This document shows positions 1-64,000 of a stretch of 64,000 nucleotides of DNA, one piece after another. The DNA comes from Fonticella tunisiensis. Its GTDB lineage: Bacteria; Bacillota; Clostridia; Clostridiales; Caloramatoraceae. The position numbers were made by a program, and so were the translations under genes. Position 1 is the stretch's first letter, and each line of letters starts with the position of its first letter. Where the stretch lies: contig NZ_SOAZ01000016.1 of NCBI RefSeq assembly GCF_004364155.1, forward strand, positions 1 to 64,000. The letters run 5' to 3'. The notes under the pieces were generated by a model. That model searched no databases. It worked only from the letters and a program-made list of their open reading frames with translations, and was not told where the DNA came from.

Positions 1-64
1 CCTTTTTCCCTTCCAAAATTTCAATAAAATAGAAAAAATCTAATTTCCTATAAAGAAAAAAGCT

Positions 65-92
65 TTACTGGAAATTAGATGCGAAATCTCTG
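65..92. repeat. 28-bp dispersed repeat, copy 1
   Basis: This stretch (TTACTGGAA at the start, GCGAAATCTCTG at the end) recurs at 59829-59856 with 26 of 28 bases identical. Here it encodes the last residues and stop codon of the LevR-type regulator, just where the usual EIIB and second PRD domains would be expected. It may mark a recombination or insertion end that truncated the gene. Confidence 0.5.
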
Positions 93-2080
93 TTAAAATA
101 TGAGTTTACTTGCAATACTTCCTTGTAGATGTTGTCAAGAGAAAAACCAAGAAGAGCCTTTCTGGCTGCTACCAGTACGTGCAGAGTTGATACCAGTGGA
201 ATAACCTTTACAGATACGTTAAACTCCTTTTCTATTATCTCACCAAAAGTAGTAAGCGAACCCATATCTACAAGCACCAAGTAACCTTCAGAACTGGTAT
301 TCTCAGCAACATACCTTCTAAATGCATCCAGAACATCTGAAAGACTAACTTCGATTGGCGCATTAATACCAACAACATAGTTTTCTCCCAAGAGTTTGTT
401 TGCAACATTTGCCATTGATGACGCAGTAGCTTCTCCATGAGCTATTAGCACAACCTTTACCTTGTCCCTGCTTTTATTGTTAATTTCTTCCTCTGGAAGC
501 AAGAAAATAGTCAAGAATCCAGCCTCATCATCAGCAATAGAATGACGAATATGCTTTTCTATTATTTCCTTGGCACCGATAGCAGCGGCAAATTCTTCGG
601 GATATAGTTTCATAATTTTTTTTAGCTCAGGGTTAGTGATTGATTTATTGCTGAGAACTCTCTTTATAAGGGTATTAATATGCAGGGCTAACGCAGTATA
701 CAAATTGTTATTAAAGTGCCTTTTTAAAGTTGATGAAAGGTAGTAAACAACCTTGTCAATGCAATCAAATATATCTTTATCTATTATACTCATAAGATTT
801 TTCTTATTTAAGTCTTCAGATACTCCACTTATATGATTATCGAAATATCTAACGGTGTCATTTTCAAGTATATTTTCTATGGCTATATTAGCTATTCCCT
901 GAGATTTTAAGTTTTCAAGCTTTTGATCAATCATCGCGTATATGCTATTTCCGCTGCTGCCAATAACCTCTTCGTTTAATTCTCTTGAAGCTGTAAACTT
1001 AAAATATTCTATCTCCTCACCAACAAGCTGGTTCCAAAGCACCCTGTGCTCCTTCTCTTTATAAAGCCCTTCCTTTATATAATGAGGGAGACTGGCACTA
1101 TTTATCCTTATATCTGATTTTATATTGGTAAGGAATTCAGAATACGCTTTGGCACATATAAGCTGAATATCATTTTTCAACTGTCCTATGTTATGTGGGC
1201 AATCGTAAGAAAGAAGTGCTCTCATGGTATTTAAAGAAACATATATTTCTCTGTTTAACTTCACGCTTTCCTGCTTAAAAAAACTCTTTATAAGATAAAG
1301 CCTCTCTTCCAAAGATCTTTCCTTCAGAGATGGAATTTTTATCATCATAGGTATTCTGCGCATGAAGGTTTTAAGCAGCGAGGAACCAGGGTCCTCAGTA
1401 GTAGCACAGATTATAAGAACGTCAGATTTTCTGTCCTCAAAATCTCCTATCCTTCTGAAAGAACCGGTATCCATAAAGGTAAAAAGCATCTCTTGACCTT
1501 CAGGTGGGAGCCTGTGGACTTCATCCAGTAAAAGTACGCCCCCATTGGCCCTTTCTATTAATCCAACTCTATCTGACTCAGCACCGGTGTATGCACCTTT
1601 CTTAACTCCAAAAAGTTGAGAGGTAAGGAGTTGAGGGTTATTACTGTAATCTGCACAATTAAACACTATAAAAGGCGAGTTTGCAGCTCGTACTCCCATT
1701 TCTACTGAATATTCATACATTAATGAAGCAAACATTGATTTTCCCACTCCAGTATCCCCTAGCAGCAAGGATGGAATTCCTTTCGGTGGATATAGAATAG
1801 CAGCTTTCATCTGTTCAATAGCTTGAGTTAAGCTCATATTTTTTTTCTTCATCTGATCAAGTTTGCTTTCTTTATTTGAATTATTTCCTCTGTCCGGGAT
1901 AAAAAAAAGTACAGGGCGACCGGATGACTTACACACTTTTCCTTCTTTTACAAGTGCATTCAACTCGTAGCTGACGTTTGACCTGGTCATTCCAACCATA
2001 GAAGCTAGGGTTTGAGCATCGATACCTTTATTATCGTTAAGTTCTAAAAGTTTTTTGTATATTAATTCCCTGTTAGTCAT
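65..2080 (-). CDS. LevR-type sigma-54 activator with PTS regulation domains
   Basis: A sigma-54 enhancer-binding activator of the LevR/CelR kind, 671 residues. Order: N-terminal winged helix (about 1-55), AAA+ domain with Walker A GDTGVGKS (about 108-115), the sigma-54 contact loop GAYTGA (about 162-167) and Walker B LLLDEVH, then a PRD with conserved histidines (ALALHINTL, IRHSIADDE), then an EIIA-mannose-like domain (VVLIAHGEATASS). It ends just after that domain, so the EIIB-like and second PRD domains of full LevR proteins are absent. The start is the ATG at 2080, preceded by GGAGGGGG; an upstream in-frame TTG would overlap that ribosome site. It diverges from the PTS operon at 2667-7596, whose sigma-54 promoter and upstream sites it presumably serves. 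PTS components probably phosphorylate its histidines according to sugar supply; that is family knowledge, not visible here. Confidence 0.88.
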   Translation of the reverse strand: MTNRELIYKKLLELNDNKGIDAQTLASMVGMTRSNVSYELNALVKEGKVCKSSGRPVLFFIPDRGNNSNKESKLDQMKKKNMSLTQAIEQMKAAILYPPKGIPSLLLGDTGVGKSMFASLMYEYSVEMGVRAANSPFIVFNCADYSNNPQLLTSQLFGVKKGAYTGAESDRVGLIERANGGVLLLDEVHRLPPEGQEMLFTFMDTGSFRRIGDFEDRKSDVLIICATTEDPGSSLLKTFMRRIPMMIKIPSLKERSLEERLYLIKSFFKQESVKLNREIYVSLNTMRALLSYDCPHNIGQLKNDIQLICAKAYSEFLTNIKSDIRINSASLPHYIKEGLYKEKEHRVLWNQLVGEEIEYFKFTASRELNEEVIGSSGNSIYAMIDQKLENLKSQGIANIAIENILENDTVRYFDNHISGVSEDLNKKNLMSIIDKDIFDCIDKVVYYLSSTLKRHFNNNLYTALALHINTLIKRVLSNKSITNPELKKIMKLYPEEFAAAIGAKEIIEKHIRHSIADDEAGFLTIFLLPEEEINNKSRDKVKVVLIAHGEATASSMANVANKLLGENYVVGINAPIEVSLSDVLDAFRRYVAENTSSEGYLVLVDMGSLTTFGEIIEKEFNVSVKVIPLVSTLHVLVAARKALLGFSLDNIYKEVLQVNSYFNRDFASNFQ

Positions 2081-2141
2081 AGCCCCCTCCAATTAAATCT
2101 ATTTAATCTATTAATATATAGAAAGCAATAATGCTCTCTAC

Positions 2142-2215
2142 TGTCATCCTGAAGGAGGTGCTACTGAAGTATCTTACACCCTTTTAGAAGGTCCTTTGCT
2201 ACACTCAGGATGGCA
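2142..2215. repeat. Intergenic palindromic element
   Basis: The ends are inverted (TGTCATCCTGA on the left, TCAGGATGGCA on the right) and the middle is self-complementary with interruptions. It resembles the short CATCCTGAG/GAAGGATCT-type palindromes scattered between genes in many Firmicutes; that comparison is from memory. It lies between the regulator and the sites it should bind. Confidence 0.45.
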
Positions 2216-2280
2216 AGAGTACAAAATCACTAATGCTTTATATATAGTTATTATAAATTATAGAATATAGGTTTTCAATA

Positions 2281-2305
2281 TTGTGTCTAAATAAGTTAGA
2301 CACAA
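2281..2305. promoter_or_regulatory. Perfect inverted repeat, probable activator site
   Basis: TTGTGTCTAA, five bases, then TTAGACACAA: perfect 10-bp arms. It lies about 210-235 bp upstream of the sigma-54 promoter, a normal distance for an enhancer-type site. Its core AGACAC recurs in the tandem repeats just downstream. The likely binder is the LevR-type protein encoded next door. Confidence 0.6.
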
Positions 2306-2337
2306 ATGTGAAAGTGTAGTTTTTATTAATAAAATAT

Positions 2338-2412
2338 CAGACACTATTACACTGAAATTCAGACACTATTGCACTAAAATTCAGACACTATTGCACTAAA
2401 ATTCAGACACTA
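2338..2412. promoter_or_regulatory. Tandem 22-bp repeats, probable activator array
   Basis: Three full 22-bp units starting at 2338, 2360 and 2382, plus a partial fourth at 2404. Each starts CAGACACTA; the second and third are identical and the first differs at two positions. A 22-bp period is about two helical turns, so each AGACAC faces the same side of the DNA. This core also occurs in the palindrome at 2281-2305. Confidence 0.6.
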
Positions 2413-2516
2413 GATGCTTACGTGAATATTTTAAAGAATACAAATTTAAACAATTTATGATATTTTCTAATAAATCTGCTGTATTCGACAGCATTCCTTA
2501 ATTAAGGGTTAAAGTT

Positions 2517-2532
2517 TGGCATGATATTTGCT
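2517..2532 (+). promoter_or_regulatory. Sigma-54 (-24/-12) promoter of the PTS operon
   Basis: TGGCATGATATTTGCT has GG and GC separated by exactly 10 bases, the invariant spacing of sigma-54 promoters, and is close to the TGGCAC-N5-TTGC consensus. It lies about 135 bp before the IIB remnant and faces the IIC and glucosidase genes. The divergent gene encodes a sigma-54 activator. Confidence 0.8.
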
Positions 2533-2666
2533 TTATATTTATGTGTAAGCTAAATAACATATTGTTTTTATATAAATAAGTCACTTAGGAGTGAATACTG
2601 TTTCTTCAAAGGCTATGACGAGAAGGGCATAAAAAGTGACTTACCATTATAAATACTTAATGAGGT

Positions 2667-2976
2667 GTGAGTACGAAGATTTTATTAATATGTGCAGCTG
2701 GAATGAGTACAAGCCTTCTTGTTCAAAAAATGCAAAAGGAGGTTAAGCCTGAAGACGGAGAGGTTATAATTGAAGCAACTCCAATGGAAGAATTTAAGGG
2801 GAAGATTAGTAAATATGATGAGTTTTATTAGCTCCTCAAATCTCATTCAAGAATAAACAATTTACTAAAATAGCTGAAGGCACAATGTTCCATTAGGATG
2901 TATATCCGCAATTCAATATGAAAGACTTGAGGCAAAGGAAATATTACAAAATGCCTATAATTTAGCAAAGAAATAG
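2667..2976 (+). pseudogene. Decayed PTS cellobiose/lactose-type IIB
   Basis: The first 54 codons read as the start of a IIB domain, with the P-loop ILLICAAGMSTSLLV carrying the phosphorylated cysteine. The frame then breaks at 2829. Recognisable IIB sequence continues in shifted frames (LAPQISFKN, then PLGCISAIQYERLEAKEI and NAYNLAKK) to a stop at 2974. At least one frameshift and small deletions have destroyed it. Because IIB passes phosphate to the sugar during transport, the intact IIC downstream would need a IIB from elsewhere. No IIA gene is seen in this cluster. Confidence 0.75.
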
Positions 2977-3143
2977 TTTCAATAAAAATAACGGTTGCTG
3001 CAAGACCAACATTAATAATTTATTGAAACTACAATCTAAAACAAAAACAAATATATAATAAGCCATTTTATATGACAAGATTTAGGAATTATTAAGACTT
3101 ATAAATAATTTAAAAATAATATGAGAAAGAAGGAGGAAAAATA

Positions 3144-4499
3144 ATGAAATTTACACAAAAATTTATGGATTTTCTGGAAAACAAGATGGTTCCCGCTGCT
3201 GGAGCTTTAGCAAATCAAAGGCATCTTAAAGCAATGCGAGATGGTCTTGTACAGCTTATCCCATTAACAATACTTGGGGGATTAATATTAATGGTTGCAA
3301 ATCCACCGGTAGCAGCAAGCGTTAAACCAACAAACTGGTTTTTATCAATAATGGTTGCCTGGAGAGATTGGGCTACTTATTGGAAGGCTGTTTTACTTGT
3401 GCCATATCAAATGTCCTTTGCATTGATGGGACTATTTGCTTGTGCTAATATTGCGTATCAATTGGCAGACTCGTATAAAATGAATACACTTTCAGCAGTT
3501 ATGACAGCAATTGTATCTTTCCTTGTAACATGTGTTACTATCAATAAGGACGGCTCTTTTGTTGTAACCTACCTTGACGCCAAGGGAATGTTTACAGGTA
3601 TACTGATTGCAATAATTACTGTAGAAATTACCAGATTCTTGATTAATAAGAATATTACAATAAAGATGCCTGATGGAGTTCCACCGGCAGTTACAAAATC
3701 ATTTGAATCACTTATACCAATTGCAGTAAATGTTATTTTAATTTATGAACTTAGTTTAACTGTTAAGAATATATCCGGTCTTGTAGTACCTGCAGCAATA
3801 ATGAAACTTCTTGCACCAGCATTCACAGCAGTTGACAGCGCTCCAGGAGTTTTCTTAAGTGGATTGCTTGCACAGCTTTTATGGTTTGCGGGAATACATG
3901 GTTCTTCAACAATAAAGACAGGAGTTCTTCAACCATTCCTCAATCAATATATCAGTGACAATGCAACTGCAGCTTTAAATGGACAGGCTCTGCCTCATAT
4001 ATTTACAGATCCATTCTGGAGTGCCTTTATGACAGTAGGTGGATCCGGAGCAACTTTAGCTTTAGTTATCCTAATGCTTTGGAGAGCTAAATCCGCTCAG
4101 ATGAAATCCATAGGAAAGATAGCAATATTGCCGGGATTATTTAATATTAACGAACCAGTTATATTTGGTACACCGATGGTGTTAAATCCATTATTTATGG
4201 TACCGTTCCTACTAATTGAACCAATAAACGGAGTAATAGCTTTCCTGGCTGCAAAGGCAGGATTAATATCACCAGCTTACATTTTAGTACCATGGACAAC
4301 ACCTGGATTCATATCAGCTTTCCTTTCAAGCTTTGATTGGAAAAACATGGTGATGGTATTTTTCCTAATAGCATTAGATATAGTATTATACTATCCTTTC
4401 TTTGCAGTGTATGACAGAAAGTGTGCTAAGGAAGAGAGAGAGGCTTCAGCCCTTGCTGAATCAGGTGTTGTAGCAGGAGAGACTGTAGCAACAAAATAA
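3144..4499 (+). CDS. celB: PTS lactose/cellobiose-family IIC permease
   Basis: Membrane channel of a phosphotransferase system for beta-glucosides such as cellobiose, 451 residues, the usual length. Hydrophobic segments run throughout, with family landmarks FAGIHGSS (around 252-260), the glycine-rich VGGSGATLAL, and GLFNINEPVIFGTPMVLNP, the substrate-binding region. The start has a strong GAAGGAGG ribosome site. It lies downstream of a sigma-54 promoter and a ruined IIB, and upstream (after a dead transposase) of a GH1 phospho-glucosidase that would cleave the imported phosphosugar. The exact sugar cannot be told from sequence. Confidence 0.88.
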   Translation: MKFTQKFMDFLENKMVPAAGALANQRHLKAMRDGLVQLIPLTILGGLILMVANPPVAASVKPTNWFLSIMVAWRDWATYWKAVLLVPYQMSFALMGLFACANIAYQLADSYKMNTLSAVMTAIVSFLVTCVTINKDGSFVVTYLDAKGMFTGILIAIITVEITRFLINKNITIKMPDGVPPAVTKSFESLIPIAVNVILIYELSLTVKNISGLVVPAAIMKLLAPAFTAVDSAPGVFLSGLLAQLLWFAGIHGSSTIKTGVLQPFLNQYISDNATAALNGQALPHIFTDPFWSAFMTVGGSGATLALVILMLWRAKSAQMKSIGKIAILPGLFNINEPVIFGTPMVLNPLFMVPFLLIEPINGVIAFLAAKAGLISPAYILVPWTTPGFISAFLSSFDWKNMVMVFFLIALDIVLYYPFFAVYDRKCAKEEREASALAESGVVAGETVATK

Positions 4500-4738
4500 A
4501 GATATTTCACTGAGAAGTATAATAAATTTCAAAGGAGCATTACTATATAGAAAGTAAAAATGATTTATAGTTTCATACAAAGTCTGGTAATGACTCTTTG
4601 AGGACATGTATTAATATAATTTATAAAGTTTTGAACAACTGATTTTATTTCCTCAACCGTAGGATAAAAGGTATTATTGAGAAAATTGCACAATTAAAAA
4701 ATCTTTAATTTTCTTAATGTGGATAATTTTACGCGATT

Positions 4739-6019
4739 TTAAGTGCACTTTAATAAGCTATCAAAATTTCTTGTGGATAACTTAGAATTATATAAAATTG
4801 CTTTAAGCTGCTGTAGATAATGTTTTTTAGTGTTTAAGGCAAATGTTCCTGCAATTAGTGTTATGCAATTTAGCAATACCCAGGCCTTAGTATTACGAAT
4901 TCCAGAGAACCTTATATTATCTGTATTAAGATAATCCTTCAATCTACTATTGCACCTTTCTATAGAGGTTCTTTTATCATAAAGACTTTGCCATTTTTCA
5001 GAGCCTCTAATAGGATAGCTAAAGAATCTATGGTTATTTTTATAGTTTACTTTAAGGCAATACCAATAGTTAGAACTGCTACATCAATTCATTCCGTTTG
5101 GACAGTTTACTTTGCCTAAGGCATAGGGACACCTGAATTTGAGATAGTCTCCGTCCTTGCCCCATTATGTTAATTCATAACCTTGAGAGCATATTGGATG
5201 AAGGTTCTCATTCATTCCTTCAGGTGGAGTGTAGCTCCCCCTCTTATTGTAAGCTATGATAGCCTGACCTTCGGTTTCATTAATGATGTAGTTATAGTTA
5301 TCATCTATATCATATATGGAATCCATTATATAATAGCTTGGTGTAAATATTGAACCATACAATTCTTTAAGCTGTTTTATTAAAGGTATTGCTTCGATGC
5401 TATCATTCTTACTTGCAGGAGTAATAATTAAACTGAGCGGAAGCTCACTTTTGCAATTAGCAAGTATGTGAGCCTTCCAACCAAACCATTTAACATCATT
5501 GCCATCTGTATCTTTTTTATTTTCTCAATTAGGGGAAATACCATCGTCCTCAATTTTTGACTTAGGTTTTGGGCTTTCGAAGGAATCCAGTTTTGTAGAA
5601 TCTATTGTTACCTCGGTTCCCTCGATGATACCCAGTTTCTTAGCTTTTAAAACTAAATTTTTAAATTCCTCTTACAAGTAATCAATTGAGGAAATTTTAT
5701 CAAGAAATCTACTAAAGGTTGGTTCTGAAGGTGCTTTTTTCAAAACATCAAAACCACAGTAATATCTTAAAGCAGGATCTGGGTTAAGTCTTTCTACAAG
5801 ACCATGTATATTTTTAATTTTCTTTAATTGCATAGCAATCAACGCATAGAAAAGTTTTGAGGCTTCATAGTCCTTCGGGCCTCTCTCATGGTCAGATTTA
5901 GAAAGATTTGTTTCTAAAACAGTAAGATCTAATTGCGATAAAACCATTTGAATTTTTGTTTTCGGCTGATATTTTATTATTTCTTCGAAGGATAAAAAGG
6001 TTTCTTGTCGAATATACAT
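4739..6019 (-). pseudogene. DDE transposase with four in-frame stops (IS1182-like)
   Basis: One continuous reading frame of about 427 codons, interrupted only by stops at 5672-5674 (TAA), 5525-5527 (TGA), 5165-5167 (TAA) and 5084-5086 (TGA). The N-terminus has the DUF772-type region (LFYALIAMQLKKIKNIHGLVE, ending RYYCGFDVLKKAPSEPTFSRF). The catalytic core starts with TIDSTKLDSFE and continues with KWFGWKAH; the C-terminus has SIERCNSRLKDYL. No frameshift is needed to read through, so inactivation was by point mutation. The element separates the IIC gene from the glucosidase. I could not identify convincing terminal inverted repeats. Confidence 0.8.
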
Positions 6020-6156
6020 AAGTGAAATTCACTCCTTTGTCGGTTTATTTTGTTGCACTTAATATATTCGACATTTGGGGTGAATTTCCTTTTTGTATTA
6101 AGAAAAAGTCAGTTATTTCAATTCTTTAAAAATATGAAATTTGCTCAATTGCATAA

Positions 6157-7596
<1,440 letters not shown>

Positions 7597-7613
7597 TTAT
7601 ACAGTGAGTAGGT

Positions 7614-7642
7614 AAACTCGGGATAGCTAATCCCGAGTTTTT
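7614..7642 (+). terminator. Hairpin shared by intron domain VI and glucosidase 3' end
   Basis: AAACTCGGGAT and ATCCCGAGTTT pair around a five-base loop; on the plus strand the stem is followed by TTTTT. It lies 18 bases after the GH1 stop codon, so on this strand it could act as that gene's terminator. On the other strand it is domain VI of the group II intron. Confidence 0.5.
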
Positions 7643-7685
7643 CCCCCCTTAGAACCGTACGTGCGGGCCTCGCATACGGCTCCCA

Positions 7686-8930
7686 TTATCCAGCTATTGG
7701 TAATATCCCAAATTTCCAATGTGCAAACAGATTTCTATCCCTTAACGCAATACTTCCCAACCAATACTCTGCTTTTCTTCTGTGTTTCCGCTTTTTATAT
7801 TTCCTGCGGACCCATTTCACTAAGCAACCGTTGATATATCGAAGTACTCCATACATTTCTGATTTATAGAAATGCGTATAATAGTTAATCCAACCCACTA
7901 TTCGCTTGTTAAACATATTTGCTATATCCCACAAATCCTTATCTACTTTAAGCTGTAATTTCCATCCTCTTACTTCCTTACGGATTGCCTTCTTTGCTTT
8001 TTCTGCTATTGCTGGCAGAAAGTTTGTAAAGTATTTACCATACTTGTTCTTGGCACCTCTAGGCTTAAATGTATACCCAAGAAAGTCAAATGTTATATTA
8101 GGATAATTTCCTTTTCTATCATCATCTTTGCAGTATACAATCATTGTTTTCTCAAGGTTTAATTGTAATCCGTATTGTTCAAATCGTTCCTGCAATCTTC
8201 TCTGTAAGTATTCCGCCTGCTTTAAAGATACGCAGTGTGCTACTCCATCATCCGCATATCTTGCCCAAGGAATTGTTTTAAATTTCTTTACCATAAAATC
8301 ATCAAATACATAGTGCAAGAATAGATTTGCAAGTACCGGACTGATGACTCCACCTTGCGGAGTGCCGGAAGTTCTTGGTATTATTGTTCCATCTTCCATC
8401 TGAAATGGTGCCGCAAGCCACCTTTGAATATATAGGATAATCCACTCTTCATTTGTGTGTTTCCTTACCATTTCCATTAGAATGTCATGCCTGATATTAT
8501 CAAACAGACCTTTGATGTCGAATTCAAGAACCCAGTCCTTCCTCCAGCATCTTTTCCTTGTGACTTCTAGTGCCTGTATTGCTGATTTATTTGGTCTGTA
8601 TCCATAGGAGTCGTCATAAAACATAGGCTCTACTTGTGGTTCAAAGTATAGTTTTACTACCATTTGTGCAATTCTATCTTCAACGGTGGGAATACCCAAT
8701 ATTCTGGTTCCACCGTTTTTCTTTGGAAGTGCTACAGCTTTTACAGGTTTCGGAAAATAACTTCCTGATGACATTCTGTTCCAGATTTTGTAGAGGTTAT
8801 TATTTAACTTCTTTTCAAAATCCTCTATAGACTGCTCATCAACTCCGTATGTTCCTTTGTTTGCTTTCACTTTCTCATAAGCCATAATTACAGCTCTCTT
8901 TGAGATATTAAACGGCTTTGTTTCTTGCAT
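7686..8930 (-). CDS. ltrA: Group II intron reverse transcriptase/maturase
   Basis: The intron-encoded protein that splices its host RNA and copies it into new DNA sites; 414 residues. Reverse-transcriptase blocks are visible in order: VEDRIAQMVVKLYFEPQVEPMFYDDSYGYRP, FDIKGLFDNI, GTPQGGVISPVLANLFLHYVFD, the catalytic RYADD and the thumb/maturase region (FDFLGYTF, then a basic C-terminus RKYKKRKHRR). No HNH endonuclease domain is evident, as in group II intron proteins that use other priming routes. It starts after GAGGAGGAACTT. It appears intact and could be active. It lies wholly within intron 1. Confidence 0.88.
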   Translation of the reverse strand: MQETKPFNISKRAVIMAYEKVKANKGTYGVDEQSIEDFEKKLNNNLYKIWNRMSSGSYFPKPVKAVALPKKNGGTRILGIPTVEDRIAQMVVKLYFEPQVEPMFYDDSYGYRPNKSAIQALEVTRKRCWRKDWVLEFDIKGLFDNIRHDILMEMVRKHTNEEWIILYIQRWLAAPFQMEDGTIIPRTSGTPQGGVISPVLANLFLHYVFDDFMVKKFKTIPWARYADDGVAHCVSLKQAEYLQRRLQERFEQYGLQLNLEKTMIVYCKDDDRKGNYPNITFDFLGYTFKPRGAKNKYGKYFTNFLPAIAEKAKKAIRKEVRGWKLQLKVDKDLWDIANMFNKRIVGWINYYTHFYKSEMYGVLRYINGCLVKWVRRKYKKRKHRRKAEYWLGSIALRDRNLFAHWKFGILPIAG

Positions 8931-9482
8931 AAGTTCCTCCTCTTTTCCAAAGTTGACTTATTCTCGAAACTGGATAACTTAAAGTCCTTCGCTCCACTTC
9001 CATTACAGAGGCTTCATCACTACTACGACTCAATCTGCCTCCATGCTTGCATTGATACTCTTTTCTTACGGTTCTTCCGCTTGAAATACTCTCTTAACAT
9101 CAAGCCGTGGGTTCCCACGTTCCATACAAACGCCTATACTAAAGTCATGCCACCTTTATGCCGTCCACCGCCTAGACAGTAAACAGGTTCCCTCTAGACT
9201 TATCCCAGGTTAACGACAACCCCCTGGTTTTGATGGAATCTATACGCTTTCGACATTTCCGTAAGTGGTTCACATGTTCATTCATCTCCTTAGTACTCAC
9301 CTGACAGTTCTATACTGCCTTTTCCTTAACGCTCAATACCATAGCTTTTGACTATAGCACCTTAAGGTAGTTTGAAATCTCCACCTGTATGGCGATTTCG
9401 GTGGGCCTACCACCATCATTTGTATAGCATAGCTATCTTCATGTAGCCCTTTGGGCTTCATGAACTCGCCTTCGTGGCGCAC

Positions 9483-10173
9483 TGTCATCGGCATATCTCA
9501 CTATACGAATGTTATTGACCATCATCTTTTTGTCAAAGTAGTCTAAATAGATGTTAGCTAAAAGTGGAGAGATAACACCACCTTGAGAACACCCTTCCTC
9601 AGTATCATGAAAAGCACCATAATCCATCATGCCACTTTTAAGAAAGGATTTTATTAGCTTTAATACCTTGCCATCGCTTACCTTTCGGTTAACAGCCTTT
9701 AGTATCAGTTCGTGGTCAAGGGTGTCAAAGCACTTCGATAAGTCCATATCCACAACATATTCTAACCCATACTTGTTCATAAACCTTTCTGCTTTGGCTA
9801 CCGCCCTTTGGCATGACCGTTTAGGTCTGTATCCATAGCTTGAAGGATGAAAGTCCGGCTCAAATATCGGTTGCATTATGTTTAAAAGTGCCTGCTGTAC
9901 TACCCTATCCCTTACCGTAGGTATTCCTAAAGGCCTTTTACCTCCATCTGGTTTATCAATGTAAACTCTTTTGACTTCCCTAGGACAATACGTGTCAGTT
10001 TTAAGTTCATGATGAATTTTCTCTATGTTCTCCTCTAATTTGGCTTCAAAGTCTTCAATAGTCTCCCCATCTACTCCTGGAGCTCCCTTATTGGACTTCA
10101 CTGCCTTGAAGGCTTCATAAAGATTATTTTTGTTATATACCTTGTCTATAAGACTGTACCATTTCTTCATCAT
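9483..10173 (-). pseudogene. Truncated group II intron reverse transcriptase
   Basis: About 230 residues of an intron-encoded reverse transcriptase, from MMKKWYSLIDKVYN (after GGAGG at 10177-10181) through VRDRVVQQALLNIMQPIFEP, SYGYRPKRSC, MDLSKCFDTLDH and GCSQGGVISPLLANIYLD to the active-site YADD. There intron 1 begins. The translation past that point (SAPRRRVHEAQRAT) is read from intron RNA and is not real protein. The thumb and X domains are missing, so it cannot make a working enzyme. It is clearly different in sequence from the maturase of intron 1. Confidence 0.82.
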
Positions 10174-10895
10174 GAACCTCCTTCGCTGTACTTCATGTGT
10201 TTTCTTCTCTGTAAATCGCAGTTCCTTCATTCAGTTCATAGGATTCTCTAGCCTAAGGCAATAATTCCTTACTATCTGAATTACTCTGCTTAACGCATAC
10301 GATAAAACCAGTAGTTCGCCACCCCGGTAATATCGTTCTTCTCAGCATTTCAGCATCAGTTATCTTCGTTTATTTTACAGATAGAGAACAAATCCATACA
10401 CTTTAGTTTTCCTTCATCCCTTCGCAAATATGAACTCTTTTGGATATCCATATCCCACCATAACCAGGTATGGTGTCCTCTTAGTTTTACCCTCCAGTCT
10501 GTTACCAGCTTTCATTGGCTAAGAGTTAATAACTACTACGGATTCTTCTGCCGCCTGCACTACATCATCTTTCCCTTGTGTTTCCACTTGTTCAGATTTA
10601 CCTGCTAACGCAGGATAGTACAGGTTTTCCCCAGATAAGTTTGCCTGCCCGAACATGAACCCATCCGTCCAAACTTAAGGAGTTATCCAACTTTTGGGCT
10701 TTCCCACTTTGTGCAGGGTTACCCACTCCATAAGCCAACCCTCGGTTCGCTCTCGCTATGTTCCATGTTCCCCCTTCAGCTTCCTTCAGACATAACCGTC
10801 GCCGATTATGCCCTTGCTTACGGGTTGTCTTCCCGCTCATAAGGTGACAAGGCTTCTTTCAGCCTATCGGCTCAGCAAACATGCTGGGCGTACAC
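9483..10895 (-). mobile_element. Group II intron 2 (IIC-like), 5' portion only
   Basis: The intron starts GTGTACGCCC at 10895, directly after the T-run of a rho-independent terminator (10896-10920). That is the insertion habit of class IIC introns. The structured 5' RNA runs to the maturase gene at 10173, which is cut at 9483 by intron 1. The remaining maturase sequence and a second domain V/VI are not found: after intron 1's 3' end the sequence is the end of the glucosidase gene. Recombination between the similar 3' ends of the two introns would explain the loss. Confidence 0.7.
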
Positions 10896-10920
10896 AAAAA
10901 AGAGCCTTGTTGTTAGGCTC
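10896..10920 (-). terminator. Rho-independent terminator at the intron insertion site
   Basis: On the minus strand GAGCCTAACAACAAGGCTC is followed by TTTTTT. It lies just after the decayed DUF898-like gene and directly abuts the first base of intron 2. Confidence 0.75.
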
Positions 10921-10932
10921 TTTAAATAAATC

Positions 10933-11226
10933 CTATGCAAAATGTGTATGCTTAGCTTTCCACTTATTTAGCGCTATCCCTAGCCAGAAACTATATATTC
11001 CTAATGTAACAACACAAAGCAACCACCACTTAATCCAGTTCCCAAATAATTGTACTGCTTTACCATCAAATTTTAATCTTCTGCCTTCTACAACTGCATG
11101 ATTAATCTTCCATCCATAAAGCTTGCATACAGCCCAGGGATAGCAAATACCGAATGTGCATATTGTAACTATAGTGCCTAATAACAACCATCCTATATAC
11201 TGTAATTCTCAGGAGGCCGGCACCTT
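10933..11226 (-). pseudogene. DUF898-like small membrane protein, frameshifted
   Basis: 84 clean codons read LLGTIVTICTFGICYPWAVC, KLYGWKIN, GNWIKWWLLCVVTLGIYSFW and end WKAKHTHFA, with two membrane segments; this resembles small DUF898-type membrane proteins. There is no ATG or good ribosome site. Upstream, the residues expected before this point (GAGLL, then QYIGW) are present in two different frames split near 11208, and the first dozen or so residues are missing. It is therefore most likely a broken gene. Its terminator is the landing site of intron 2. Confidence 0.55.
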
Positions 11227-11234
11227 ACAAAACA

Positions 11235-11258
11235 ACTGGCAGTCATATGACTGCCAGT
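11235..11258 (-). terminator. Palindromic terminator after second GH1 gene
   Basis: A perfect 24-bp palindrome beginning ACTGGCAGTCAT, followed on the minus strand by TTGTTTTGT. It lies 22 bases after the stop codon of the glucosidase at 11280. Confidence 0.65.
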
Positions 11259-11279
11259 ATTATTAAATGAGCAATTATT

Positions 11280-12674
<1,395 letters not shown>

Positions 12675-12803
12675 TTATTTTTAAGATGTCAGCTTTTCTT
12701 TACTTTATTCATTATTTGGATGTCCTCTTAATGGGGAGAGGCTGACTAAAAGTATTTAGCCTGCCTCTTCTTTTAATTGTTTTTAATTCATTATATCTAC
12801 AGT

Positions 12804-14147
12804 TTATGCTCTAACTGAACTGCTATCAATTGCTGCTTCCATCTGGCTTTGTCTTTCCTGTTCAAGCAGAATTTGATCCTGTTTCTTAAAGAATGGGAAG
12901 TATATTGCTGTAGAAGTTAAAGTAAGAATTACCTGTAACAGAGCACCTTTCCATCCGGAAACCAGAAATCCTGATATTATTGGAGGAGTAGTCCATGGAA
13001 CATTTACCCCTGAGAAAGGTGCCATAAATCCAAATTTAATAGCATAATAGGTTATTACTGCTGCAACAGTTGGAGCAGCTACGAATGGTATAAACATTAT
13101 TGGGTTCATTACTATTGGGAATCCAAATAATACAGGCTCATTAATATTGAAAATTCCTGGTCCTAAGGCAAGCTTACCTACTGATTTCGACTGTGCTGAT
13201 TTTCCAACTAAAATCATACAAAGAACTAGTCCTAAAGTTAGTCCTGATCCACCAAACTGTAAAAATAGTGCCCTAAACTGCTCAGTTACTACGCGGGCTC
13301 CATTTTCAATTGTTAAAGCCTGTCCACCATCAAGTATTGACTGGTTAGCTGCCATATTTGCGAGTAATAATGATTGGGTCACGGCGTTTACAATCTGTGA
13401 ACCATGAACACCAAACCACCAGAAGAATGATATAAAGATTGATATTAACAATGCACCTGGTAAGGAATCTGTGAATCCTTGAAGTGGTGTTTGAAGTACC
13501 TTATATATAAATTCAATAAATGTTGTCTTTAAAACAACCTTGAACACATGGTATACAACTGTAGCACCAACAATGATAACAAAACCTGGTATCAAAGCTG
13601 CAAACTGATTGGAAACTCCCGTAGGAACACTGTCTGGAAGTTTAATTGTAATCTTCTTTCTTAAGAACCAGCTATATGTATATCCAACAATAAGACCAAT
13701 AATTATAGCTGTAACCATTCCTCTTCCGCCAAGCCAGGTTCTAGGAATAACTCCTGTTATTACAGATTTATCGGGTGCAGTAGTAGTCTGGTTTAAGGTA
13801 ATTAAAAATGAAATCAATCCTATTACACCTGCTGGTACTGCAGGATAACCTTCATTTCTAGTGTAGCTATAAGCTATACCAAATACAGCGATTAAAGCTA
13901 TTATACTAAAGCTTGAATTATAAGCTTGAAGTAAAGGGTCTGTCCATGTTTTACCGAATTGTTCTGCCATCCACGCATTGAAAGCTGGTATTGGTATATT
14001 TGCAAGTAGGAGGAATACTGATCCTATTAGTGTAACAGGAAGTGTATACATCATTCCTTCTTTAACTGCAACAACGGCTTTAAGATTTACGAACTTCATT
14101 ACATTGCTAATTATCTTGTCTCCGATTTGCTCGGTTTTGAGCGACAT
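12804..14147 (-). CDS. celB: PTS lactose/cellobiose-family IIC permease (second copy)
   Basis: 447-residue membrane permease. Landmarks include WWFGVHGSQIV, FGGSGLTLGLVLCM, the substrate region GIFNINEPVLFGFPIVMNP, and VPWTTPPIISGFL. Those match the lactose/cellobiose IIC family and parallel the copy at 3144. AAGGGGG precedes the ATG. Genes for IIA and IIB are not adjacent, so the phosphate donors must lie elsewhere. It is followed by a GH1 phospho-glucosidase 153 bp downstream and preceded by a DUF1537 kinase, which suggests a rearranged operon. Confidence 0.88.
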   Translation of the reverse strand: MSLKTEQIGDKIISNVMKFVNLKAVVAVKEGMMYTLPVTLIGSVFLLLANIPIPAFNAWMAEQFGKTWTDPLLQAYNSSFSIIALIAVFGIAYSYTRNEGYPAVPAGVIGLISFLITLNQTTTAPDKSVITGVIPRTWLGGRGMVTAIIIGLIVGYTYSWFLRKKITIKLPDSVPTGVSNQFAALIPGFVIIVGATVVYHVFKVVLKTTFIEFIYKVLQTPLQGFTDSLPGALLISIFISFFWWFGVHGSQIVNAVTQSLLLANMAANQSILDGGQALTIENGARVVTEQFRALFLQFGGSGLTLGLVLCMILVGKSAQSKSVGKLALGPGIFNINEPVLFGFPIVMNPIMFIPFVAAPTVAAVITYYAIKFGFMAPFSGVNVPWTTPPIISGFLVSGWKGALLQVILTLTSTAIYFPFFKKQDQILLEQERQSQMEAAIDSSSVRA

Positions 14148-14325
14148 AATTTCAATCCCCCTTAAATAATTATAGTTATGATTGCTTTGAGAATTTTAGA
14201 TTAATCATTGACAAAATTCTCACTCTGCTCTTGCGAGCGTTGTTCTTGAATGATTTATAATTTTTCTTACATTTTAATTGTCATAACCACCTCCTTAAAA
14301 ATTTAGCTTCTGTGTAAGAAGAATC
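14148..14325 (-). other. Spacer with an orphan ribosome site and an inverted repeat
   Basis: On the minus strand a strong AAGGAGGTGG lies before an ATG that reads only MTIKM and then stops (14282 downward), as if a gene after the kinase was deleted and its start left behind. Nearer the IIC gene there is a 9-bp inverted repeat, GAGAATTTT (14189-14197) with AAAATTCTC (14213-14221), which could be an operator or an RNA hairpin. No sigma-54 promoter is seen here. Confidence 0.4.
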
Positions 14326-15540
14326 CTATAAAGCCTCCTTCAACTTTTGGATGCAAAAATCTATTGCGTTAATTTCTCCAAAGGCTCCCGCCTTTGTTAT
14401 TACACGAAGTCCATGGAAGGGCCCTCCCTCAAGTTGCATAAGAGGTATTCCGGCCACTACTTCCTGGAGTATTCTTGATCCCTTTGCATTAATATGGCGG
14501 ATTACTTCTATTGCGGTGTCTCCACCTGTTAGAAAGAGGCCTGAAACAGCTGCATTTGTTAATATATTCTCCACAATTTTCCCAAGGGTTTGCTGAGTAA
14601 AAGTACTTATTTCTTCCTTTGATATCCCCATTTTACTGCCCAATTGAATACAAGCCTCATAATCTTCTCTGTTATAGCTGGAAACAAGAATAGTATCACA
14701 GCCTTGCTTTAATTCATTTACAGCTTCTTCAATATAGGGTGTCAGGTTCTTGTCCCTTAGCAATTCTGCGATATTTACCCTAACTACCTTTACCCCCTTC
14801 GACTGGGCAAAATGAACCTGATTACGAGAAACCTCACTAACACTTCCAACAACACCAAGCACGGGAATCGAAGGAATATTTACCTGCATAATCGCATTAG
14901 CCAAGCCTGCAGAACCCACCCAAAGTGTCTTTTTCTTCAAAGCGCCAACAAGTTTCACGATTTTAATTAAATCTTCATCTTGAGCAGCGTCAAAGGTAAC
15001 AAATTCATTATTACTAAAATCCAAATTACCGCTTCTAAGACTATCAATTGGCACATGTACAACCTTTTCCCCTATACTGCCTTGTAAAAGTTTTGTAATA
15101 TCATCCTCAATTACCGGCTTGATAGGATCTCTTCCTATCTCAGTTTTTGATACAGGAGTATTACTTATATGTTGTATTCCATTAATAGTAGTCCTGTGAT
15201 TAGCTGGATAAGCTGGAGCAAAAACCACTAATTCAGGCCTGTATACTTCATATAATGCTTTTACCTCTTCCGCTATATTTCCTCTTAAGGTGGAATCAAC
15301 CTTTTTATAAACGCAATTAAAGGAATTTGTTAATACACTTTCACTTATCTCCTTTACTCTTTTATAGGCTTCTTCTCCACTCAATCCTCTTGATTCAGTA
15401 TCGACAACCAAGGCTTGGCAGTCTATTTCATTCTCCACTTTACTAAAGATTACTTTGGTCGGTATTCCCCTCTTAGTAAACTGAACTCCAGTATCATTAG
15501 CTCCTGTAAAGTCATCTGCGATTATTAAAAATTTGTCCAT
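14326..15540 (-). CDS. DUF1537 four-carbon acid sugar kinase family protein
   Basis: Kinase of the OtnK/DtnK kind that phosphorylates acid sugars such as threonate or erythronate in ATP-dependent catabolism; the substrate here is not known. 404 residues from the ATG at 15540 (after GGGAGGA). The N-terminal domain has FLIIADDFTGANDTGVQF and YKKVDSTLRGN; the C-terminal nucleotide-binding domain has SGLFLTGGDTA and LEGGPFHGLRVITKAGAFG. A longer frame to 15822 is open but crosses the sigma-54 promoter and regulator remains, so I reject it. Its expected partner, a PdxA-like dehydrogenase, is missing. Confidence 0.85.
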   Translation of the reverse strand: MDKFLIIADDFTGANDTGVQFTKRGIPTKVIFSKVENEIDCQALVVDTESRGLSGEEAYKRVKEISESVLTNSFNCVYKKVDSTLRGNIAEEVKALYEVYRPELVVFAPAYPANHRTTINGIQHISNTPVSKTEIGRDPIKPVIEDDITKLLQGSIGEKVVHVPIDSLRSGNLDFSNNEFVTFDAAQDEDLIKIVKLVGALKKKTLWVGSAGLANAIMQVNIPSIPVLGVVGSVSEVSRNQVHFAQSKGVKVVRVNIAELLRDKNLTPYIEEAVNELKQGCDTILVSSYNREDYEACIQLGSKMGISKEEISTFTQQTLGKIVENILTNAAVSGLFLTGGDTAIEVIRHINAKGSRILQEVVAGIPLMQLEGGPFHGLRVITKAGAFGEINAIDFCIQKLKEAL

Positions 15541-15599
15541 TCCTTTGTTCCTCCCAACCGTCCCAAACACAAGCATGTCACTTTCACAAATATATATTA

Positions 15600-15615
15600 T
15601 GCAATTTTTGTGCCA
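15600..15615 (-). promoter_or_regulatory. Sigma-54 promoter of the DUF1537 kinase
   Basis: On the minus strand TGGCACAAAAATTGCA is a perfect match to TGGCAC-N5-TTGCA, with GG and GC 10 bases apart. It is about 60 bp upstream of the chosen kinase start, which is the main reason for preferring that start. Confidence 0.85.
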
Positions 15616-15656
15616 ATATTGAAAAGCGTGTTTATTCGCTATATTTCTACAATTTT

Positions 15657-15693
15657 GTTGCTTTTTGCGACTTTTCTTGTTGCAAAAAGCAAC
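15657..15693 (-). promoter_or_regulatory. Paired palindromic activator sites
   Basis: Two 15-bp palindromes of the form GTTGC-N5-GCAAC: 15657-15671 (GTTGCTTTTTGCGAC, one mismatch) and 15679-15693 (GTTGCAAAAAGCAAC, perfect). Their centres are 22 bp apart, two helical turns, and they lie about 55-90 bp upstream of the -12 element, the normal place for an enhancer-binding protein. Confidence 0.7.
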
Positions 15694-15699
15694 AATCGA

Positions 15700-15960
15700 T
15701 GAGCTATTCATCGGTTGCCTCAAATTTTCTGTAAAGTGAAATAATTCCTTAAATCCACGCAAAATATCAAAGGGACTCATTTTAATTTCTACTACAGGTA
15801 CATCTACAGCATTTTTAATCATTTTATAGGTACCACCCCTTGAAATCAGTACCCTTGTCCCCTCATTAATGACTCTGTGTGCTGCCCTTACACCTTCGCT
15901 TAAATCCCCTATGAAACATCTACATCCAGTTCATTATCATCTATAATTTTTTTTAGCCAT
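15700..15960 (-). pseudogene. Remnant of a PrpR-type sigma-54 regulator
   Basis: Translation in two frames gives ELDVDV, then GDLSEGVRAAHRVINEG, then TRVLISRGGTYKMIKNAVDVP and VVEIKMSPFDILRGF. That is the core of the PrpR N-terminal sensory domain found in sigma-54 activators. The AAA+ and DNA-binding parts are absent, and at least one frameshift lies near 15910. It sits in the same orientation directly upstream of the kinase, its promoter and its activator sites. The regulator of this promoter has therefore probably been lost locally. Confidence 0.72.
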
Positions 15961-16122
15961 ATATTGTTAAACGTCAAAATAAAGCCTGCTAAATTTCTAA
16001 AAATGCGTTAAAATAAATTCACCTTTAATACTTGCGTAAAATTAAATAATCTGACCTTTAGGAATGCAAATTAAGAAAACTGTCAATACTTATAAAAAAT
16101 ACAAAAAAAGGAAAAGGGGAAA

Positions 16123-16695
16123 GTGGTTTCAAAACCATTCTTTCCCCTAAAAACAAATCCTACAATGATAAGTATTGCCAAGTTTTCCGAAAATATAATC
16201 AAAGACTTGTTATTAAGAGAAAAAAATTTTGAGCATATGTATGGATGCCCTTCATGCGGCTATAAAGGCATGTTTCACCGCCATGGTCACTATGATAGGA
16301 ACGTAGTTACCCTTAATCAACATTTTGTCATTAGTATCCAGCGTTTTTTATGTCCTTGCTGTGGCAAAACTTACTCACTCCTACCATCCTTTCTTATCCC
16401 ATATTTTATCTATACCTTTGACGTAATCATATTTTGTCTGTATTCCATATTTGCGCTACAAAAAAAGGCTAACTATGTATGTAGTATTCTACATGGCTGC
16501 AATAAGCAGTGCTTCATGACTATTCAATCCATCATCTTTTTTAAGAAGAGATTCCTGTCTAAAATTCATGTTGTAAATACCTTTTTTGCTGCCATGGATT
16601 GTTTTCATTATGATTCGGATTTGTCCTCTTTCTCGAAGAATGAGGCTGCCGCCATATTGCTTTCTAGAATAGTTCCTTTCAAACAGCATCCTTGA
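16123..16695 (+). CDS. DUF6431-type transposon-associated protein
   Basis: About 190 residues with four cysteines in two pairs, CPSC (in MYGCPSCGYKG) and CPCC (in RFLCPCCGKTYS), which form a probable zinc ribbon, followed by a hydrophobic helical stretch. I recognise the pattern as DUF6431, a short protein of unknown function carried by clostridial transposons. The start may be the GTG at 16123 or the ATG at 16165 (MISIAKFSENIIK, where homologues typically begin). The C-terminus looks altered compared with what I recall of the family. It is the first gene of the decayed element. Confidence 0.6.
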   Translation: MVSKPFFPLKTNPTMISIAKFSENIIKDLLLREKNFEHMYGCPSCGYKGMFHRHGHYDRNVVTLNQHFVISIQRFLCPCCGKTYSLLPSFLIPYFIYTFDVIIFCLYSIFALQKKANYVCSILHGCNKQCFMTIQSIIFFKKRFLSKIHVVNTFFAAMDCFHYDSDLSSFSKNEAAAILLSRIVPFKQHP

Positions 16696-16705
16696 TGATT
16701 TTAGA

Positions 16706-17086
16706 TTGATCCTCAATTTTGATATGGATTCTAAAAACCTGTGCATAGTTATATTCTGCGGCCAGCCTAAACTTGTATTGCAGCTTGATAGACAGCCCCA
16801 TGAAGCTCTACATCAGCGTATAGCAATTAATTATACTTTTTCCGGTTTATCCAGAACAGAGACACAGAAATATATACTATCACGCTTTAAAGCAAGTGGA
16901 AGAAGAGAACCCCCTATAGAAGAAAGTGCCTATGAACTCATTTATACGACTACTGGTGGTATCCCAAGAAAGATCAATAAGCTTATGACTATGGCACTTC
17001 TCTTGGGTTTTAAAGAAAAACAATCTATACTTACTCCAGACATATTTTTAAAGTCAAACGATGAAGATACCCTTAAAATACCCTAG
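16706..17086 (+). pseudogene. ExeA-like AAA+ ATPase, C-terminal fragment
   Basis: 126 codons matching the C-terminal part of ExeA/TniB-like transposition ATPases: IVIFCGQPKLVLQL (sensor region), LHQRIAINYTFSGLSRTETQKYI and GGIPRKINKLMTMALLL (arginine-finger/lid helices). The Walker A and B half is missing and no ribosome site is obvious, so it is a fragment. Intact versions load a Mu-like transposase onto target DNA. The transposase itself is not present. Confidence 0.65.
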
Positions 17087-17097
17087 GAGATGAGATT

Positions 17098-17439
17098 ATG
17101 ACTACTAATGTTAATATTCCAGTTAAGTGCACGATTGGGGACAAAGATCATTGTCCCAATGAATCATGGGAAGCACGCATATCATACATAAAAAATTATG
17201 GGAGCCATTACGAAATGAGGATACAATCCTACTACGGGTCAGTTTTGGTGTTGTTTGGTAAAACTGCCTTTGGCTATTTTGCATGTATTCCTGATTATGA
17301 AGCAGGATGCCATCTTTCCCATCTTGGAGACATCTTCTGGAATATTGAGCAGTTAGTCAGGATTATTGACGAAGTCACAGGAATTACAATTGCAGAGGCG
17401 CTTCGTGCTGTTGCAGATTATATTGATCCTAAAATTTAA
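17098..17439 (+). CDS. DUF6618-type transposon-associated protein
   Basis: 113 residues following the ATPase fragment by 11 bases, with an AGGAGATG ribosome site. The sequence (WEARISYIKNYGSHYEMRI, FGYFACIPDYEAGCHLSHL, DIFWNIEQLVRII) looks like DUF6618, a small protein repeatedly seen beside ExeA-like ATPases on clostridial transposons. Its function is unknown. It has no membrane segment or signal peptide. It looks intact, unlike its neighbours. Confidence 0.6.
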   Translation: MTTNVNIPVKCTIGDKDHCPNESWEARISYIKNYGSHYEMRIQSYYGSVLVLFGKTAFGYFACIPDYEAGCHLSHLGDIFWNIEQLVRIIDEVTGITIAEALRAVADYIDPKI

Positions 17440-17756
17440 AAGAACGTATCTAAATGATTTTTAAGGTTCTTGTCTACCGGGAGGATAGGGCAATGTAGGG
17501 ATACAACCTGAGCGCCTGGTGGAATTCTATACAAGACAAATGAGAAAGGGTGGTATTTATACTACCTTTTTTCATTTGTCTTGGAAGAGCCAAAGCGATA
17601 AATCCCGGGGGTTGGGGCAGAGCCCCATATGTACTAAGTTTCTATAATTTGCATTTTAGGCTGATTTTACTAGAAGCAGTTTATTTAATCTGCTGTTTTT
17701 AGAATCATTTTTTATTATTTTGAGGTTATTATATTGCGACTTTATCAGCATATTTT
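17440..17756. other. Non-coding stretch with a long hairpin
   Basis: No gene seen. At 17532-17584 CAAGACAAATGA pairs with TCATTTGTCTTG and the stem continues inward with GGGTGGTA/TACTACC, giving a very long near-perfect hairpin that could be a transposon end structure or a strong terminator. The rest up to the first CRISPR repeat shows nothing recognisable apart from the possible transposon end near 17645. Confidence 0.5.
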
Positions 17757-20700
17757 ATTGTGCTGTGTAACAGGTAGGCTAAATCAGCAATTCTCTTATG
17801 CGAAGACGTAGACGACCCGAAGTTTCAATTCCTTATAGGTAGGCTAAATACTTTCTTTCAAGGTTTGACGAATATGGAGAATACAATGAAGTTTCAATTC
17901 CTTATAGGTAGGCTAAATACTAAAAGGAGTGGTAAAAATGCCAACTTGTTTAAATTGTTTCAATTCCTAATAGGTAGGCTAAATACTTCGACTGCACCGG
18001 CATAGACTGGAGCAGTCTTATAGTTTCAATTCCTTATAGGTAGGCTAAATACGTGTATATTTGATTGATATACACTCACATATCAAATAGTTTCAATTCC
18101 TAATAGGTAGGCTAAATACTTTGCTGCTTAATACTTCACCATGTCACTTCTACTCTTGTTTCAATTCCTAATAGGTAGGCTAAATACCTGCACCCCCTGC
18201 TTTTATTGTTTCTTTTTTCTTAGTTTCAATTCCTAATAGGTAGGCTAAATACCATCAACTTACCAAGCATATTGAGTACACATATCTTAGGTTTCAATTC
18301 CTAATAGGTAGGCTAAATACTCAACAAGATTGCTAAGGATTTGCTGGATATTGGAGTTTCAATTCCTAATAGGTAGGCTAAATACGAAAAATTGGACAGA
18401 TTGAAAACTGCTCAAGAGCAAGGTTTCAATTCCTAATAGGTAGGCTAAATACTATAGCAGACGAGATAGGCGCTTTTAGAGATTATCAGTTTCAATTCCT
18501 AATAGGTAGGCTAAATACGAAGTGGCAGATTTGGTATTGCGGGAAGTGAAAAAGTTTCAATTCCTAATAGGTAGGCTAAATACCCTTACAGCAGTATCAA
18601 TCATGTACAAAGAAAATGGGTTTCAATTCCTAATAGGTAGGCTAAATACCATATAAAGGTTTTTGCGTTTTTTCGTGGTATGAAGTTTCAATTCCTAATA
18701 GGTAGGCTAAATACTACCAGGCTGGCAAGGGAATTTGCAGAACTTCCAGCGTTTCAATTCCTAATAGGTAGGCTAAATACTTAAAGTCAGTTGAAATGAA
18801 ACAAGAGCTTGAGGCATGTTTCAATTCCTAATAGGTAGGCTAAATACCGGGGAGCTTAAAAAAGATGCTATAGATAGGATTGTGTTTCAATTCCTAATAG
18901 GTAGGCTAAATACTAATCGGCGATTTAAAAGAAGCTATTGTAATGTTTGAGTTTCAATTCCTAATAGGTAGGCTAAATACACTTTTTTCCCTCCCCCTAC
19001 CCTCTCAGCTAAATCACTGTTTCAATTCCTAATAGGTAGGCTAAATACATATAGCAGACTTTTTGAAAGATATTGATGGGAAAAAGTTTCAATTCCTAAT
19101 AGGTAGGCTAAATACAGTCCAGATTCTCCTTCCACACATGGTGGATGAGCAAAGTTTCAATTCCTAATAGGTAGGCTAAATACCCTATGGCGGAGATGTA
19201 TTTGCAGCCGCAGGAATATAGTTTCAATTCCTAATAGGTAGGCTAAATACCTTCCCTTTCGAAGTCTTCTATCCTGTATTCATCCTGTTTCAATTCCTAA
19301 TAGGTAGGCTAAATACCTTGTCCATTAACCTTACAAGTATTACCCAGTCTCCGTTTCAATTCCTAATAGGTAGGCTAAATACCCAAAGAAGACTCTACCA
19401 GAAGGCACTTTGAAGAGTAGTTTCAATTCCTAATAGGTAGGCTAAATACCTACGAATGTGTTAGTTACTAATATTACAAAGGCATAGTTTCAATTCCTAA
19501 TAGGTAGGCTAAATACTTGAATATTCAATTGAACAGCTTGTAGAGCTATTTAAGTTTCAATTCCTAATAGGTAGGCTAAATACCCTCTATTTTCTCTAAT
19601 AAAGAGGTGAAAACATGAAAGGTTTCAATTCCTAATAGGTAGGCTAAATACGCCTGCATAAGGCTTGGAATAGATGGAAAGCAATTTAGTTTCAATTCCT
19701 AATAGGTAGGCTAAATACCATATTACTCATTTTGATTATCCCCCTCTTTCACTAAGTTTCAATTCCTAATAGGTAGGCTAAATACCTATTTCCTCGAACT
19801 TCATGTTTAGTATCTCTCCAGTTTCAATTCCTAATAGGTAGGCTAAATACATAGAATGGTGCTATATGCCTTAGCGCATATAGCTTTTGTTTCAATTCCT
19901 AATAGGTAGGCTAAATACAGGTGGAGCCGACAAGATTTCTCCACCGAAACATCTGTTTCAATTCCTAATAGGTAGGCTAAATACACCTCTCCCTCCTTTT
20001 CAAATGGTAGATGAGTAAAGTTTCAATTCCTAATAGGTAGGCTAAATACTTCTTTGAGTCTACGCAAAAAATGGGAATTTTATACATAGTTTCAATTCCT
20101 AATAGGTAGGCTAAATACAAGAAAATTAGAAAAGAGAAAAGCAAGGAGATGGATAGTTTCAATTCCTAATAGGTAGGCTAAATACCAACTGCCACTAAGA
20201 TTGGTACTAAAGCGATATCAGTTTCAATTCCTAATAGGTAGGCTAAATACACGATTTCCCAAATTGAAAGTGGAAAGCGCCAAACGTGTTTCAATTCCTA
20301 ATAGGTAGGCTAAATACCTAAGGATAAGAAGGCGTAAGCCTTTGAACATTGCAGTTTCAATTCCTAATAGGTAGGCTAAATACTCGCTTTCATTAGATGG
20401 TTCCAGTTCTTCAAGTTTTTTGTTTCAATTCCTAATAGGTAGGCTAAATACACACAAGAGAGAAAAATTTGCTATGACCGAACAGGTTAGTTTCAATTCC
20501 TAATAGGTAGGCTAAATACTCATAGAGGTCATAGAATATATGCCTTGCATTAACTTGTTTCAATTCCTAATAGGTAGGCTAAATACGAGCGAACATTTGC
20601 TTCTCAAAGATATGTTGAGAAATTGTTTCAATTCCTAATAGGTAGGCTAAATACTGAGTCCATCTTCTGTGATAAATAACTTTGCCATTGTCGTTTCAAT

Positions 20701-23520
20701 TCCTAATAGGTAGGCTAAATACTATTTATTTCTTTTTCTTGCCATTCAAGGCTTTTTTCGTTTCAATTCCTAATAGGTAGGCTAAATACATGACTGCGCA
20801 GGCATAGCCTGGAGCAGTTTAATAAAGTTTCAATTCCTAATAGGTAGGCTAAATACTGAATATTCAATTGAACAGCTTGTAGAGCTATTTAAGTTTCAAT
20901 TCCTAATAGGTAGGCTAAATACTTCGCCTCCTTCCTCCTTATCTTTGGTTGTTTTGATGTTTCAATTCCTAATAGGTAGGCTAAATACTACAGTTCAGCC
21001 AGGGGACACTCTCTGGAGTATAGGTTTCAATTCCTAATAGGTAGGCTAAATACAATAAAACATGCTGTTGAAGAATTAGAAGATAAATGTTTCAATTCCT
21101 AATAGGTAGGCTAAATACCTTCATCAGCATGGAAGAAATGTAGAGATGGATATATGTTTCAATTCCTAATAGGTAGGCTAAATACAGCGGAGCAGAAATG
21201 CTCTTCCGCTCAACCTGAAAAAGTTTCAATTCCTAATAGGTAGGCTAAATACAAGAATCATTGATGGTGTTTATACATATGAGTATGTGAGTTTCAATTC
21301 CTAATAGGTAGGCTAAATACAAGTGTGAAACCACAATTTTTATAAGGTGAGGTTTGTTTCAATTCCTAATAGGTAGGCTAAATACATATGAATTCCTCTG
21401 CACATCAAGTTTTTTCAAGTTGTTTCAATTCCTAATAGGTAGGCTAAATACTTAAAAATATTATTTTTGATGTCTTTAACATCTTTTTGTTTCAATTCCT
21501 AATAGGTAGGCTAAATACATGCCATGTTTTATGGCTGCCTGCTGGGCAGCCCTCATGTTTCAATTCCTAATAGGTAGGCTAAATACATTGCAGAATCGAA
21601 TCTTTAAATTTTGCAGAAACATGTTTCAATTCCTAATAGGTAGGCTAAATACTACTTGCCAATAAAATTTTTTCCCCGGTGTTCCTGGTTTCAATTCCTA
21701 ATAGGTAGGCTAAATACCGATGTGTCGCATTGTAAGAGTAAAAAAGTTATATGGTTTCAATTCCTAATAGGTAGGCTAAATACTTTATAGCTTATTTCAC
21801 ACCTCTTACATAAATTCAAACGTTTCAATTCCTAATAGGTAGGCTAAATACTAAAAGCTGAATATAGACAATTTTTAAAGGAACATAAGTTTCAATTCCT
21901 AATAGGTAGGCTAAATACAACATGAGATTAAAATTATTATCAAAATGTGAAATTGGTTTCAATTCCTAATAGGTAGGCTAAATACATTAGCAAAGAAATA
22001 TTAAATTTTGAAAGGAGATATGGTTTCAATTCCTAATAGGTAGGCTAAATACTTAGTTCAGCCCTTAAAGCTTCTTCAAAGGTCATAGTTTCAATTCCTA
22101 ATAGGTAGGCTAAATACAGAAATTCATTGAACATAAGTAGCCAGCATGTAGTGTTTCAATTCCTAATAGGTAGGCTAAATACTAACAGACCGCTAACGCT
22201 CAACCTGTGAATAAATTAGTTTCAATTCCTAATAGGTAGGCTAAATACTTGATAGCAAAGAAGATGCTTTAAAAAAGATTGAAGAGTTTCAATTCCTAAT
22301 AGGTAGGCTAAATACTTATTAGATAAAAATTGGAAGTCGTTTTTTAAATCCAGTTTCAATTCCTAATAGGTAGGCTAAATACCTGCTGCGTCGTTTGATA
22401 GTAACATTAACTTATTTATGTTTCAATTCCTAATAGGTAGGCTAAATACGACGAGTGGGGCTTTGGTGCAGAATTAATAGAAAAAAGTTTCAATTCCTAA
22501 TAGGTAGGCTAAATACACAGAAGAAAGAACTATAACAGCAGAAAAAGTAGAGTTTCAATTCCTAATAGGTAGGCTAAATACTTGAAACGGACAACTGGTA
22601 TAACCCAGAACCAAGAAGGTTTCAATTCCTAATAGGTAGGCTAAATACGAGAAAAGGCACTGATTACAACATGCCAACTCAAAAATGTTTCAATTCCTAA
22701 TAGGTAGGCTAAATACTATAACCGGTCAGCTTTTTCTCAGCCATTTTCTGTCGTTTCAATTCCTAATAGGTAGGCTAAATACTAGAAGAATTCAAAAATT
22801 ATATTTATGGACTTATAGGGTTTCAATTCCTAATAGGTAGGCTAAATACTCGCCTTTAAGCTGTTCTATAGCCTCTTTAGAACTCTCGTTTCAATTCCTA
22901 ATAGGTAGGCTAAATACCTTGCTCTACTTTATAAAATGTACTTTTACTAACTCCGTTTCAATTCCTAATAGGTAGGCTAAATACGGCTTGAAGGGTATTA
23001 AGTGCGGGAGATGTAACGCACGTTTCAATTCCTTATAGGTAGGCTAAATACTCTTCTTCCCAGTTTTCATCTTTTGCAACAACTAAAGTGTTTCAATTCC
23101 TAATAGGTAGGCTAAATACAGGATGAAACAATAAAAGAATCCTTGCAGCAATATAGTTTCAATTCCTAATAGGTAGGCTAAATACTAACTTTATTCCTAG
23201 CAGATTCAGGTCGTTGTGTTCTAGTTTCAATTCCTAATAGGTAGGCTAAATACATAGCTAACCATGCTGGAATAAGCTTTATATAACCAGGTTTCAATTC
23301 CTAATAGGTAGGCTAAATACTAAATGGGACGAACTGACAGGGGAATACAACCCTGTGTTTCAATTCCTAATAGGTAGGCTAAATACCAATTTCACCGTAT
23401 ACAACAGCTGAACCATCAAACTGTTTCAATTCCTAATAGGTAGGCTAAATACCCTTTCGAAGTCTTTTCTTGCTGTATTCTTGTATGAGTGTTTCAATTC
23501 CTAATAGGTAGGCTAAATAC
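17757..23520 (-). CRISPR. Type I-B CRISPR array, 86 full repeats plus one degenerate
   Basis: Repeats are 30 bp (as written on the plus strand they start GTTTCAATTCC and end GGCTAAATAC), the first full one at 17822-17851 and the last at 23491-23520. I counted 86, with spacers of about 34-39 bp. The crRNA strand is minus, because there the repeat ends ATTGAAAC, the usual I-B 5' handle. The leader end is therefore on the right, next to cas3. At the far end a degenerate repeat (around 17757-17786, keeping AGGTAGGCTAAAT) closes the array. Four repeats (17822, 17891, 18023 and 23022) carry T instead of A at position 13. One spacer occurs twice (19517-19553 and 20857-20892). Confidence 0.97.
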
Positions 23521-23670
23521 CCTAACAAGCCTTATTATATCTATATTATTTCATCCTGTCAATTTGTTTCTTTTTTTTAATAAAAAAGTAACTTTCTAGC
23601 TTTTTCAATACTTTAAGCCTGCTGTCGACCCCCTGGGTTTTTTGCAAGATTCAGGATCGACAGCAAAAAC
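23521..23670 (-). promoter_or_regulatory. CRISPR leader with consensus promoter
   Basis: On the minus strand TTGACA (23557-23562) and TATAAT (23534-23539) are 17 bases apart, a perfect sigma-A promoter. Transcription should start only about 5-7 bases before the first repeat. Further upstream is an inverted repeat, GCTGTCGA (23624-23631) with TCGACAGC (23657-23664), around a T-rich loop. Inverted GTCGAC motifs are common in I-B leaders and may be bound during spacer insertion. Confidence 0.8.
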
Positions 23671-23709
23671 TAACTCAACAAAACGTGACAGGCACGTTTT
23701 GTTGAGTTA
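23671..23709 (-). terminator. Terminator of the cas operon
   Basis: A 17-bp perfect stem, TAACTCAACAAAACGTG pairing across a five-base loop, begins two bases after the cas3 stop codon and is followed on the minus strand by GTTTTTG. It isolates the array from cas operon transcription. Confidence 0.8.
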
Positions 23710-23710
23710 G

Positions 23711-25996
23711 TTAGAAAATCATATAGCTTTCATTTTGATCTCTAATTAAACCTGTATTTTTATTGTAGTTATCATCTATTCCTTCAAATGGAAGAACTAA
23801 TATGCCATGTCTATTATCAAACCTTTTAAACATATTTTTAGGAACAGAAATAAAATACTTATTTAGCTCATTTTTTATCTCAAGATACCTTTCCCTTCTT
23901 TTTTCAAAGTCCTTTATACTTAAAATTTTAAAATATCTTTCTAAAATACCCCTTGCCTCTTCATCTATTTCAATAAATATGTCAATATATCCCGCGTTAT
24001 TCTCTATTAATGAAAATTTTGCTACTGGATATTTATCTTTTGAAAAGTTAAGCCTCTTTATAGATTTAATAATGCCCTCTGATAAATCCATCGCCTTGTT
24101 TTTAGTAACCTCTTTAAAATATGCATTTATTAGTTCATAGTAATCCTTTTCATTTATATATTCAAACCCCTCTAAAATTTTTCTTGTTATATTAACCGAA
24201 GCTGTCCCATATACATGCTTTGAGAAAGGCTCTCCTTCTTCATTTACCATCCTATAAACATAAACATCACCTTTATCTTTGACACCATTTCTATTGCAGC
24301 GCCCTGCACACTGTATGATTGAATCAAGAGGTGCAAGATCCCTTATTACAACATCAAAATCAAAGTCGACTCCTGCTTCAACAACCTGTGTTGATACCAA
24401 TATTATCTTATCTCCATTTTTCAATCTTTCTACAATTTCCTCAATCCTCTGCTTTCTATGCTTTGGTACAAGATTTGTTGAAAGATAATATATGTCCCTA
24501 TCTAAATTAGAAAGTCCATTAAACACCTCTATTGACTGATTTATAGTATTGCATACGATCATATAGGATTTATACTCTAAATTTTGTTTAAATTCATCTA
24601 CAAATTCTTGAACGGTTATGCTGCTTAGCTTTGGTATTATTCTTGTTCTATCAAAAAGATTGAAGTATTTCTCACATCCATCTAAAAGCTCTACTGCATC
24701 CTTTAATATTGCTGGTTTTGTTGCTGTCATCATTATTATCTTTACATCTAAATATTTTGCTGCCATTTCAAATATAAAATCAACTAAAGGATAGTATTTT
24801 ATATCAATCGCCTGAACTTCATCTAAAAGTATAATAGAACCCTTTATATTTACAAACTTTTTGACCATTCTATTTCTAACACCAACTAAACTCTCTAAAA
24901 GTTGCACAAATGTTGTAACAACAACAGAGCTCTCCCAATTTTCTATAAGAAGCTCTGACTGTGCTTTACTGTAGTCCATATTCTCATCATTATATTCAAC
25001 ATCTGCCATACTATGATGCTTAATTAAAAACCTACTCTCTGACAGTCTATAATCCTCAATTTCATTGAAAATTTCCTTAATAACCTCATAGTTTTGGTCA
25101 ATTATAGATGTAAAGGGAAGTGCGTATATTATCCTTCTTCTGTCCCCTAAAATCTCCCTTAATTTTAATGCAGCAAAAAATCCAGCATATGTTTTACCTG
25201 TTCCTGTTGGTGCAGTTATAGTGAACATGCTCTTATTAAAGTTTCTGGAGATCCCATCCATAACTTTTCTAAAAATATCGCTTCTAATTCCACCTAAATC
25301 ATTTTTGCCCTTTATCTTCTGTTGTCTTACATCTTCCAATTTATCAAATGTTATATATCCTTCTTCAGGAATCTGTGTATTAGAGGCACTTATTTTATCA
25401 GCTGATATTAGAGCAGAGTATAGGCACATAAGGTTTATATAGTGAACTTCTTCTTCCCTTCTTTCAAGGGAAAAATGTATTTTTCTAAGATTTAAAAGCA
25501 CATCCTCTACACTCGTTTCTAAAAATTCATTAAAAATTTCGCCAAATCCCAGCTTTTCATAATCATTATATATAACATCTTTATTTTGCCTTATATCCTC
25601 AGTTTGCTTTTTTACTACATTTAGCTTATCCTTAACCCATAAATCAGTTTCATCTATCCCCTTAAAATTTTTAGGAAGACTTTCACTTGGACTTTCTAAA
25701 TTTCCATGATGATGCAAAATAGCAAGATAAGCATACAAAGGATGTGCACCCGAAAGCAGCTTTAAAGCTGCAAATGCACCAAATACTGCTGATATAAAAC
25801 CATGCTTTGTAAGTTCAGATGATTCACCCTTAAATAAATGTCTTTGAAAATATGTTGTGTATTTTCCAAAATCATGGCATAGGGCTATTATCCTATAGGC
25901 TTCTTTTTGCTCACCATAAAGCAAATCATTATTTATCCCATATACCTCTTTTAAATGGTCTATTAAAAGCTTATCTGGATGCGAATAAAACTCCAC
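23711..25996 (-). CDS. cas3: Cas3 nuclease-helicase (type I-B)
   Basis: Recruited by Cascade bound to target DNA, it nicks and unwinds the invader. 761 residues. The N-terminal HD nuclease has its His-Asp pair at about 41-42 (ALCHDFGKYTTYF) and the downstream HHHG. The helicase has Walker A TAPTGTGKT (about 261-269), DEVQ in place of the DEAH box (about 392-395), motif III MTATKP and motif VI QCAGRCNR. Both activities are in one chain. It is the last gene of the operon, 40 bases after cas5, followed at once by a terminator. Confidence 0.95.
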   Translation of the reverse strand: MEFYSHPDKLLIDHLKEVYGINNDLLYGEQKEAYRIIALCHDFGKYTTYFQRHLFKGESSELTKHGFISAVFGAFAALKLLSGAHPLYAYLAILHHHGNLESPSESLPKNFKGIDETDLWVKDKLNVVKKQTEDIRQNKDVIYNDYEKLGFGEIFNEFLETSVEDVLLNLRKIHFSLERREEEVHYINLMCLYSALISADKISASNTQIPEEGYITFDKLEDVRQQKIKGKNDLGGIRSDIFRKVMDGISRNFNKSMFTITAPTGTGKTYAGFFAALKLREILGDRRRIIYALPFTSIIDQNYEVIKEIFNEIEDYRLSESRFLIKHHSMADVEYNDENMDYSKAQSELLIENWESSVVVTTFVQLLESLVGVRNRMVKKFVNIKGSIILLDEVQAIDIKYYPLVDFIFEMAAKYLDVKIIMMTATKPAILKDAVELLDGCEKYFNLFDRTRIIPKLSSITVQEFVDEFKQNLEYKSYMIVCNTINQSIEVFNGLSNLDRDIYYLSTNLVPKHRKQRIEEIVERLKNGDKIILVSTQVVEAGVDFDFDVVIRDLAPLDSIIQCAGRCNRNGVKDKGDVYVYRMVNEEGEPFSKHVYGTASVNITRKILEGFEYINEKDYYELINAYFKEVTKNKAMDLSEGIIKSIKRLNFSKDKYPVAKFSLIENNAGYIDIFIEIDEEARGILERYFKILSIKDFEKRRERYLEIKNELNKYFISVPKNMFKRFDNRHGILVLPFEGIDDNYNKNTGLIRDQNESYMIF

Positions 25997-26036
25997 AAAA
26001 AATCCCTCCTATTTAAAGAGGGGACAAAAAGTCCCC

Positions 26037-26750
26037 TCACATAAACACAATATTTTCACCATTTTCTAGTCTTACAAAATCACAATTTAGGCTTACCTTT
26101 AAATCCTTTCCCCTCTCTTCAAATATATATGTCGCAGCTTCTTTGATCATCCTATCCTCAAAAAAGTCCCTTGGCACTCTCTCCCTTACAAGCACCATAT
26201 CATCATAGTTAAATTTTATATCCTTTATATAGTCTTTATTTATTGGGGTTACAATGTCACCTTCCCCTTGTATATACTCCCCTTGATATTCACCAACATA
26301 TTCAATATTAGCACTAAATGGAGCAGCACCAAGATATATGGGATATTCACATTTTCCACAGCATACCCTGTGTTTAATCTCTTCATATATATCTTTGCAT
26401 CTATGCCTTAAATACACCCTGTACACCACATTGTTATCCTGGGCTGCAATGATTTCAAATGGAACTTGAGTATGGTCCTTTACTGCAAATACGCCGTTTG
26501 GGTTCTCTACCTTCATATAGTTCAAAGTCTGCATAATCCTTCTTGGCTTAAACATTACCCTTGCAGTTATATATAAATTTTCACTGGACAATAAATCATA
26601 ATAGCTGTCCCTCTCAATCCCTAATATTGATGCTACTACTCCCATTAGTGTAGTCCGTGGTGGAAATAGATAGGACATAGATGATGAGTTAGTATAAAAC
26701 TTTCTAAAGTGGGCAAACTTACCCTTTAAATCAAATACCAAAACATTCAT
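26037..26750 (-). CDS. cas5b: Cas5 (Cas5b/Cas5h), Cascade subunit
   Basis: Binds the 5' handle of crRNA at the foot of the Cascade complex. 237 residues, with the RAMP-type N-terminus VLVFDLKGKFAHFRKFYTN and the Cas5 signature SYLFPPRTTLMGVVASILG. The C-terminal region is variable as usual. It starts nine bases after the cas7 stop codon. Cas5 normally gives no catalysis in I-B systems, where Cas6 does the processing. Confidence 0.92.
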   Translation of the reverse strand: MNVLVFDLKGKFAHFRKFYTNSSSMSYLFPPRTTLMGVVASILGIERDSYYDLLSSENLYITARVMFKPRRIMQTLNYMKVENPNGVFAVKDHTQVPFEIIAAQDNNVVYRVYLRHRCKDIYEEIKHRVCCGKCEYPIYLGAAPFSANIEYVGEYQGEYIQGEGDIVTPINKDYIKDIKFNYDDMVLVRERVPRDFFEDRMIKEAATYIFEERGKDLKVSLNCDFVRLENGENIVFM

Positions 26751-26759
26751 ATAATCACC

Positions 26760-27644
26760 CTACTTAACTTCAACTAAATTAAAATCAGCCAGTACGTTCT
26801 TTAAGGCTACTACTCTACCTTCATACACAAGCTCCAATGCTTCATCCGCAAAATAGAATACCTTATTTATTTTATCCTTATTATTTATTAACCTTTCAAC
26901 AAGCTTTGTAATATCTAAACTTACCTCTTCAATGTCCCTTACGTTTTCAACCTTTTCAGAAAGTACAATATAATCTCTAAAATCCCCTAGTATTGTTTGG
27001 CTATCATTATATTCAACCCTTAAATATAGCCTTGGATATTGTCCTACCTTACTTCTTGTTGCTTGATTTACTATAGCATATTTCATGGCTTTATCAAGAA
27101 GTTCTAAATCCTCTGGCTTTAATCTCGTTTTTTCTGCCCTTTTACCAGACACAACGCCAAAGAAAGAGATAAGTGAATATTTAACCCTATAATCCTTTCC
27201 TATTGCACCCTGTGAATTTCCTGTCTCGCTTGAAAAATGAGATGTAATTGAAGACTCCAAAAGTTCAACCTTATTTAATGAGTATCCCCAATTAAATTGA
27301 ACAGGTCCTATAAATGTCTTGTTGTCACTTTTAACCGGCATAGTTGCTCCAAACATTCTAACGTCAATTAAATTTTCAAGTATCCAATCTTCAGTAAATT
27401 CCTTAAAACCCTTTGTTCTTCCTTCTGCATTTACAACCTTGCCATCCACCATTCTTACAAAAATATCATGTCCTAAGTCATATAAATAATCTCTTATGTA
27501 TCTTTTAAGTCTTAAATCTGAAACAAGATTTACTTCCCTTTCGTAATCCATTCTAGGTCTATTTTCCTCATCAGGATCTCCATTTGGATTACAAAGCTTT
27601 GCATCATAAAGATATAAAATTTCGTTATTGTTCATCTTTTTCAT
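26760..27644 (-). CDS. cas7b: Cas7 (Csh2), Cascade backbone
   Basis: Polymerises along the crRNA spacer to form the Cascade backbone. 294 residues. The N-terminus LYDAKLCNPNGDPDEENRPRMD and the following LKRYIRDYL are typical of Csh2-type Cas7, as is the internal FGATMPV. The start overlaps the end of cas8b by 20 bases, showing translational coupling of two subunits needed in different amounts. Confidence 0.93.
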   Translation of the reverse strand: MKKMNNNEILYLYDAKLCNPNGDPDEENRPRMDYEREVNLVSDLRLKRYIRDYLYDLGHDIFVRMVDGKVVNAEGRTKGFKEFTEDWILENLIDVRMFGATMPVKSDNKTFIGPVQFNWGYSLNKVELLESSITSHFSSETGNSQGAIGKDYRVKYSLISFFGVVSGKRAEKTRLKPEDLELLDKAMKYAIVNQATRSKVGQYPRLYLRVEYNDSQTILGDFRDYIVLSEKVENVRDIEEVSLDITKLVERLINNKDKINKVFYFADEALELVYEGRVVALKNVLADFNLVEVK

Positions 27645-29559
27645 CCTCCTTCAAAAATGGTTTTACACTGGCGTAGGAATATCCTGAAAGTATATAATAT
27701 AAGTTTTCATTCTTATTTAGACTCCAATTTGCTAAGTTTTTATCAAGAAGCCGTTTAAATTCAAAATATACTGCTTCATTATACACCCTAAGTGGCTTGT
27801 CATTTACCTTTTCTTGATTTAACTTATTAAATACATCTGATGACAGCCTTAGTATTTTTTGCTTATCTATTCCATTAAAGTTTAATTTATTAAGTATAGG
27901 CTTTTTGTCATTTAATCTTTTTCTTTGGGCATTTCCAACTTCACCTATTAAGTAGCCTAGCAGGAAAAGTGCTGCCCTCTCTTCATCATATCCCATTGCT
28001 TCAATATATTCCTTCAAATCATCCCTCACAGATAATTTAGATACATCCATCGCTTCTCCCTCCTTTAAACAGCCGAGCTTTTCAAGCATTTTTAAGAAAA
28101 TTAATGTCCTATTTATATAACCTTCTATTGTTTTGTACCTTGAAATATTGTACTCACCGTAATTATCGTTTTCCTGCTTTCTGTTTATAATTGCAGCAGC
28201 CCTACAAAAACCATTTATTAGATTTCTTCTATCTAGTGATCTTAGAGTTAAAATTGCATCATATATGTTTAAAATATTTCTGTATTCTGTTGCCTCTCCC
28301 TTACTTTCTCTAATTGGAGTCATATTATAAATTGTATATAAATTAAAATCGTGTTTACCTAAAAAAGGCCCAGTTTCTTTTTTAGCTAAATCTATAGATT
28401 TACACAGTGTCCTGAATATTCCTGGGTTTACATCATTTATAAGTCTTTGTATTTTTGTTGATTTTTGAACATTTTTATAGAACATGAAATTTAATAGAAA
28501 ATATGCATTTGTATCGTTAAAGCTCAGCGACATATCAAGTTCATTTCTAAACTCATCTATGTCAGATAAATTCTTTAATGTGTCAAAGGAGTAATTTATT
28601 TTATCCTTTATAAAATCTAAATCCCTAATATCTATGTTCTCGCCATATATAAAATGGGGAATTATATATACCTTAAATGTTGCAAGCTTTGTTGAAAAGT
28701 TATTTATAACATATGTTTCACCTGCAAGTAGGCTGTTTAGGCAGTTCTCACAAAGCTGCATGTTTTTCTTGTAGTTGCTCTTATTAAACCCACTTGCAAA
28801 AATAGCCAGATTTGTTGTATAGTATTTTAACTTTGTTTTGGTTAAATCATCTGAGACATTTTCACTGTTTCCACATATATGGCAAATACTTTTTTCACTT
28901 TTCCTTGCAGCCTTCTTCTTAGGTTTTTTTGACTCTAATACAGCCCTTCTGTATTCCTCATAATCTGTAAGTGGTACACCATCTATGCATATTACAAACA
29001 AACCAAAGTCATTTAGTTTAACACCATATTGGGATTTTAAAAAGGCCTCAAGCTCTTTTGCCAATACATCAGAGAATTTACTTCCCTTTTTACCCGATGC
29101 TATGTATTCATTATACCTTTCCTTTACATTAAAGTTTTGAATACCTATTTTACTTAAATCCAGTGCATACCTATATCTTTTTAATGTTTCATCTTCCAAA
29201 TCAACAAAATAGTTTTCTAAAATATATTTTATTTTTGAGTTCAATGGGTCTCCTAAATCAATATCAGTTAAACTGTTTATGGTCTGATTTAAAAAATATG
29301 TTATGTTGCTGCTTGAAGCATACCACTGTGGTGAATTTGCCCCATCTGCAGGTCCAACATAGCAATATTTTGACGAAGTACCAGTGTTCATTTCTTCATC
29401 CAAGTTAAATTCCAGCTTAGTCTCTGAAGTTGAAAAGTTAATCTTTAGAACATGTCTCCTTTTTCCTTTAACCTCTGGTTCCAGCTCCTTTATTATGTTT
29501 TCAAGTAGGCCCCTCTCTTTTAGAGCCGATTGCCCTATTTGAATTAATCCTTCAATCAA
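27625..29559 (-). CDS. cas8b: Cas8b (Csh1), large Cascade subunit
   Basis: The large subunit that recognises the PAM in type I-B. 644 residues, with two zinc-binding cysteine pairs, CHIC (about 226-229) and CENC (about 270-273), the usual zinc finger of the Csh1/TM1802 group. The N-terminal YCYVGPADGANSPQWY is also family-like. It has weak overall similarity to other Cas8 proteins, so assignment rests on the zinc fingers, length and position between cas6 and cas7. A small internal Cas11-like product might be translated from its C-terminal part, as in other I-B systems, but I saw no decisive internal start. Confidence 0.88.
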   Translation of the reverse strand: MIEGLIQIGQSALKERGLLENIIKELEPEVKGKRRHVLKINFSTSETKLEFNLDEEMNTGTSSKYCYVGPADGANSPQWYASSSNITYFLNQTINSLTDIDLGDPLNSKIKYILENYFVDLEDETLKRYRYALDLSKIGIQNFNVKERYNEYIASGKKGSKFSDVLAKELEAFLKSQYGVKLNDFGLFVICIDGVPLTDYEEYRRAVLESKKPKKKAARKSEKSICHICGNSENVSDDLTKTKLKYYTTNLAIFASGFNKSNYKKNMQLCENCLNSLLAGETYVINNFSTKLATFKVYIIPHFIYGENIDIRDLDFIKDKINYSFDTLKNLSDIDEFRNELDMSLSFNDTNAYFLLNFMFYKNVQKSTKIQRLINDVNPGIFRTLCKSIDLAKKETGPFLGKHDFNLYTIYNMTPIRESKGEATEYRNILNIYDAILTLRSLDRRNLINGFCRAAAIINRKQENDNYGEYNISRYKTIEGYINRTLIFLKMLEKLGCLKEGEAMDVSKLSVRDDLKEYIEAMGYDEERAALFLLGYLIGEVGNAQRKRLNDKKPILNKLNFNGIDKQKILRLSSDVFNKLNQEKVNDKPLRVYNEAVYFEFKRLLDKNLANWSLNKNENLYYILSGYSYASVKPFLKEDEKDEQ

Positions 29560-29570
29560 TTTTTCACCTC

Positions 29571-30296
29571 CTACAAAACTTCAATGCATCCAAAACCCTG
29601 GGAATTTTTAGAGCCAATGCCTGCTCCATAAGCAACCTTTAAAAGTTCCTTTGAACCTTCAATAACAAACTCCCCATTCCACCCCTTTATTACAGTATTT
29701 TTATATAACACAATGCTCTCCTTTAAAGTATTCTTTACAGGCTTTATGCTAAATTTTATATCATCTGGATCTTTGCCATAAAAGGACTTATATTTATATA
29801 TTAAGTTTCTTCTTACAAGCTCCTCAAAATCCTCCTCCATAGGATTATAATAGTAAGTTTTCTTTTTTCCATCCCTTTCAAATGTGCTATAAACTGTAAT
29901 TGGTGATTTTGATATAAATTTTACATTATCTAATTCTGGAAAAATATAACATATCCTTTCAATCTCTATTTCTTTCCCAAATATATTTATACTTCCCTTC
30001 TCTATATAGTTTTCAACTACATATTTTAAAAACTCATCATCTAATGATGAAATTAAAAGCTTTGCTCCTTCAAAATATTTTATTCTCTTATTTTGTATAT
30101 CTAACTTATACTTTCCCTCAAGCCTTGAAAATGTAAATAGCTTGTATCTTCTTTTGTTGTATTCGTAACCTTTGTCGTGTAAAAACCTTGAATAATTTTC
30201 ATCATTAATCCACTTATATATTACTGCCTGTAGTATGTGGTTATAGTGAATGGGAAGATCAAGTTCATCAAATTTCAAGTTTAACTCTACCCTCAT
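29571..30296 (-). CDS. cas6: Cas6 crRNA endoribonuclease
   Basis: Cuts each repeat of the precursor to release crRNAs with an 8-base 5' handle. 241 residues with the RAMP fold and the C-terminal glycine-rich loop GAGIGSKNSQGFGCIEVL. An N-terminal conserved histidine (IHYNHILQA, about residue 17-20) may be catalytic. It lies between cas2 and cas8b, with 11 bases before cas8b. It would also recognise the lone repeat upstream of cas4 if that is transcribed. Confidence 0.92.
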   Translation of the reverse strand: MRVELNLKFDELDLPIHYNHILQAVIYKWINDENYSRFLHDKGYEYNKRRYKLFTFSRLEGKYKLDIQNKRIKYFEGAKLLISSLDDEFLKYVVENYIEKGSINIFGKEIEIERICYIFPELDNVKFISKSPITVYSTFERDGKKKTYYYNPMEEDFEELVRRNLIYKYKSFYGKDPDDIKFSIKPVKNTLKESIVLYKNTVIKGWNGEFVIEGSKELLKVAYGAGIGSKNSQGFGCIEVL

Positions 30297-30402
30297 TATT
30301 GCATCTCCTTTGTTAAACTTTATTAATTAAATTTCTACATTTTTTTAAAATTTCCTTCCTCTATTAATAAAATTTACATCTTCCCATCCTATTTTTATTG
30401 CA

Positions 30403-30666
30403 TTAAATTATTATGTTTTGTGGATTTTTATCTAATCCCATAACTTCACGATTTGAATATTTTAGGCTGTTGAACTGATATATTATTACAGAATCCGCAT
30501 CTTTTTTAATTATCCTGCTAAGCTCCATCTTTAGTTTTTTTAAATTTGCCTCTGTTATCTCTCCTTCAAATACTGAGTTTTGCACCCATGTTAGATATTC
30601 TCTACACTTTTTTAAAATCTTTGCTACCCTTTTCTCCTCAACATCATAAACTAGAATAACAAACAT
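30403..30666 (-). CDS. cas2: Cas2, spacer acquisition
   Basis: Partner of Cas1 in the integrase complex. 87 residues from the ATG at 30666 (MFVILVYDVEEKRVAKIL), chosen because GGTGGTGATACT lies just before it. A longer frame running into cas1 is not needed. The N-terminal beta strand ends in the conserved Asp of LVYD. Length is normal. The start is four bases after the cas1 stop codon, so the two are probably translated together. Confidence 0.93.
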   Translation of the reverse strand: MFVILVYDVEEKRVAKILKKCREYLTWVQNSVFEGEITEANLKKLKMELSRIIKKDADSVIIYQFNSLKYSNREVMGLDKNPQNIII

Positions 30667-30670
30667 AGTA

Positions 30671-31663
30671 TCACCACCTGGCAACAAATGGAGTGTATTC
30701 TTCATCTTGGGTTATGTGTTTTTGTATTTTATATAATTCCATCCTTATAATTTTTCTGTAGCTTACTATTTGATTAAGTTTTGGATGGTTTATTGTAACA
30801 TCCAGTTTGTTATTAAACTCCTGCACAAATATTTTTCTTCCCTTTTCATCTAGTATTATGCCGTTTAATTGTTCATCAAAATCTTCTTCTGTTATGTACG
30901 TTCTGTTTATAAGGGAAAAAATGAGCCTGTCAACTATAGCAGGTTTAAATATTTCTGCAACATCTAGATTTAGTGTAAATTTTCTATTGTTGGTAGAGTG
31001 GAGATATCCAATACTTGGGTTTAATTGGGTATGGTATATCTCTGATAAAACTACAGAATAAAGAAGTGAATTGCCAAAACTGATTAGTGCATTTAATCTA
31101 TTAAGCGGTGGGCGTTTGCTTCTTTTTTCAAATACAAACCCGGGCTTGTTTATTATATTGTCAAAACATGAGTAATAGATTTCTCTAATATTGCCCTCAA
31201 CTGCCATAACCTCTTCTACAGTATTTGACGAAGCTAAATCTTCTCTTTTTTCTACAATTGCGTTGATCCTATCTTCAATTTCAATTCCCCTGGATTTATA
31301 GTACCTAAGAACTATAAGCATATTTGAAAATGCTCCATCTATTATCTTTTTTGCAATGTTAAGTCTTTTTTCATAATCCGTATAATACTCAGCCTGTTTT
31401 AAAAGAACATACCCTGAATTTAAGTGCTCCCTTGGATAGAAGCTTCCTACATAATATCCATAATGATTAAAAAAGTGGAGGACTATCTCCTTTTGTGCTG
31501 CAAACTCTAAAAACCTTTTATTAACATCAACATCACCAAAAATCCATATATTGTTTATTTCTTCAACGGGTAGATATTTTTTTCCTTCACTGGTTTCAAA
31601 ATATAGTGTATTGTCCTTTCTTCTTAACTCTCCATTGGAGAAAATATATATATCTTTATTCAT
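30671..31663 (-). CDS. cas1: Cas1 integrase
   Basis: Metal-dependent integrase that inserts new spacers at the leader end. 330 residues, the usual I-B length. Landmarks are the N-terminal beta domain (IYIFSNGELRRKDNTLYF), the helical core with the conserved glutamate region EEVMAVEGNIREIYY, the histidine in GYLHSTNNRKFTLNLDVAEIFKP and the aspartate/glutamate motif that follows. It follows cas4 by 11 bases, and Cas4 and Cas1 are known to work together in PAM selection. Confidence 0.95.
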   Translation of the reverse strand: MNKDIYIFSNGELRRKDNTLYFETSEGKKYLPVEEINNIWIFGDVDVNKRFLEFAAQKEIVLHFFNHYGYYVGSFYPREHLNSGYVLLKQAEYYTDYEKRLNIAKKIIDGAFSNMLIVLRYYKSRGIEIEDRINAIVEKREDLASSNTVEEVMAVEGNIREIYYSCFDNIINKPGFVFEKRSKRPPLNRLNALISFGNSLLYSVVLSEIYHTQLNPSIGYLHSTNNRKFTLNLDVAEIFKPAIVDRLIFSLINRTYITEEDFDEQLNGIILDEKGRKIFVQEFNNKLDVTINHPKLNQIVSYRKIIRMELYKIQKHITQDEEYTPFVARW

Positions 31664-31674
31664 TTAACCTCCTC

Positions 31675-32166
31675 CTAAGCATAGCAATATTCTCTATATG
31701 CACAGTTTTTACAATATATACACTCCTCTATCTTTGGAGGTACTTTTGAATTTGTTATATCTATTATTTCCGCTTCAATTTTCTTAAGCTCCTTAATATT
31801 TTCATCTGTAAGTTTTATTTCAACCCTTCTTCTCTCCTCTGGATATTGCAATACTCCACTTGCTTCAATTCCTGCTTCCTTTAATACTTTTAAATAGTAC
31901 ATGAGTTGCCATTTAGATGCCTCCAAGAATTTAGAGGATTTTTTTGTTTCTCCTATTACAAGCTTATTTCCATCTTGATAAACAACATCAAATACTACAT
32001 TACCAAATCTTATTTCCTTATCATTTCTACGATAGTAGTTTTCATGTATAAATCTTCCTATTTCAATATTGTCATCTTCTTGGTCAGGTACAATTCCGTG
32101 GGACATAAGGTAGACTTCTCTTTTGCATATTTTGTAGTACCAGACAAGTGTGCCATTTACATCCAA
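31675..32166 (-). CDS. cas4: Cas4 nuclease, spacer acquisition
   Basis: RecB-like exonuclease with an iron-sulfur cluster that trims prespacers and fixes PAM and orientation. 163 residues starting MDVNGTLVWYYKICKREVYL, with one cluster cysteine near the N-terminus (about 14) and three at the C-terminus (CIYCKNCAYREYC). The nuclease core is visible as VFDVVYQDGNKLVIGETKKS. The start is a TTG preceded by AAAGGTGG. It is the first gene of the cas operon, and the repeat-spacer-repeat unit lies directly before its ribosome site. Confidence 0.9.
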   Translation of the reverse strand: MDVNGTLVWYYKICKREVYLMSHGIVPDQEDDNIEIGRFIHENYYRRNDKEIRFGNVVFDVVYQDGNKLVIGETKKSSKFLEASKWQLMYYLKVLKEAGIEASGVLQYPEERRRVEIKLTDENIKELKKIEAEIIDITNSKVPPKIEECIYCKNCAYREYCYA

Positions 32167-32182
32167 AGTATCACCACCTTTG

Positions 32183-32277
32183 AATAGTTATTCCTTATGG
32201 TATGCTAAAAACAAGAAGTTGAAAATGTATAAGAAACTTGAAGAAACGTTTAAATTCCTTATAGGTAGGCTAAATAT
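32183..32277 (-). CRISPR. Mini CRISPR unit in the cas operon leader
   Basis: A 30-bp repeat at 32248-32277 differs from the array repeat at three positions (one of them the same A-to-T variant seen in four array repeats). It is followed, in crRNA direction, by a 35-base spacer (32213-32247) and a degraded repeat at about 32183-32212, which keeps TTCCTTAT-GGTATGCTAAAAAC with one missing base. The degraded repeat ends just before the cas4 ribosome site. The unit is on the same strand as the cas genes. It looks like the crRNA-like regulators (CreA/CreR types) that repress cas promoters, but the target is not established. Confidence 0.7.
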
Positions 32278-32278
32278 C

Positions 32279-32326
32279 TGTATAGTGAAAAACAAAAGTG
32301 CAGCAAAATGAAGTGAAAAGTGCAAC
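32279..32326 (-). promoter_or_regulatory. Probable cas operon promoter with two direct repeats
   Basis: On the minus strand a TATACA -10 box (32279-32284) follows TTTGCT at a 17-base distance. Overlapping it are two 11-bp direct repeats AAAAGTGCAGC and AAAAGTGCAAC (plus strand 32294-32304 and 32316-32326), 22 bp apart. Transcription would start inside the lone repeat. The boxes are imperfect and the assignment is tentative. Confidence 0.4.
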
Positions 32327-32421
32327 AGTTTAGCTGGAAAAATCCATTTTGATAATTCTGTCCCCATAAGACCATAAATCATATTTTTATAAAAGCAAAA
32401 GGCCCCTTAAGGCCTTGAAAA

Positions 32422-32513
32422 TGGCGGAGAGAGAGGGATTCGAACCCTCGGTACGGGTATCCCCGTACAACGGTTTTCGAGACCGTCACCTTAAACCACT
32501 CGGACATCTCTCC
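32422..32513 (-). tRNA. tRNA-Ser(CGA)
   Basis: 92-base cloverleaf on the minus strand, starting GGAGAGATGTCCGAG and ending with an encoded CCA. It has the long variable arm of serine tRNAs, and the anticodon loop CTCGAAA reads CGA. The T-arm GGTTCGAATCC is canonical. Confidence 0.95.
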
Positions 32514-32788
32514 ATATATCGACTTACTATAAAATTATACTAAATTTATAGGTACAAATCAATAAACATTATTTTCTACGCCCATTAATATTTGGATATT
32601 TATAATTTTAATCCAACATATAAATTATAAAAAGATACAAGCTGTACAATGAAAGGATTTAATGAAACAATATAGGCAGTATAGCCAGAAAATTGAAATA
32701 AAACTATTAACAAAAACCAAAATGTATGTTATATAAAGTTGTAGATGACAAATAATAATTTTAATAAAATCATTAAGGAGGTTTTTTT

Positions 32789-33028
32789 ATGGCAAAAACG
32801 ATAAGCATTGAGTACTGCACTTCCTGAGGATATGATTTAAGAGCAGTTGCTCTTGTTGAAAATTTGCTCGGTGAGCATAAAAACAATATAGCGTCATTAA
32901 CCCTCATACCTTCCTCAGGCGGCGTCTTTGAAATAAAGGTTGGGGATGAGCTCGTCTTCTCGAAAAAGGAGCTTGGGAGATTCCCCGAAGAGGGAGAAGC
33001 CGAAAAATTAATTAGAGAAAAACTTTAA
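32789..33028 (+). CDS. SelW-like (Rdx family) selenoprotein with CxxU
   Basis: 79 codons from an ATG preceded by AAGGAGG. Codon 13 is an in-frame TGA (32825-32827) in the context C-T-S-U (ISIEYCTSUGYDLRAVALVEN), the redox site of SelW/Rdx thioredoxin-like proteins where CxxC or CxxU is expected. The rest is intact: SLTLIPSSGGVFEIKVGDELVFSKK, then GRFPEEGEAEKLIREKL. A hairpin follows the TGA. The alternative is a Cys-to-stop mutation, but the conserved tail, ribosome site and terminator argue for selenocysteine. Its role would be thiol redox chemistry. Confidence 0.82.
32825..32870 (+). promoter_or_regulatory. Candidate bacterial SECIS hairpin
   Basis: Directly after the TGA codon, AAGAGC and GCTCTT pair around AGTT with about 11 bases between the codon and the stem, inside the coding sequence, which is where bacterial SECIS elements lie. 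The match to known loop rules is only partial, but these are loosely conserved. Confidence 0.5.
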
Positions 33029-33033
33029 CGATA

Positions 33034-33066
33034 AAGGCTGTGCTTTAGATTGGCACAGCCTTTTTT
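33034..33066 (+). terminator. Terminator of the selenoprotein gene
   Basis: AAGGCTGTGC pairs with GCACAGCCTT across nine bases and is followed by TTTTATT. It begins six bases after the stop codon, supporting the assigned end of the gene. Confidence 0.85.
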
Positions 33067-33073
33067 ATTAAAA

Positions 33074-33958
33074 CTATACCGCCTTCCTGTTTTCATAGAA
33101 CGGTTCAATATGAACTATTATCTGGATGTTATCATTAATTTCCTCCTGTATCTTTTTTTCTATACTATGAATTAAATTGTGGGATTCCTCAACACTCATG
33201 TCAGGCTCTGTCAAAATATGCATATCAATATAAATGTCATCCTCACTTCCTCTGTTTCTAATCTTATGAACTCCCTTCACCTTTTTAAATGTCATTACGA
33301 TTTCCCTTATCCTTTCGTTGTCAATAACAGCTCTGTCAACTAGTATATCGCTGGTAGATTTGAATATTTCATAGGAGGCATGAAATATGAAGATAGAAAC
33401 TACAAGTGAGGCTATGGGGTCAATAACAGGCGGCAGTCCCAGCCTGACACAAACTAAAGTAACAATTACTCCGATGGACACATATATATCGCTTCTCGTG
33501 TGCATTGAGTCCGACATAAGGATATAGCTGTTTAGCTTCTTCCCCTGGCTATATTCATATATGCAGACAATAACATTTATGGCAAGGGTTGCAAGTAAAC
33601 TGATAATACCTTCAATGGTAACATGTGGAGTAACGGGGTTTATAAACCTTATTATTGCGTCAGCGATTATTTTTCCCCCTATGAAAAACAGCATAGTTGA
33701 AATAAAAAGCCCTGCAATGGTTTCAAACTTTCCATGACCGTATTGGTGTTCCTTGTCTACGGGTTTAGAGGCAAAATATATTCCTATTAAGCCAACTACA
33801 TTAGATGATCCATCTGCCAATGAATGGAATCCATCAGCTGTCATGCTTGTACTTTTAATTATGCTTCCTATAACAATTTTAAACAGCGCCACTCCCAAAT
33901 TAGCAAACAGTATTATCCATAATACCTTCATAACTTTTTTGAAGTTTCTGTTGCCCAT
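33074..33958 (-). CDS. Cation diffusion facilitator (CDF) metal exporter
   Basis: Proton-coupled efflux of divalent metal across the membrane, 294 residues with six membrane segments followed by a cytoplasmic metal-sensing domain. The transport site is visible as HSLAD (His45, Asp49) and SMHTRSD (His153, Asp157), a His-Asp/His-Asp pattern that favours zinc or cadmium. The intracellular HQYGHGKFET motif is also typical. The C-terminal domain has HKIRNRGSEDDIYIDMHI. It stands alone between the selenoprotein terminator and tadA. Confidence 0.88.
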   Translation of the reverse strand: MGNRNFKKVMKVLWIILFANLGVALFKIVIGSIIKSTSMTADGFHSLADGSSNVVGLIGIYFASKPVDKEHQYGHGKFETIAGLFISTMLFFIGGKIIADAIIRFINPVTPHVTIEGIISLLATLAINVIVCIYEYSQGKKLNSYILMSDSMHTRSDIYVSIGVIVTLVCVRLGLPPVIDPIASLVVSIFIFHASYEIFKSTSDILVDRAVIDNERIREIVMTFKKVKGVHKIRNRGSEDDIYIDMHILTEPDMSVEESHNLIHSIEKKIQEEINDNIQIIVHIEPFYENRKAV

Positions 33959-34232
33959 GATTTTTTATACATCTCCCTATAAATAATTAAAAGACTATCT
34001 TCTAAATAAATCCCTTTTTTATAATACAGTATATGCAGTATATCTTTAATTTGTCAATTGAAAATATATTATTCATTGGATATGCTTAAAATCATTAAAT
34101 TACAAACACTTTTTTCAATTGATAATAAGAATCTGCATTTTATGATATTAAAAACCGATTCTCAAGGCAATTAGTTCTCACTATTATTTATGACTAAATA
34201 AAATAACTGTCACCAGATTAGTAGCAGCTACT

Positions 34233-34688
34233 TTATCTTCTCTTTTCTTTGAAAAAAGCCTGGAGAAGACCTTTACATTCGTCTTCAAGTACTCCGGATA
34301 CTATTTCAACCCTATGATTAAGTTTAGTATCATTTGCTATGTTATACAGGCTGCCACAGGCCCCTGCCCTGGGATCATAGGCCCCAAATATAACTCTGTT
34401 AATTCTGGAGTTTACCATTGCTCCGGCACACATAGGGCATGGTTCAAGGGTAACATAAATATCACAGCCTATAAGCCTCCACCCGTTTAAAACTCTGCAG
34501 GCCTCCCTAATAGCCAATATTTCGGCGTGGGCAAGGGCATCCTTAAGCGTCTCCCTCAGATTATGGGCCTTTGCTATAATATTGCCGTTTCTAACTATGA
34601 CCGCCCCAACAGGAACTTCATCCAGAATATATGCCTTTTTTGCCTCTTCTATTGCCATAGACATATAATACTCGTGTATATTATCCAT
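34233..34688 (-). CDS. tadA: tRNA adenosine(34) deaminase
   Basis: Converts A34 to inosine in the anticodon of tRNA-Arg(ACG). 151 residues of the cytidine-deaminase fold. Zinc ligands and the catalytic glutamate are visible as HAEI (His54, Glu56) and PCPMC (Cys84 and Cys87). FGAYDPRAGACGSLYNI is the conserved RNA-contact region. It lies next to a tRNA-Arg(CCT) gene, which is not its substrate. Confidence 0.93.
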   Translation of the reverse strand: MDNIHEYYMSMAIEEAKKAYILDEVPVGAVIVRNGNIIAKAHNLRETLKDALAHAEILAIREACRVLNGWRLIGCDIYVTLEPCPMCAGAMVNSRINRVIFGAYDPRAGACGSLYNIANDTKLNHRVEIVSGVLEDECKGLLQAFFKEKRR

Positions 34689-34766
34689 GTCTTATCATTG
34701 CCCCCTGCGTATATATTTCACCTTTGTGGCTGCCAAAATTCATAATCACCGTTTCTTAAAAAAATT

Positions 34767-34800
34767 AAAACCCCTTGAGAGCTTATACCTCAAGGGGTTT
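34767..34800 (-). terminator. Terminator after tRNA-Arg
   Basis: AAACCCCTTGAG pairs with CTCAAGGGGTTT; on the minus strand the stem is followed by a run of T. It lies three bases after the encoded CCA of the tRNA. Confidence 0.8.
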
Positions 34801-34802
34801 GA

Positions 34803-34879
<77 letters not shown>

Positions 34880-35280
34880 ATATCTGAAACAATTATTATT
34901 ATATGACCTCAGGCCAATATTGTCAATTGTAAATTTAAAGAATTTAAGGAATAGGTTATATACATATTAATCTGCATGGCCTTTTCTATATATTTTATAT
35001 CATCTTATTGGATTTAAGTCAATAGTCTTCAGGTTTTTCCATATATACATCGGGCTATACCTGCAGCCTGAATGGTTTTCTGCAGGATTTTATTCAATTT
35101 ATGTTTTTATTTCATACTTTTTGAATGACTGTGATTTCTTCAAACTTTAATTTTTCTGGAATTTTGTTATCCATGATTTTTGGAAAATAAAAATTATTGC
35201 TGAAAATTTGATGGGAAATATCCGTTTTTAACCCCAATTCAATTGACAACAAAAATTTAATATAATAAAATGTATTAAAG
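34880..35280. other. Non-coding stretch upstream of the ileS T-box
   Basis: No gene is visible. Near the right edge TTCAAT and TATAAT (35261-35266), 17 bases apart, form a likely promoter for the T-box/ileS transcript. The remainder is AT-rich with nothing recognisable. Confidence 0.5.
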
Positions 35281-35515
35281 TAGAAGATATAAAAGCTATG
35301 ATAAGGAAAAGTACTTAAATCTGCAGCTTACAGAGAGTGGGTGGATGGTGCGAACCCATGGCAGGGGTTTAAGGAAAATCACCTTGGAGCTGATGGCTGA
35401 AATTTAGTAAGCTTATCCGTAATCCTGCGTTAAAGGATAGAGTATGTTTGTACTTGAAAGATACCATAGGTGGTATAGCGAAGTTACTTCGTCCTATTTG
35501 GGCGAAGTTTTTTAT
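35281..35515 (+). promoter_or_regulatory. T-box riboswitch controlling ileS
   Basis: Senses uncharged tRNA-Ile and lets transcription continue when isoleucine is scarce. The stem I region has ATGATAAGGAAAAGTA and ATGGTGCGAACCCAT; the T-box core appears as AGGTGGTATAGCG (35468-35480), whose TGGT can pair with the tRNA end ACCA. A terminator stem, ACTTCGTCC/GGGCGAAGT (35486-35508), is followed by TTTTTTATT. The specifier codon may be ATT around 35402, but I could not fold the loop with certainty. Confidence 0.85.
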
Positions 35516-35586
35516 TTGTAACAGCTTCGGAGTCTTCTGCCGAAGACAATGCTGAATAAAACAATTTTTGTGGAAGGGAGATTGTC

Positions 35587-38500
35587 ATGTATAAGAAAAT
35601 TGATCCCGGCAAGAGCTTTGTCGAAAGAGAAATGGATATATTAAAGCTGTGGGAAGAAAAAAACATTATTAAAAAGAGCCTTGAAGCAAACGAAGGCGCA
35701 GAGTACTTCACCTTTTACGACGGCCCTCCGACAGCAAACGGTAAACCCCATATAGGCCACGTTGTAACAAGGGTTATGAAGGATCTTATACCCAGATACA
35801 GGGTTATGAAGGGCTACAGGGTGCTCAGAAAGGCCGGATGGGATACCCACGGCCTCCCGGTTGAGCTTGAAGTTGAAAAATCCCTTGGAATATCAGGAAA
35901 ACCTGAAATAGAAAAATACGGAGTTGAAGACTTCATAAAGAAATGTAAGGACAGCGTTTTCACCTACTCAAAGGAATGGAAGGAAATGTCCGAAAGGGTT
36001 GGTTACTGGATAGATATGGAAAACCCATATGTAACCTACCACAACAACTATATAGAATCGGTATGGTGGGCACTTAAGCAGATGTGGAACAAAGGCCTTA
36101 TATACAAAGGTCACAAGATAGTTCCCTACTGCCCAAGATGCGGAACTGCACTTTCATCCCACGAGGTTGCACAGGGCTATAAGGAGGTTAAGGACAGTTC
36201 AATATATGTTAAATTTAAAGTTAAAGGTGAAGATAAATACTTCCTTGTATGGACAACTACTCCATGGACTCTTCCAAGCAACGTAGCCCTTACGGTTAAC
36301 AGAAAATATGATTATGTTGAAGTTGTTCATAAAGGTGAACATTTAATTCTTGCTGAAGCTCTGCTTTCTAAGCTCGATGGAGAATATGAAATAGTTGCAC
36401 GCTTTAAAGGTGAAGACCTCCTTGGAATGGAATACGAGCAGATGTTCAAGTTTGTAACTCCTGATAAGAAGGCATTCTATGTAACCCATGGCGATTATGT
36501 AACTTTAACTGATGGTACAGGTATAGTTCATACTGCGCCTGCCTTCGGTGAAGAGGACAGCATAACAGGAAGAAACTATGACCTTCCACTTATAAACCTC
36601 GTTAACCCAGAGGGTAAGTTTAAGGAGGAGGTAACTCCATGGGCAGGAATGTTTGTTAAGAAGGCGGATCCAAAGATAATAGAATATCTAAAGGAAAACA
36701 ATATACTTTATAAATCTGAGCAGTTTACACACTCATACCCATTCTGCTGGAGATGCGACACCCACCTTCTCTACTACCCGAGGGAGTCATGGTTTGTAAG
36801 GATGTCAGAACTTAGGGATAAGCTTGTTGAAAACAACAACAGGATAAAATGGTATCCTGAAACGATTGGAACGGGAAGGTTTGGAAACTTCCTTGAAAAC
36901 GTTATAGACTGGGGTATAAGCAGAGAAAGGTACTGGGGAACACCACTTCCTATATGGGAGTGCGAATGCGGCCACAGGGAAATGATAGGAAGCATCGCAG
37001 AGCTTAAGGAAAAGGGAATTAACGTTCCAGATGATATAGAGCTTCACAAGCCATATATAGATGAAGTTAAGCTCAAATGTGAGCACTGCGGTGGGGAGAT
37101 GAAGAGGGTTTCAGAGGTTATAGACTGCTGGTTCGACTCAGGCTCAATGCCCTTTGCGCAGCACCACTACCCATTTGAAAACAAGGAACTTTTTGAAAAG
37201 AACTTCCCTGCTCAGTTTATATCCGAGGCAGTTGACCAGACAAGGGGATGGTTCTACACATTGCTTGCAATATCAACTGCAATATTTGATAGAAACCCAT
37301 TTGAAAACTGCGTAGTGCTCGGCCACGTACTCGATAAGAACGGCCTTAAGATGTCAAAGCATAAAGGAAATGTTTTAAGCCCATTTGTTGTCCTTGATAA
37401 CGAAGGTGCAGACGCACTTAGATGGTACTTCTACACTGCAAGCGCTCCATGGCTTCCATCAAGGTTCTATGAGGATGCAGTAATTGAAGCACAGAGAAAG
37501 TTCTTAAGCACGCTGTGGAACGTTTATTCCTTCTACGTACTTTACGCAGAGCTTGACCAGTTTGATCCTACAAAGTATGAAGACTTTGTAAGCGGAAACG
37601 TTATGGATAAGTGGATTATGTCAAGGCTTAATACACTTATTAAGAGGGTTGATGATGATCTTGCAAACTACAGAATCACTCAGGGCGCCCTTGCAATAGA
37701 GGAATTCGTTGACGAGCTTTCCAACTGGTATGTAAGAAGAAACAGGGCAAGATTCTGGGCAGAAGAGCTTACGGATGATAAAGTTGGGGCCTATGTAACA
37801 CTTTACAGGGTTCTTAAGACTTTATCCCTTGTTGCGGCACCATTTATACCGTTTATGACGGAGGAAATATACCAAAACCTTGTTGTAAACCTTGATAAGA
37901 ATGCTCCAGAGAGCGTTCATCTTTGCAGATGGCCGGAGGTTAATGAAGAGCTTATAGACATGGATCTTGAAGGGGAGATGGAGGAGGCATACAGAATAGT
38001 TAAACTTGGAAGAAGTGCAAGAAACGCCGTAAATATAAAGAACAGGCAGCCACTTTCAAAGATGCTTGTTAGCGCAAAGCACCTTCCAGAATACTATGGA
38101 GATATCATAAAGGATGAACTTAACATTAAGGAGATAGAGTTTGGCGCAGACCTTTCAAAATATGTAAACTTTGAAGTAAAGCCTAACCTTCCTGTGCTTG
38201 GAAAGCTGTATGGTAGGCTGATCCCTGGAATAAGGAAGGCTATTGGCTCAATGAACCAGATGGAGCTTGCACAGAGGGTGCAAAACGGTGGTTCAGTTGT
38301 TATAAACGTTGATGGAGCCGAAATAGAATTAAACAGCGAAAACCTTCTCGTTACAATGCAGGGCCTCGAAGGATATGCCTTTGCAGGTGAGGGAACAATA
38401 GGTGTTGTTCTTGATACCCATATAACTGAAGCTCTCCGTGAAGAGGGTCACGTAAGGGAAATAATAAGCAAGATTCAAAACATGAGAAAGGAAAGCGGCT

Positions 38501-38691
38501 TTGAAGTTTCAGACAAAATAAAACTCTATGTAGCCGGAAACGAAATGCTTGAAGAAATAATCAAGAAGTTTGCTGACTACATCATGGGTGAAACTTTAAC
38601 TGAAGAAATAATATACAATGCTGACAGGGAATATTCTGAAACCAATATAAACGGTGAAAAGCTAAACCTTGCAGTTGAAGTTGTAAAATGA
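35587..38691 (+). CDS. ileS: Isoleucyl-tRNA synthetase
   Basis: Class I synthetase that attaches isoleucine to tRNA-Ile, 1034 residues. The ATP-binding motifs PHIGH (in [12 protein letters not shown]) and KMSKHKGN are present, with the editing domain [11 protein letters not shown] and [17 protein letters not shown]. Length and sequence fit the longer, eukaryote-like IleS type that is often less sensitive to mupirocin; that point is inference. Zinc-type cysteine pairs CEHC and CPRC are visible. Ribosome site GGAAGGGAG. It follows the T-box directly and ends at a strong terminator. Confidence 0.96.
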
Positions 38692-38692
38692 T

Positions 38693-38735
38693 AATAGATT
38701 AGCCGGTATATCATTACCGGTTAATCTATTTTTTA
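38693..38735 (+). terminator. ileS terminator
   Basis: AGATTAGCCGGTA pairs with TACCGGTTAATCT across TATCAT (with one offset), followed by ATTTTTTATT. Confidence 0.8.
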
Positions 38736-38801
38736 TTCTGATTCGCCCTTCTCCAAAATTATTACTGCAATAAAAACCAATATAAGTCCAAGTACCCCCA
38801 T
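38733..38801 (-). CDS. Possible 22-residue single-span membrane peptide
   Basis: A tiny open frame reads MGVLGLILVFIAVIILEKGESE. It begins at an ATG with AGGAGTG eight bases upstream, good for this genome. It would be one hydrophobic helix with a charged tail. Its stop overlaps the end of the ileS terminator. No function can be offered; small spore or stress peptides often look like this. Comparison with relatives would be needed to prove it is translated. Confidence 0.35.
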   Translation of the reverse strand: MGVLGLILVFIAVIILEKGESE

Positions 38802-38897
38802 AAAATCACTCCTGCTTCCATACCATATATACTATTTTATCGTATTTTTTAGTATGATTATAATATTTATTTAAATATTTTGTTAAATATTTTTCCC

Positions 38898-39007
38898 TGA
38901 ATACAAAACAAAGATGTATGATCTAGAATATTGACATCTGAAAGGGGAATTTTAAGAGGATTTATGTTCCCTTCCATGAATATAAAAAAGATATATGGTT
39001 AGAATAT
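38898..39007. repeat. Imperfect direct repeat upstream of gerA
   Basis: A 34-bp segment at 38898-38931 (TGAATAC... ending TAGAATAT) is repeated at 38977-39007 with three bases fewer. Each copy begins with TGAATA, the -35 box of sigma-G promoters, but a good CATACTA-type -10 box is not obvious at the right distance. Confidence 0.4.
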
Positions 39008-39096
39008 ATCTAAATTCAAAGGTATTTTTCCCACAGGCTTATGCCTTTAACGATCTCCATTGCTCTTCTATATATATTATTAAGGGAGGGAGCGGG

Positions 39097-40689
39097 ATGT
39101 TTAGAAAATTTATTGATAAAGTTAAATTAACTGGTTTAAAAAATAAGGCAGAACATAAGGATGTTAATGATAAATTTTTAACAAACACTAAAACCCTTTC
39201 AAAAAGTATTTCAGTAAACATAGGCATGTTTAGAGATATTTTTGAAGGTGCAAGCGATCTAGTTATAAGGAATTTTAAAATAGGAGATAAAAACAAGATA
39301 AAAGTTGCTTTAATTATGATAGATGGGCTTATAGATATATCGGAAGTTAACAATAATCTAATGAAATCCTTGATGTCTTTAAATCGCGATATAAGTAAAG
39401 GCAATGCGGCAACGATTGTGAAAGAAAGCGCTTTATCAGTTGCAAATATCAAGGAAGCAAAGACCGTTGAGGATTCAATTGATGCCATTTTATCAGGATA
39501 TGCACTTTTACTTATAGACGGTTCAGACATAGCACTGAAAGTGTCTGCACCTGGCTGGAAGTCCAGGAGCGTTAGTGAACCTGCAACCGAAACAGTAGTA
39601 AGGGGGCCCAAGGAAGGCTTTGTAGAAACTCTTAGAACTAATATTGCACTTATTCGAAGAAAAATAAAAAATCCTAATTTAAAATTAGAAATCATTGAAA
39701 TCGGCAAACAAACACATACTGAAGTATGCATTGCATATATTAAGGACCTTGTCGAAGATAAGATCGTTGAGGAAGTTAGAAGAAGGCTTTCAAAAATAGA
39801 AACTGACTCCATCCTTGAATCGGGCTATATTGAATCCTTAATAGAGGACGCTCCGCTTTCTATATTCCCTACAATAGGAAATAGCGAAAAGCCTGATATA
39901 GTGAGTGCAAAAATACTGGAGGGAAGGGTCGCTATTCTTGTTGACGGGACACCCTTTGTGCTTACAGTTCCCTATTTGTTTGTAGAGGCTTTTCAAAATA
40001 GCGAGGACTACTATTCGCGTCCCTTTTATGCAACATTTATACGATTGTTAAGATGGCTGTCTTTCTTTATATCCATCTACTTACCTGCCATGTATGTTGC
40101 CGTTACCACATTCCATCAGGAACTTCTGCCTCCAGCCCTTCTCACAACTATAGCCTCTGCACAGGAAGGAACTCCTTTTCCTACATTTGTAGAAGCTCTA
40201 ATGATGCAGATTATATATGAAATACTGAGAGAAGCTGGAGTTCGTTTACCCAAGTCAGTTGGGCAAGCAGTTAGCATCGTTGGTGCTCTGGTTATTGGAG
40301 AAGCAGCAGTTTCTGCAGGACTGATAGGTGCTCCCATGGTAGTTATAGTAGCCCTTACTGCAATTTCATCCTTTGTAATTCCCCCTATGGATAATATAAT
40401 CTCCCTTACGAGGCTTATGCTCCTTATTCTGGCAGGGATTTCCGGATGGTTTGGAATTATGTTGGGTACTGCAGGAATCATAACCCACATCTGCTCTCTC
40501 CGTTCCTTTGGAATTCCCTACACATCTTCAATTGCACCCCTTAATATTTCCGACATGAAGGATGTGTTTATTAGGGCTCCCTGGTGGTTAATGTTAACAA
40601 GGCCGCGTGTTCTAGGTATGAACAATCCCGTTAGACAAAGCATAGGCTCAATACCATTCAGCCTAAAAAAGGATAAATCAAAACGCTGA
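39097..40689 (+). CDS. GerA-family germinant receptor subunit A
   Basis: Inner-membrane subunit of a spore germinant receptor, 530 residues from the ATG at 39097 after AAGGGAGGG; an upstream extension lacks a ribosome site. A large soluble N-terminal domain (SGYALLLIDGSDIAL, VVRGPKEGFVETLRTNIALIRRKI) is followed by four to six membrane segments with EALMMQIIYEILREAGVRLPK and VGQAVSIVGALVIGEAAVSAG, hallmarks of GerAA proteins. It is the first of a three-gene gerABC operon and should be expressed in the forespore. Confidence 0.92.
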   Translation: MFRKFIDKVKLTGLKNKAEHKDVNDKFLTNTKTLSKSISVNIGMFRDIFEGASDLVIRNFKIGDKNKIKVALIMIDGLIDISEVNNNLMKSLMSLNRDISKGNAATIVKESALSVANIKEAKTVEDSIDAILSGYALLLIDGSDIALKVSAPGWKSRSVSEPATETVVRGPKEGFVETLRTNIALIRRKIKNPNLKLEIIEIGKQTHTEVCIAYIKDLVEDKIVEEVRRRLSKIETDSILESGYIESLIEDAPLSIFPTIGNSEKPDIVSAKILEGRVAILVDGTPFVLTVPYLFVEAFQNSEDYYSRPFYATFIRLLRWLSFFISIYLPAMYVAVTTFHQELLPPALLTTIASAQEGTPFPTFVEALMMQIIYEILREAGVRLPKSVGQAVSIVGALVIGEAAVSAGLIGAPMVVIVALTAISSFVIPPMDNIISLTRLMLLILAGISGWFGIMLGTAGIITHICSLRSFGIPYTSSIAPLNISDMKDVFIRAPWWLMLTRPRVLGMNNPVRQSIGSIPFSLKKDKSKR

Positions 40690-40727
40690 TTAGTTTTCGT
40701 GTTTGTTCATGGGAGGAGAAAAGGAGC

Positions 40728-41831
40728 ATGTTTGAGCATGGAAAAATCAATTATAGGCAGCTTGTGCAACTTATATTTATTTCCAGAATAATTATTGCTA
40801 TTACCTACCTTCCTGTTTTATCATCCCCACCCGGAAATCAGGATATATGGATATCAATACTTTTAAGCTTTCCCATTCAGCTGTTGTTATCCATTCCCAT
40901 CTACCTTTTATGGAGAAGATTTCCTAACCAAACCATTATACAGTACAGCCAGAGTATAATTGGTAGATCGGGAAAAATAATAGGCATACTTTATATATGG
41001 TTTTTCATTCATTTTGCTGTAATAACATTGAGCTATTTTAATCTCTTCCTTACAACTGCCATAATGCCTGAAACACCGCTATTGTTTTTTTCTATTCTAT
41101 TAGTGGGCTTCTGCGCTTATGCCGTAGGAGCAGGCCTTGAAGTTCTCGGCCGCATGGCTGAAATCGTTGCGCCAATTATTATTCTGGCTATAATAACCAT
41201 TATTGTGCTTACTGCCAAGGATATGGATTTGAAAAACCTAACCCCTGTCTTTGAAAGCGGCCTTTGGCCTGTACTTGGCGGAGGATTAACTGCTTCAGCC
41301 AGAACCTTTGAGATTACAGCCCTTGCCATGGTTCTTCCAATCTTAAACGATAATAAAAAGGCAAAAAGGGTTTTTATAATGGGTTTTTTAATTATAACCA
41401 TATTCTTTGAAACGATAGGCCTTTCAGCGCTAACTATTCTTGGGTCGGAGCTTGCAAAAAACCATGCCTTTCCATTCTATGCCGTTGTAAGAACGATAAA
41501 AATTGCAGATTTTATAGAACGTATAGAGGCAATACATATGGGCATCTGGGTATTGGGTGCATTCACTAAAATATCCTTCTGGTTTTATCTTGCAGTATTA
41601 GGAATGGGACAGCTGTTTAATTTAAAAGATTATACACCCCTTATTCTTCCAACAGGTACAATCATCGTTCCACTGAGTATATTAATGGCTTCAAGCCTTG
41701 TTGAGTTAATTGAGTTCACCGACTATAGAGTATTTACATGGTATGCGCTGATTTTCATTTTGTTTATTCCATCAATTCTTCTTTTTATAGCTATCGTAAA
41801 GAAAAAAGGTGGGAATAAAAATGAATCGTAA
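40728..41831 (+). CDS. GerB-family germinant receptor subunit B
   Basis: 367 residues of an amino-acid permease-like protein with about ten membrane segments, the subunit thought to bind the germinant. It begins KINYRQLVQLIFISRIIIA and contains GAGLEVLGRMAEIVAPI and the later ITALAMVLPIL. Ribosome site GGGAGGAG. It overlaps gerC by 11 bases, so translation is coupled. The germinant cannot be predicted from sequence. Confidence 0.9.
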   Translation: MFEHGKINYRQLVQLIFISRIIIAITYLPVLSSPPGNQDIWISILLSFPIQLLLSIPIYLLWRRFPNQTIIQYSQSIIGRSGKIIGILYIWFFIHFAVITLSYFNLFLTTAIMPETPLLFFSILLVGFCAYAVGAGLEVLGRMAEIVAPIIILAIITIIVLTAKDMDLKNLTPVFESGLWPVLGGGLTASARTFEITALAMVLPILNDNKKAKRVFIMGFLIITIFFETIGLSALTILGSELAKNHAFPFYAVVRTIKIADFIERIEAIHMGIWVLGAFTKISFWFYLAVLGMGQLFNLKDYTPLILPTGTIIVPLSILMASSLVELIEFTDYRVFTWYALIFILFIPSILLFIAIVKKKGGNKNES

Positions 41832-43005
41832 ACTCCTTATTTTAATAATTTATCCTCTGCTTATAGTCATGCTTCCTGGATGCTGGAATAGAAGAGAACT
41901 TAGTTCTTTATCCATCGTTCAAGCTATAGGTATTGATAAAACAGAAGACGGACAAATTAATCTAAGCATTCAAATAATAAAACCCGGTGAAATCAAATCC
42001 CCTTCATCAAAGGAGGGTGGAGGAGGTTCAGGGCAGGAAGCAGTATGGATATCTGCAAGCACAGGAAAAACCTTTTTTGATGCCCTAAGAAATGCAACAT
42101 TTGAGTCAAGCAGAAAGTTGTATTTATCCCACTGCACAATTGTAATCATTGGAGAAGAAGTTGCAAAATCGGGAATTGGACCTATTTTGGACTTCTGGGG
42201 CAGGGATCATGAACCACAACTTACCTCCTTTATCCTTGTCGCTAAGGGTATGGCAAAGGATATAATCGAAGGAAGACATCTTCAGGAAAAAATTCCTTCA
42301 AAAGCAATTGAAAACCTGGTAAAAGGAACTTACGCTACATCTAAAGCTCCACGGGTAAATTTTCTTGACGTTCTTAAAAGCTTCTACAGCAAAAGCAGCG
42401 ACCCTTTTATTACAGGAATAGAGATAACAAGTAAAAAAAGCAGCGTTGATTTGGAAAAACTTATAAAACTGGATCATACGGCTATTTTTAAAAAGGATAA
42501 GCTAATAGGATGGTTTAATGGTAAAGAAACACGGGGTCTTCTTTGGATTTTAAACGAAGTAAAAAGTGGTATTCTGGTAGTCAAGTCACCTGATGATGAA
42601 GATAAAGACGTAAGTTTGGAGATTATCAAAGCATCAAGCAAAGTCAAACCTGAAATTATAGACGGCAATATTGTAATCACAGTTGATGTCAAAGAGGAAG
42701 GAAATATGGGAGAACAAATGGCTGATGTGAACTTAAGCAAGCCTGATGTTTTAAAAGAGCTTGAAGCAAGGCAGGCCGCTGTAATAAAGGATGAAATCCA
42801 GGCTGCACTTAACAAGGCTCAAAGGGAATGGGGAGCAGATATATTTAAATTCGGCGAAGAAATCCATCGTAAATTTCCAAAAGAATGGAAGAAGATCGAA
42901 AAAAGATGGGATAAGGAGATCCGCAACATAGAGGTTAGAGTGGTAGTAGAAACAAAACTGCGCAGAACAGGCTTAAGCATCGGTCCTATAAATGTAAAAA
43001 AATAA
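41821..43005 (+). CDS. GerC-family germinant receptor lipoprotein
   Basis: Lipoprotein subunit of the receptor, 394 residues from the ATG at 41821 (ribosome site AAGGTGGG). The signal peptide ends in the lipobox LPGC, and the mature part begins CWNRRELSSLSIVQAIGID, the standard Ger(x)C opening. Later landmarks are KLYLSHCTIVIIGEEVAK and the C-terminal KAQREWGADIFKFGEEIHRKFP. It is anchored on the outer face of the inner spore membrane with GerA and GerB. Confidence 0.92.
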   Translation: MNRKLLILIIYPLLIVMLPGCWNRRELSSLSIVQAIGIDKTEDGQINLSIQIIKPGEIKSPSSKEGGGGSGQEAVWISASTGKTFFDALRNATFESSRKLYLSHCTIVIIGEEVAKSGIGPILDFWGRDHEPQLTSFILVAKGMAKDIIEGRHLQEKIPSKAIENLVKGTYATSKAPRVNFLDVLKSFYSKSSDPFITGIEITSKKSSVDLEKLIKLDHTAIFKKDKLIGWFNGKETRGLLWILNEVKSGILVVKSPDDEDKDVSLEIIKASSKVKPEIIDGNIVITVDVKEEGNMGEQMADVNLSKPDVLKELEARQAAVIKDEIQAALNKAQREWGADIFKFGEEIHRKFPKEWKKIEKRWDKEIRNIEVRVVVETKLRRTGLSIGPINVKK

Positions 43006-43019
43006 AGGAGAAGGATATT

Positions 43020-43235
43020 ATGAAGGTTTTTGCCCTAATTCTTGTTTTTATTACAATAACCTTAATAGAAATTCCAAGGCTGCTTAAAAGTAAACAGGTT
43101 AAAGAAGCCGTAGTTTCTTTGACCCTAATATCCCTTGGATTCATATTAAGCCTTCTCCAGGTTGTTGGAATAAAAGTTCTTAATCCTAATAAAGCCATTA
43201 TTATTTTAATTAAATTCATATTTCCAGACATATAG
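43020..43235 (+). CDS. Small membrane protein at the end of the ger operon
   Basis: 71 residues with two hydrophobic segments (FALILVFITITLIEIP and VSLTLISLGFILSLLQVVG), preceded by AAAGGAGAAGG and only 14 bases after gerC. Small extra membrane proteins often accompany ger operons and may adjust receptor levels, but I do not recognise a named family here. Confidence 0.65.
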   Translation: MKVFALILVFITITLIEIPRLLKSKQVKEAVVSLTLISLGFILSLLQVVGIKVLNPNKAIIILIKFIFPDI

Positions 43236-43314
43236 GTAGAAAGCCGTAATATTTACTAAAAAATGACGTAAGAGTGGAGCCCACAAGGGCCCCCTACATG
43301 TGAATATATTTTTG

Positions 43315-44712
43315 TTACTGACACACCTTTCCCGGGTTTAAAATGTTCTTAGGGTCAAAGGCCATCTTTATTCCCCTCATGAGGTTTATATATTCTTCAT
43401 TTAGGGATTCCTTTAAGTAAGGCTTCTTGGCAAAGCCTATTCCATGTTCCCCTGAAACCTGTCCACTTAGTTCCCTTGCCCTGTCATACATGCATTTCAT
43501 AACGTCATTTAGCTTTTTATGCCATGTTTCTTCATCCAAATCGTCCCTTAATACATATATGTGAAGGTTTCCATCCCCGGCATGACCGAAACTTCTTATT
43601 CTTATGTTAAACTTATCTTCAAGTTCATGTGTAAATTTAACAAATTCTGCAACTTTGTTTCTTGGAACAACAACGTCGCACTCATCCATTTCGGTTGTAG
43701 TGGCCTTAATTGCCTCAAGGAAGGCACCCCTTGCAGACCATATGGCCTCCTGCCTTTCCTGGGTATCTGATATATAAACATCGAGGGCTCCTTCTTCAAG
43801 GCATATATGGGCAACCCTTTCATAGGCTGCTTCAATTTCCTCCCTGCTATTTCCATCGAAGGTTAATAGAAGATATGCATCCGATGAGTTGTCAGGGAAC
43901 TTCTTTCCTAAATATTCCTCTGCGGCAACAATCGCCGCCCTCTGCATAAACTCAATTGCAGTTGGAATTGATTTTGACTTAATTATCTTTGGAACCGTCT
44001 CTATTGCACTTTCAAGGTCCTTAAATGGTATCAGAAGGCTTACTGCCTTTTTAGGAAGTGGAAGAAGTCTTAAAATGGCCTTTGTAACGATTCCAAGGGT
44101 TCCCTCTGAACCTACAATAAGATCCTTTATGCTGTAGCCTGAGCTGTTTTTAACAACTTTACCTCCTACTTGAATTACCTCTCCATTTGGAAGTACAACT
44201 TCAAGCCCCCTTACATAGTCCCTTGTAACTCCATATTTTACAGCCCTCATACCACCTGCATTTGTGTTTATATTTCCCCCTATCGTCGCTGTCTTTTCAC
44301 CGGGGTCTGGAGGATAAAACAGATCATGTTCCTCAACAAACTTTGCAATCTCCATAAGAAGAACCCCAGGCTCTACAGTTAAAGTAAGGTTCTCTTCATC
44401 AAGCTCAAGTATTCTATTCATATTGCTGAGATCTATCATTATCCCACCATATATTGGAACTGAAGCCCCAACAAGCCCTGTTCCAGACCCCCTCGGGGTT
44501 ACAGGGATATTATTTTCATAGGCATATTTCATAATCTTTGAAACCTCTTCAGTTGAAAGTACCTGAACAACAGCCTCAGGCATCCTCTTCACGCCACCGA
44601 GCTCGTCATGGCTGTAATCTTCATTTATATTTTCACCATAGAAAACCCTGTCGCTTCCACATACGGATATTAAATACTCTATATCATTAAAATCCACCTT
44701 CTTGTAATTCAT
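43315..44712 (-). CDS. lctD: FAD-linked lactate dehydrogenase, Etf-dependent (LctD-like)
   Basis: GlcD/LDH-type flavoprotein, 465 residues, that oxidises lactate to pyruvate and hands electrons to the neighbouring EtfAB complex. The FAD-binding PCMH domain shows [28 protein letters not shown] and [17 protein letters not shown]; the C-terminal domain shows [14 protein letters not shown] and [17 protein letters not shown]. In Acetobacterium this arrangement bifurcates electrons to drive NAD reduction with ferredoxin oxidation; the same is inferred here from gene order. It ends the operon, two bases after lctC. Confidence 0.88.
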
Positions 44713-44714
44713 AT

Positions 44715-45905
44715 TTAAGCCTCCTTAACCCTTTTAATGTTTTCTATAAGTCCCGGTATTATCTCATATATATCTCCTACTATTCCATAATGGGCAACCT
44801 TAAAAATAGGGGCCTTTTCATCCTTGTTTATGGCGATTATATATTCAGAGTTGTTCATTCCTGCAGTAAACTGAACGGCACCTGAAATTCCACATGTTAT
44901 TATTAGTTTTGGCCTGACGGTCCTTCCTGACAGTCCTATCTGCCTCTTAGAATCAAGCCATCCAGCTTCGATTAAAGGCCTTGTACATGCAACCTCTGCA
45001 CCGAGTACATCTGCAAGCTCATAAATCATGGCCATGTCCTTCTCTGACTTTATACCCCTTCCAGCAGCAACGATTATCTCTGCCTCTGAAATGCCGTGTT
45101 CCTTCTGTTTTTTGGTAACGCTTAAAACGTTAATGTTTGACTTTAGCCTGTTTTCTTCTATGCTGCAGTGGATAATCCTGCCTGAAGCTTCAGCCTTCCT
45201 TTCCGGTGCGGTCATAACCTTATATCTTACAGTTGCCATCTGGGGCCTATTGTTTGGAGTTACAATTTGAGCCATTATATTTCCTCCAAAGGCAGGCCTT
45301 ATCTGTACGAGGTCTGTGTTTTCCTTTATATCAAGTACTGTACAGTCGGCTGTAAGCCCTGTCTTAAATCTTGCGGCAACCCTGGGTGCAAGGGATCTAC
45401 CTATAGTTGTTGCCCCAACCAATATAACTGAAGGCTTAACCCTGTTTACAAAATCCTCAAAGACAGCTGTATAAGGTTCAATTCTAAAGTCTTTCAGCAT
45501 TTCGTTGTCATATACAAAAACTTCATCCACTCCATAATGAAGAAGCTCCTCCGCCCTATGTCCAATATCATGTCCCATAAACAGGCAGTATACAGGATGA
45601 TTAACCTTGTCAGCAAGCTCCCTTGCCTTTCCAATAAGCTCGAAGGTTACAGGGTGTATATCACCCTCAACATGGTCTACATATACAGCTATTCCCTTCC
45701 ACTTGGATTTATCAACTTTAACTACTTCATCCTCAACATAAACTACGGCGCCTTCAGGGCCCCTTCTTACACAGAGTTTGCACATTCTACAGCTTGCATT
45801 TATTTCAAGTATTCCGTTTTTATTTTCCATTGCCCCAAAGGGACATATTTTTATAAGTGCATCTATATCAGTTATCTTCTCTTGATTTACAATAAGCTTT
45901 GCCAT
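44715..45905 (-). CDS. lctC: EtfA with N-terminal ferredoxin-like domain (LctC-like)
   Basis: Alpha subunit of an electron-transfer flavoprotein, 396 residues. The N-terminus carries a four-cysteine iron-sulfur motif ([14 protein letters not shown] plus the CPFG before it), as in bifurcating lactate dehydrogenase Etfs. The C-terminal FAD domain has [23 protein letters not shown] and [19 protein letters not shown]. It pairs with EtfB upstream and the dehydrogenase downstream. The extra cluster is the main evidence for bifurcation rather than a plain Etf. Confidence 0.9.
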
Positions 45906-45918
45906 ACTTTTATCCCCC

Positions 45919-46707
45919 TTATATGAACCTTAATTCCTTAAGCTTGACCGTTATTTTGTTCCTAAGCTCTTCAGGGTTTCCTTTAAGCATCCTTCTATCA
46001 TTGTTTACTTCTGGAGGGAATATCCTTTCAACCTTTGTTGGGGAGCCATTAAGCCCATAGCTTTTTTCATCCCTATCCTCAAAGTCCTGAAGGGTAAACA
46101 TCTTCACTTCCCTGTCCCTGGTTTCAAGCTTTTTCTTAAAGGATGGAAGCCTTGGCTGGAATATATCCTTCTCGACTGTTATAAGGCATGGGTATTTTAT
46201 TTCTGCAATCTCAACAGTTTCAGGCATATCCATCTCAACTACAATGGATGAGTCCTTTATTTCAAGTATCTTTCTTACGTTTGCAACATGGGGAATGCCG
46301 AGGTATTCTGCAATCTCCGGTCCGACCTGGGCTGTGTCTCCATCCGTTGTCTGCTTTCCGCATATTATAAGGTCAGGATTTGAAACCTTTTTAATTCCCT
46401 GTGAAAGGGTATAGGATGTTGCAAGAACGTCTGAACCTGCAAATCTTCTATCGGATAGAAGAATGCCGTCATCAACCCCCATCATATAAGCTTCCTTTAT
46501 AACCACCGATGCCTGTGGAGGCCCCATTGTAATAACCGATACCCTTCCTCCCCTTTGCTCTCTTATTCTGAGGGCTGTTTCAATTGCATAAAGATCATAT
46601 GGGTTCATTTTAGAGTCAACCCCGTCCCTCTTTAAAACTCCAGTTACAGGATCGACTTCAACCTTTGTTGTTCCTGGAACCTGCTTGATACATACTAATA
46701 TTTCCAT
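45919..46707 (-). CDS. lctB: EtfB (LctB-like)
   Basis: Beta subunit of the electron-transfer flavoprotein, 262 residues. It begins ILVCIKQVPGTTKVEVDPVTG and has ALRIREQRGGRVSVITMGPP and the FAD/AMP region CGKQTTDGDTAQVGPEIAEYLG, all typical of EtfB. It stands 13 bases before lctC, as in bacterial Etf pairs, and follows the lactate racemase gene. It would carry the FAD where electrons bifurcate. Confidence 0.92.
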   Translation of the reverse strand: MEILVCIKQVPGTTKVEVDPVTGVLKRDGVDSKMNPYDLYAIETALRIREQRGGRVSVITMGPPQASVVIKEAYMMGVDDGILLSDRRFAGSDVLATSYTLSQGIKKVSNPDLIICGKQTTDGDTAQVGPEIAEYLGIPHVANVRKILEIKDSSIVVEMDMPETVEIAEIKYPCLITVEKDIFQPRLPSFKKKLETRDREVKMFTLQDFEDRDEKSYGLNGSPTKVERIFPPEVNNDRRMLKGNPEELRNKITVKLKELRFI

Positions 46708-46741
46708 AACTTACCTCCCACCCAAATTTTATTGGATAATT

Positions 46742-48016
46742 TTATCTTACTATTACCGATATTCCATCAGGAATTACCGTAATCTTTGCATCTCTGCCCT
46801 TAAGGGCATAGGCTCTCTCCAGGGCTTCATCAATGGTATATGCATGTTCCATATGCATATTTTTTATAAGAATAGGGTCACACATATCCGTCACCATTAT
46901 TACCTTGTGCTTGGTTAAAATCCTTGCCAGTATTTGAAACTCCCACTGATCAGGTGCTGTATTCTCCCTTGGCACCTTTAAAACCCCTTCCAAAACTTCA
47001 TGGGGTGATTTTGCATTTGCCATATTTTCATAGAAGGATTTTCCTCCATGGCCATCATTACAGGCCGATACCATAATTATTATCCCATCCTCCCTGCAGG
47101 TAGCCTCTGCTGCAGTCATTCCCTTAACTGATTGATAAATGTTTTGGTCAAGGGGATATCCTCCGTTTGAAGTTATAACTATATCGGCCTTTTTGCTCTC
47201 TACCTTTGAAAGCTCTATAACGAATTCGCATCCCTTTTCATGTGCAAGCTGGCTGTGGCCTGCAAAGGCATTTATTATCCTCTTGTCCTTATCTATTACA
47301 ACGTTCAATATAAATGCAAGTTTGGCCTTCTCTGCTGCATAAAGCATGTCCTTGTGTATTGGATTGTTTTCAAGTATTCCTGTCCTTGCATAGGGGCTTG
47401 CTATAAATTCGGAGCAGTGGTTTGCCATAATGGTTCCTGCACCTGCAATTCCGGGAAGTATGCTTTTTCTTCCCCCTGAGAAGCCTGCAAAGAAATGGGG
47501 TTCTATAAACCCTTCAGCTATTAAAAGCTCAGTCTCAATTGCAATTCTATTGAGCCACAGCTCTCCCCCCGAAGGAAGTATTCCAACTTTAACCATGTTT
47601 TTGTCATCCGTTGAAACGTGGTTTATTATTACCTCGTTATCCACAATTTGTTGTCCAAACTTGTTTATAAGTTCTTCCTTTGTGGATGGTCTATGAAAAC
47701 CTGTAGCTATGAGTATTTTTATGTCTATATCAGGGTTTGCACTTCTTATTCTTTTAAGAAGTATTGGCATTGTTATTTTGCTTGGAACAGGCCTTGTATG
47801 GTCGCTTGTTATTATAACCATATTTTTTTTATTCTTAACCAGCTCTTCAAGTCTTTGGCTTCCTATTGGGTTATCGAGTGCCCTTTCAACTATCTCCTCC
47901 TGAGAAATTTCTGATCCTATGCTGTGGGTTCTCGGTTCTAAAACCCCCGCCAGATTTTCATCGGGAATTTCTACCTCCATAAAGGTTTTTGAATAGGGTA
48001 TTTTAAACTTTGCCAT
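46742..48016 (-). CDS. larA: Nickel-pincer lactate racemase
   Basis: Interconverts D- and L-lactate, so either isomer can feed the dehydrogenase. 424 residues of the LarA family, with DHTRPVPSKI (conserved Asp-His near residue 72), ATGFHRPS, EPHFFAGFSGGRKSILPG (including catalytic His) and SNGGYPLDQNIYQSVKGM. The enzyme needs the pincer cofactor made by LarB, LarC and LarE, none of which is in this window. It lies between lactate permease and etfB. Confidence 0.85.
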   Translation of the reverse strand: MAKFKIPYSKTFMEVEIPDENLAGVLEPRTHSIGSEISQEEIVERALDNPIGSQRLEELVKNKKNMVIITSDHTRPVPSKITMPILLKRIRSANPDIDIKILIATGFHRPSTKEELINKFGQQIVDNEVIINHVSTDDKNMVKVGILPSGGELWLNRIAIETELLIAEGFIEPHFFAGFSGGRKSILPGIAGAGTIMANHCSEFIASPYARTGILENNPIHKDMLYAAEKAKLAFILNVVIDKDKRIINAFAGHSQLAHEKGCEFVIELSKVESKKADIVITSNGGYPLDQNIYQSVKGMTAAEATCREDGIIIMVSACNDGHGGKSFYENMANAKSPHEVLEGVLKVPRENTAPDQWEFQILARILTKHKVIMVTDMCDPILIKNMHMEHAYTIDEALERAYALKGRDAKITVIPDGISVIVR

Positions 48017-48082
48017 ACTTAAACCTCCCTATATTAACGTGTTTTACCACAAAATTACTAACCACCGGAGTTAAAAGATAAA

Positions 48083-49618
48083 TTAAACCATTGAACTTCC
48101 AAAGTAAATAAGTATTCCCAATACAATCACATACGCCATACAGAACCTAACTGTTTTATTGAATATCCTTCCCTCCTGGCCTATAAGTCCCGTGGCTGAA
48201 GTTGCAATAGCTATGCTCTGAGGCGATATCATCTTTCCTGCGGTAGCCCCTGCAGTATTAGCCGCTGCGAGCCAGTATGGGCTTACGTTTATCGAATTTG
48301 CAACGCTGGTTTGAAGGGGACCAAAGAGTACGTTTGCAGAAGTATCGCTTCCTGTTATAAAGGTACCAAGTGCACCTATTACAGGCGATATAAGTGGAAA
48401 AGCCCTTCCTGTAATCTTAACTAATATTACTGCAATGGACGATATCATTCCGCTGTAGCCCATAACCTTTGCAAGTGCCACTATGCTTAGGACTGTTACG
48501 ATTGACTTTGAAAGCTGTTTTACTGTTAATATAAACACCTTCACTATTTCACTAAACTTTGCACCCTGGATAAGCCCTCCTATAGTCGCTGCAATTATGA
48601 TTAAAGTTCCTGGTGTTGAAATCCACTTAAACTCAGTTGGCTTTGCCCCTTGGCCGTTATATACCATAATACTGGTTTTTACATGTCCCACCTGCTCGCT
48701 TATTGCCGGAAAAAGAGGGCTTGTTATTATGATTAGAACAAAAATTAGTATATATGGAAGCCATGCAAGAGTTCCTTCCTTTAAAGTTATTTTATTATCT
48801 AAAACCATTGCGGCAGCCATCTCATTTCTATGGAATTTCTTTACCATAAATATTGTTACCCCAAGGCTTAAAATGCTTCCTATAAGGGCTGGAAGTTCAG
48901 GGCCAAGAAATTTTGCGGCAAAAAGCTGAGGAACTGCAAAGCTTATTCCTGACATTAGTGTAATTGCTGTAACTCCCTTAAGCCCCTTTATACTTCTTGT
49001 TGTCATTATTACAAGTACAAGTGGAATTAATATTATAAATATGGTTAGCTGCAAACCTGTGTAAAAGCTTAAGGTATTCACATCAAGATTTGCAACCTTG
49101 GCAAGTGTAGTCACCGGAATGCCTACTGCTCCAAATGCCGTTGGAACTGTATTTGCAATAAGACATATAACTGCTGCAAAAACCGGTTCAAAACCAAGTG
49201 CTGCCAAAATGCTTGCCGGAATTGCAACCGCTGTACCGTAGCCTGCAACAGCCTCTAAAAATCCCCCAAAACCCCAGGCAAGTATTAAAACCTGTATTCT
49301 TCTATCTGTTGTTATGTTTGAGAGCATGTTTTTTATTGTGTCCATGCTTTTGGTATGAAGTGCAAGATTATAGGTGAAAAGTGCTGCGATTATTACTATC
49401 ATGATAGGCCATAAACCGAGTAAAATTCCTTCAACCGCCGCAAGAAGTGCAGGTATAACCCCCATTTTCCACACTCCTACGGCTAAAATAACCGTAATTC
49501 CCAGGGTTATTGTACAGGCCTTGTGAGCAGGCACCTTGAAAACCCCCAGGGAAACAATAAGATAAACAACTGGAACAAGAGCAATTATTGCTAACAAAGT
49601 ATCATTCAAATCCCCCAC
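48083..49618 (-). CDS. lctP: L-lactate permease (LctP family)
   Basis: Brings lactate into the cell with protons, 511 residues with a dozen or more membrane segments. Family landmarks are WGFGGFLEAVAGYGTAVAIP, FGPLQTSVANSI and TAGATAGKMISPQSIAIA. The start may be the GTG at 49618 or the TTG at 49609, which is better spaced from the GGGGGTGGGGG ribosome site. It is the first gene of the lactate operon, and the operator at 49634 lies just before it. Confidence 0.88.
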   Translation of the reverse strand: MGDLNDTLLAIIALVPVVYLIVSLGVFKVPAHKACTITLGITVILAVGVWKMGVIPALLAAVEGILLGLWPIMIVIIAALFTYNLALHTKSMDTIKNMLSNITTDRRIQVLILAWGFGGFLEAVAGYGTAVAIPASILAALGFEPVFAAVICLIANTVPTAFGAVGIPVTTLAKVANLDVNTLSFYTGLQLTIFIILIPLVLVIMTTRSIKGLKGVTAITLMSGISFAVPQLFAAKFLGPELPALIGSILSLGVTIFMVKKFHRNEMAAAMVLDNKITLKEGTLAWLPYILIFVLIIITSPLFPAISEQVGHVKTSIMVYNGQGAKPTEFKWISTPGTLIIIAATIGGLIQGAKFSEIVKVFILTVKQLSKSIVTVLSIVALAKVMGYSGMISSIAVILVKITGRAFPLISPVIGALGTFITGSDTSANVLFGPLQTSVANSINVSPYWLAAANTAGATAGKMISPQSIAIATSATGLIGQEGRIFNKTVRFCMAYVIVLGILIYFGSSMV

Positions 49619-49633
49619 CCCCTATTGGTAATA

Positions 49634-49644
49634 TGGTCTGACCA
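49634..49644. promoter_or_regulatory. FadR/LldR-type operator of the lactate operon
   Basis: TGGTCTGACCA is a perfect 11-bp palindrome with the TGGTC-N-GACCA form bound by FadR/LldR-type GntR regulators. It lies between a likely -10 box (TATGATAAT on the minus strand, near 49660) and the lctP start, a classical repressor position. The regulator encoded at 50481 is the obvious binder. Confidence 0.72.
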
Positions 49645-50480
49645 ATTTCTAAGCAGATATTATCATATAATTTAGAATATTTCTATAAAAGTTATATATC
49701 TGACAATATAGCTGCCGCTTTAAATGATAATGTTTGATAATTGTATAACTATTGGATATATAATATGATCTGTTGTATTGGTTCTAATACAAACTTCAAT
49801 CACAAGCTTATGTAGACAATTTATCTATTACTAATCTAATCATGGGCCAGAAAATCTCTTATTAAACTTAACTTGTTGTGCTACTACTCTGAAAAGTCCA
49901 TTGTAATAAAGGTAGATAATATCTACAGATAGGCACTGCGATAAAAATATATTTCATTTACCAGTACGCTCAGCAAAGAAGTTCTAAGGCTCGGGACAGC
50001 TGACAAGCCAAGTAGGCTTTTAAAACTCGCTTGCCTCAAACACCACGAACTTCACTAAGGCTTTTCAGCTGTCCTCTCGCTAAGAACCTCTAGTTACTCG
50101 CTATAATAGTTCGCTTCATATATTTTTTATCTCCGCTTAGTTACTGAACTGGAACGGCGGATTAATTTAGCAATTGTTTTCATAATCTTTTGGTGAATTT
50201 TGTTTCATGCAGAGCTAGTTCAGGGGGTGAGGGTCGTTCTGTAAATTTATCTAGCACAACAAGTTAACTTAATGTTTAACATTAACTAAGGGAAGATAAA
50301 TATATGAAATGACATATGATACGAGCCATTAAATATTTGTCGAAATTACACGATAAGTTATTTTATTAACATAGACATTTAAAGGTTTTTCAGCCGTTTA
50401 ATACTAAATGGGTTATTTTTTTAACATTAATTCATATAATTTCCCTCAAAATAAAAAAACCCCTATATATAGGAGTTTTT
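49645..50480. other. Non-coding gap between the lactate operon and its regulator
   Basis: No gene seen in about 830 bases. It holds the lctP promoter region, a MITE-like element (49861-50272), AT-rich sequence, and the terminator of the regulator at 50459-50478 (AACCCCTATATATAGGAGTT followed by T on the minus strand). Confidence 0.6.
49861..50272. mobile_element. MITE-like element with terminal inverted repeats
   Basis: The ends are near-perfect inverted repeats: TTAACTTGTTGTGCTA at 49868-49883 and its complement at 50252-50267, extending outward with one mismatch to about 21 bp. There is no coding capacity. Inside is a nested hairpin: GGGACAGCTGACAAG pairs with a TTTTCAGCTGTCC segment. Another inner inverted pair contains GCGATAAAAATATAT. 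Related fragments lie at 60062-60112 and near 53810. This is the make-up of a non-autonomous element moved by a transposase coded elsewhere. Confidence 0.6.
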
Positions 50481-51170
50481 TTAATAATAATATTTATCGA
50501 CAAAATCAAAATGCTTCTTCATAGCGTCTATGGCCCCTTTCTGATTGTGGTTTTTAAGGGCTATATATATTTCTTCATGCTGCTCCGCCAATCTATGTCT
50601 GTTTTCCTCATTGGATACTATCATCTCTCTAGCGCCCTTTATAAACTCATCTATTAAAATGGACACTGCGTTTAATATGTTTAACACTAGAACATTTCCT
50701 GATGCATGGGCAATTCTGTAATGAAATTCCTTATCCAGTGCAGCGTTTATTATCTCATCGTCTGTTTTCTTCATTTCCTCTATTATTTCCCTTATAGCTT
50801 CCAAATCCTTATCATTGATTTTTCGAGCAGCAAGCGCAGCGGTCTCTATTTCCATAATCCTTCTAAGCTCCAATATTTCCTGGGGCTTACTTTTCTCAAG
50901 CATGAAAACCATTGAAAGTGGTTCAAAAAGACTATTTTCAAAGCTTTCCCTTATAAAGTTGCCTCCGCCCTGCCTGCTTTCCACAAGTCCAATAACCTCA
51001 AGGACCCTGATTGCCTCCCTTATAGATGCCCTGCTCACCTGAAGCTGCTCCGCCAGATCCCTCTCAGCAGGAAGCTTATCTCCTTTTTTCAGGGTTCCAT
51101 CCATAATCATTCCTTTTATCTGCTCTACAACCTGTTCATATACCTTTGTACTCTTTATAGGCTTAAACAT
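50481..51170 (-). CDS. FadR/GntR-family regulator of lactate genes (LldR/LctA-like)
   Basis: 229 residues from the ATG at 51170 (MFKPIKSTKVYEQVVEQI). The N-terminal winged helix reads GDKLPAERDLAEQLQVSRASIREAIRVLE, and the C-terminal FCD domain shows LRRIMEIETAALAARK, DKEFHYRIAHASGN and HEEIYIALKNHN, with the metal/ligand-binding histidines. An upstream extension in frame has no good ribosome site. Position upstream of a lactate permease and the TGGTCTGACCA operator suggest lactate-relieved repression. Confidence 0.88.
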   Translation of the reverse strand: MFKPIKSTKVYEQVVEQIKGMIMDGTLKKGDKLPAERDLAEQLQVSRASIREAIRVLEVIGLVESRQGGGNFIRESFENSLFEPLSMVFMLEKSKPQEILELRRIMEIETAALAARKINDKDLEAIREIIEEMKKTDDEIINAALDKEFHYRIAHASGNVLVLNILNAVSILIDEFIKGAREMIVSNEENRHRLAEQHEEIYIALKNHNQKGAIDAMKKHFDFVDKYYY

Positions 51171-51216
51171 AACGCCACCCCTAGCTAAAATCCTGTAACC
51201 ATTATACACCAAAAAA

Positions 51217-51360
51217 TTATATATAAAAATATTTTTTAAGGACATCAGCACTATAGTTAAATAAGTTTTGAAGCCCTTCAATCCTTTTTAGAAGCTTCTC
51301 CCTATTAAATGCCTCCACCTTATCCAAAGTTTCGTTAGGTTCATCCCTATATTTAATCAT
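51217..51360 (-). CDS. Possible 47-residue small protein
   Basis: An open frame MIKYRDEPNETLDKVEAFNREKLL, continuing with KRIEGLQNLFNYSADVLKKYFYI, preceded by GGAGGAATATTT. It is rich in charged residues and likely helical. It lies just upstream of the lactate regulator on the same strand and ends 47 bases before it, so the two may share a transcript. I do not recognise the family, and conservation in relatives is needed to confirm it. Confidence 0.42.
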   Translation of the reverse strand: MIKYRDEPNETLDKVEAFNREKLLKRIEGLQNLFNYSADVLKKYFYI

Positions 51361-51490
51361 AAATATTCCTCCAAAGATTTTGCAGTTTTTTACATGACTT
51401 CATTGCTTTTATATGTGCCATTTTTCGTACATATTTTATATATTAATACAAAAAAAGCCCTACTAAAGTAGAGCCAACTATTGCTAACAA

Positions 51491-52117
51491 CTAAAAATTC
51501 TTTGCAATTTCAACCACCTGTTTTGCCGCTTCATTAAAAATATCCTCTCCCTTGGCAGGATCGATTGCCACCCCTTCACAAAAAACGGTTCTAAAATTTT
51601 TTATTCCAATAAAATTCATTACATCTTTTAAATAGCTCTCAGCATGCTCCATGGATTTCATTGGTCCCTCAGAATAAATTCCCCCCCTGGCCTGTATATG
51701 AAGGACAGGTTTATCCTTCAAAAGCCCTATCGGACCAGTTTCAGTATATTTGAAGGTTTTTCCTGCAACCAAAATGGTATCAATATATGTTTTAAGCATT
51801 GGCGGATAGCTAAAATTCCACATTGGAGCTGCAATTACAACCTTATCCGCTCTTATAAACTGGTCAGTAAGTTCATAAAGCCTTGAAAGCTTACTTTTCT
51901 CATCAGCTGTAAGCTCACCACTAGATGGAATCATTCCCCATGCCTTCATTATTCCTTCATCGACAAAGGGTATTTCTTCCTTATAAAGATCCAGAGAAAC
52001 TATTTTATCATCGGGATGATGTTTCTTATATTCATCGAAAAAAGCCTTGGCAAGCCTTAAGGTAAATGAAGCCTCAAGCGGTTTTGGATTAGCATAAACG
52101 TAAAGCACCTCTGCCAT
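51491..52117 (-). CDS. azoR: FMN-dependent NADH azoreductase / quinone reductase
   Basis: Flavodoxin-like reductase that uses NADH to reduce quinones or azo compounds. 208 residues from the ATG at 52117 (after AAGGAGGTGAATATC). It shows LYVYANPKPLEASFTLRLAKAF, the FMN loop PMWNFSYPPMLKTYIDTI, and HIQARGGIYSEGPMKS. It is a single gene, with terminators on neighbours and no operon partners. The physiological substrate cannot be told. Confidence 0.88.
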   Translation of the reverse strand: MAEVLYVYANPKPLEASFTLRLAKAFFDEYKKHHPDDKIVSLDLYKEEIPFVDEGIMKAWGMIPSSGELTADEKSKLSRLYELTDQFIRADKVVIAAPMWNFSYPPMLKTYIDTILVAGKTFKYTETGPIGLLKDKPVLHIQARGGIYSEGPMKSMEHAESYLKDVMNFIGIKNFRTVFCEGVAIDPAKGEDIFNEAAKQVVEIAKNF

Positions 52118-52330
52118 GATATTCACCTCCTTAAAAATTTTTTGTAAAACTAATATTATTATTAGCCCTGTGTAATTCAATATACATCCATTTTGCTAAT
52201 CAAAAAGCAGTACCTGATGGTATTTTTATCCATTTTATCAGCAACTCCTTAGAATTGCCATATCGCCAAGGCCATTTTTGACTAGTTGAAAAGGAGTTAA
52301 AAATACTCCAAGGTGTTGTAAACAAAATAA

Positions 52331-52361
52331 AAAGAGCTGCTAAACTAAGCAGCTCTTTTTT
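52331..52361 (-). terminator. pfkA terminator
   Basis: AAAGAGCTGCT and AGCAGCTCTTT pair across TTAGTTT and are followed on the minus strand by TTATTTTG. It directly follows the pfkA stop. Confidence 0.85.
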
Positions 52362-53458
52362 TATTCTCCAAAGGATATTCCTATGCTCTTTGCAACCTGT
52401 ACGAGATGGCCGTTTGGATCAACTGTTTTAATATGTCCAATAACCTTTTCCAGGTTCTCATAGGATATTGTATCTCCCTTTAAGCATACCATGTTTCCAA
52501 ACTTGCCTTCATTTATAAGCTCTACAGCGGCAACTCCAAATCTTGTAGAAAGTATTCTATCGTATGTAGATGTATTTCCGCCCCTCTGTGTATGTCCAAG
52601 CACTGTGCTTCTTATTTCATGGGTGTCTATAAGCTGCTCAAGCTCACGGGCAAGCTTGTTTCCTATACCTCCAAGCCTTACGGGATCCGGGCTGTCCTCA
52701 ACGATTTTGCTTACGACAACTTCCCCATCCTTTGGCCTTGCACCCTCGGCTATCACTATATTTGTAAAGAACTTGCCCATTCTCGCCCTTTCCTTAATCT
52801 TTTGAACAATCCTATTGATGTCATATGGTATCTCAGGTATCAATATAACGTCTGCAGAACCCGCTATTCCTGCATGGAGTGCAATCCATCCTGCATTTCT
52901 TCCCATAACTTCAAGTATCATAACCCTCTGATGGGATTCTGCTGTGGTGTGCAGCCTGTCAAGGGCCTCTGTAGCAACGTCAACTGCTGAATAAAAACCA
53001 AAGGTTAAATCCGTTGCTGCAAGATCGTTGTCTATCGTTTTAGGAACGCCTATAACGTTTACGCCCTTTCTTGCAAAGTCCCTTGCACTTGTGAGAGTCC
53101 CATCCCCTCCTATAACAACAAGAACATCTACCCCTTCTTTCTTAAGATTTTCAATGGCTACGTCCGACACGTCCTTTTTAACTATTTTACCGTCTTCCTC
53201 TACAGCATAGTCAAAGAGGTTGTCCTTATTTGAACTGTATAGTATTGTGCCTCCCCTATGAAGGATACCTGATACGGTTTCAAGAGTTAGGGGAATGGTT
53301 TCGTTATTATAAAGTCCCCTGTATCCAAACTTATAACCTATAACCTCATAGCCATACTTCATAATTGCAGTTCTGGTAACAGCCCTTATAACCGCATTCA
53401 ATCCCGGACAGTCTCCTCCGCCTGTAAGCAGTGCGATTTTTTTAACTTTTTTGTCCAT
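52361..53458 (-). CDS. pfkA: 6-phosphofructokinase
   Basis: Phosphorylates fructose 6-phosphate at the committed step of glycolysis, 365 residues. Conserved blocks are LTGGGDCPGLNAVIRA, VVIGGDGT (about 117-121), PKTIDNDL (about 139-145), EVMGRNAGWIALHAG and GHTQRGG. The residue after GGD is Gly, typical of ATP-dependent enzymes, while Lys (not Gly) before TIDND is shared with pyrophosphate-dependent ones. This mixed pair is seen in some ATP-type group III PFKs, so ATP is the more likely donor. Confidence 0.9.
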   Translation of the reverse strand: MDKKVKKIALLTGGGDCPGLNAVIRAVTRTAIMKYGYEVIGYKFGYRGLYNNETIPLTLETVSGILHRGGTILYSSNKDNLFDYAVEEDGKIVKKDVSDVAIENLKKEGVDVLVVIGGDGTLTSARDFARKGVNVIGVPKTIDNDLAATDLTFGFYSAVDVATEALDRLHTTAESHQRVMILEVMGRNAGWIALHAGIAGSADVILIPEIPYDINRIVQKIKERARMGKFFTNIVIAEGARPKDGEVVVSKIVEDSPDPVRLGGIGNKLARELEQLIDTHEIRSTVLGHTQRGGNTSTYDRILSTRFGVAAVELINEGKFGNMVCLKGDTISYENLEKVIGHIKTVDPNGHLVQVAKSIGISFGE

Positions 53459-53832
53459 ACATATCCCCCTTAAACCCTATTTATTTTTAATTATAAGATA
53501 AAAAACATCATTATTAAACACATTTTTCTATGAAGGTATATGTTATAGCCGAATATGTATAAAAAATTATGTATACTATTTTCCTTATAAAAAATCAATT
53601 AATGTATCATATTTAAATTTATTTCTTCTATAGGTTGCTTATTGTATTTTTAAAAAAATTATATGCTATACTTTTATATAAAATTTTTAGTATTAAAAAT
53701 TATTAGAATATTATAAAATATAATTATTAAATATTTTTAATATATTTATATCTATGATTTTTGCATCCTATTTGGTCTTAACTTTGTGTAAACTTTTTGT
53801 TGAAAGTCCATTGCATATATTTTTTATCGCGG
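53459..53832. other. Very AT-rich gap
   Basis: About 370 bases, mostly A and T, with no gene or clear signal. Near its right edge (53809-53830) is ATATATTTTTTATCGCGGCTAG, a short copy of the inner repeat of the MITE-like element at 49861. Confidence 0.5.
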
Positions 53833-54945
53833 CTAGTTTTGTAACCTTCCTGTTGAAATAATCTTTACATTTACATTAACGTTTATAATAGAATTCTTAA
53901 AGCTATCCTTTATAAATTCCTCTTTATCTCTTCCAAGCTTTGCAATTGCATATTTTTCAATATCAAAAACATCAACTCCATACTTTTGTTTTACTCTTGC
54001 AATCGTCTCCTTAAGCCTGTCTTCCGTCTGTTTTTCTATTTTTTTAGCAATCATTTCTATATTATTCTCTGATGGTTCCCCCTCACTACCCGCCGTATTC
54101 ATTTTATTTTCAGCCTTTATGTCTATATTTATATCATATATTAATTTATCATTTTCCATAGAAACCTTTACCTTTCTTTTACTAGTACAGAACAAATCCG
54201 TTGATTTAGTCCTGTCATTTTCATTTACTAAGCTTAAATAACCTTTGCTGTTGCTATTTCTAATAAGGTTTATATATTTTGCCTCTTCTATCGGAATCAT
54301 AAATATCATTTTATCCTTTTCAAATACTGCAATTCCACTAATCTTAACTGTATCTACATACTTCCCTCTATCTGCTTCAATATATGGAATCATTATCCTT
54401 CGACCCTCTTGATAATACATATTAAAAACGTCTTTAATTTCCATTTCCCGTGTTAGAAAATAGGAGTTAATAGAAGATTGCAACTCGCTTTTAATATCCT
54501 CTGATATGGTACTGTTTTCTACAGGATTTAACATGAAAATATCCTCTGCCTTTCCTTTACAAACAACCATTACAGTATTTAGATTTCTTTCCTGGTCCCT
54601 AATAAAAGTATCCAGTAAATCACCAATGCCATACTTTGCCCTTTCTTCACCTATTACATAGGCTCTTATTGTACCAACAAGGGGATTTTTCTTCATCTTA
54701 ATCTGTCTTTTTTCATATGCTGTGTAGGCAGTTTCTGAATTAACAGTTATAACTGTTCTTTCTATCTTATCTTCCTCCTTGAATACAAAAAACTCAATGG
54801 TATTTTTGAACTTGTTATTGGCTTCCTTTTCCAGGTCATTACCTGTGCCTGCCAATACTGCTAATCCCTCTATTGGAACCCTTCCATAGCAGCCAGCAAA
54901 TCCCATCATTATTAGAATCAATAGAGCTATTTTAATTCCCCTCAT
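53833..54945 (-). CDS. GerC-family lipoprotein (second ger operon)
   Basis: 370 residues. The signal peptide ends in the lipobox FAGC, followed by YGRVPIEGLAVLAGTGND, which departs from the usual CWNRREL opening. The remainder fits Ger(x)C: RAYVIGEERAKYGIGDLLDTF and the C-terminal KQKYGVDVFDIEKYAIAKLG. It overlaps gerB by 14 bases. It is clearly divergent from the copy at 41821, so the two receptors probably respond to different germinants. Confidence 0.85.
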   Translation of the reverse strand: MRGIKIALLILIMMGFAGCYGRVPIEGLAVLAGTGNDLEKEANNKFKNTIEFFVFKEEDKIERTVITVNSETAYTAYEKRQIKMKKNPLVGTIRAYVIGEERAKYGIGDLLDTFIRDQERNLNTVMVVCKGKAEDIFMLNPVENSTISEDIKSELQSSINSYFLTREMEIKDVFNMYYQEGRRIMIPYIEADRGKYVDTVKISGIAVFEKDKMIFMIPIEEAKYINLIRNSNSKGYLSLVNENDRTKSTDLFCTSKRKVKVSMENDKLIYDINIDIKAENKMNTAGSEGEPSENNIEMIAKKIEKQTEDRLKETIARVKQKYGVDVFDIEKYAIAKLGRDKEEFIKDSFKNSIINVNVNVKIISTGRLQN

Positions 54946-56020
54946 TTTTAATTCCTCTTTTCTTAATAGAACTAATTAACAGGGTAAGTATCATCCATAT
55001 AATTGTATATATTATAAAATAAGGCATTATAATATCAACAATACTGCTTCTTTTATGTTCTGATATAAAAAATGAAGCCAGAACTAAATAAGGTAAGCAT
55101 AAAAAGTAGCAACTGCTTTTATATGAGACTTTAAATAAATTTGATACACAATAGGATAGAACACAATGTATAATTGATAGTGTTTGAAAGATTTTATTCC
55201 CCCATATGAATATAATTATGGTCTCAAAATTTGCTATTACTGATAGTTCGATAGACCCAACAAGGTAAAGAATAGGATATTGAAGTTTTGATGCAAATCT
55301 CCAGCCAATATAGCTGACAACAATTAATACTGTCATTGTATAAAGAGCAATTGTAATTAGACTGCCAATAACTCCTGAGCTCTTTATCTTTTTAGTATCC
55401 GTAATAAATGGTATTATGAAGAAACATACCTCTATTCCTGAATAAGAAAACAAAGCACCCTTTAGAGATTTTAGTATATTATCAATTCCATCTATCAAAG
55501 GCAACAAATTAGTTACATTTCCTTTATTTATAAAATATAATGGTATAAGAAAAATAAAAAAGGTTACGTAAAACATTAATTCAGTTATTCTTCCTATATT
55601 TGTAAGTCCCTTTCTTGATGTTAAAAAGGCTACAATAATAGAAACAATCATTATTACATATGGAGATAGGAACTGTGTAATTGAAAATATCATAAGGTTT
55701 GCAAAACCTGACAAAATAAAAGCCTCAGTGAATAAAAAATAAACTGTAAAAAGTAAAGTAAAAATATAGGTGAGTATATTCCCATATAATTTTTTACTCA
55801 TTTGAAAATAATCCAGATAGCTAACATTTTTATAAATTGAAGCACCAATTAGCACACAAGTTAATGGATAAATCCCACCTATTAAAACACTTATCCACCC
55901 TGATTGATGGGCTTCCTTTGAAACTTCAGAAGCCAGGGAAAGTACTCCTACTCCTATCATGGAGCTTTGTATTATGAAAAGATATTGATTTTTAGTTATA
56001 TGATTATTTATAGCCTTCAT
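54932..56020 (-). CDS. GerB-family permease-like subunit (second ger operon)
   Basis: 362 residues with about ten membrane segments. It begins NHITKNQYLFIIQSSMIGVGVLSLASE, the family opening with the conserved GVG, and has SYSGIEVCFFIIPFI in the later half. It overlaps gerA upstream by 4 bases and gerC downstream by 14, a tightly coupled unit. The substrate is unknown. Confidence 0.87.
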   Translation of the reverse strand: MKAINNHITKNQYLFIIQSSMIGVGVLSLASEVSKEAHQSGWISVLIGGIYPLTCVLIGASIYKNVSYLDYFQMSKKLYGNILTYIFTLLFTVYFLFTEAFILSGFANLMIFSITQFLSPYVIMIVSIIVAFLTSRKGLTNIGRITELMFYVTFFIFLIPLYFINKGNVTNLLPLIDGIDNILKSLKGALFSYSGIEVCFFIIPFITDTKKIKSSGVIGSLITIALYTMTVLIVVSYIGWRFASKLQYPILYLVGSIELSVIANFETIIIFIWGNKIFQTLSIIHCVLSYCVSNLFKVSYKSSCYFLCLPYLVLASFFISEHKRSSIVDIIMPYFIIYTIIWMILTLLISSIKKRGIKNEGN

Positions 56021-57495
56021 TTTTTCCTCCTTAAGGATAGTTTAAAAGTAACTGCCTCTTTGAGGCTTTCCTTTAATGGCGCTCTTACCATAGTATCCCT
56101 TAAATCATCCTTTATTCTTTGCGGTGCCATTGGCGAAAAATATGGTATTCCAAAACTTTCCAAATCTATGATAATTACAATAAGCATGAAAAGTCCTGCT
56201 AATAAACCCAAAAAGCCAAATGCTTGAGCAAGTATAATGAGTGGGAACCTTAAAAATCTTATAGATAATGTCATTTCATAACTTGGAATTAAAAATGTCG
56301 ATACAACCGTAATTGCAACAATAAAAAGAGTCATATTGCTTACTAAATGTGCTGATACAGCGGCATCTCCAATTACAATTCCTCCAACTATAGCAAGGGT
56401 TGTACCTACCGGGCTTGGAAGCCTGAGCCCTCCTTCTCTTAATATTTCAATTGCAATATCCATTGCAAGTATTTCAAGTATCGGAGGGAGAGGTATTCCC
56501 TGTCTGGAGCTAATTATTACAAGTATAAGCTTATATGGGAGTAGCCCAGGATTATAGCTTAGCAATACTAAGTATATGGGCTCTAAAATCAACACTGTCA
56601 CTAAAGCTATAAACCTCATTAACCTGGAAAAATTGGAAAGTATAGTTCTTTCAGAATAGTCCTCTATGCTCTGAAAAAATTCAATAAAAACAGCTGGTAC
56701 AACCAGGGCTGCCGGTGTTTCTGCAACAAACAATGCAGCTTTTCCTTCTAAAAGATCAAAAACAACTTTATCTGGCCTTTCAGTATTTTTACACTGTGGG
56801 AATATACTAAAGGTTTTTTTCTCAATAAACTGCTCTAAAATACCTGATGTGAGCATTACAGGAGTTTTAATTTCATTAATCCTCTTCTTGATTTCACTCA
56901 AAACCTGTGGGTCAATTACGCCCTCAATATAGGTTAAGACAACATCTGTCTTTGTTTTATTTCCAATTTTATATTTTTCAATCTTTAGATTCGGGTTTTG
57001 AATCTTTCTTTGAATCATAGCAATATTTAAATCTAAGTTTTCAACAAAACTCTCCCTAGTTCCCAGAACTGATTTTTCAGATCTAGACTCATCAATAGAT
57101 CTATATGCATCGCTTTTAGCCGAACAAACTATTGCCTCAGTAGCTCCATCAACCAATATTACGCATTTGCCGCTTGAAATAAAATAGATTAAATTTTCTA
57201 TACTGCTTTCAAATTCAATATCACTGGAAAGTATGTATTTCCTGGCAATTTCACGGGCAGAAATTTTATTTTTTTCTATAGGAGATTCAATATGGAGAAG
57301 CAACGGCTTAAGGATTATTTCTTCGATATATTTGTTATCACTTATTCCTTTCATGTATAAAATACAACAATTGATGTTACCTTTAATAGAAATTTCACGT
57401 TTTACAAAGTTTGCGTTGTAAGCAATTTTTGATGATATAATTTCAATGCTTTTAGCGATATCTTTTTTCAATATTTCCTGTTTCATTTTTTTCAC
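56017..57495 (-). CDS. GerA-family subunit (second ger operon)
   Basis: 492 residues, a little shorter at the N-terminus than the copy at 39097. Core features are KCVILVDGATEAIVCSAKS, VLGTRESFVENLDLNIAMIQRKIQNP, then membrane segments with LEILAMDIAIEILREGGLRLPSPVGTTLAIVGGIVIGDAAVSA. The ribosome site is AAGGTG close to the ATG. Upstream, TGATAA-N17-CATAATA could be a sigma-G promoter, as expected for forespore genes; this is tentative. Confidence 0.9.
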   Translation of the reverse strand: MKKMKQEILKKDIAKSIEIISSKIAYNANFVKREISIKGNINCCILYMKGISDNKYIEEIILKPLLLHIESPIEKNKISAREIARKYILSSDIEFESSIENLIYFISSGKCVILVDGATEAIVCSAKSDAYRSIDESRSEKSVLGTRESFVENLDLNIAMIQRKIQNPNLKIEKYKIGNKTKTDVVLTYIEGVIDPQVLSEIKKRINEIKTPVMLTSGILEQFIEKKTFSIFPQCKNTERPDKVVFDLLEGKAALFVAETPAALVVPAVFIEFFQSIEDYSERTILSNFSRLMRFIALVTVLILEPIYLVLLSYNPGLLPYKLILVIISSRQGIPLPPILEILAMDIAIEILREGGLRLPSPVGTTLAIVGGIVIGDAAVSAHLVSNMTLFIVAITVVSTFLIPSYEMTLSIRFLRFPLIILAQAFGFLGLLAGLFMLIVIIIDLESFGIPYFSPMAPQRIKDDLRDTMVRAPLKESLKEAVTFKLSLRRKK

Positions 57496-57830
57496 CTTAT
57501 ATTTTCGCTATTTATATTATTATGTGTATCCTGCTTTATTTTTATCATTCAAAGATTCTGTTCCATTGCTTTCTAAACTCTTTTGGGTTCTTCGCCAAAC
57601 TTGAGTTCTCCCTTATTTGTTACATTTGCGTATTTCATGATAAGGTAAATGTCGGATTTTTAAATCCTTTTTACCATAAAATTGGTAAGGTATGTTGTAG
57701 AGATATTATTCCTCCACAAATTTAATAACTAAAAATTTATATGCCTTTTACCCTTTGTTCTATTTTGTTGATATAATGTTTTAATTATCCTATAATATTA
57801 TTTAAACTTATAAATACAGGAGGTGCTTTA
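57496..57830. other. Divergent promoter region between gerA and the MATE gene
   Basis: No gene seen. It holds the putative forespore promoter for the ger operon (minus strand, CATAATA near 57530) and the ribosome site AGGAGGTG of the MATE gene. The middle part shows nothing recognisable. Confidence 0.4.
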
Positions 57831-59198
57831 GTGGACAGATCAAAACTACTTGGAGAAGAGAGTATAGGAAGGCTCCTTCTTAAATTCTCCATACCGGCAA
57901 TAACAGGAATGCTTGTAAATGCATTATACAACGTAGTAGATAGAATATTTGTAGGAAATGGCGTTGGTGCTATTGCCATAACGGGCATCACAATTTCATT
58001 TCCTATAATGAACATTATAATGGCCTTTGGAATGCTCGTTGGGATTGGAGCAGCGTCCCTTGTTTCAATAAGGCTTGGCCAAAAGAAAAAGAACGAGGCA
58101 GAACAGATATTAGGAAATGCTCTAACTCTTACTATTATCATATCCCTTACCCTGACTGTTTTAGGTATTGCTTTCCTTGATCCAATACTTATAAAATTCG
58201 GAGCAAGCGGAGAAGCCCTTTTATACTCCAGGCAGTATACTTCTATAATAATATACGGTATTATATTTCAAAATCTTGCATTCAGCATGAACCATTCCAT
58301 AAGAGCCGAAGGAAGCCCAAAGATGGCAATGATTACAATGCTGATAGGTGCTGTTTTAAATACAATACTTGATTATATACTTGTATTCATATTTAAAATG
58401 GGCGTTCAGGGGGCTGCGATAGCAACTATTTTCTCGCAGGCTGTCAGCGCTGCATGGGTGCTTTCATATTTCTTTGGAAAGAGAAGCACTCTTAAAATTC
58501 ATAGAGCTAATCTCAGTCTTAGAAAAGATGTAATTCTGTCTATATTTTCAATAGGAATGTCCCCCTTTGCAATGCAGCTTGCAGCCAGTGCTATTACAAT
58601 AATATTAAATTCAAAACTTTTAGCCTACGGTGGAGATATAGCCGTTGCTGCAATGGGAGTTATAAATAGTATAACTATGCTTATACTAATGCCTATATTT
58701 GGTATAAACCAGGGTTCCCAACCAATAATAGGGTTTAACTATGGAGCTCAAAAATATGACCGTGTAAAAAAAGCCCTAAAGCTTGCAATAATTGGAGCAA
58801 CAGCAGTATCTATAATGGGCTTTATAGTAATACAGCTGTTCCCTCAGTTTCTCATAGGGCTATTTGGAAAAGATTCTCCAGAACTTATTGAAAAAGGTTC
58901 CCACGGTATCAGGATTTTCCTATCCATGCTTCCTATAATAGGGTTCCAGATAGTTAGCGCAAACTACTTCCAGGCAGTCGGAAAGCCAAAACATTCTATG
59001 TTTTTAAGCCTTTCAAGACAGGTTATAGTTTTAATACCTCTTCTGCTTATACTGCCGAACTTCTTTAAGCTTGACGGTGTATGGATGGCAGGCCCTGCAT
59101 CTGACTTTATTTCATCCATCTTAACCGGATTATTCCTTTTCATCGAAATAAGGCATTTAGAAAATAGGCATAAAGAAACAAAAACTGAATTGGCATAA
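57831..59198 (+). CDS. MATE-family efflux transporter
   Basis: Twelve-segment exporter of the multidrug and toxin extrusion superfamily, 455 residues. It starts with GTG after AGGAGGTG and opens LLGEESIGRLLLKFSIPAITGMLVNALYNVVDRIFVG, the standard MATE first helix. The second half has QGSQPIIGFNYGAQKYDRVKKALK, the repeat of the family signature. Whether it uses sodium or protons, and what it exports, cannot be read from the sequence. It is a single gene ended by the terminator at 59204. Confidence 0.92.
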   Translation: MDRSKLLGEESIGRLLLKFSIPAITGMLVNALYNVVDRIFVGNGVGAIAITGITISFPIMNIIMAFGMLVGIGAASLVSIRLGQKKKNEAEQILGNALTLTIIISLTLTVLGIAFLDPILIKFGASGEALLYSRQYTSIIIYGIIFQNLAFSMNHSIRAEGSPKMAMITMLIGAVLNTILDYILVFIFKMGVQGAAIATIFSQAVSAAWVLSYFFGKRSTLKIHRANLSLRKDVILSIFSIGMSPFAMQLAASAITIILNSKLLAYGGDIAVAAMGVINSITMLILMPIFGINQGSQPIIGFNYGAQKYDRVKKALKLAIIGATAVSIMGFIVIQLFPQFLIGLFGKDSPELIEKGSHGIRIFLSMLPIIGFQIVSANYFQAVGKPKHSMFLSLSRQVIVLIPLLLILPNFFKLDGVWMAGPASDFISSILTGLFLFIEIRHLENRHKETKTELA

Positions 59199-59203
59199 AT
59201 AGC

Positions 59204-59229
59204 AGCCCCTGAAACTAATATCAGGGGCT
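59204..59229. terminator. Bidirectional terminator
   Basis: AGCCCCTGA pairs with TCAGGGGCT across eight bases; on the plus strand CATTTTTA follows. It lies between the convergent MATE gene and the coat-like gene and may serve both. Confidence 0.75.
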
Positions 59230-59234
59230 CATTT

Positions 59235-59726
59235 TTAATATATGGGATATTGCGGATACCATGGATAGGGTCCATAGTATGGAGGATATCCTCCATAGGG
59301 TGGATGTGGAAACGGCCTCCTTCTTCTCCTTCTCCTTCTTCTTCCCAGAAGTTCTCCTATAAGTGAAACTCCCACAAGGTCTCTTAAAAGACGCCTTCTT
59401 CCATACCCAAACTGCCTTGACATATTGTCCTTTGATGACTTTATCTCCTTTTCTACTTCTTCTTCCACCTCATCGCATATTTCTTCTATCATCTCGTCCA
59501 TTTCTTCACGATCTGGAATATGCATTTCACCGTGCTTCGTCTCCATAATATCGCATCGGTTTACAACTGCAGGCCTTATAATATAGTATGTTTCAGGATA
59601 CATCATCTCAAGCCTCTGCTCACCCTCATCCTCCATGTTCTCCATATCCATAATTGGACAGCACTGAACAGGCATTTGCATCATTGGCATTGATTGAACG
59701 TACTCCATCTTCTCCTTATCCTTCAC
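59235..59726 (-). CDS. Low-complexity, possibly spore-coat protein
   Basis: 163 residues. A methionine/proline-rich start (MPMMQMPVQCCPIMD) is followed by an acidic helix (MDEMIEEICDEVEEEVEKE), a run of nine arginines, then a tail rich in Pro, Tyr and Gly (PYGGYPPYYGPYPWYPQYPIY). Such tyrosine- and proline-rich tails are common in proteins of the spore coat, where they cross-link, and the nearby SASP gene fits sporulation. No family is recognised with certainty. Confidence 0.6.
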   Translation of the reverse strand: MKDKEKMEYVQSMPMMQMPVQCCPIMDMENMEDEGEQRLEMMYPETYYIIRPAVVNRCDIMETKHGEMHIPDREEMDEMIEEICDEVEEEVEKEIKSSKDNMSRQFGYGRRRLLRDLVGVSLIGELLGRRRRRRRRRPFPHPPYGGYPPYYGPYPWYPQYPIY

Positions 59727-59828
59727 CTTAAAACCTCCTGCTTAATATATACATTTTATACTATGCATATTAGGCGGAATTGGTAACAGGGTATATAATT
59801 ATGTATCGATTCTTTAAAATAAAACTTA

Positions 59829-59856
59829 TTACTGGAATCTAGATGCGAAATCTCTG
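59829..59856. repeat. 28-bp dispersed repeat, copy 2
   Basis: Matches 65-92 at 26 of 28 positions (ends TTACTGGAA and GCGAAATCTCTG). Here it lies in non-coding DNA just upstream of the tRNA-Ala promoter. Confidence 0.5.
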
Positions 59857-59915
59857 AAAAACTAATAAATTGAGTAGAAATTTTTAAAAAGCTTTGATAT
59901 AATATATTTGTAATC

Positions 59916-59991
<76 letters not shown>

Positions 59992-60061
59992 TATTCTAAT
60001 GTATTATAATGTACTGATATGTAAAAAGCCTTGAAAATCAAGGCTTTTTTATTTTCCTCGT

Positions 60062-60112
60062 TGTGCTGGATAGATTTACAGATCGGCGCTGCGATAAAAA
60101 ATATATTCCATC
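60062..60112. repeat. Partial copy of the MITE-like element
   Basis: TGTGCTGGATAGATTTACAG, then GGCGCTGCGATAAAAAATATATTCCAT, matches the left inner part of the element at 49861 with small differences and a deletion. No second end is present. The rest of 59992-60330 shows no gene. Confidence 0.5.
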
Positions 60113-60331
60113 CGCTACTATGGCGGTGATGTTTCGAAGAAGGCAAGGAATATATAAGAAATGGCAAAATGTAAGAAGAAAAATGGAGATAAATCATGAA
60201 TATTGCTGTTTAAAATACAAAGACAATTTACATTCCTGTTTAAGGAAAGTTATGAATTTTATAATGAATTTTGATTAAAATGTAAGATTTGTGTGCATAA
60301 TATACATATGATTTAACATACAAGACGTAAA

Positions 60332-60392
60332 ACCTCCTTATCTGGAAGTTTAGTTCTTGTTTGTTTAAATCAAAATCCCAGGATAAGGAGGT
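60332..60392 (+). promoter_or_regulatory. Hairpin burying the ribosome site of the zinc-ribbon gene
   Basis: ACCTCCTTATC (60332-60342) is exactly complementary to GATAAGGAGGT (60382-60392), which contains the whole Shine-Dalgarno sequence; pairing continues after a one-base bulge (TGG with CCA). The loop is about 35 bases. In this fold translation of the gene at 60399 would be blocked. Confidence 0.6.
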
Positions 60393-60398
60393 ATATGT

Positions 60399-60569
60399 AT
60401 GCCAGATAAAACCTTGATATGTAAGGACTGTGAAAAGGAGTTCCTGTTCACTGAGGGAGAGCAGGTATTTTACAAGGAAAAGGGCTTTCAAAATGACCCG
60501 GTAAGATGTCCTGAGTGCAGAAGGGCGAGAAAACAAGCCAGGCGAAACAACACCTCATACTTAAGATAG
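60399..60569 (+). CDS. Small zinc-ribbon protein
   Basis: 56 residues with two cysteine pairs, CKDC (8-11) and CPEC (37-40), spaced as in a zinc ribbon, and a basic tail (RRARKQARRNN). The N-terminus MPDKTLICKDCEKEF and the segment EQVFYKEKGFQNDPVRCPECR match the short zinc-ribbon proteins (zf-trcl type) common in Clostridia; their function is unknown, but they may bind nucleic acid. The start has the strong AAGGAGGT site that the hairpin at 60332 covers. Confidence 0.8.
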   Translation: MPDKTLICKDCEKEFLFTEGEQVFYKEKGFQNDPVRCPECRRARKQARRNNTSYLR

Positions 60570-60650
60570 TTTTTAAAGGGGGGCTTGCCTCTCCTTTTTT
60601 ATTGTTTTGTTTGTGACTTCATACAGTTTATACTAATAGCAGGCGGCCTA

Positions 60651-60690
60651 CAAAAAAGGAAACACCCTTTCGGATGCTTCCTTTTTTCTA
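60651..60690 (-). terminator. Terminator of the SASP gene
   Basis: On the minus strand AAAAAAGGAAGCA pairs with TGTTTCCTTTTTT around GGGTG. It starts 12 bases past the SASP stop codon. Confidence 0.7.
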
Positions 60691-60701
60691 TATACTAAAG
60701 A

Positions 60702-60920
60702 TTATTGTCTTCCAGCAAGATTTCTTTCATAAGCTTCAACCATGTGTTTTACCATAAATCCACCAACATAACCATTCTGTCTTGAAGTGAGAGTTCCCTT
60801 ATCAACTGTTTGATAGTTAGCTATACCTACTTCGTTAGCTACTTCATATTTAAACTGCTCAAGTCCCTGTTTAGCTTCTGGAACTACTAACTGATTTCTT
60901 CCTGTTTTGTTGTTAGGCAT
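60702..60920 (-). CDS. Alpha/beta-type small acid-soluble spore protein
   Basis: DNA-coating protein made in the forespore that protects spore DNA and is degraded at germination. 72 residues from the ATG at 60920 (ribosome site AGGAGGTGACAAAG). It shows LVVPEAKQGLEQFKYEVANEVGI, which includes the germination-protease cleavage region, and NGYVGGFMVKHMVEAYERNL, the conserved DNA-binding half. This places the organism firmly among spore formers. Expression should be from a sigma-G promoter, but I did not find a clear one. Confidence 0.95.
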   Translation of the reverse strand: MPNNKTGRNQLVVPEAKQGLEQFKYEVANEVGIANYQTVDKGTLTSRQNGYVGGFMVKHMVEAYERNLAGRQ

Positions 60921-61081
60921 CTTTGTCACCTCCTGTTTTGTTTGTTATTATTAATTTGTCACATTTTGTCGATATTATTCTATGTAAATTATTCCACTTT
61001 AAATTAAAATTATAAATAGTTTAAAAAATGAACATGCAGAACTAATCCTAAAAAGTTTATGTAATTTTCCTTATAAAAAAT

Positions 61082-61112
61082 GAATAAGGGCTGTCATAAG
61101 GCCCTTATCCGT
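61082..61112 (-). terminator. Terminator of the small membrane-protein gene
   Basis: On the minus strand GATAAGGGC pairs with GCCCTTATTC across CTTATGACA, followed by ATTTTTTAT. Confidence 0.7.
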
Positions 61113-61121
61113 TAAAACCCT

Positions 61122-61319
61122 TCATCTTCTGTTTTGAATAAGGTCTATGGCTCCAAGTACAACATGCGCTAATCCAAAGCCTATTATACCTGCTTCAACC
61201 ATAGGCATTATATCTCTCCTTCTCATTCTTCTTTTTCCCGTATCCATTCCTCTGAGAACTGCCCCAGTTGCAGCAACAGCTGTACCCAGAACTGTTGGTA
61301 TTAAGCCTTCTCGTACCAT
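61122..61319 (-). CDS. Small conserved membrane protein of unknown function
   Basis: 65 residues with two hydrophobic segments, LIPTVLGTAVAATGAVL and AGIIGFGLAHVVLGAIDLI, separated by a very basic loop (GKRRMRRRD). The GGAGGGGG ribosome site before the ATG is strong. Similar short proteins occur widely in Clostridia, but I know of no proven function. It lies among spore genes, which may or may not be meaningful. Confidence 0.72.
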   Translation of the reverse strand: MVREGLIPTVLGTAVAATGAVLRGMDTGKRRMRRRDIMPMVEAGIIGFGLAHVVLGAIDLIQNRR

Positions 61320-61445
61320 GAGACCCCCTCCTGTTCAATTAAAATGAAGATTCACTATTATATTGCTCAAAATATGAAAATTTATTATATGAACAGATAA
61401 AAAACATCTGGAATTCATATTAGTTCCGGTGTTTTTTGCTTATAA

Positions 61446-61964
61446 TTAATTTTTATTTATTTTTATAAAAGCAACTCCCTCTTCTCCAAGGGCTACATTA
61501 CCCATTTTCTCAACTATTAATGTCTCTCCATCTCCAAGGTTTGAAACTATAACAGGCGTAATAACAGATGGTACCTTGTCTTTAATTCTATCTATGTCAA
61601 TATTAAGAAGCCTGTCACCAATTTTTACTACCTGTCCCTCATTTACAAATAGCTCAAAGCCTTCACCATTTAGGTTAACCGTTTCAACACCAACATGTAT
61701 AATTATTTCTCTTCCATTTTTTCCTTTAAGGCCTATAGCATGCTTTGTAGGAAATATACTTGCAACAACTCCGTCTATAGGTGAAACTACAATACCCTTT
61801 GAAGGAATAACAGCAAAACCGTCCCCCATCATTTTTTGTGAAAATACAGGATCTGGAACCTCAGTAATTGAAACCACCTTTCCTTCAAGTGGCGACGCTA
61901 TGTATTCATAATCTTTATTTTCTTTCTTATTATTTCCTAATATGTTCTTCAAAAATTTTAACAT
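61446..61964 (-). CDS. crr: PTS glucose-family IIA component
   Basis: Accepts phosphate from HPr and passes it to a glucose-family IIB domain, such as that of the EIICB protein at 63479. 172 residues. The phosphorylated His90 lies in IIIHVGVETVNLNG, and the supporting His75 in FPTKHAIGLKGKNG; SPIDGVVASIFPT and the C-terminal VALGEEGVAFIKI are also family-like. A free-standing IIA in the same cluster as EIICB and GH4 means this PTS is nearly complete here. Confidence 0.9.
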   Translation of the reverse strand: MLKFLKNILGNNKKENKDYEYIASPLEGKVVSITEVPDPVFSQKMMGDGFAVIPSKGIVVSPIDGVVASIFPTKHAIGLKGKNGREIIIHVGVETVNLNGEGFELFVNEGQVVKIGDRLLNIDIDRIKDKVPSVITPVIVSNLGDGETLIVEKMGNVALGEEGVAFIKINKN

Positions 61965-61999
61965 CCTAAGTTCCTCCTAACATGCTCCTATAAAAGCAA

Positions 62000-62063
62000 G
62001 GGCATGAGCAAAAATCGAAAATGCTATCCATGTAACATGCTGCCGATAATTTTACTCATGCCC
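62000..62063 (-). promoter_or_regulatory. Long hairpin between GH4 and IIA genes
   Basis: GGGCATGAG and CTCATGCCC are the ends of an imperfect stem that continues inward with AAAAATCG and CGATAATTTT. There is no clear T-run after it, so it may be an RNA processing or stability element within the operon rather than a terminator. Confidence 0.45.
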
Positions 62064-62088
62064 CATAACTTATTATCGATATTCTATA

Positions 62089-63411
62089 TTACTTAAGTTC
62101 CGGCCAGTAATCCTTGTTTGCTTCAATTAATGCATCAAGTACCTGTCTTGCCTTCTTTGCTGATACTACTGTTCTGTTAAGTGTTAATGCCTGAAGTGCC
62201 TTTTCATATGAGCCTTCAAAGTATGCATCAACTGTAAGCTTTTCATATGCAAGCTGAGCTTCCATCATACCCTTGTAGAAGGTTCCTATCTTACCTACGG
62301 CAAGTGGCCTTGGCCCATTTGCCGTAAGAACTGCAGCTACTTCAACCATGGCATCATCCTGGATGTTCGAAATTATACCGTTATTTTCAACTATAACGAT
62401 GTATATTCTTCCCTTATTATACGCAATGGATTCTGCAACTTCTATAATAAATTCACTGTGGGCGTCGTTGTGTACAAGCACAGAATCTTTAGCTGTACCA
62501 GCCTCTGCAACTCTTTTACACTCTGCAAATATTCTTTTTTCCCTTCCATCCATAACTTCATTTGCACGAGTATAGTTTGGATCAAGGTGTGATACTTTGT
62601 AATCAGGATAGTAGTAGTATTGAAGGTATGTGTTTGGAAGATAATCTGGGAAGTCAATAAGCATGTCTCTAACCATTGCATATGTGTCAAGCCATGACTT
62701 ATCCCTTTGCTCTGCATCTGCAGGCTTAAATCCACCTTCTAAAATGAGTTTCTTAAGCTCAGGAAGAAGGTCCTTTCCTTCCTTGTCATAAAGGTGTGTA
62801 AACCATCCAAAGTGATTTAAACCGAAGTATACAGGTTCAAATTCGTTTGGATCCTTTCCAAGCAATCTTCCATAGGATCTTAAAAGGTTAACCGGCTGAT
62901 CGCAGATGTTAAGTATCCTCTTATCATCAGGGAATACCCTTCTTAATGCCTCTGCGACTATAGCTGCTGGATTTGTATAATTTAATATCCATGCATCCTT
63001 TGAATATTTTCTTATATCGTTTATTGTCTTTATCATATCACGGATCGATCTAAGCCCATATGCAAATCCTCCAGGTCCGCAGGTTTCCTGTCCTAAGATT
63101 CCCATGCTTAGAGGAATCTTTTCATCCTTTTCTCTCATCTTAAATCCACCGGTTCTCATCTGCATAAAGACGAAATCTACATCAGCATAGGCTTCTTCTA
63201 CATTTGTTGTATAGTGAAATTCAAGCTCTGGATATTGTTCCCTGAATAGTATCTTTGCAAATTCTCCTATTATTGCCTGTCTTTCTGCGTCTATATCAAA
63301 CATAATAAGCTTTTTGAGCGGAAATCTATCCTTCATTTTGCATAGACTTTGCAGAAGTCCTGGCGTCCAGGTACTTCCTCCTCCGACTAAAGTAAGATTG
63401 AACTTTTTCAT
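62089..63411 (-). CDS. GH4 6-phospho-glucosidase (probably alpha type)
   Basis: Family GH4 enzymes cleave phosphorylated disaccharides by an NAD- and Mn-dependent redox mechanism. 440 residues, matching the GlvA/MalH group. The NAD motif VGGGSTWTPG is at 9-18, GQETCGPGG around 107-115, metal ligands Cys170 (in ICDQP) and His200 (in LNHFGW), and LPNTYLQYYYYPD and NYTRANEVMDGRE follow. GlvA has CDMP where this has CDQP, so substrate choice may differ slightly. It sits downstream of an EIICB and upstream of IIA, consistent with maltose- or trehalose-type phosphosugar use. Confidence 0.85.
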   Translation of the reverse strand: MKKFNLTLVGGGSTWTPGLLQSLCKMKDRFPLKKLIMFDIDAERQAIIGEFAKILFREQYPELEFHYTTNVEEAYADVDFVFMQMRTGGFKMREKDEKIPLSMGILGQETCGPGGFAYGLRSIRDMIKTINDIRKYSKDAWILNYTNPAAIVAEALRRVFPDDKRILNICDQPVNLLRSYGRLLGKDPNEFEPVYFGLNHFGWFTHLYDKEGKDLLPELKKLILEGGFKPADAEQRDKSWLDTYAMVRDMLIDFPDYLPNTYLQYYYYPDYKVSHLDPNYTRANEVMDGREKRIFAECKRVAEAGTAKDSVLVHNDAHSEFIIEVAESIAYNKGRIYIVIVENNGIISNIQDDAMVEVAAVLTANGPRPLAVGKIGTFYKGMMEAQLAYEKLTVDAYFEGSYEKALQALTLNRTVVSAKKARQVLDALIEANKDYWPELK

Positions 63412-63478
63412 AATGATCTCTCCTATCTATTTTATATTTGACCCGGCAAGCAAAATCAGTTATCTGCCGAATCATGGT

Positions 63479-64000
63479 CTAAGCAATTTTCTTAAGCTGC
63501 TTTGTTACAGCTACTTTAATTGAAGATACAGATGGTCCGTAGATTATTTGAATATCGGTCTTGCTTGGCTTTATAACACCTGCTGCACCAGTTTTTGCAA
63601 ATCCCTTTTCATCAACAAGGCTCATGTCCTTTACAACAACACGAAGTCTTGTAAAGCAGTTGTTTACACTTTCTATGTTTGACTTTCCACCAAGAAGCCT
63701 TATTATTTCCAATGCCTTAGCATCAAGATCATCAGCTTCTAAACCTACAGAATCCTCAAAAGCAACATCTTCTTCACGTCCTGGGGTCTTAAGGTTCATC
63801 TTTTCGATGACAAACTTAAATACGAAGTAGTATACAAATGCATATATAATACCGATCGCAAGCGTTATATACCACTTTGTATTTTCTTGAAGCATACCAA
63901 ATACCACAAGGTCTATAACTCCACCCTGAGTATTTCCTATTGCAACGCCTAAAACGTGGTTGAGCATGAATGAGAGACCACTGAGTACTGAGTGTATTAT
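63479..64000 (-). CDS. PTS glucose-family EIICB, C-terminal part (runs off the window)
   Basis: The frame remains open to the window edge (translation before the first internal ATG at 63967 reads HSVLSGLSF), so this is the C-terminal part of a larger permease. It holds the last membrane segments of IIC (GGVIDLVVFGML and YITLAIGIIYAFVYYFVF), a linker, and a IIB domain with its phosphorylated cysteine in VNNCFTRLRVVV, ending SVSSIKVAVTKQLKKIA. The neighbouring GH4 gene suggests an alpha-glucoside or maltose carrier. Confidence 0.88.
   Translation of the reverse strand: MIHSVLSGLSFMLNHVLGVAIGNTQGGVIDLVVFGMLQENTKWYITLAIGIIYAFVYYFVFKFVIEKMNLKTPGREEDVAFEDSVGLEADDLDAKALEIIRLLGGKSNIESVNNCFTRLRVVVKDMSLVDEKGFAKTGAAGVIKPSKTDIQIIYGPSVSSIKVAVTKQLKKIA

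Follow-up and report, generated by a model that had tools for sequence, protein, structure and literature searches.

The question raised by this locus is whether a reading frame interrupted by a single TGA is a working gene in which the UGA is decoded as selenocysteine (Sec). Within the window, the whole stretch of 64,000 nt from Fonticella tunisiensis that was analysed, a SelW-like (Rdx) frame of 80 codons (final TAA included) begins with an ATG at 32789 on the + strand and is interrupted only at codon 13, where the TGA falls in the motif Y-C-T-S-U-G-Y, a CxxU pair in the form CTSU. The frame then continues through 66 sense codons to the TAA at 33026-33028. The table-11 ORF list, compiled with a 60-aa minimum, contained no + strand ORF at 32789-33028, and reading the raw sequence can recover a recoded gene where a plain ORF list shows none. 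The features of the locus are as follows.

32775..32781, + strand: ribosome-binding site AAGGAGG, 7 nt 5' of the ATG (by eye)
32789..33028, + strand: SelW-like (Rdx) selenoprotein gene, read-through product of 79 residues with Sec at position 13, TAA stop included (frame, profile matches, structure model)
32825..32827, + strand: UGA codon for selenocysteine, the second member of the CxxU pair (frame; TGA at the homologous site in relatives)
32838..32855, + strand: SECIS hairpin whose apical loop, AGUU, occupies 32845-32848 at a spacing of 17 nt from the UGA (folding, conserved position, covariation)
33033..33063, + strand: intrinsic terminator, a stem-loop of 12 pairs with a loop of 7 and a T-rich tail (folding; shared use putative)

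The sequence-only reading had described a frame with a ribosome site, a single TGA at codon 13 in CTSU and a clean run to the stop, all of which was confirmed. The terminator that it placed after the stop is also real, with an energy z-score of -6.4 and none of 200 shuffles equally stable, and it may be common to the convergent gene ending at 33074.

Protein family and selenocysteine machinery

Profile searches were run on the read-through product with U written as C. The Rdx profile PF10262 was covered over its whole length at 82 bits (cut-off 22.6), and TIGR02174 (CXXU_selWTH) scored 67.8 bits (cut-off 34.2). The narrower NCBI equivalog NF041051 (SelTWH_Campy) reached 85.2 bits, just under its curated cut-off of 88, and the product was therefore not assigned to it. 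With phmmer, SelW-related solved structures were matched, the best being 3dex (3.2e-12) and 2fa8 (9.8e-12). An AlphaFold2 model built from 21 sequences had a mean pLDDT of 90.6, and its top solved match in Foldseek was the SelW-related protein 2fa8, with a TM-score of 0.93. As modelled, the product has the thioredoxin-like SelW fold, which together with the two profile matches upholds the Rdx/SelW identity first proposed from the letters. The gene is the only Rdx gene in the F. tunisiensis genome.

The same genome carries selA (633.8 bits), selB (401.7 bits) and selD (396.5 bits), each over its cut-off, arranged on contig C8 in the run selD-selA-selB. The tRNA-Sec (selC) lies on contig C21 and scores 68.2 bits (gathering score 47), and ARAGORN likewise calls this tRNA as tRNA-SeC with anticodon TCA. 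The genome thus decodes Sec: all four genes implied by the sequence-only reading are present, and their absence, which had been set beforehand as the finding that would overturn it, is excluded. The selD gene itself contains one in-frame TGA (L002 7162-7164, contig C8) in the context S-G-U-A-A-K, and selD of this genome is probably also a selenoprotein.

Conservation of the TGA codon and distribution of the gene

One reading of the interrupted frame is that a CxxC Rdx gene has been broken, a Cys codon having become TGA through nonsense mutation or sequencing error. Cys forms of the family do exist, as the codon-13 TGA aligns with the Cys of homologues, solved relatives have Cys at the site and one relative (L042) has TGC there. 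Against a broken gene, Rdx genes were found in 5 of the 225 genomes of the order, each with one internal TGA, and reading of the homologous codon gave TGA in all four of the others; selA was over its cut-off in all five of these genomes, compared to 107 of the 225 genomes in the order. Among 20 relatives from a wider genome collection, the check for Cys or Sec suggested by the sequence-only reading gave TGA at the site in nearly all (19) and Cys in one (L042), in a search that was seeded by short query stretches, is biased to near relatives and provides no census of Cys forms. This near-absence of Cys forms agrees with the account in PMC1794560, where Cys homologues of SelW-like proteins are described as scarce or absent in organisms that contain Sec. 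Moreover, selection persists beyond the TGA: pN/pS after the codon was 0.24-0.41 in all ten pairs of five sequences (the window, L024, L028, L029 and L030), and with pS at 0.70-0.98, i.e. synonymous sites near saturation, these ratios are rough while their direction is clear. The values point to purifying selection acting downstream of the TGA. Given these results and the sel genes present in the genome, a broken CxxC gene is very improbable.

The selenoprotein gene is patchily distributed. No Rdx gene was found in the 16 other genomes of the window's family (1 of 17, Caloramatoraceae), and the genome thereby gains a selenoprotein that its close relatives are without. Of the relatives with a name, Tissierellia assemblies come closest, at 74%, 68% and (Gudongella) 63% identity, while L024, from another family of the same order, shows 73% identity. 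Loss in sister lineages and transfer would both explain this pattern. In one member of the family, selA was present in several broken pieces with internal stops (G015:C1:2218644-2219977), which may be an assembly error in a genome that is 74% complete. In four of the collection relatives (L041, L043, L044 and L045) a second TGA closes the SelW-like reading frame, and past it the same frame is open into a long downstream ORF that we take to resemble MutS2; the likeliest arrangement is a pair of neighbouring genes sharing a frame, with the second TGA a true stop.

The surroundings of the gene suggest no operon partner among the genes flanking 32789-33028. Upstream, on the opposite strand, lies a tRNA-Ser(CGA) at 32422-32513, followed by a CRISPR-Cas locus, and downstream a cation-efflux protein gene is convergent; the SelW-like gene looks like a stand-alone unit. 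A conserved neighbourhood was considered and rejected, as the flanks of the Tissierellia relatives (L028, L029 and L030), judged from their translations, differ from each other and from those in the window. L030 has a tRNA-Ser nearby, as in the window, with a different anticodon, which we take as chance. The CRISPR array comprises 86 exact copies of the 30-nt repeat GTTTCAATTCCTWATAGGTAGGCTAAATAC, all on the + strand (window 17822-23520 and 26760-32166), and beside it, on the - strand, are cas7, a TM1802-type gene, cas6, cas2, cas1 and cas4. Elsewhere in the window, a tandem repeat with a period of 22 (3.7 copies, 93% matches) occupies 2330-2412, and a short A+T-rich stretch at 53680-53749 contains overlapping tandem repeats with periods of 10, 16 and 22.

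The hairpin after the TGA codon

The small hairpin that the sequence-only reading had noticed after the TGA is present at 32838-32855, where 32839-32844 pair with 32849-32854 and an outer U-G pair is added, enclosing the AGUU loop. Its loop has 4 nt and its stem 7 pairs, the second loop position is G, the spacing is 17 and the energy is -8.5 to -11.5 kcal/mol. The bacterial SECIS model given in PMC13188914 comprises a loop of 3-9 nt, 4-16 pairs, a G in the first two loop positions, a spacing of 16-37 nt and an MFE of -7.5 or lower, and the hairpin agrees with every item of the model as given there. Its energy alone is unremarkable. When three stretches starting at or just before the TGA were compared with 200 dinucleotide shuffles, 8, 11 and 23 shuffles were as stable, and for a longer stretch 99 of 200 folded equally well. 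Folding energy was abandoned as an argument for a SECIS, as 143 of 300 synonymous variants equalled the hairpin of the window. A search of Rfam over 32600-33200, with E up to 10, returned nothing over its gathering score (the top listed was mir-4703, at 21.9 bits against 88), and we take this sub-threshold list, mostly on the terminator, as chance.

Because the energy is unremarkable, the case for the hairpin rests on its register and on covariation. In an alignment of eight genes, which includes L024 and L033 and leaves out L026, the TGA and the G-U of the loop are invariant in all eight. Covariation was counted in six of nine genes with the loop at the same distance from the TGA, L024, L026 and L033 being omitted for their 5-nt loop form (L026 also allows a 3-nt loop). 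All six have a 4-nt loop. Pairing holds in 34 of their 36 cells (94.4%), and three of the six pairs change on both sides; the covariation score was equalled in 5 of 500 shuffles, and slid controls paired at 27.8 to 55.6%. In L025 and L027 the closing pair is kept despite changed encoded residues, which amounts to about one event since the two are close relatives, and the 45-nt fold of both is only -5.1 kcal/mol, less stable than the published model's limit of -7.5.

Comparison across the family, using a loose criterion (at least 5 pairs, at least 2 of them G-C, and G in the loop), placed the hairpins at two distances from the TGA. The loop started 19-21 from the first TGA base in nine of nine genes (the window, L024-L030 and L033; early register) and 23-26 from it in all 15 other Sec genes (late register), with four of the 24 genes (L029, L036, L046 and L047) satisfying both. 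Measured to the start of the loop, which holds G-U in each case, the distance from the UGA is 17 nt for nine genes, namely all eight from clostridia and Tissierellia and a single proteobacterial one (L033), and 21-22 nt for the other 15 Sec genes examined. Of 1560 other codon positions in the same genes, 154 have a loose hairpin of this kind in the early register and 166 in the late one; among synonymous variants the share is about 3.5 to 29%. The split was drawn after the folds had been viewed and is thus a hypothesis, not a test. Both registers lie within the 16-37 nt range published in PMC13188914. The register labels cluster on a poorly resolved protein tree (3 changes compared to a shuffled mean of 8.5), in which 4 of 22 inner branches are starred and 13 open, and a register may have arisen once or more than once. 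The hairpin following the selD TGA is shorter than that of the SelW-like gene, and no 5-pair hairpin was found there in either the early or the late register.

It is conceivable, if rather unlikely, that the SECIS occupies two discrete registers in the SelW-like family, Sec having been kept while the signal shifted by about 1.5 codons. If true, a SECIS could be re-formed in place without a Cys intermediate, perhaps matched to a lineage-specific SelB.

The hairpin also bears on decoding of the UGA without selenium, e.g. by near-cognate read-through or a suppressor tRNA. Nothing specific was found in favour of such decoding, and set against it are the complete Sec machinery, a SECIS-like hairpin with covariation and the position of the TGA, exactly where the Rdx family otherwise has Cys, which makes it exceedingly improbable.

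Decoding of the UGA and comparison with known SelW-like proteins

Sec insertion is always in competition with termination, and some truncated product is therefore likely, but a real stop at the TGA, with a small independent protein or a degenerating remnant beyond it, is barely credible, as one conserved domain spans both sides of the codon (including Cys at position 10 and position 13), no separate ribosome-binding site was seen by eye after the TGA, and selection continues beyond it. We are highly confident that 32789-33028 is instead a functional SelW-like selenoprotein gene, in which selenium insertion and redox activity are to be expected from the family. The identity and family of the gene, the machinery of the genome, the selection on the frame and the conserved TGA and hairpin were established by computation. 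A ribosome would start at 32789 and reach the UGA at codon 13, where the downstream SECIS hairpin would hold SelB with Sec-tRNA(Sec), and selenocysteine would be inserted in place of termination. The 79-residue product would then adopt the thioredoxin-like fold of Rdx/SelW proteins, its Cys-x-x-Sec redox pair following the first strand, and would probably act in thiol-disulfide redox chemistry, as its family suggests.

The underlying biology is already established. A survey of the Sargasso Sea described SelW-like selenoproteins whose genes have bacterial SECIS elements (PMC1088965), and others were reported from sequenced bacteria, among them the clostridia Alkaliphilus metalliredigens and Desulfotomaculum reducens (PMC1794560). 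In the GOS marine survey they formed the most abundant selenoprotein family, with 427 sequences (PMC2398784); by that account bacterial SelW-like proteins are among the commonest known selenoprotein families, and the rarity implied by the sequence-only reading was overstated.

The Cys-form Rdx/SelW-related proteins 2fa8, 2obk, 2oka, 3dex and 2p0g share the fold of the window product, with TM-scores of about 0.85-0.93 and sequence similarity of 3e-12 to 7e-7. They differ in the redox pair: 3dex and 2fa8 have CxxC in the alignments, compared to CxxU here, and 2obk, 2oka and 2p0g presumably have CxxC in its place as well. The fold is also that of mouse SelW (2npb), a distant homologue (TM-score 0.68, sequence E-value 0.047); the latter is a eukaryotic gene, and PMC1088965 states in general terms that the eukaryotic SECIS sits in the 3' untranslated region.

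The bacterial SelW-like selenoproteins described in PMC1088965, PMC1794560, PMC2398784 and a 2026 review (PMC13188914) belong to the same PF10262 family and carry the same CxxU pair, with the SECIS right after the UGA and in Sec-decoding anaerobes that include clostridia, as here. Compared to these known systems there is no difference of substance; the gene is a new one, present in one of the 17 genomes of its family, and it is an ordinary addition to the SelW-like CxxU selenoproteins that have been in print since 2005-2008.
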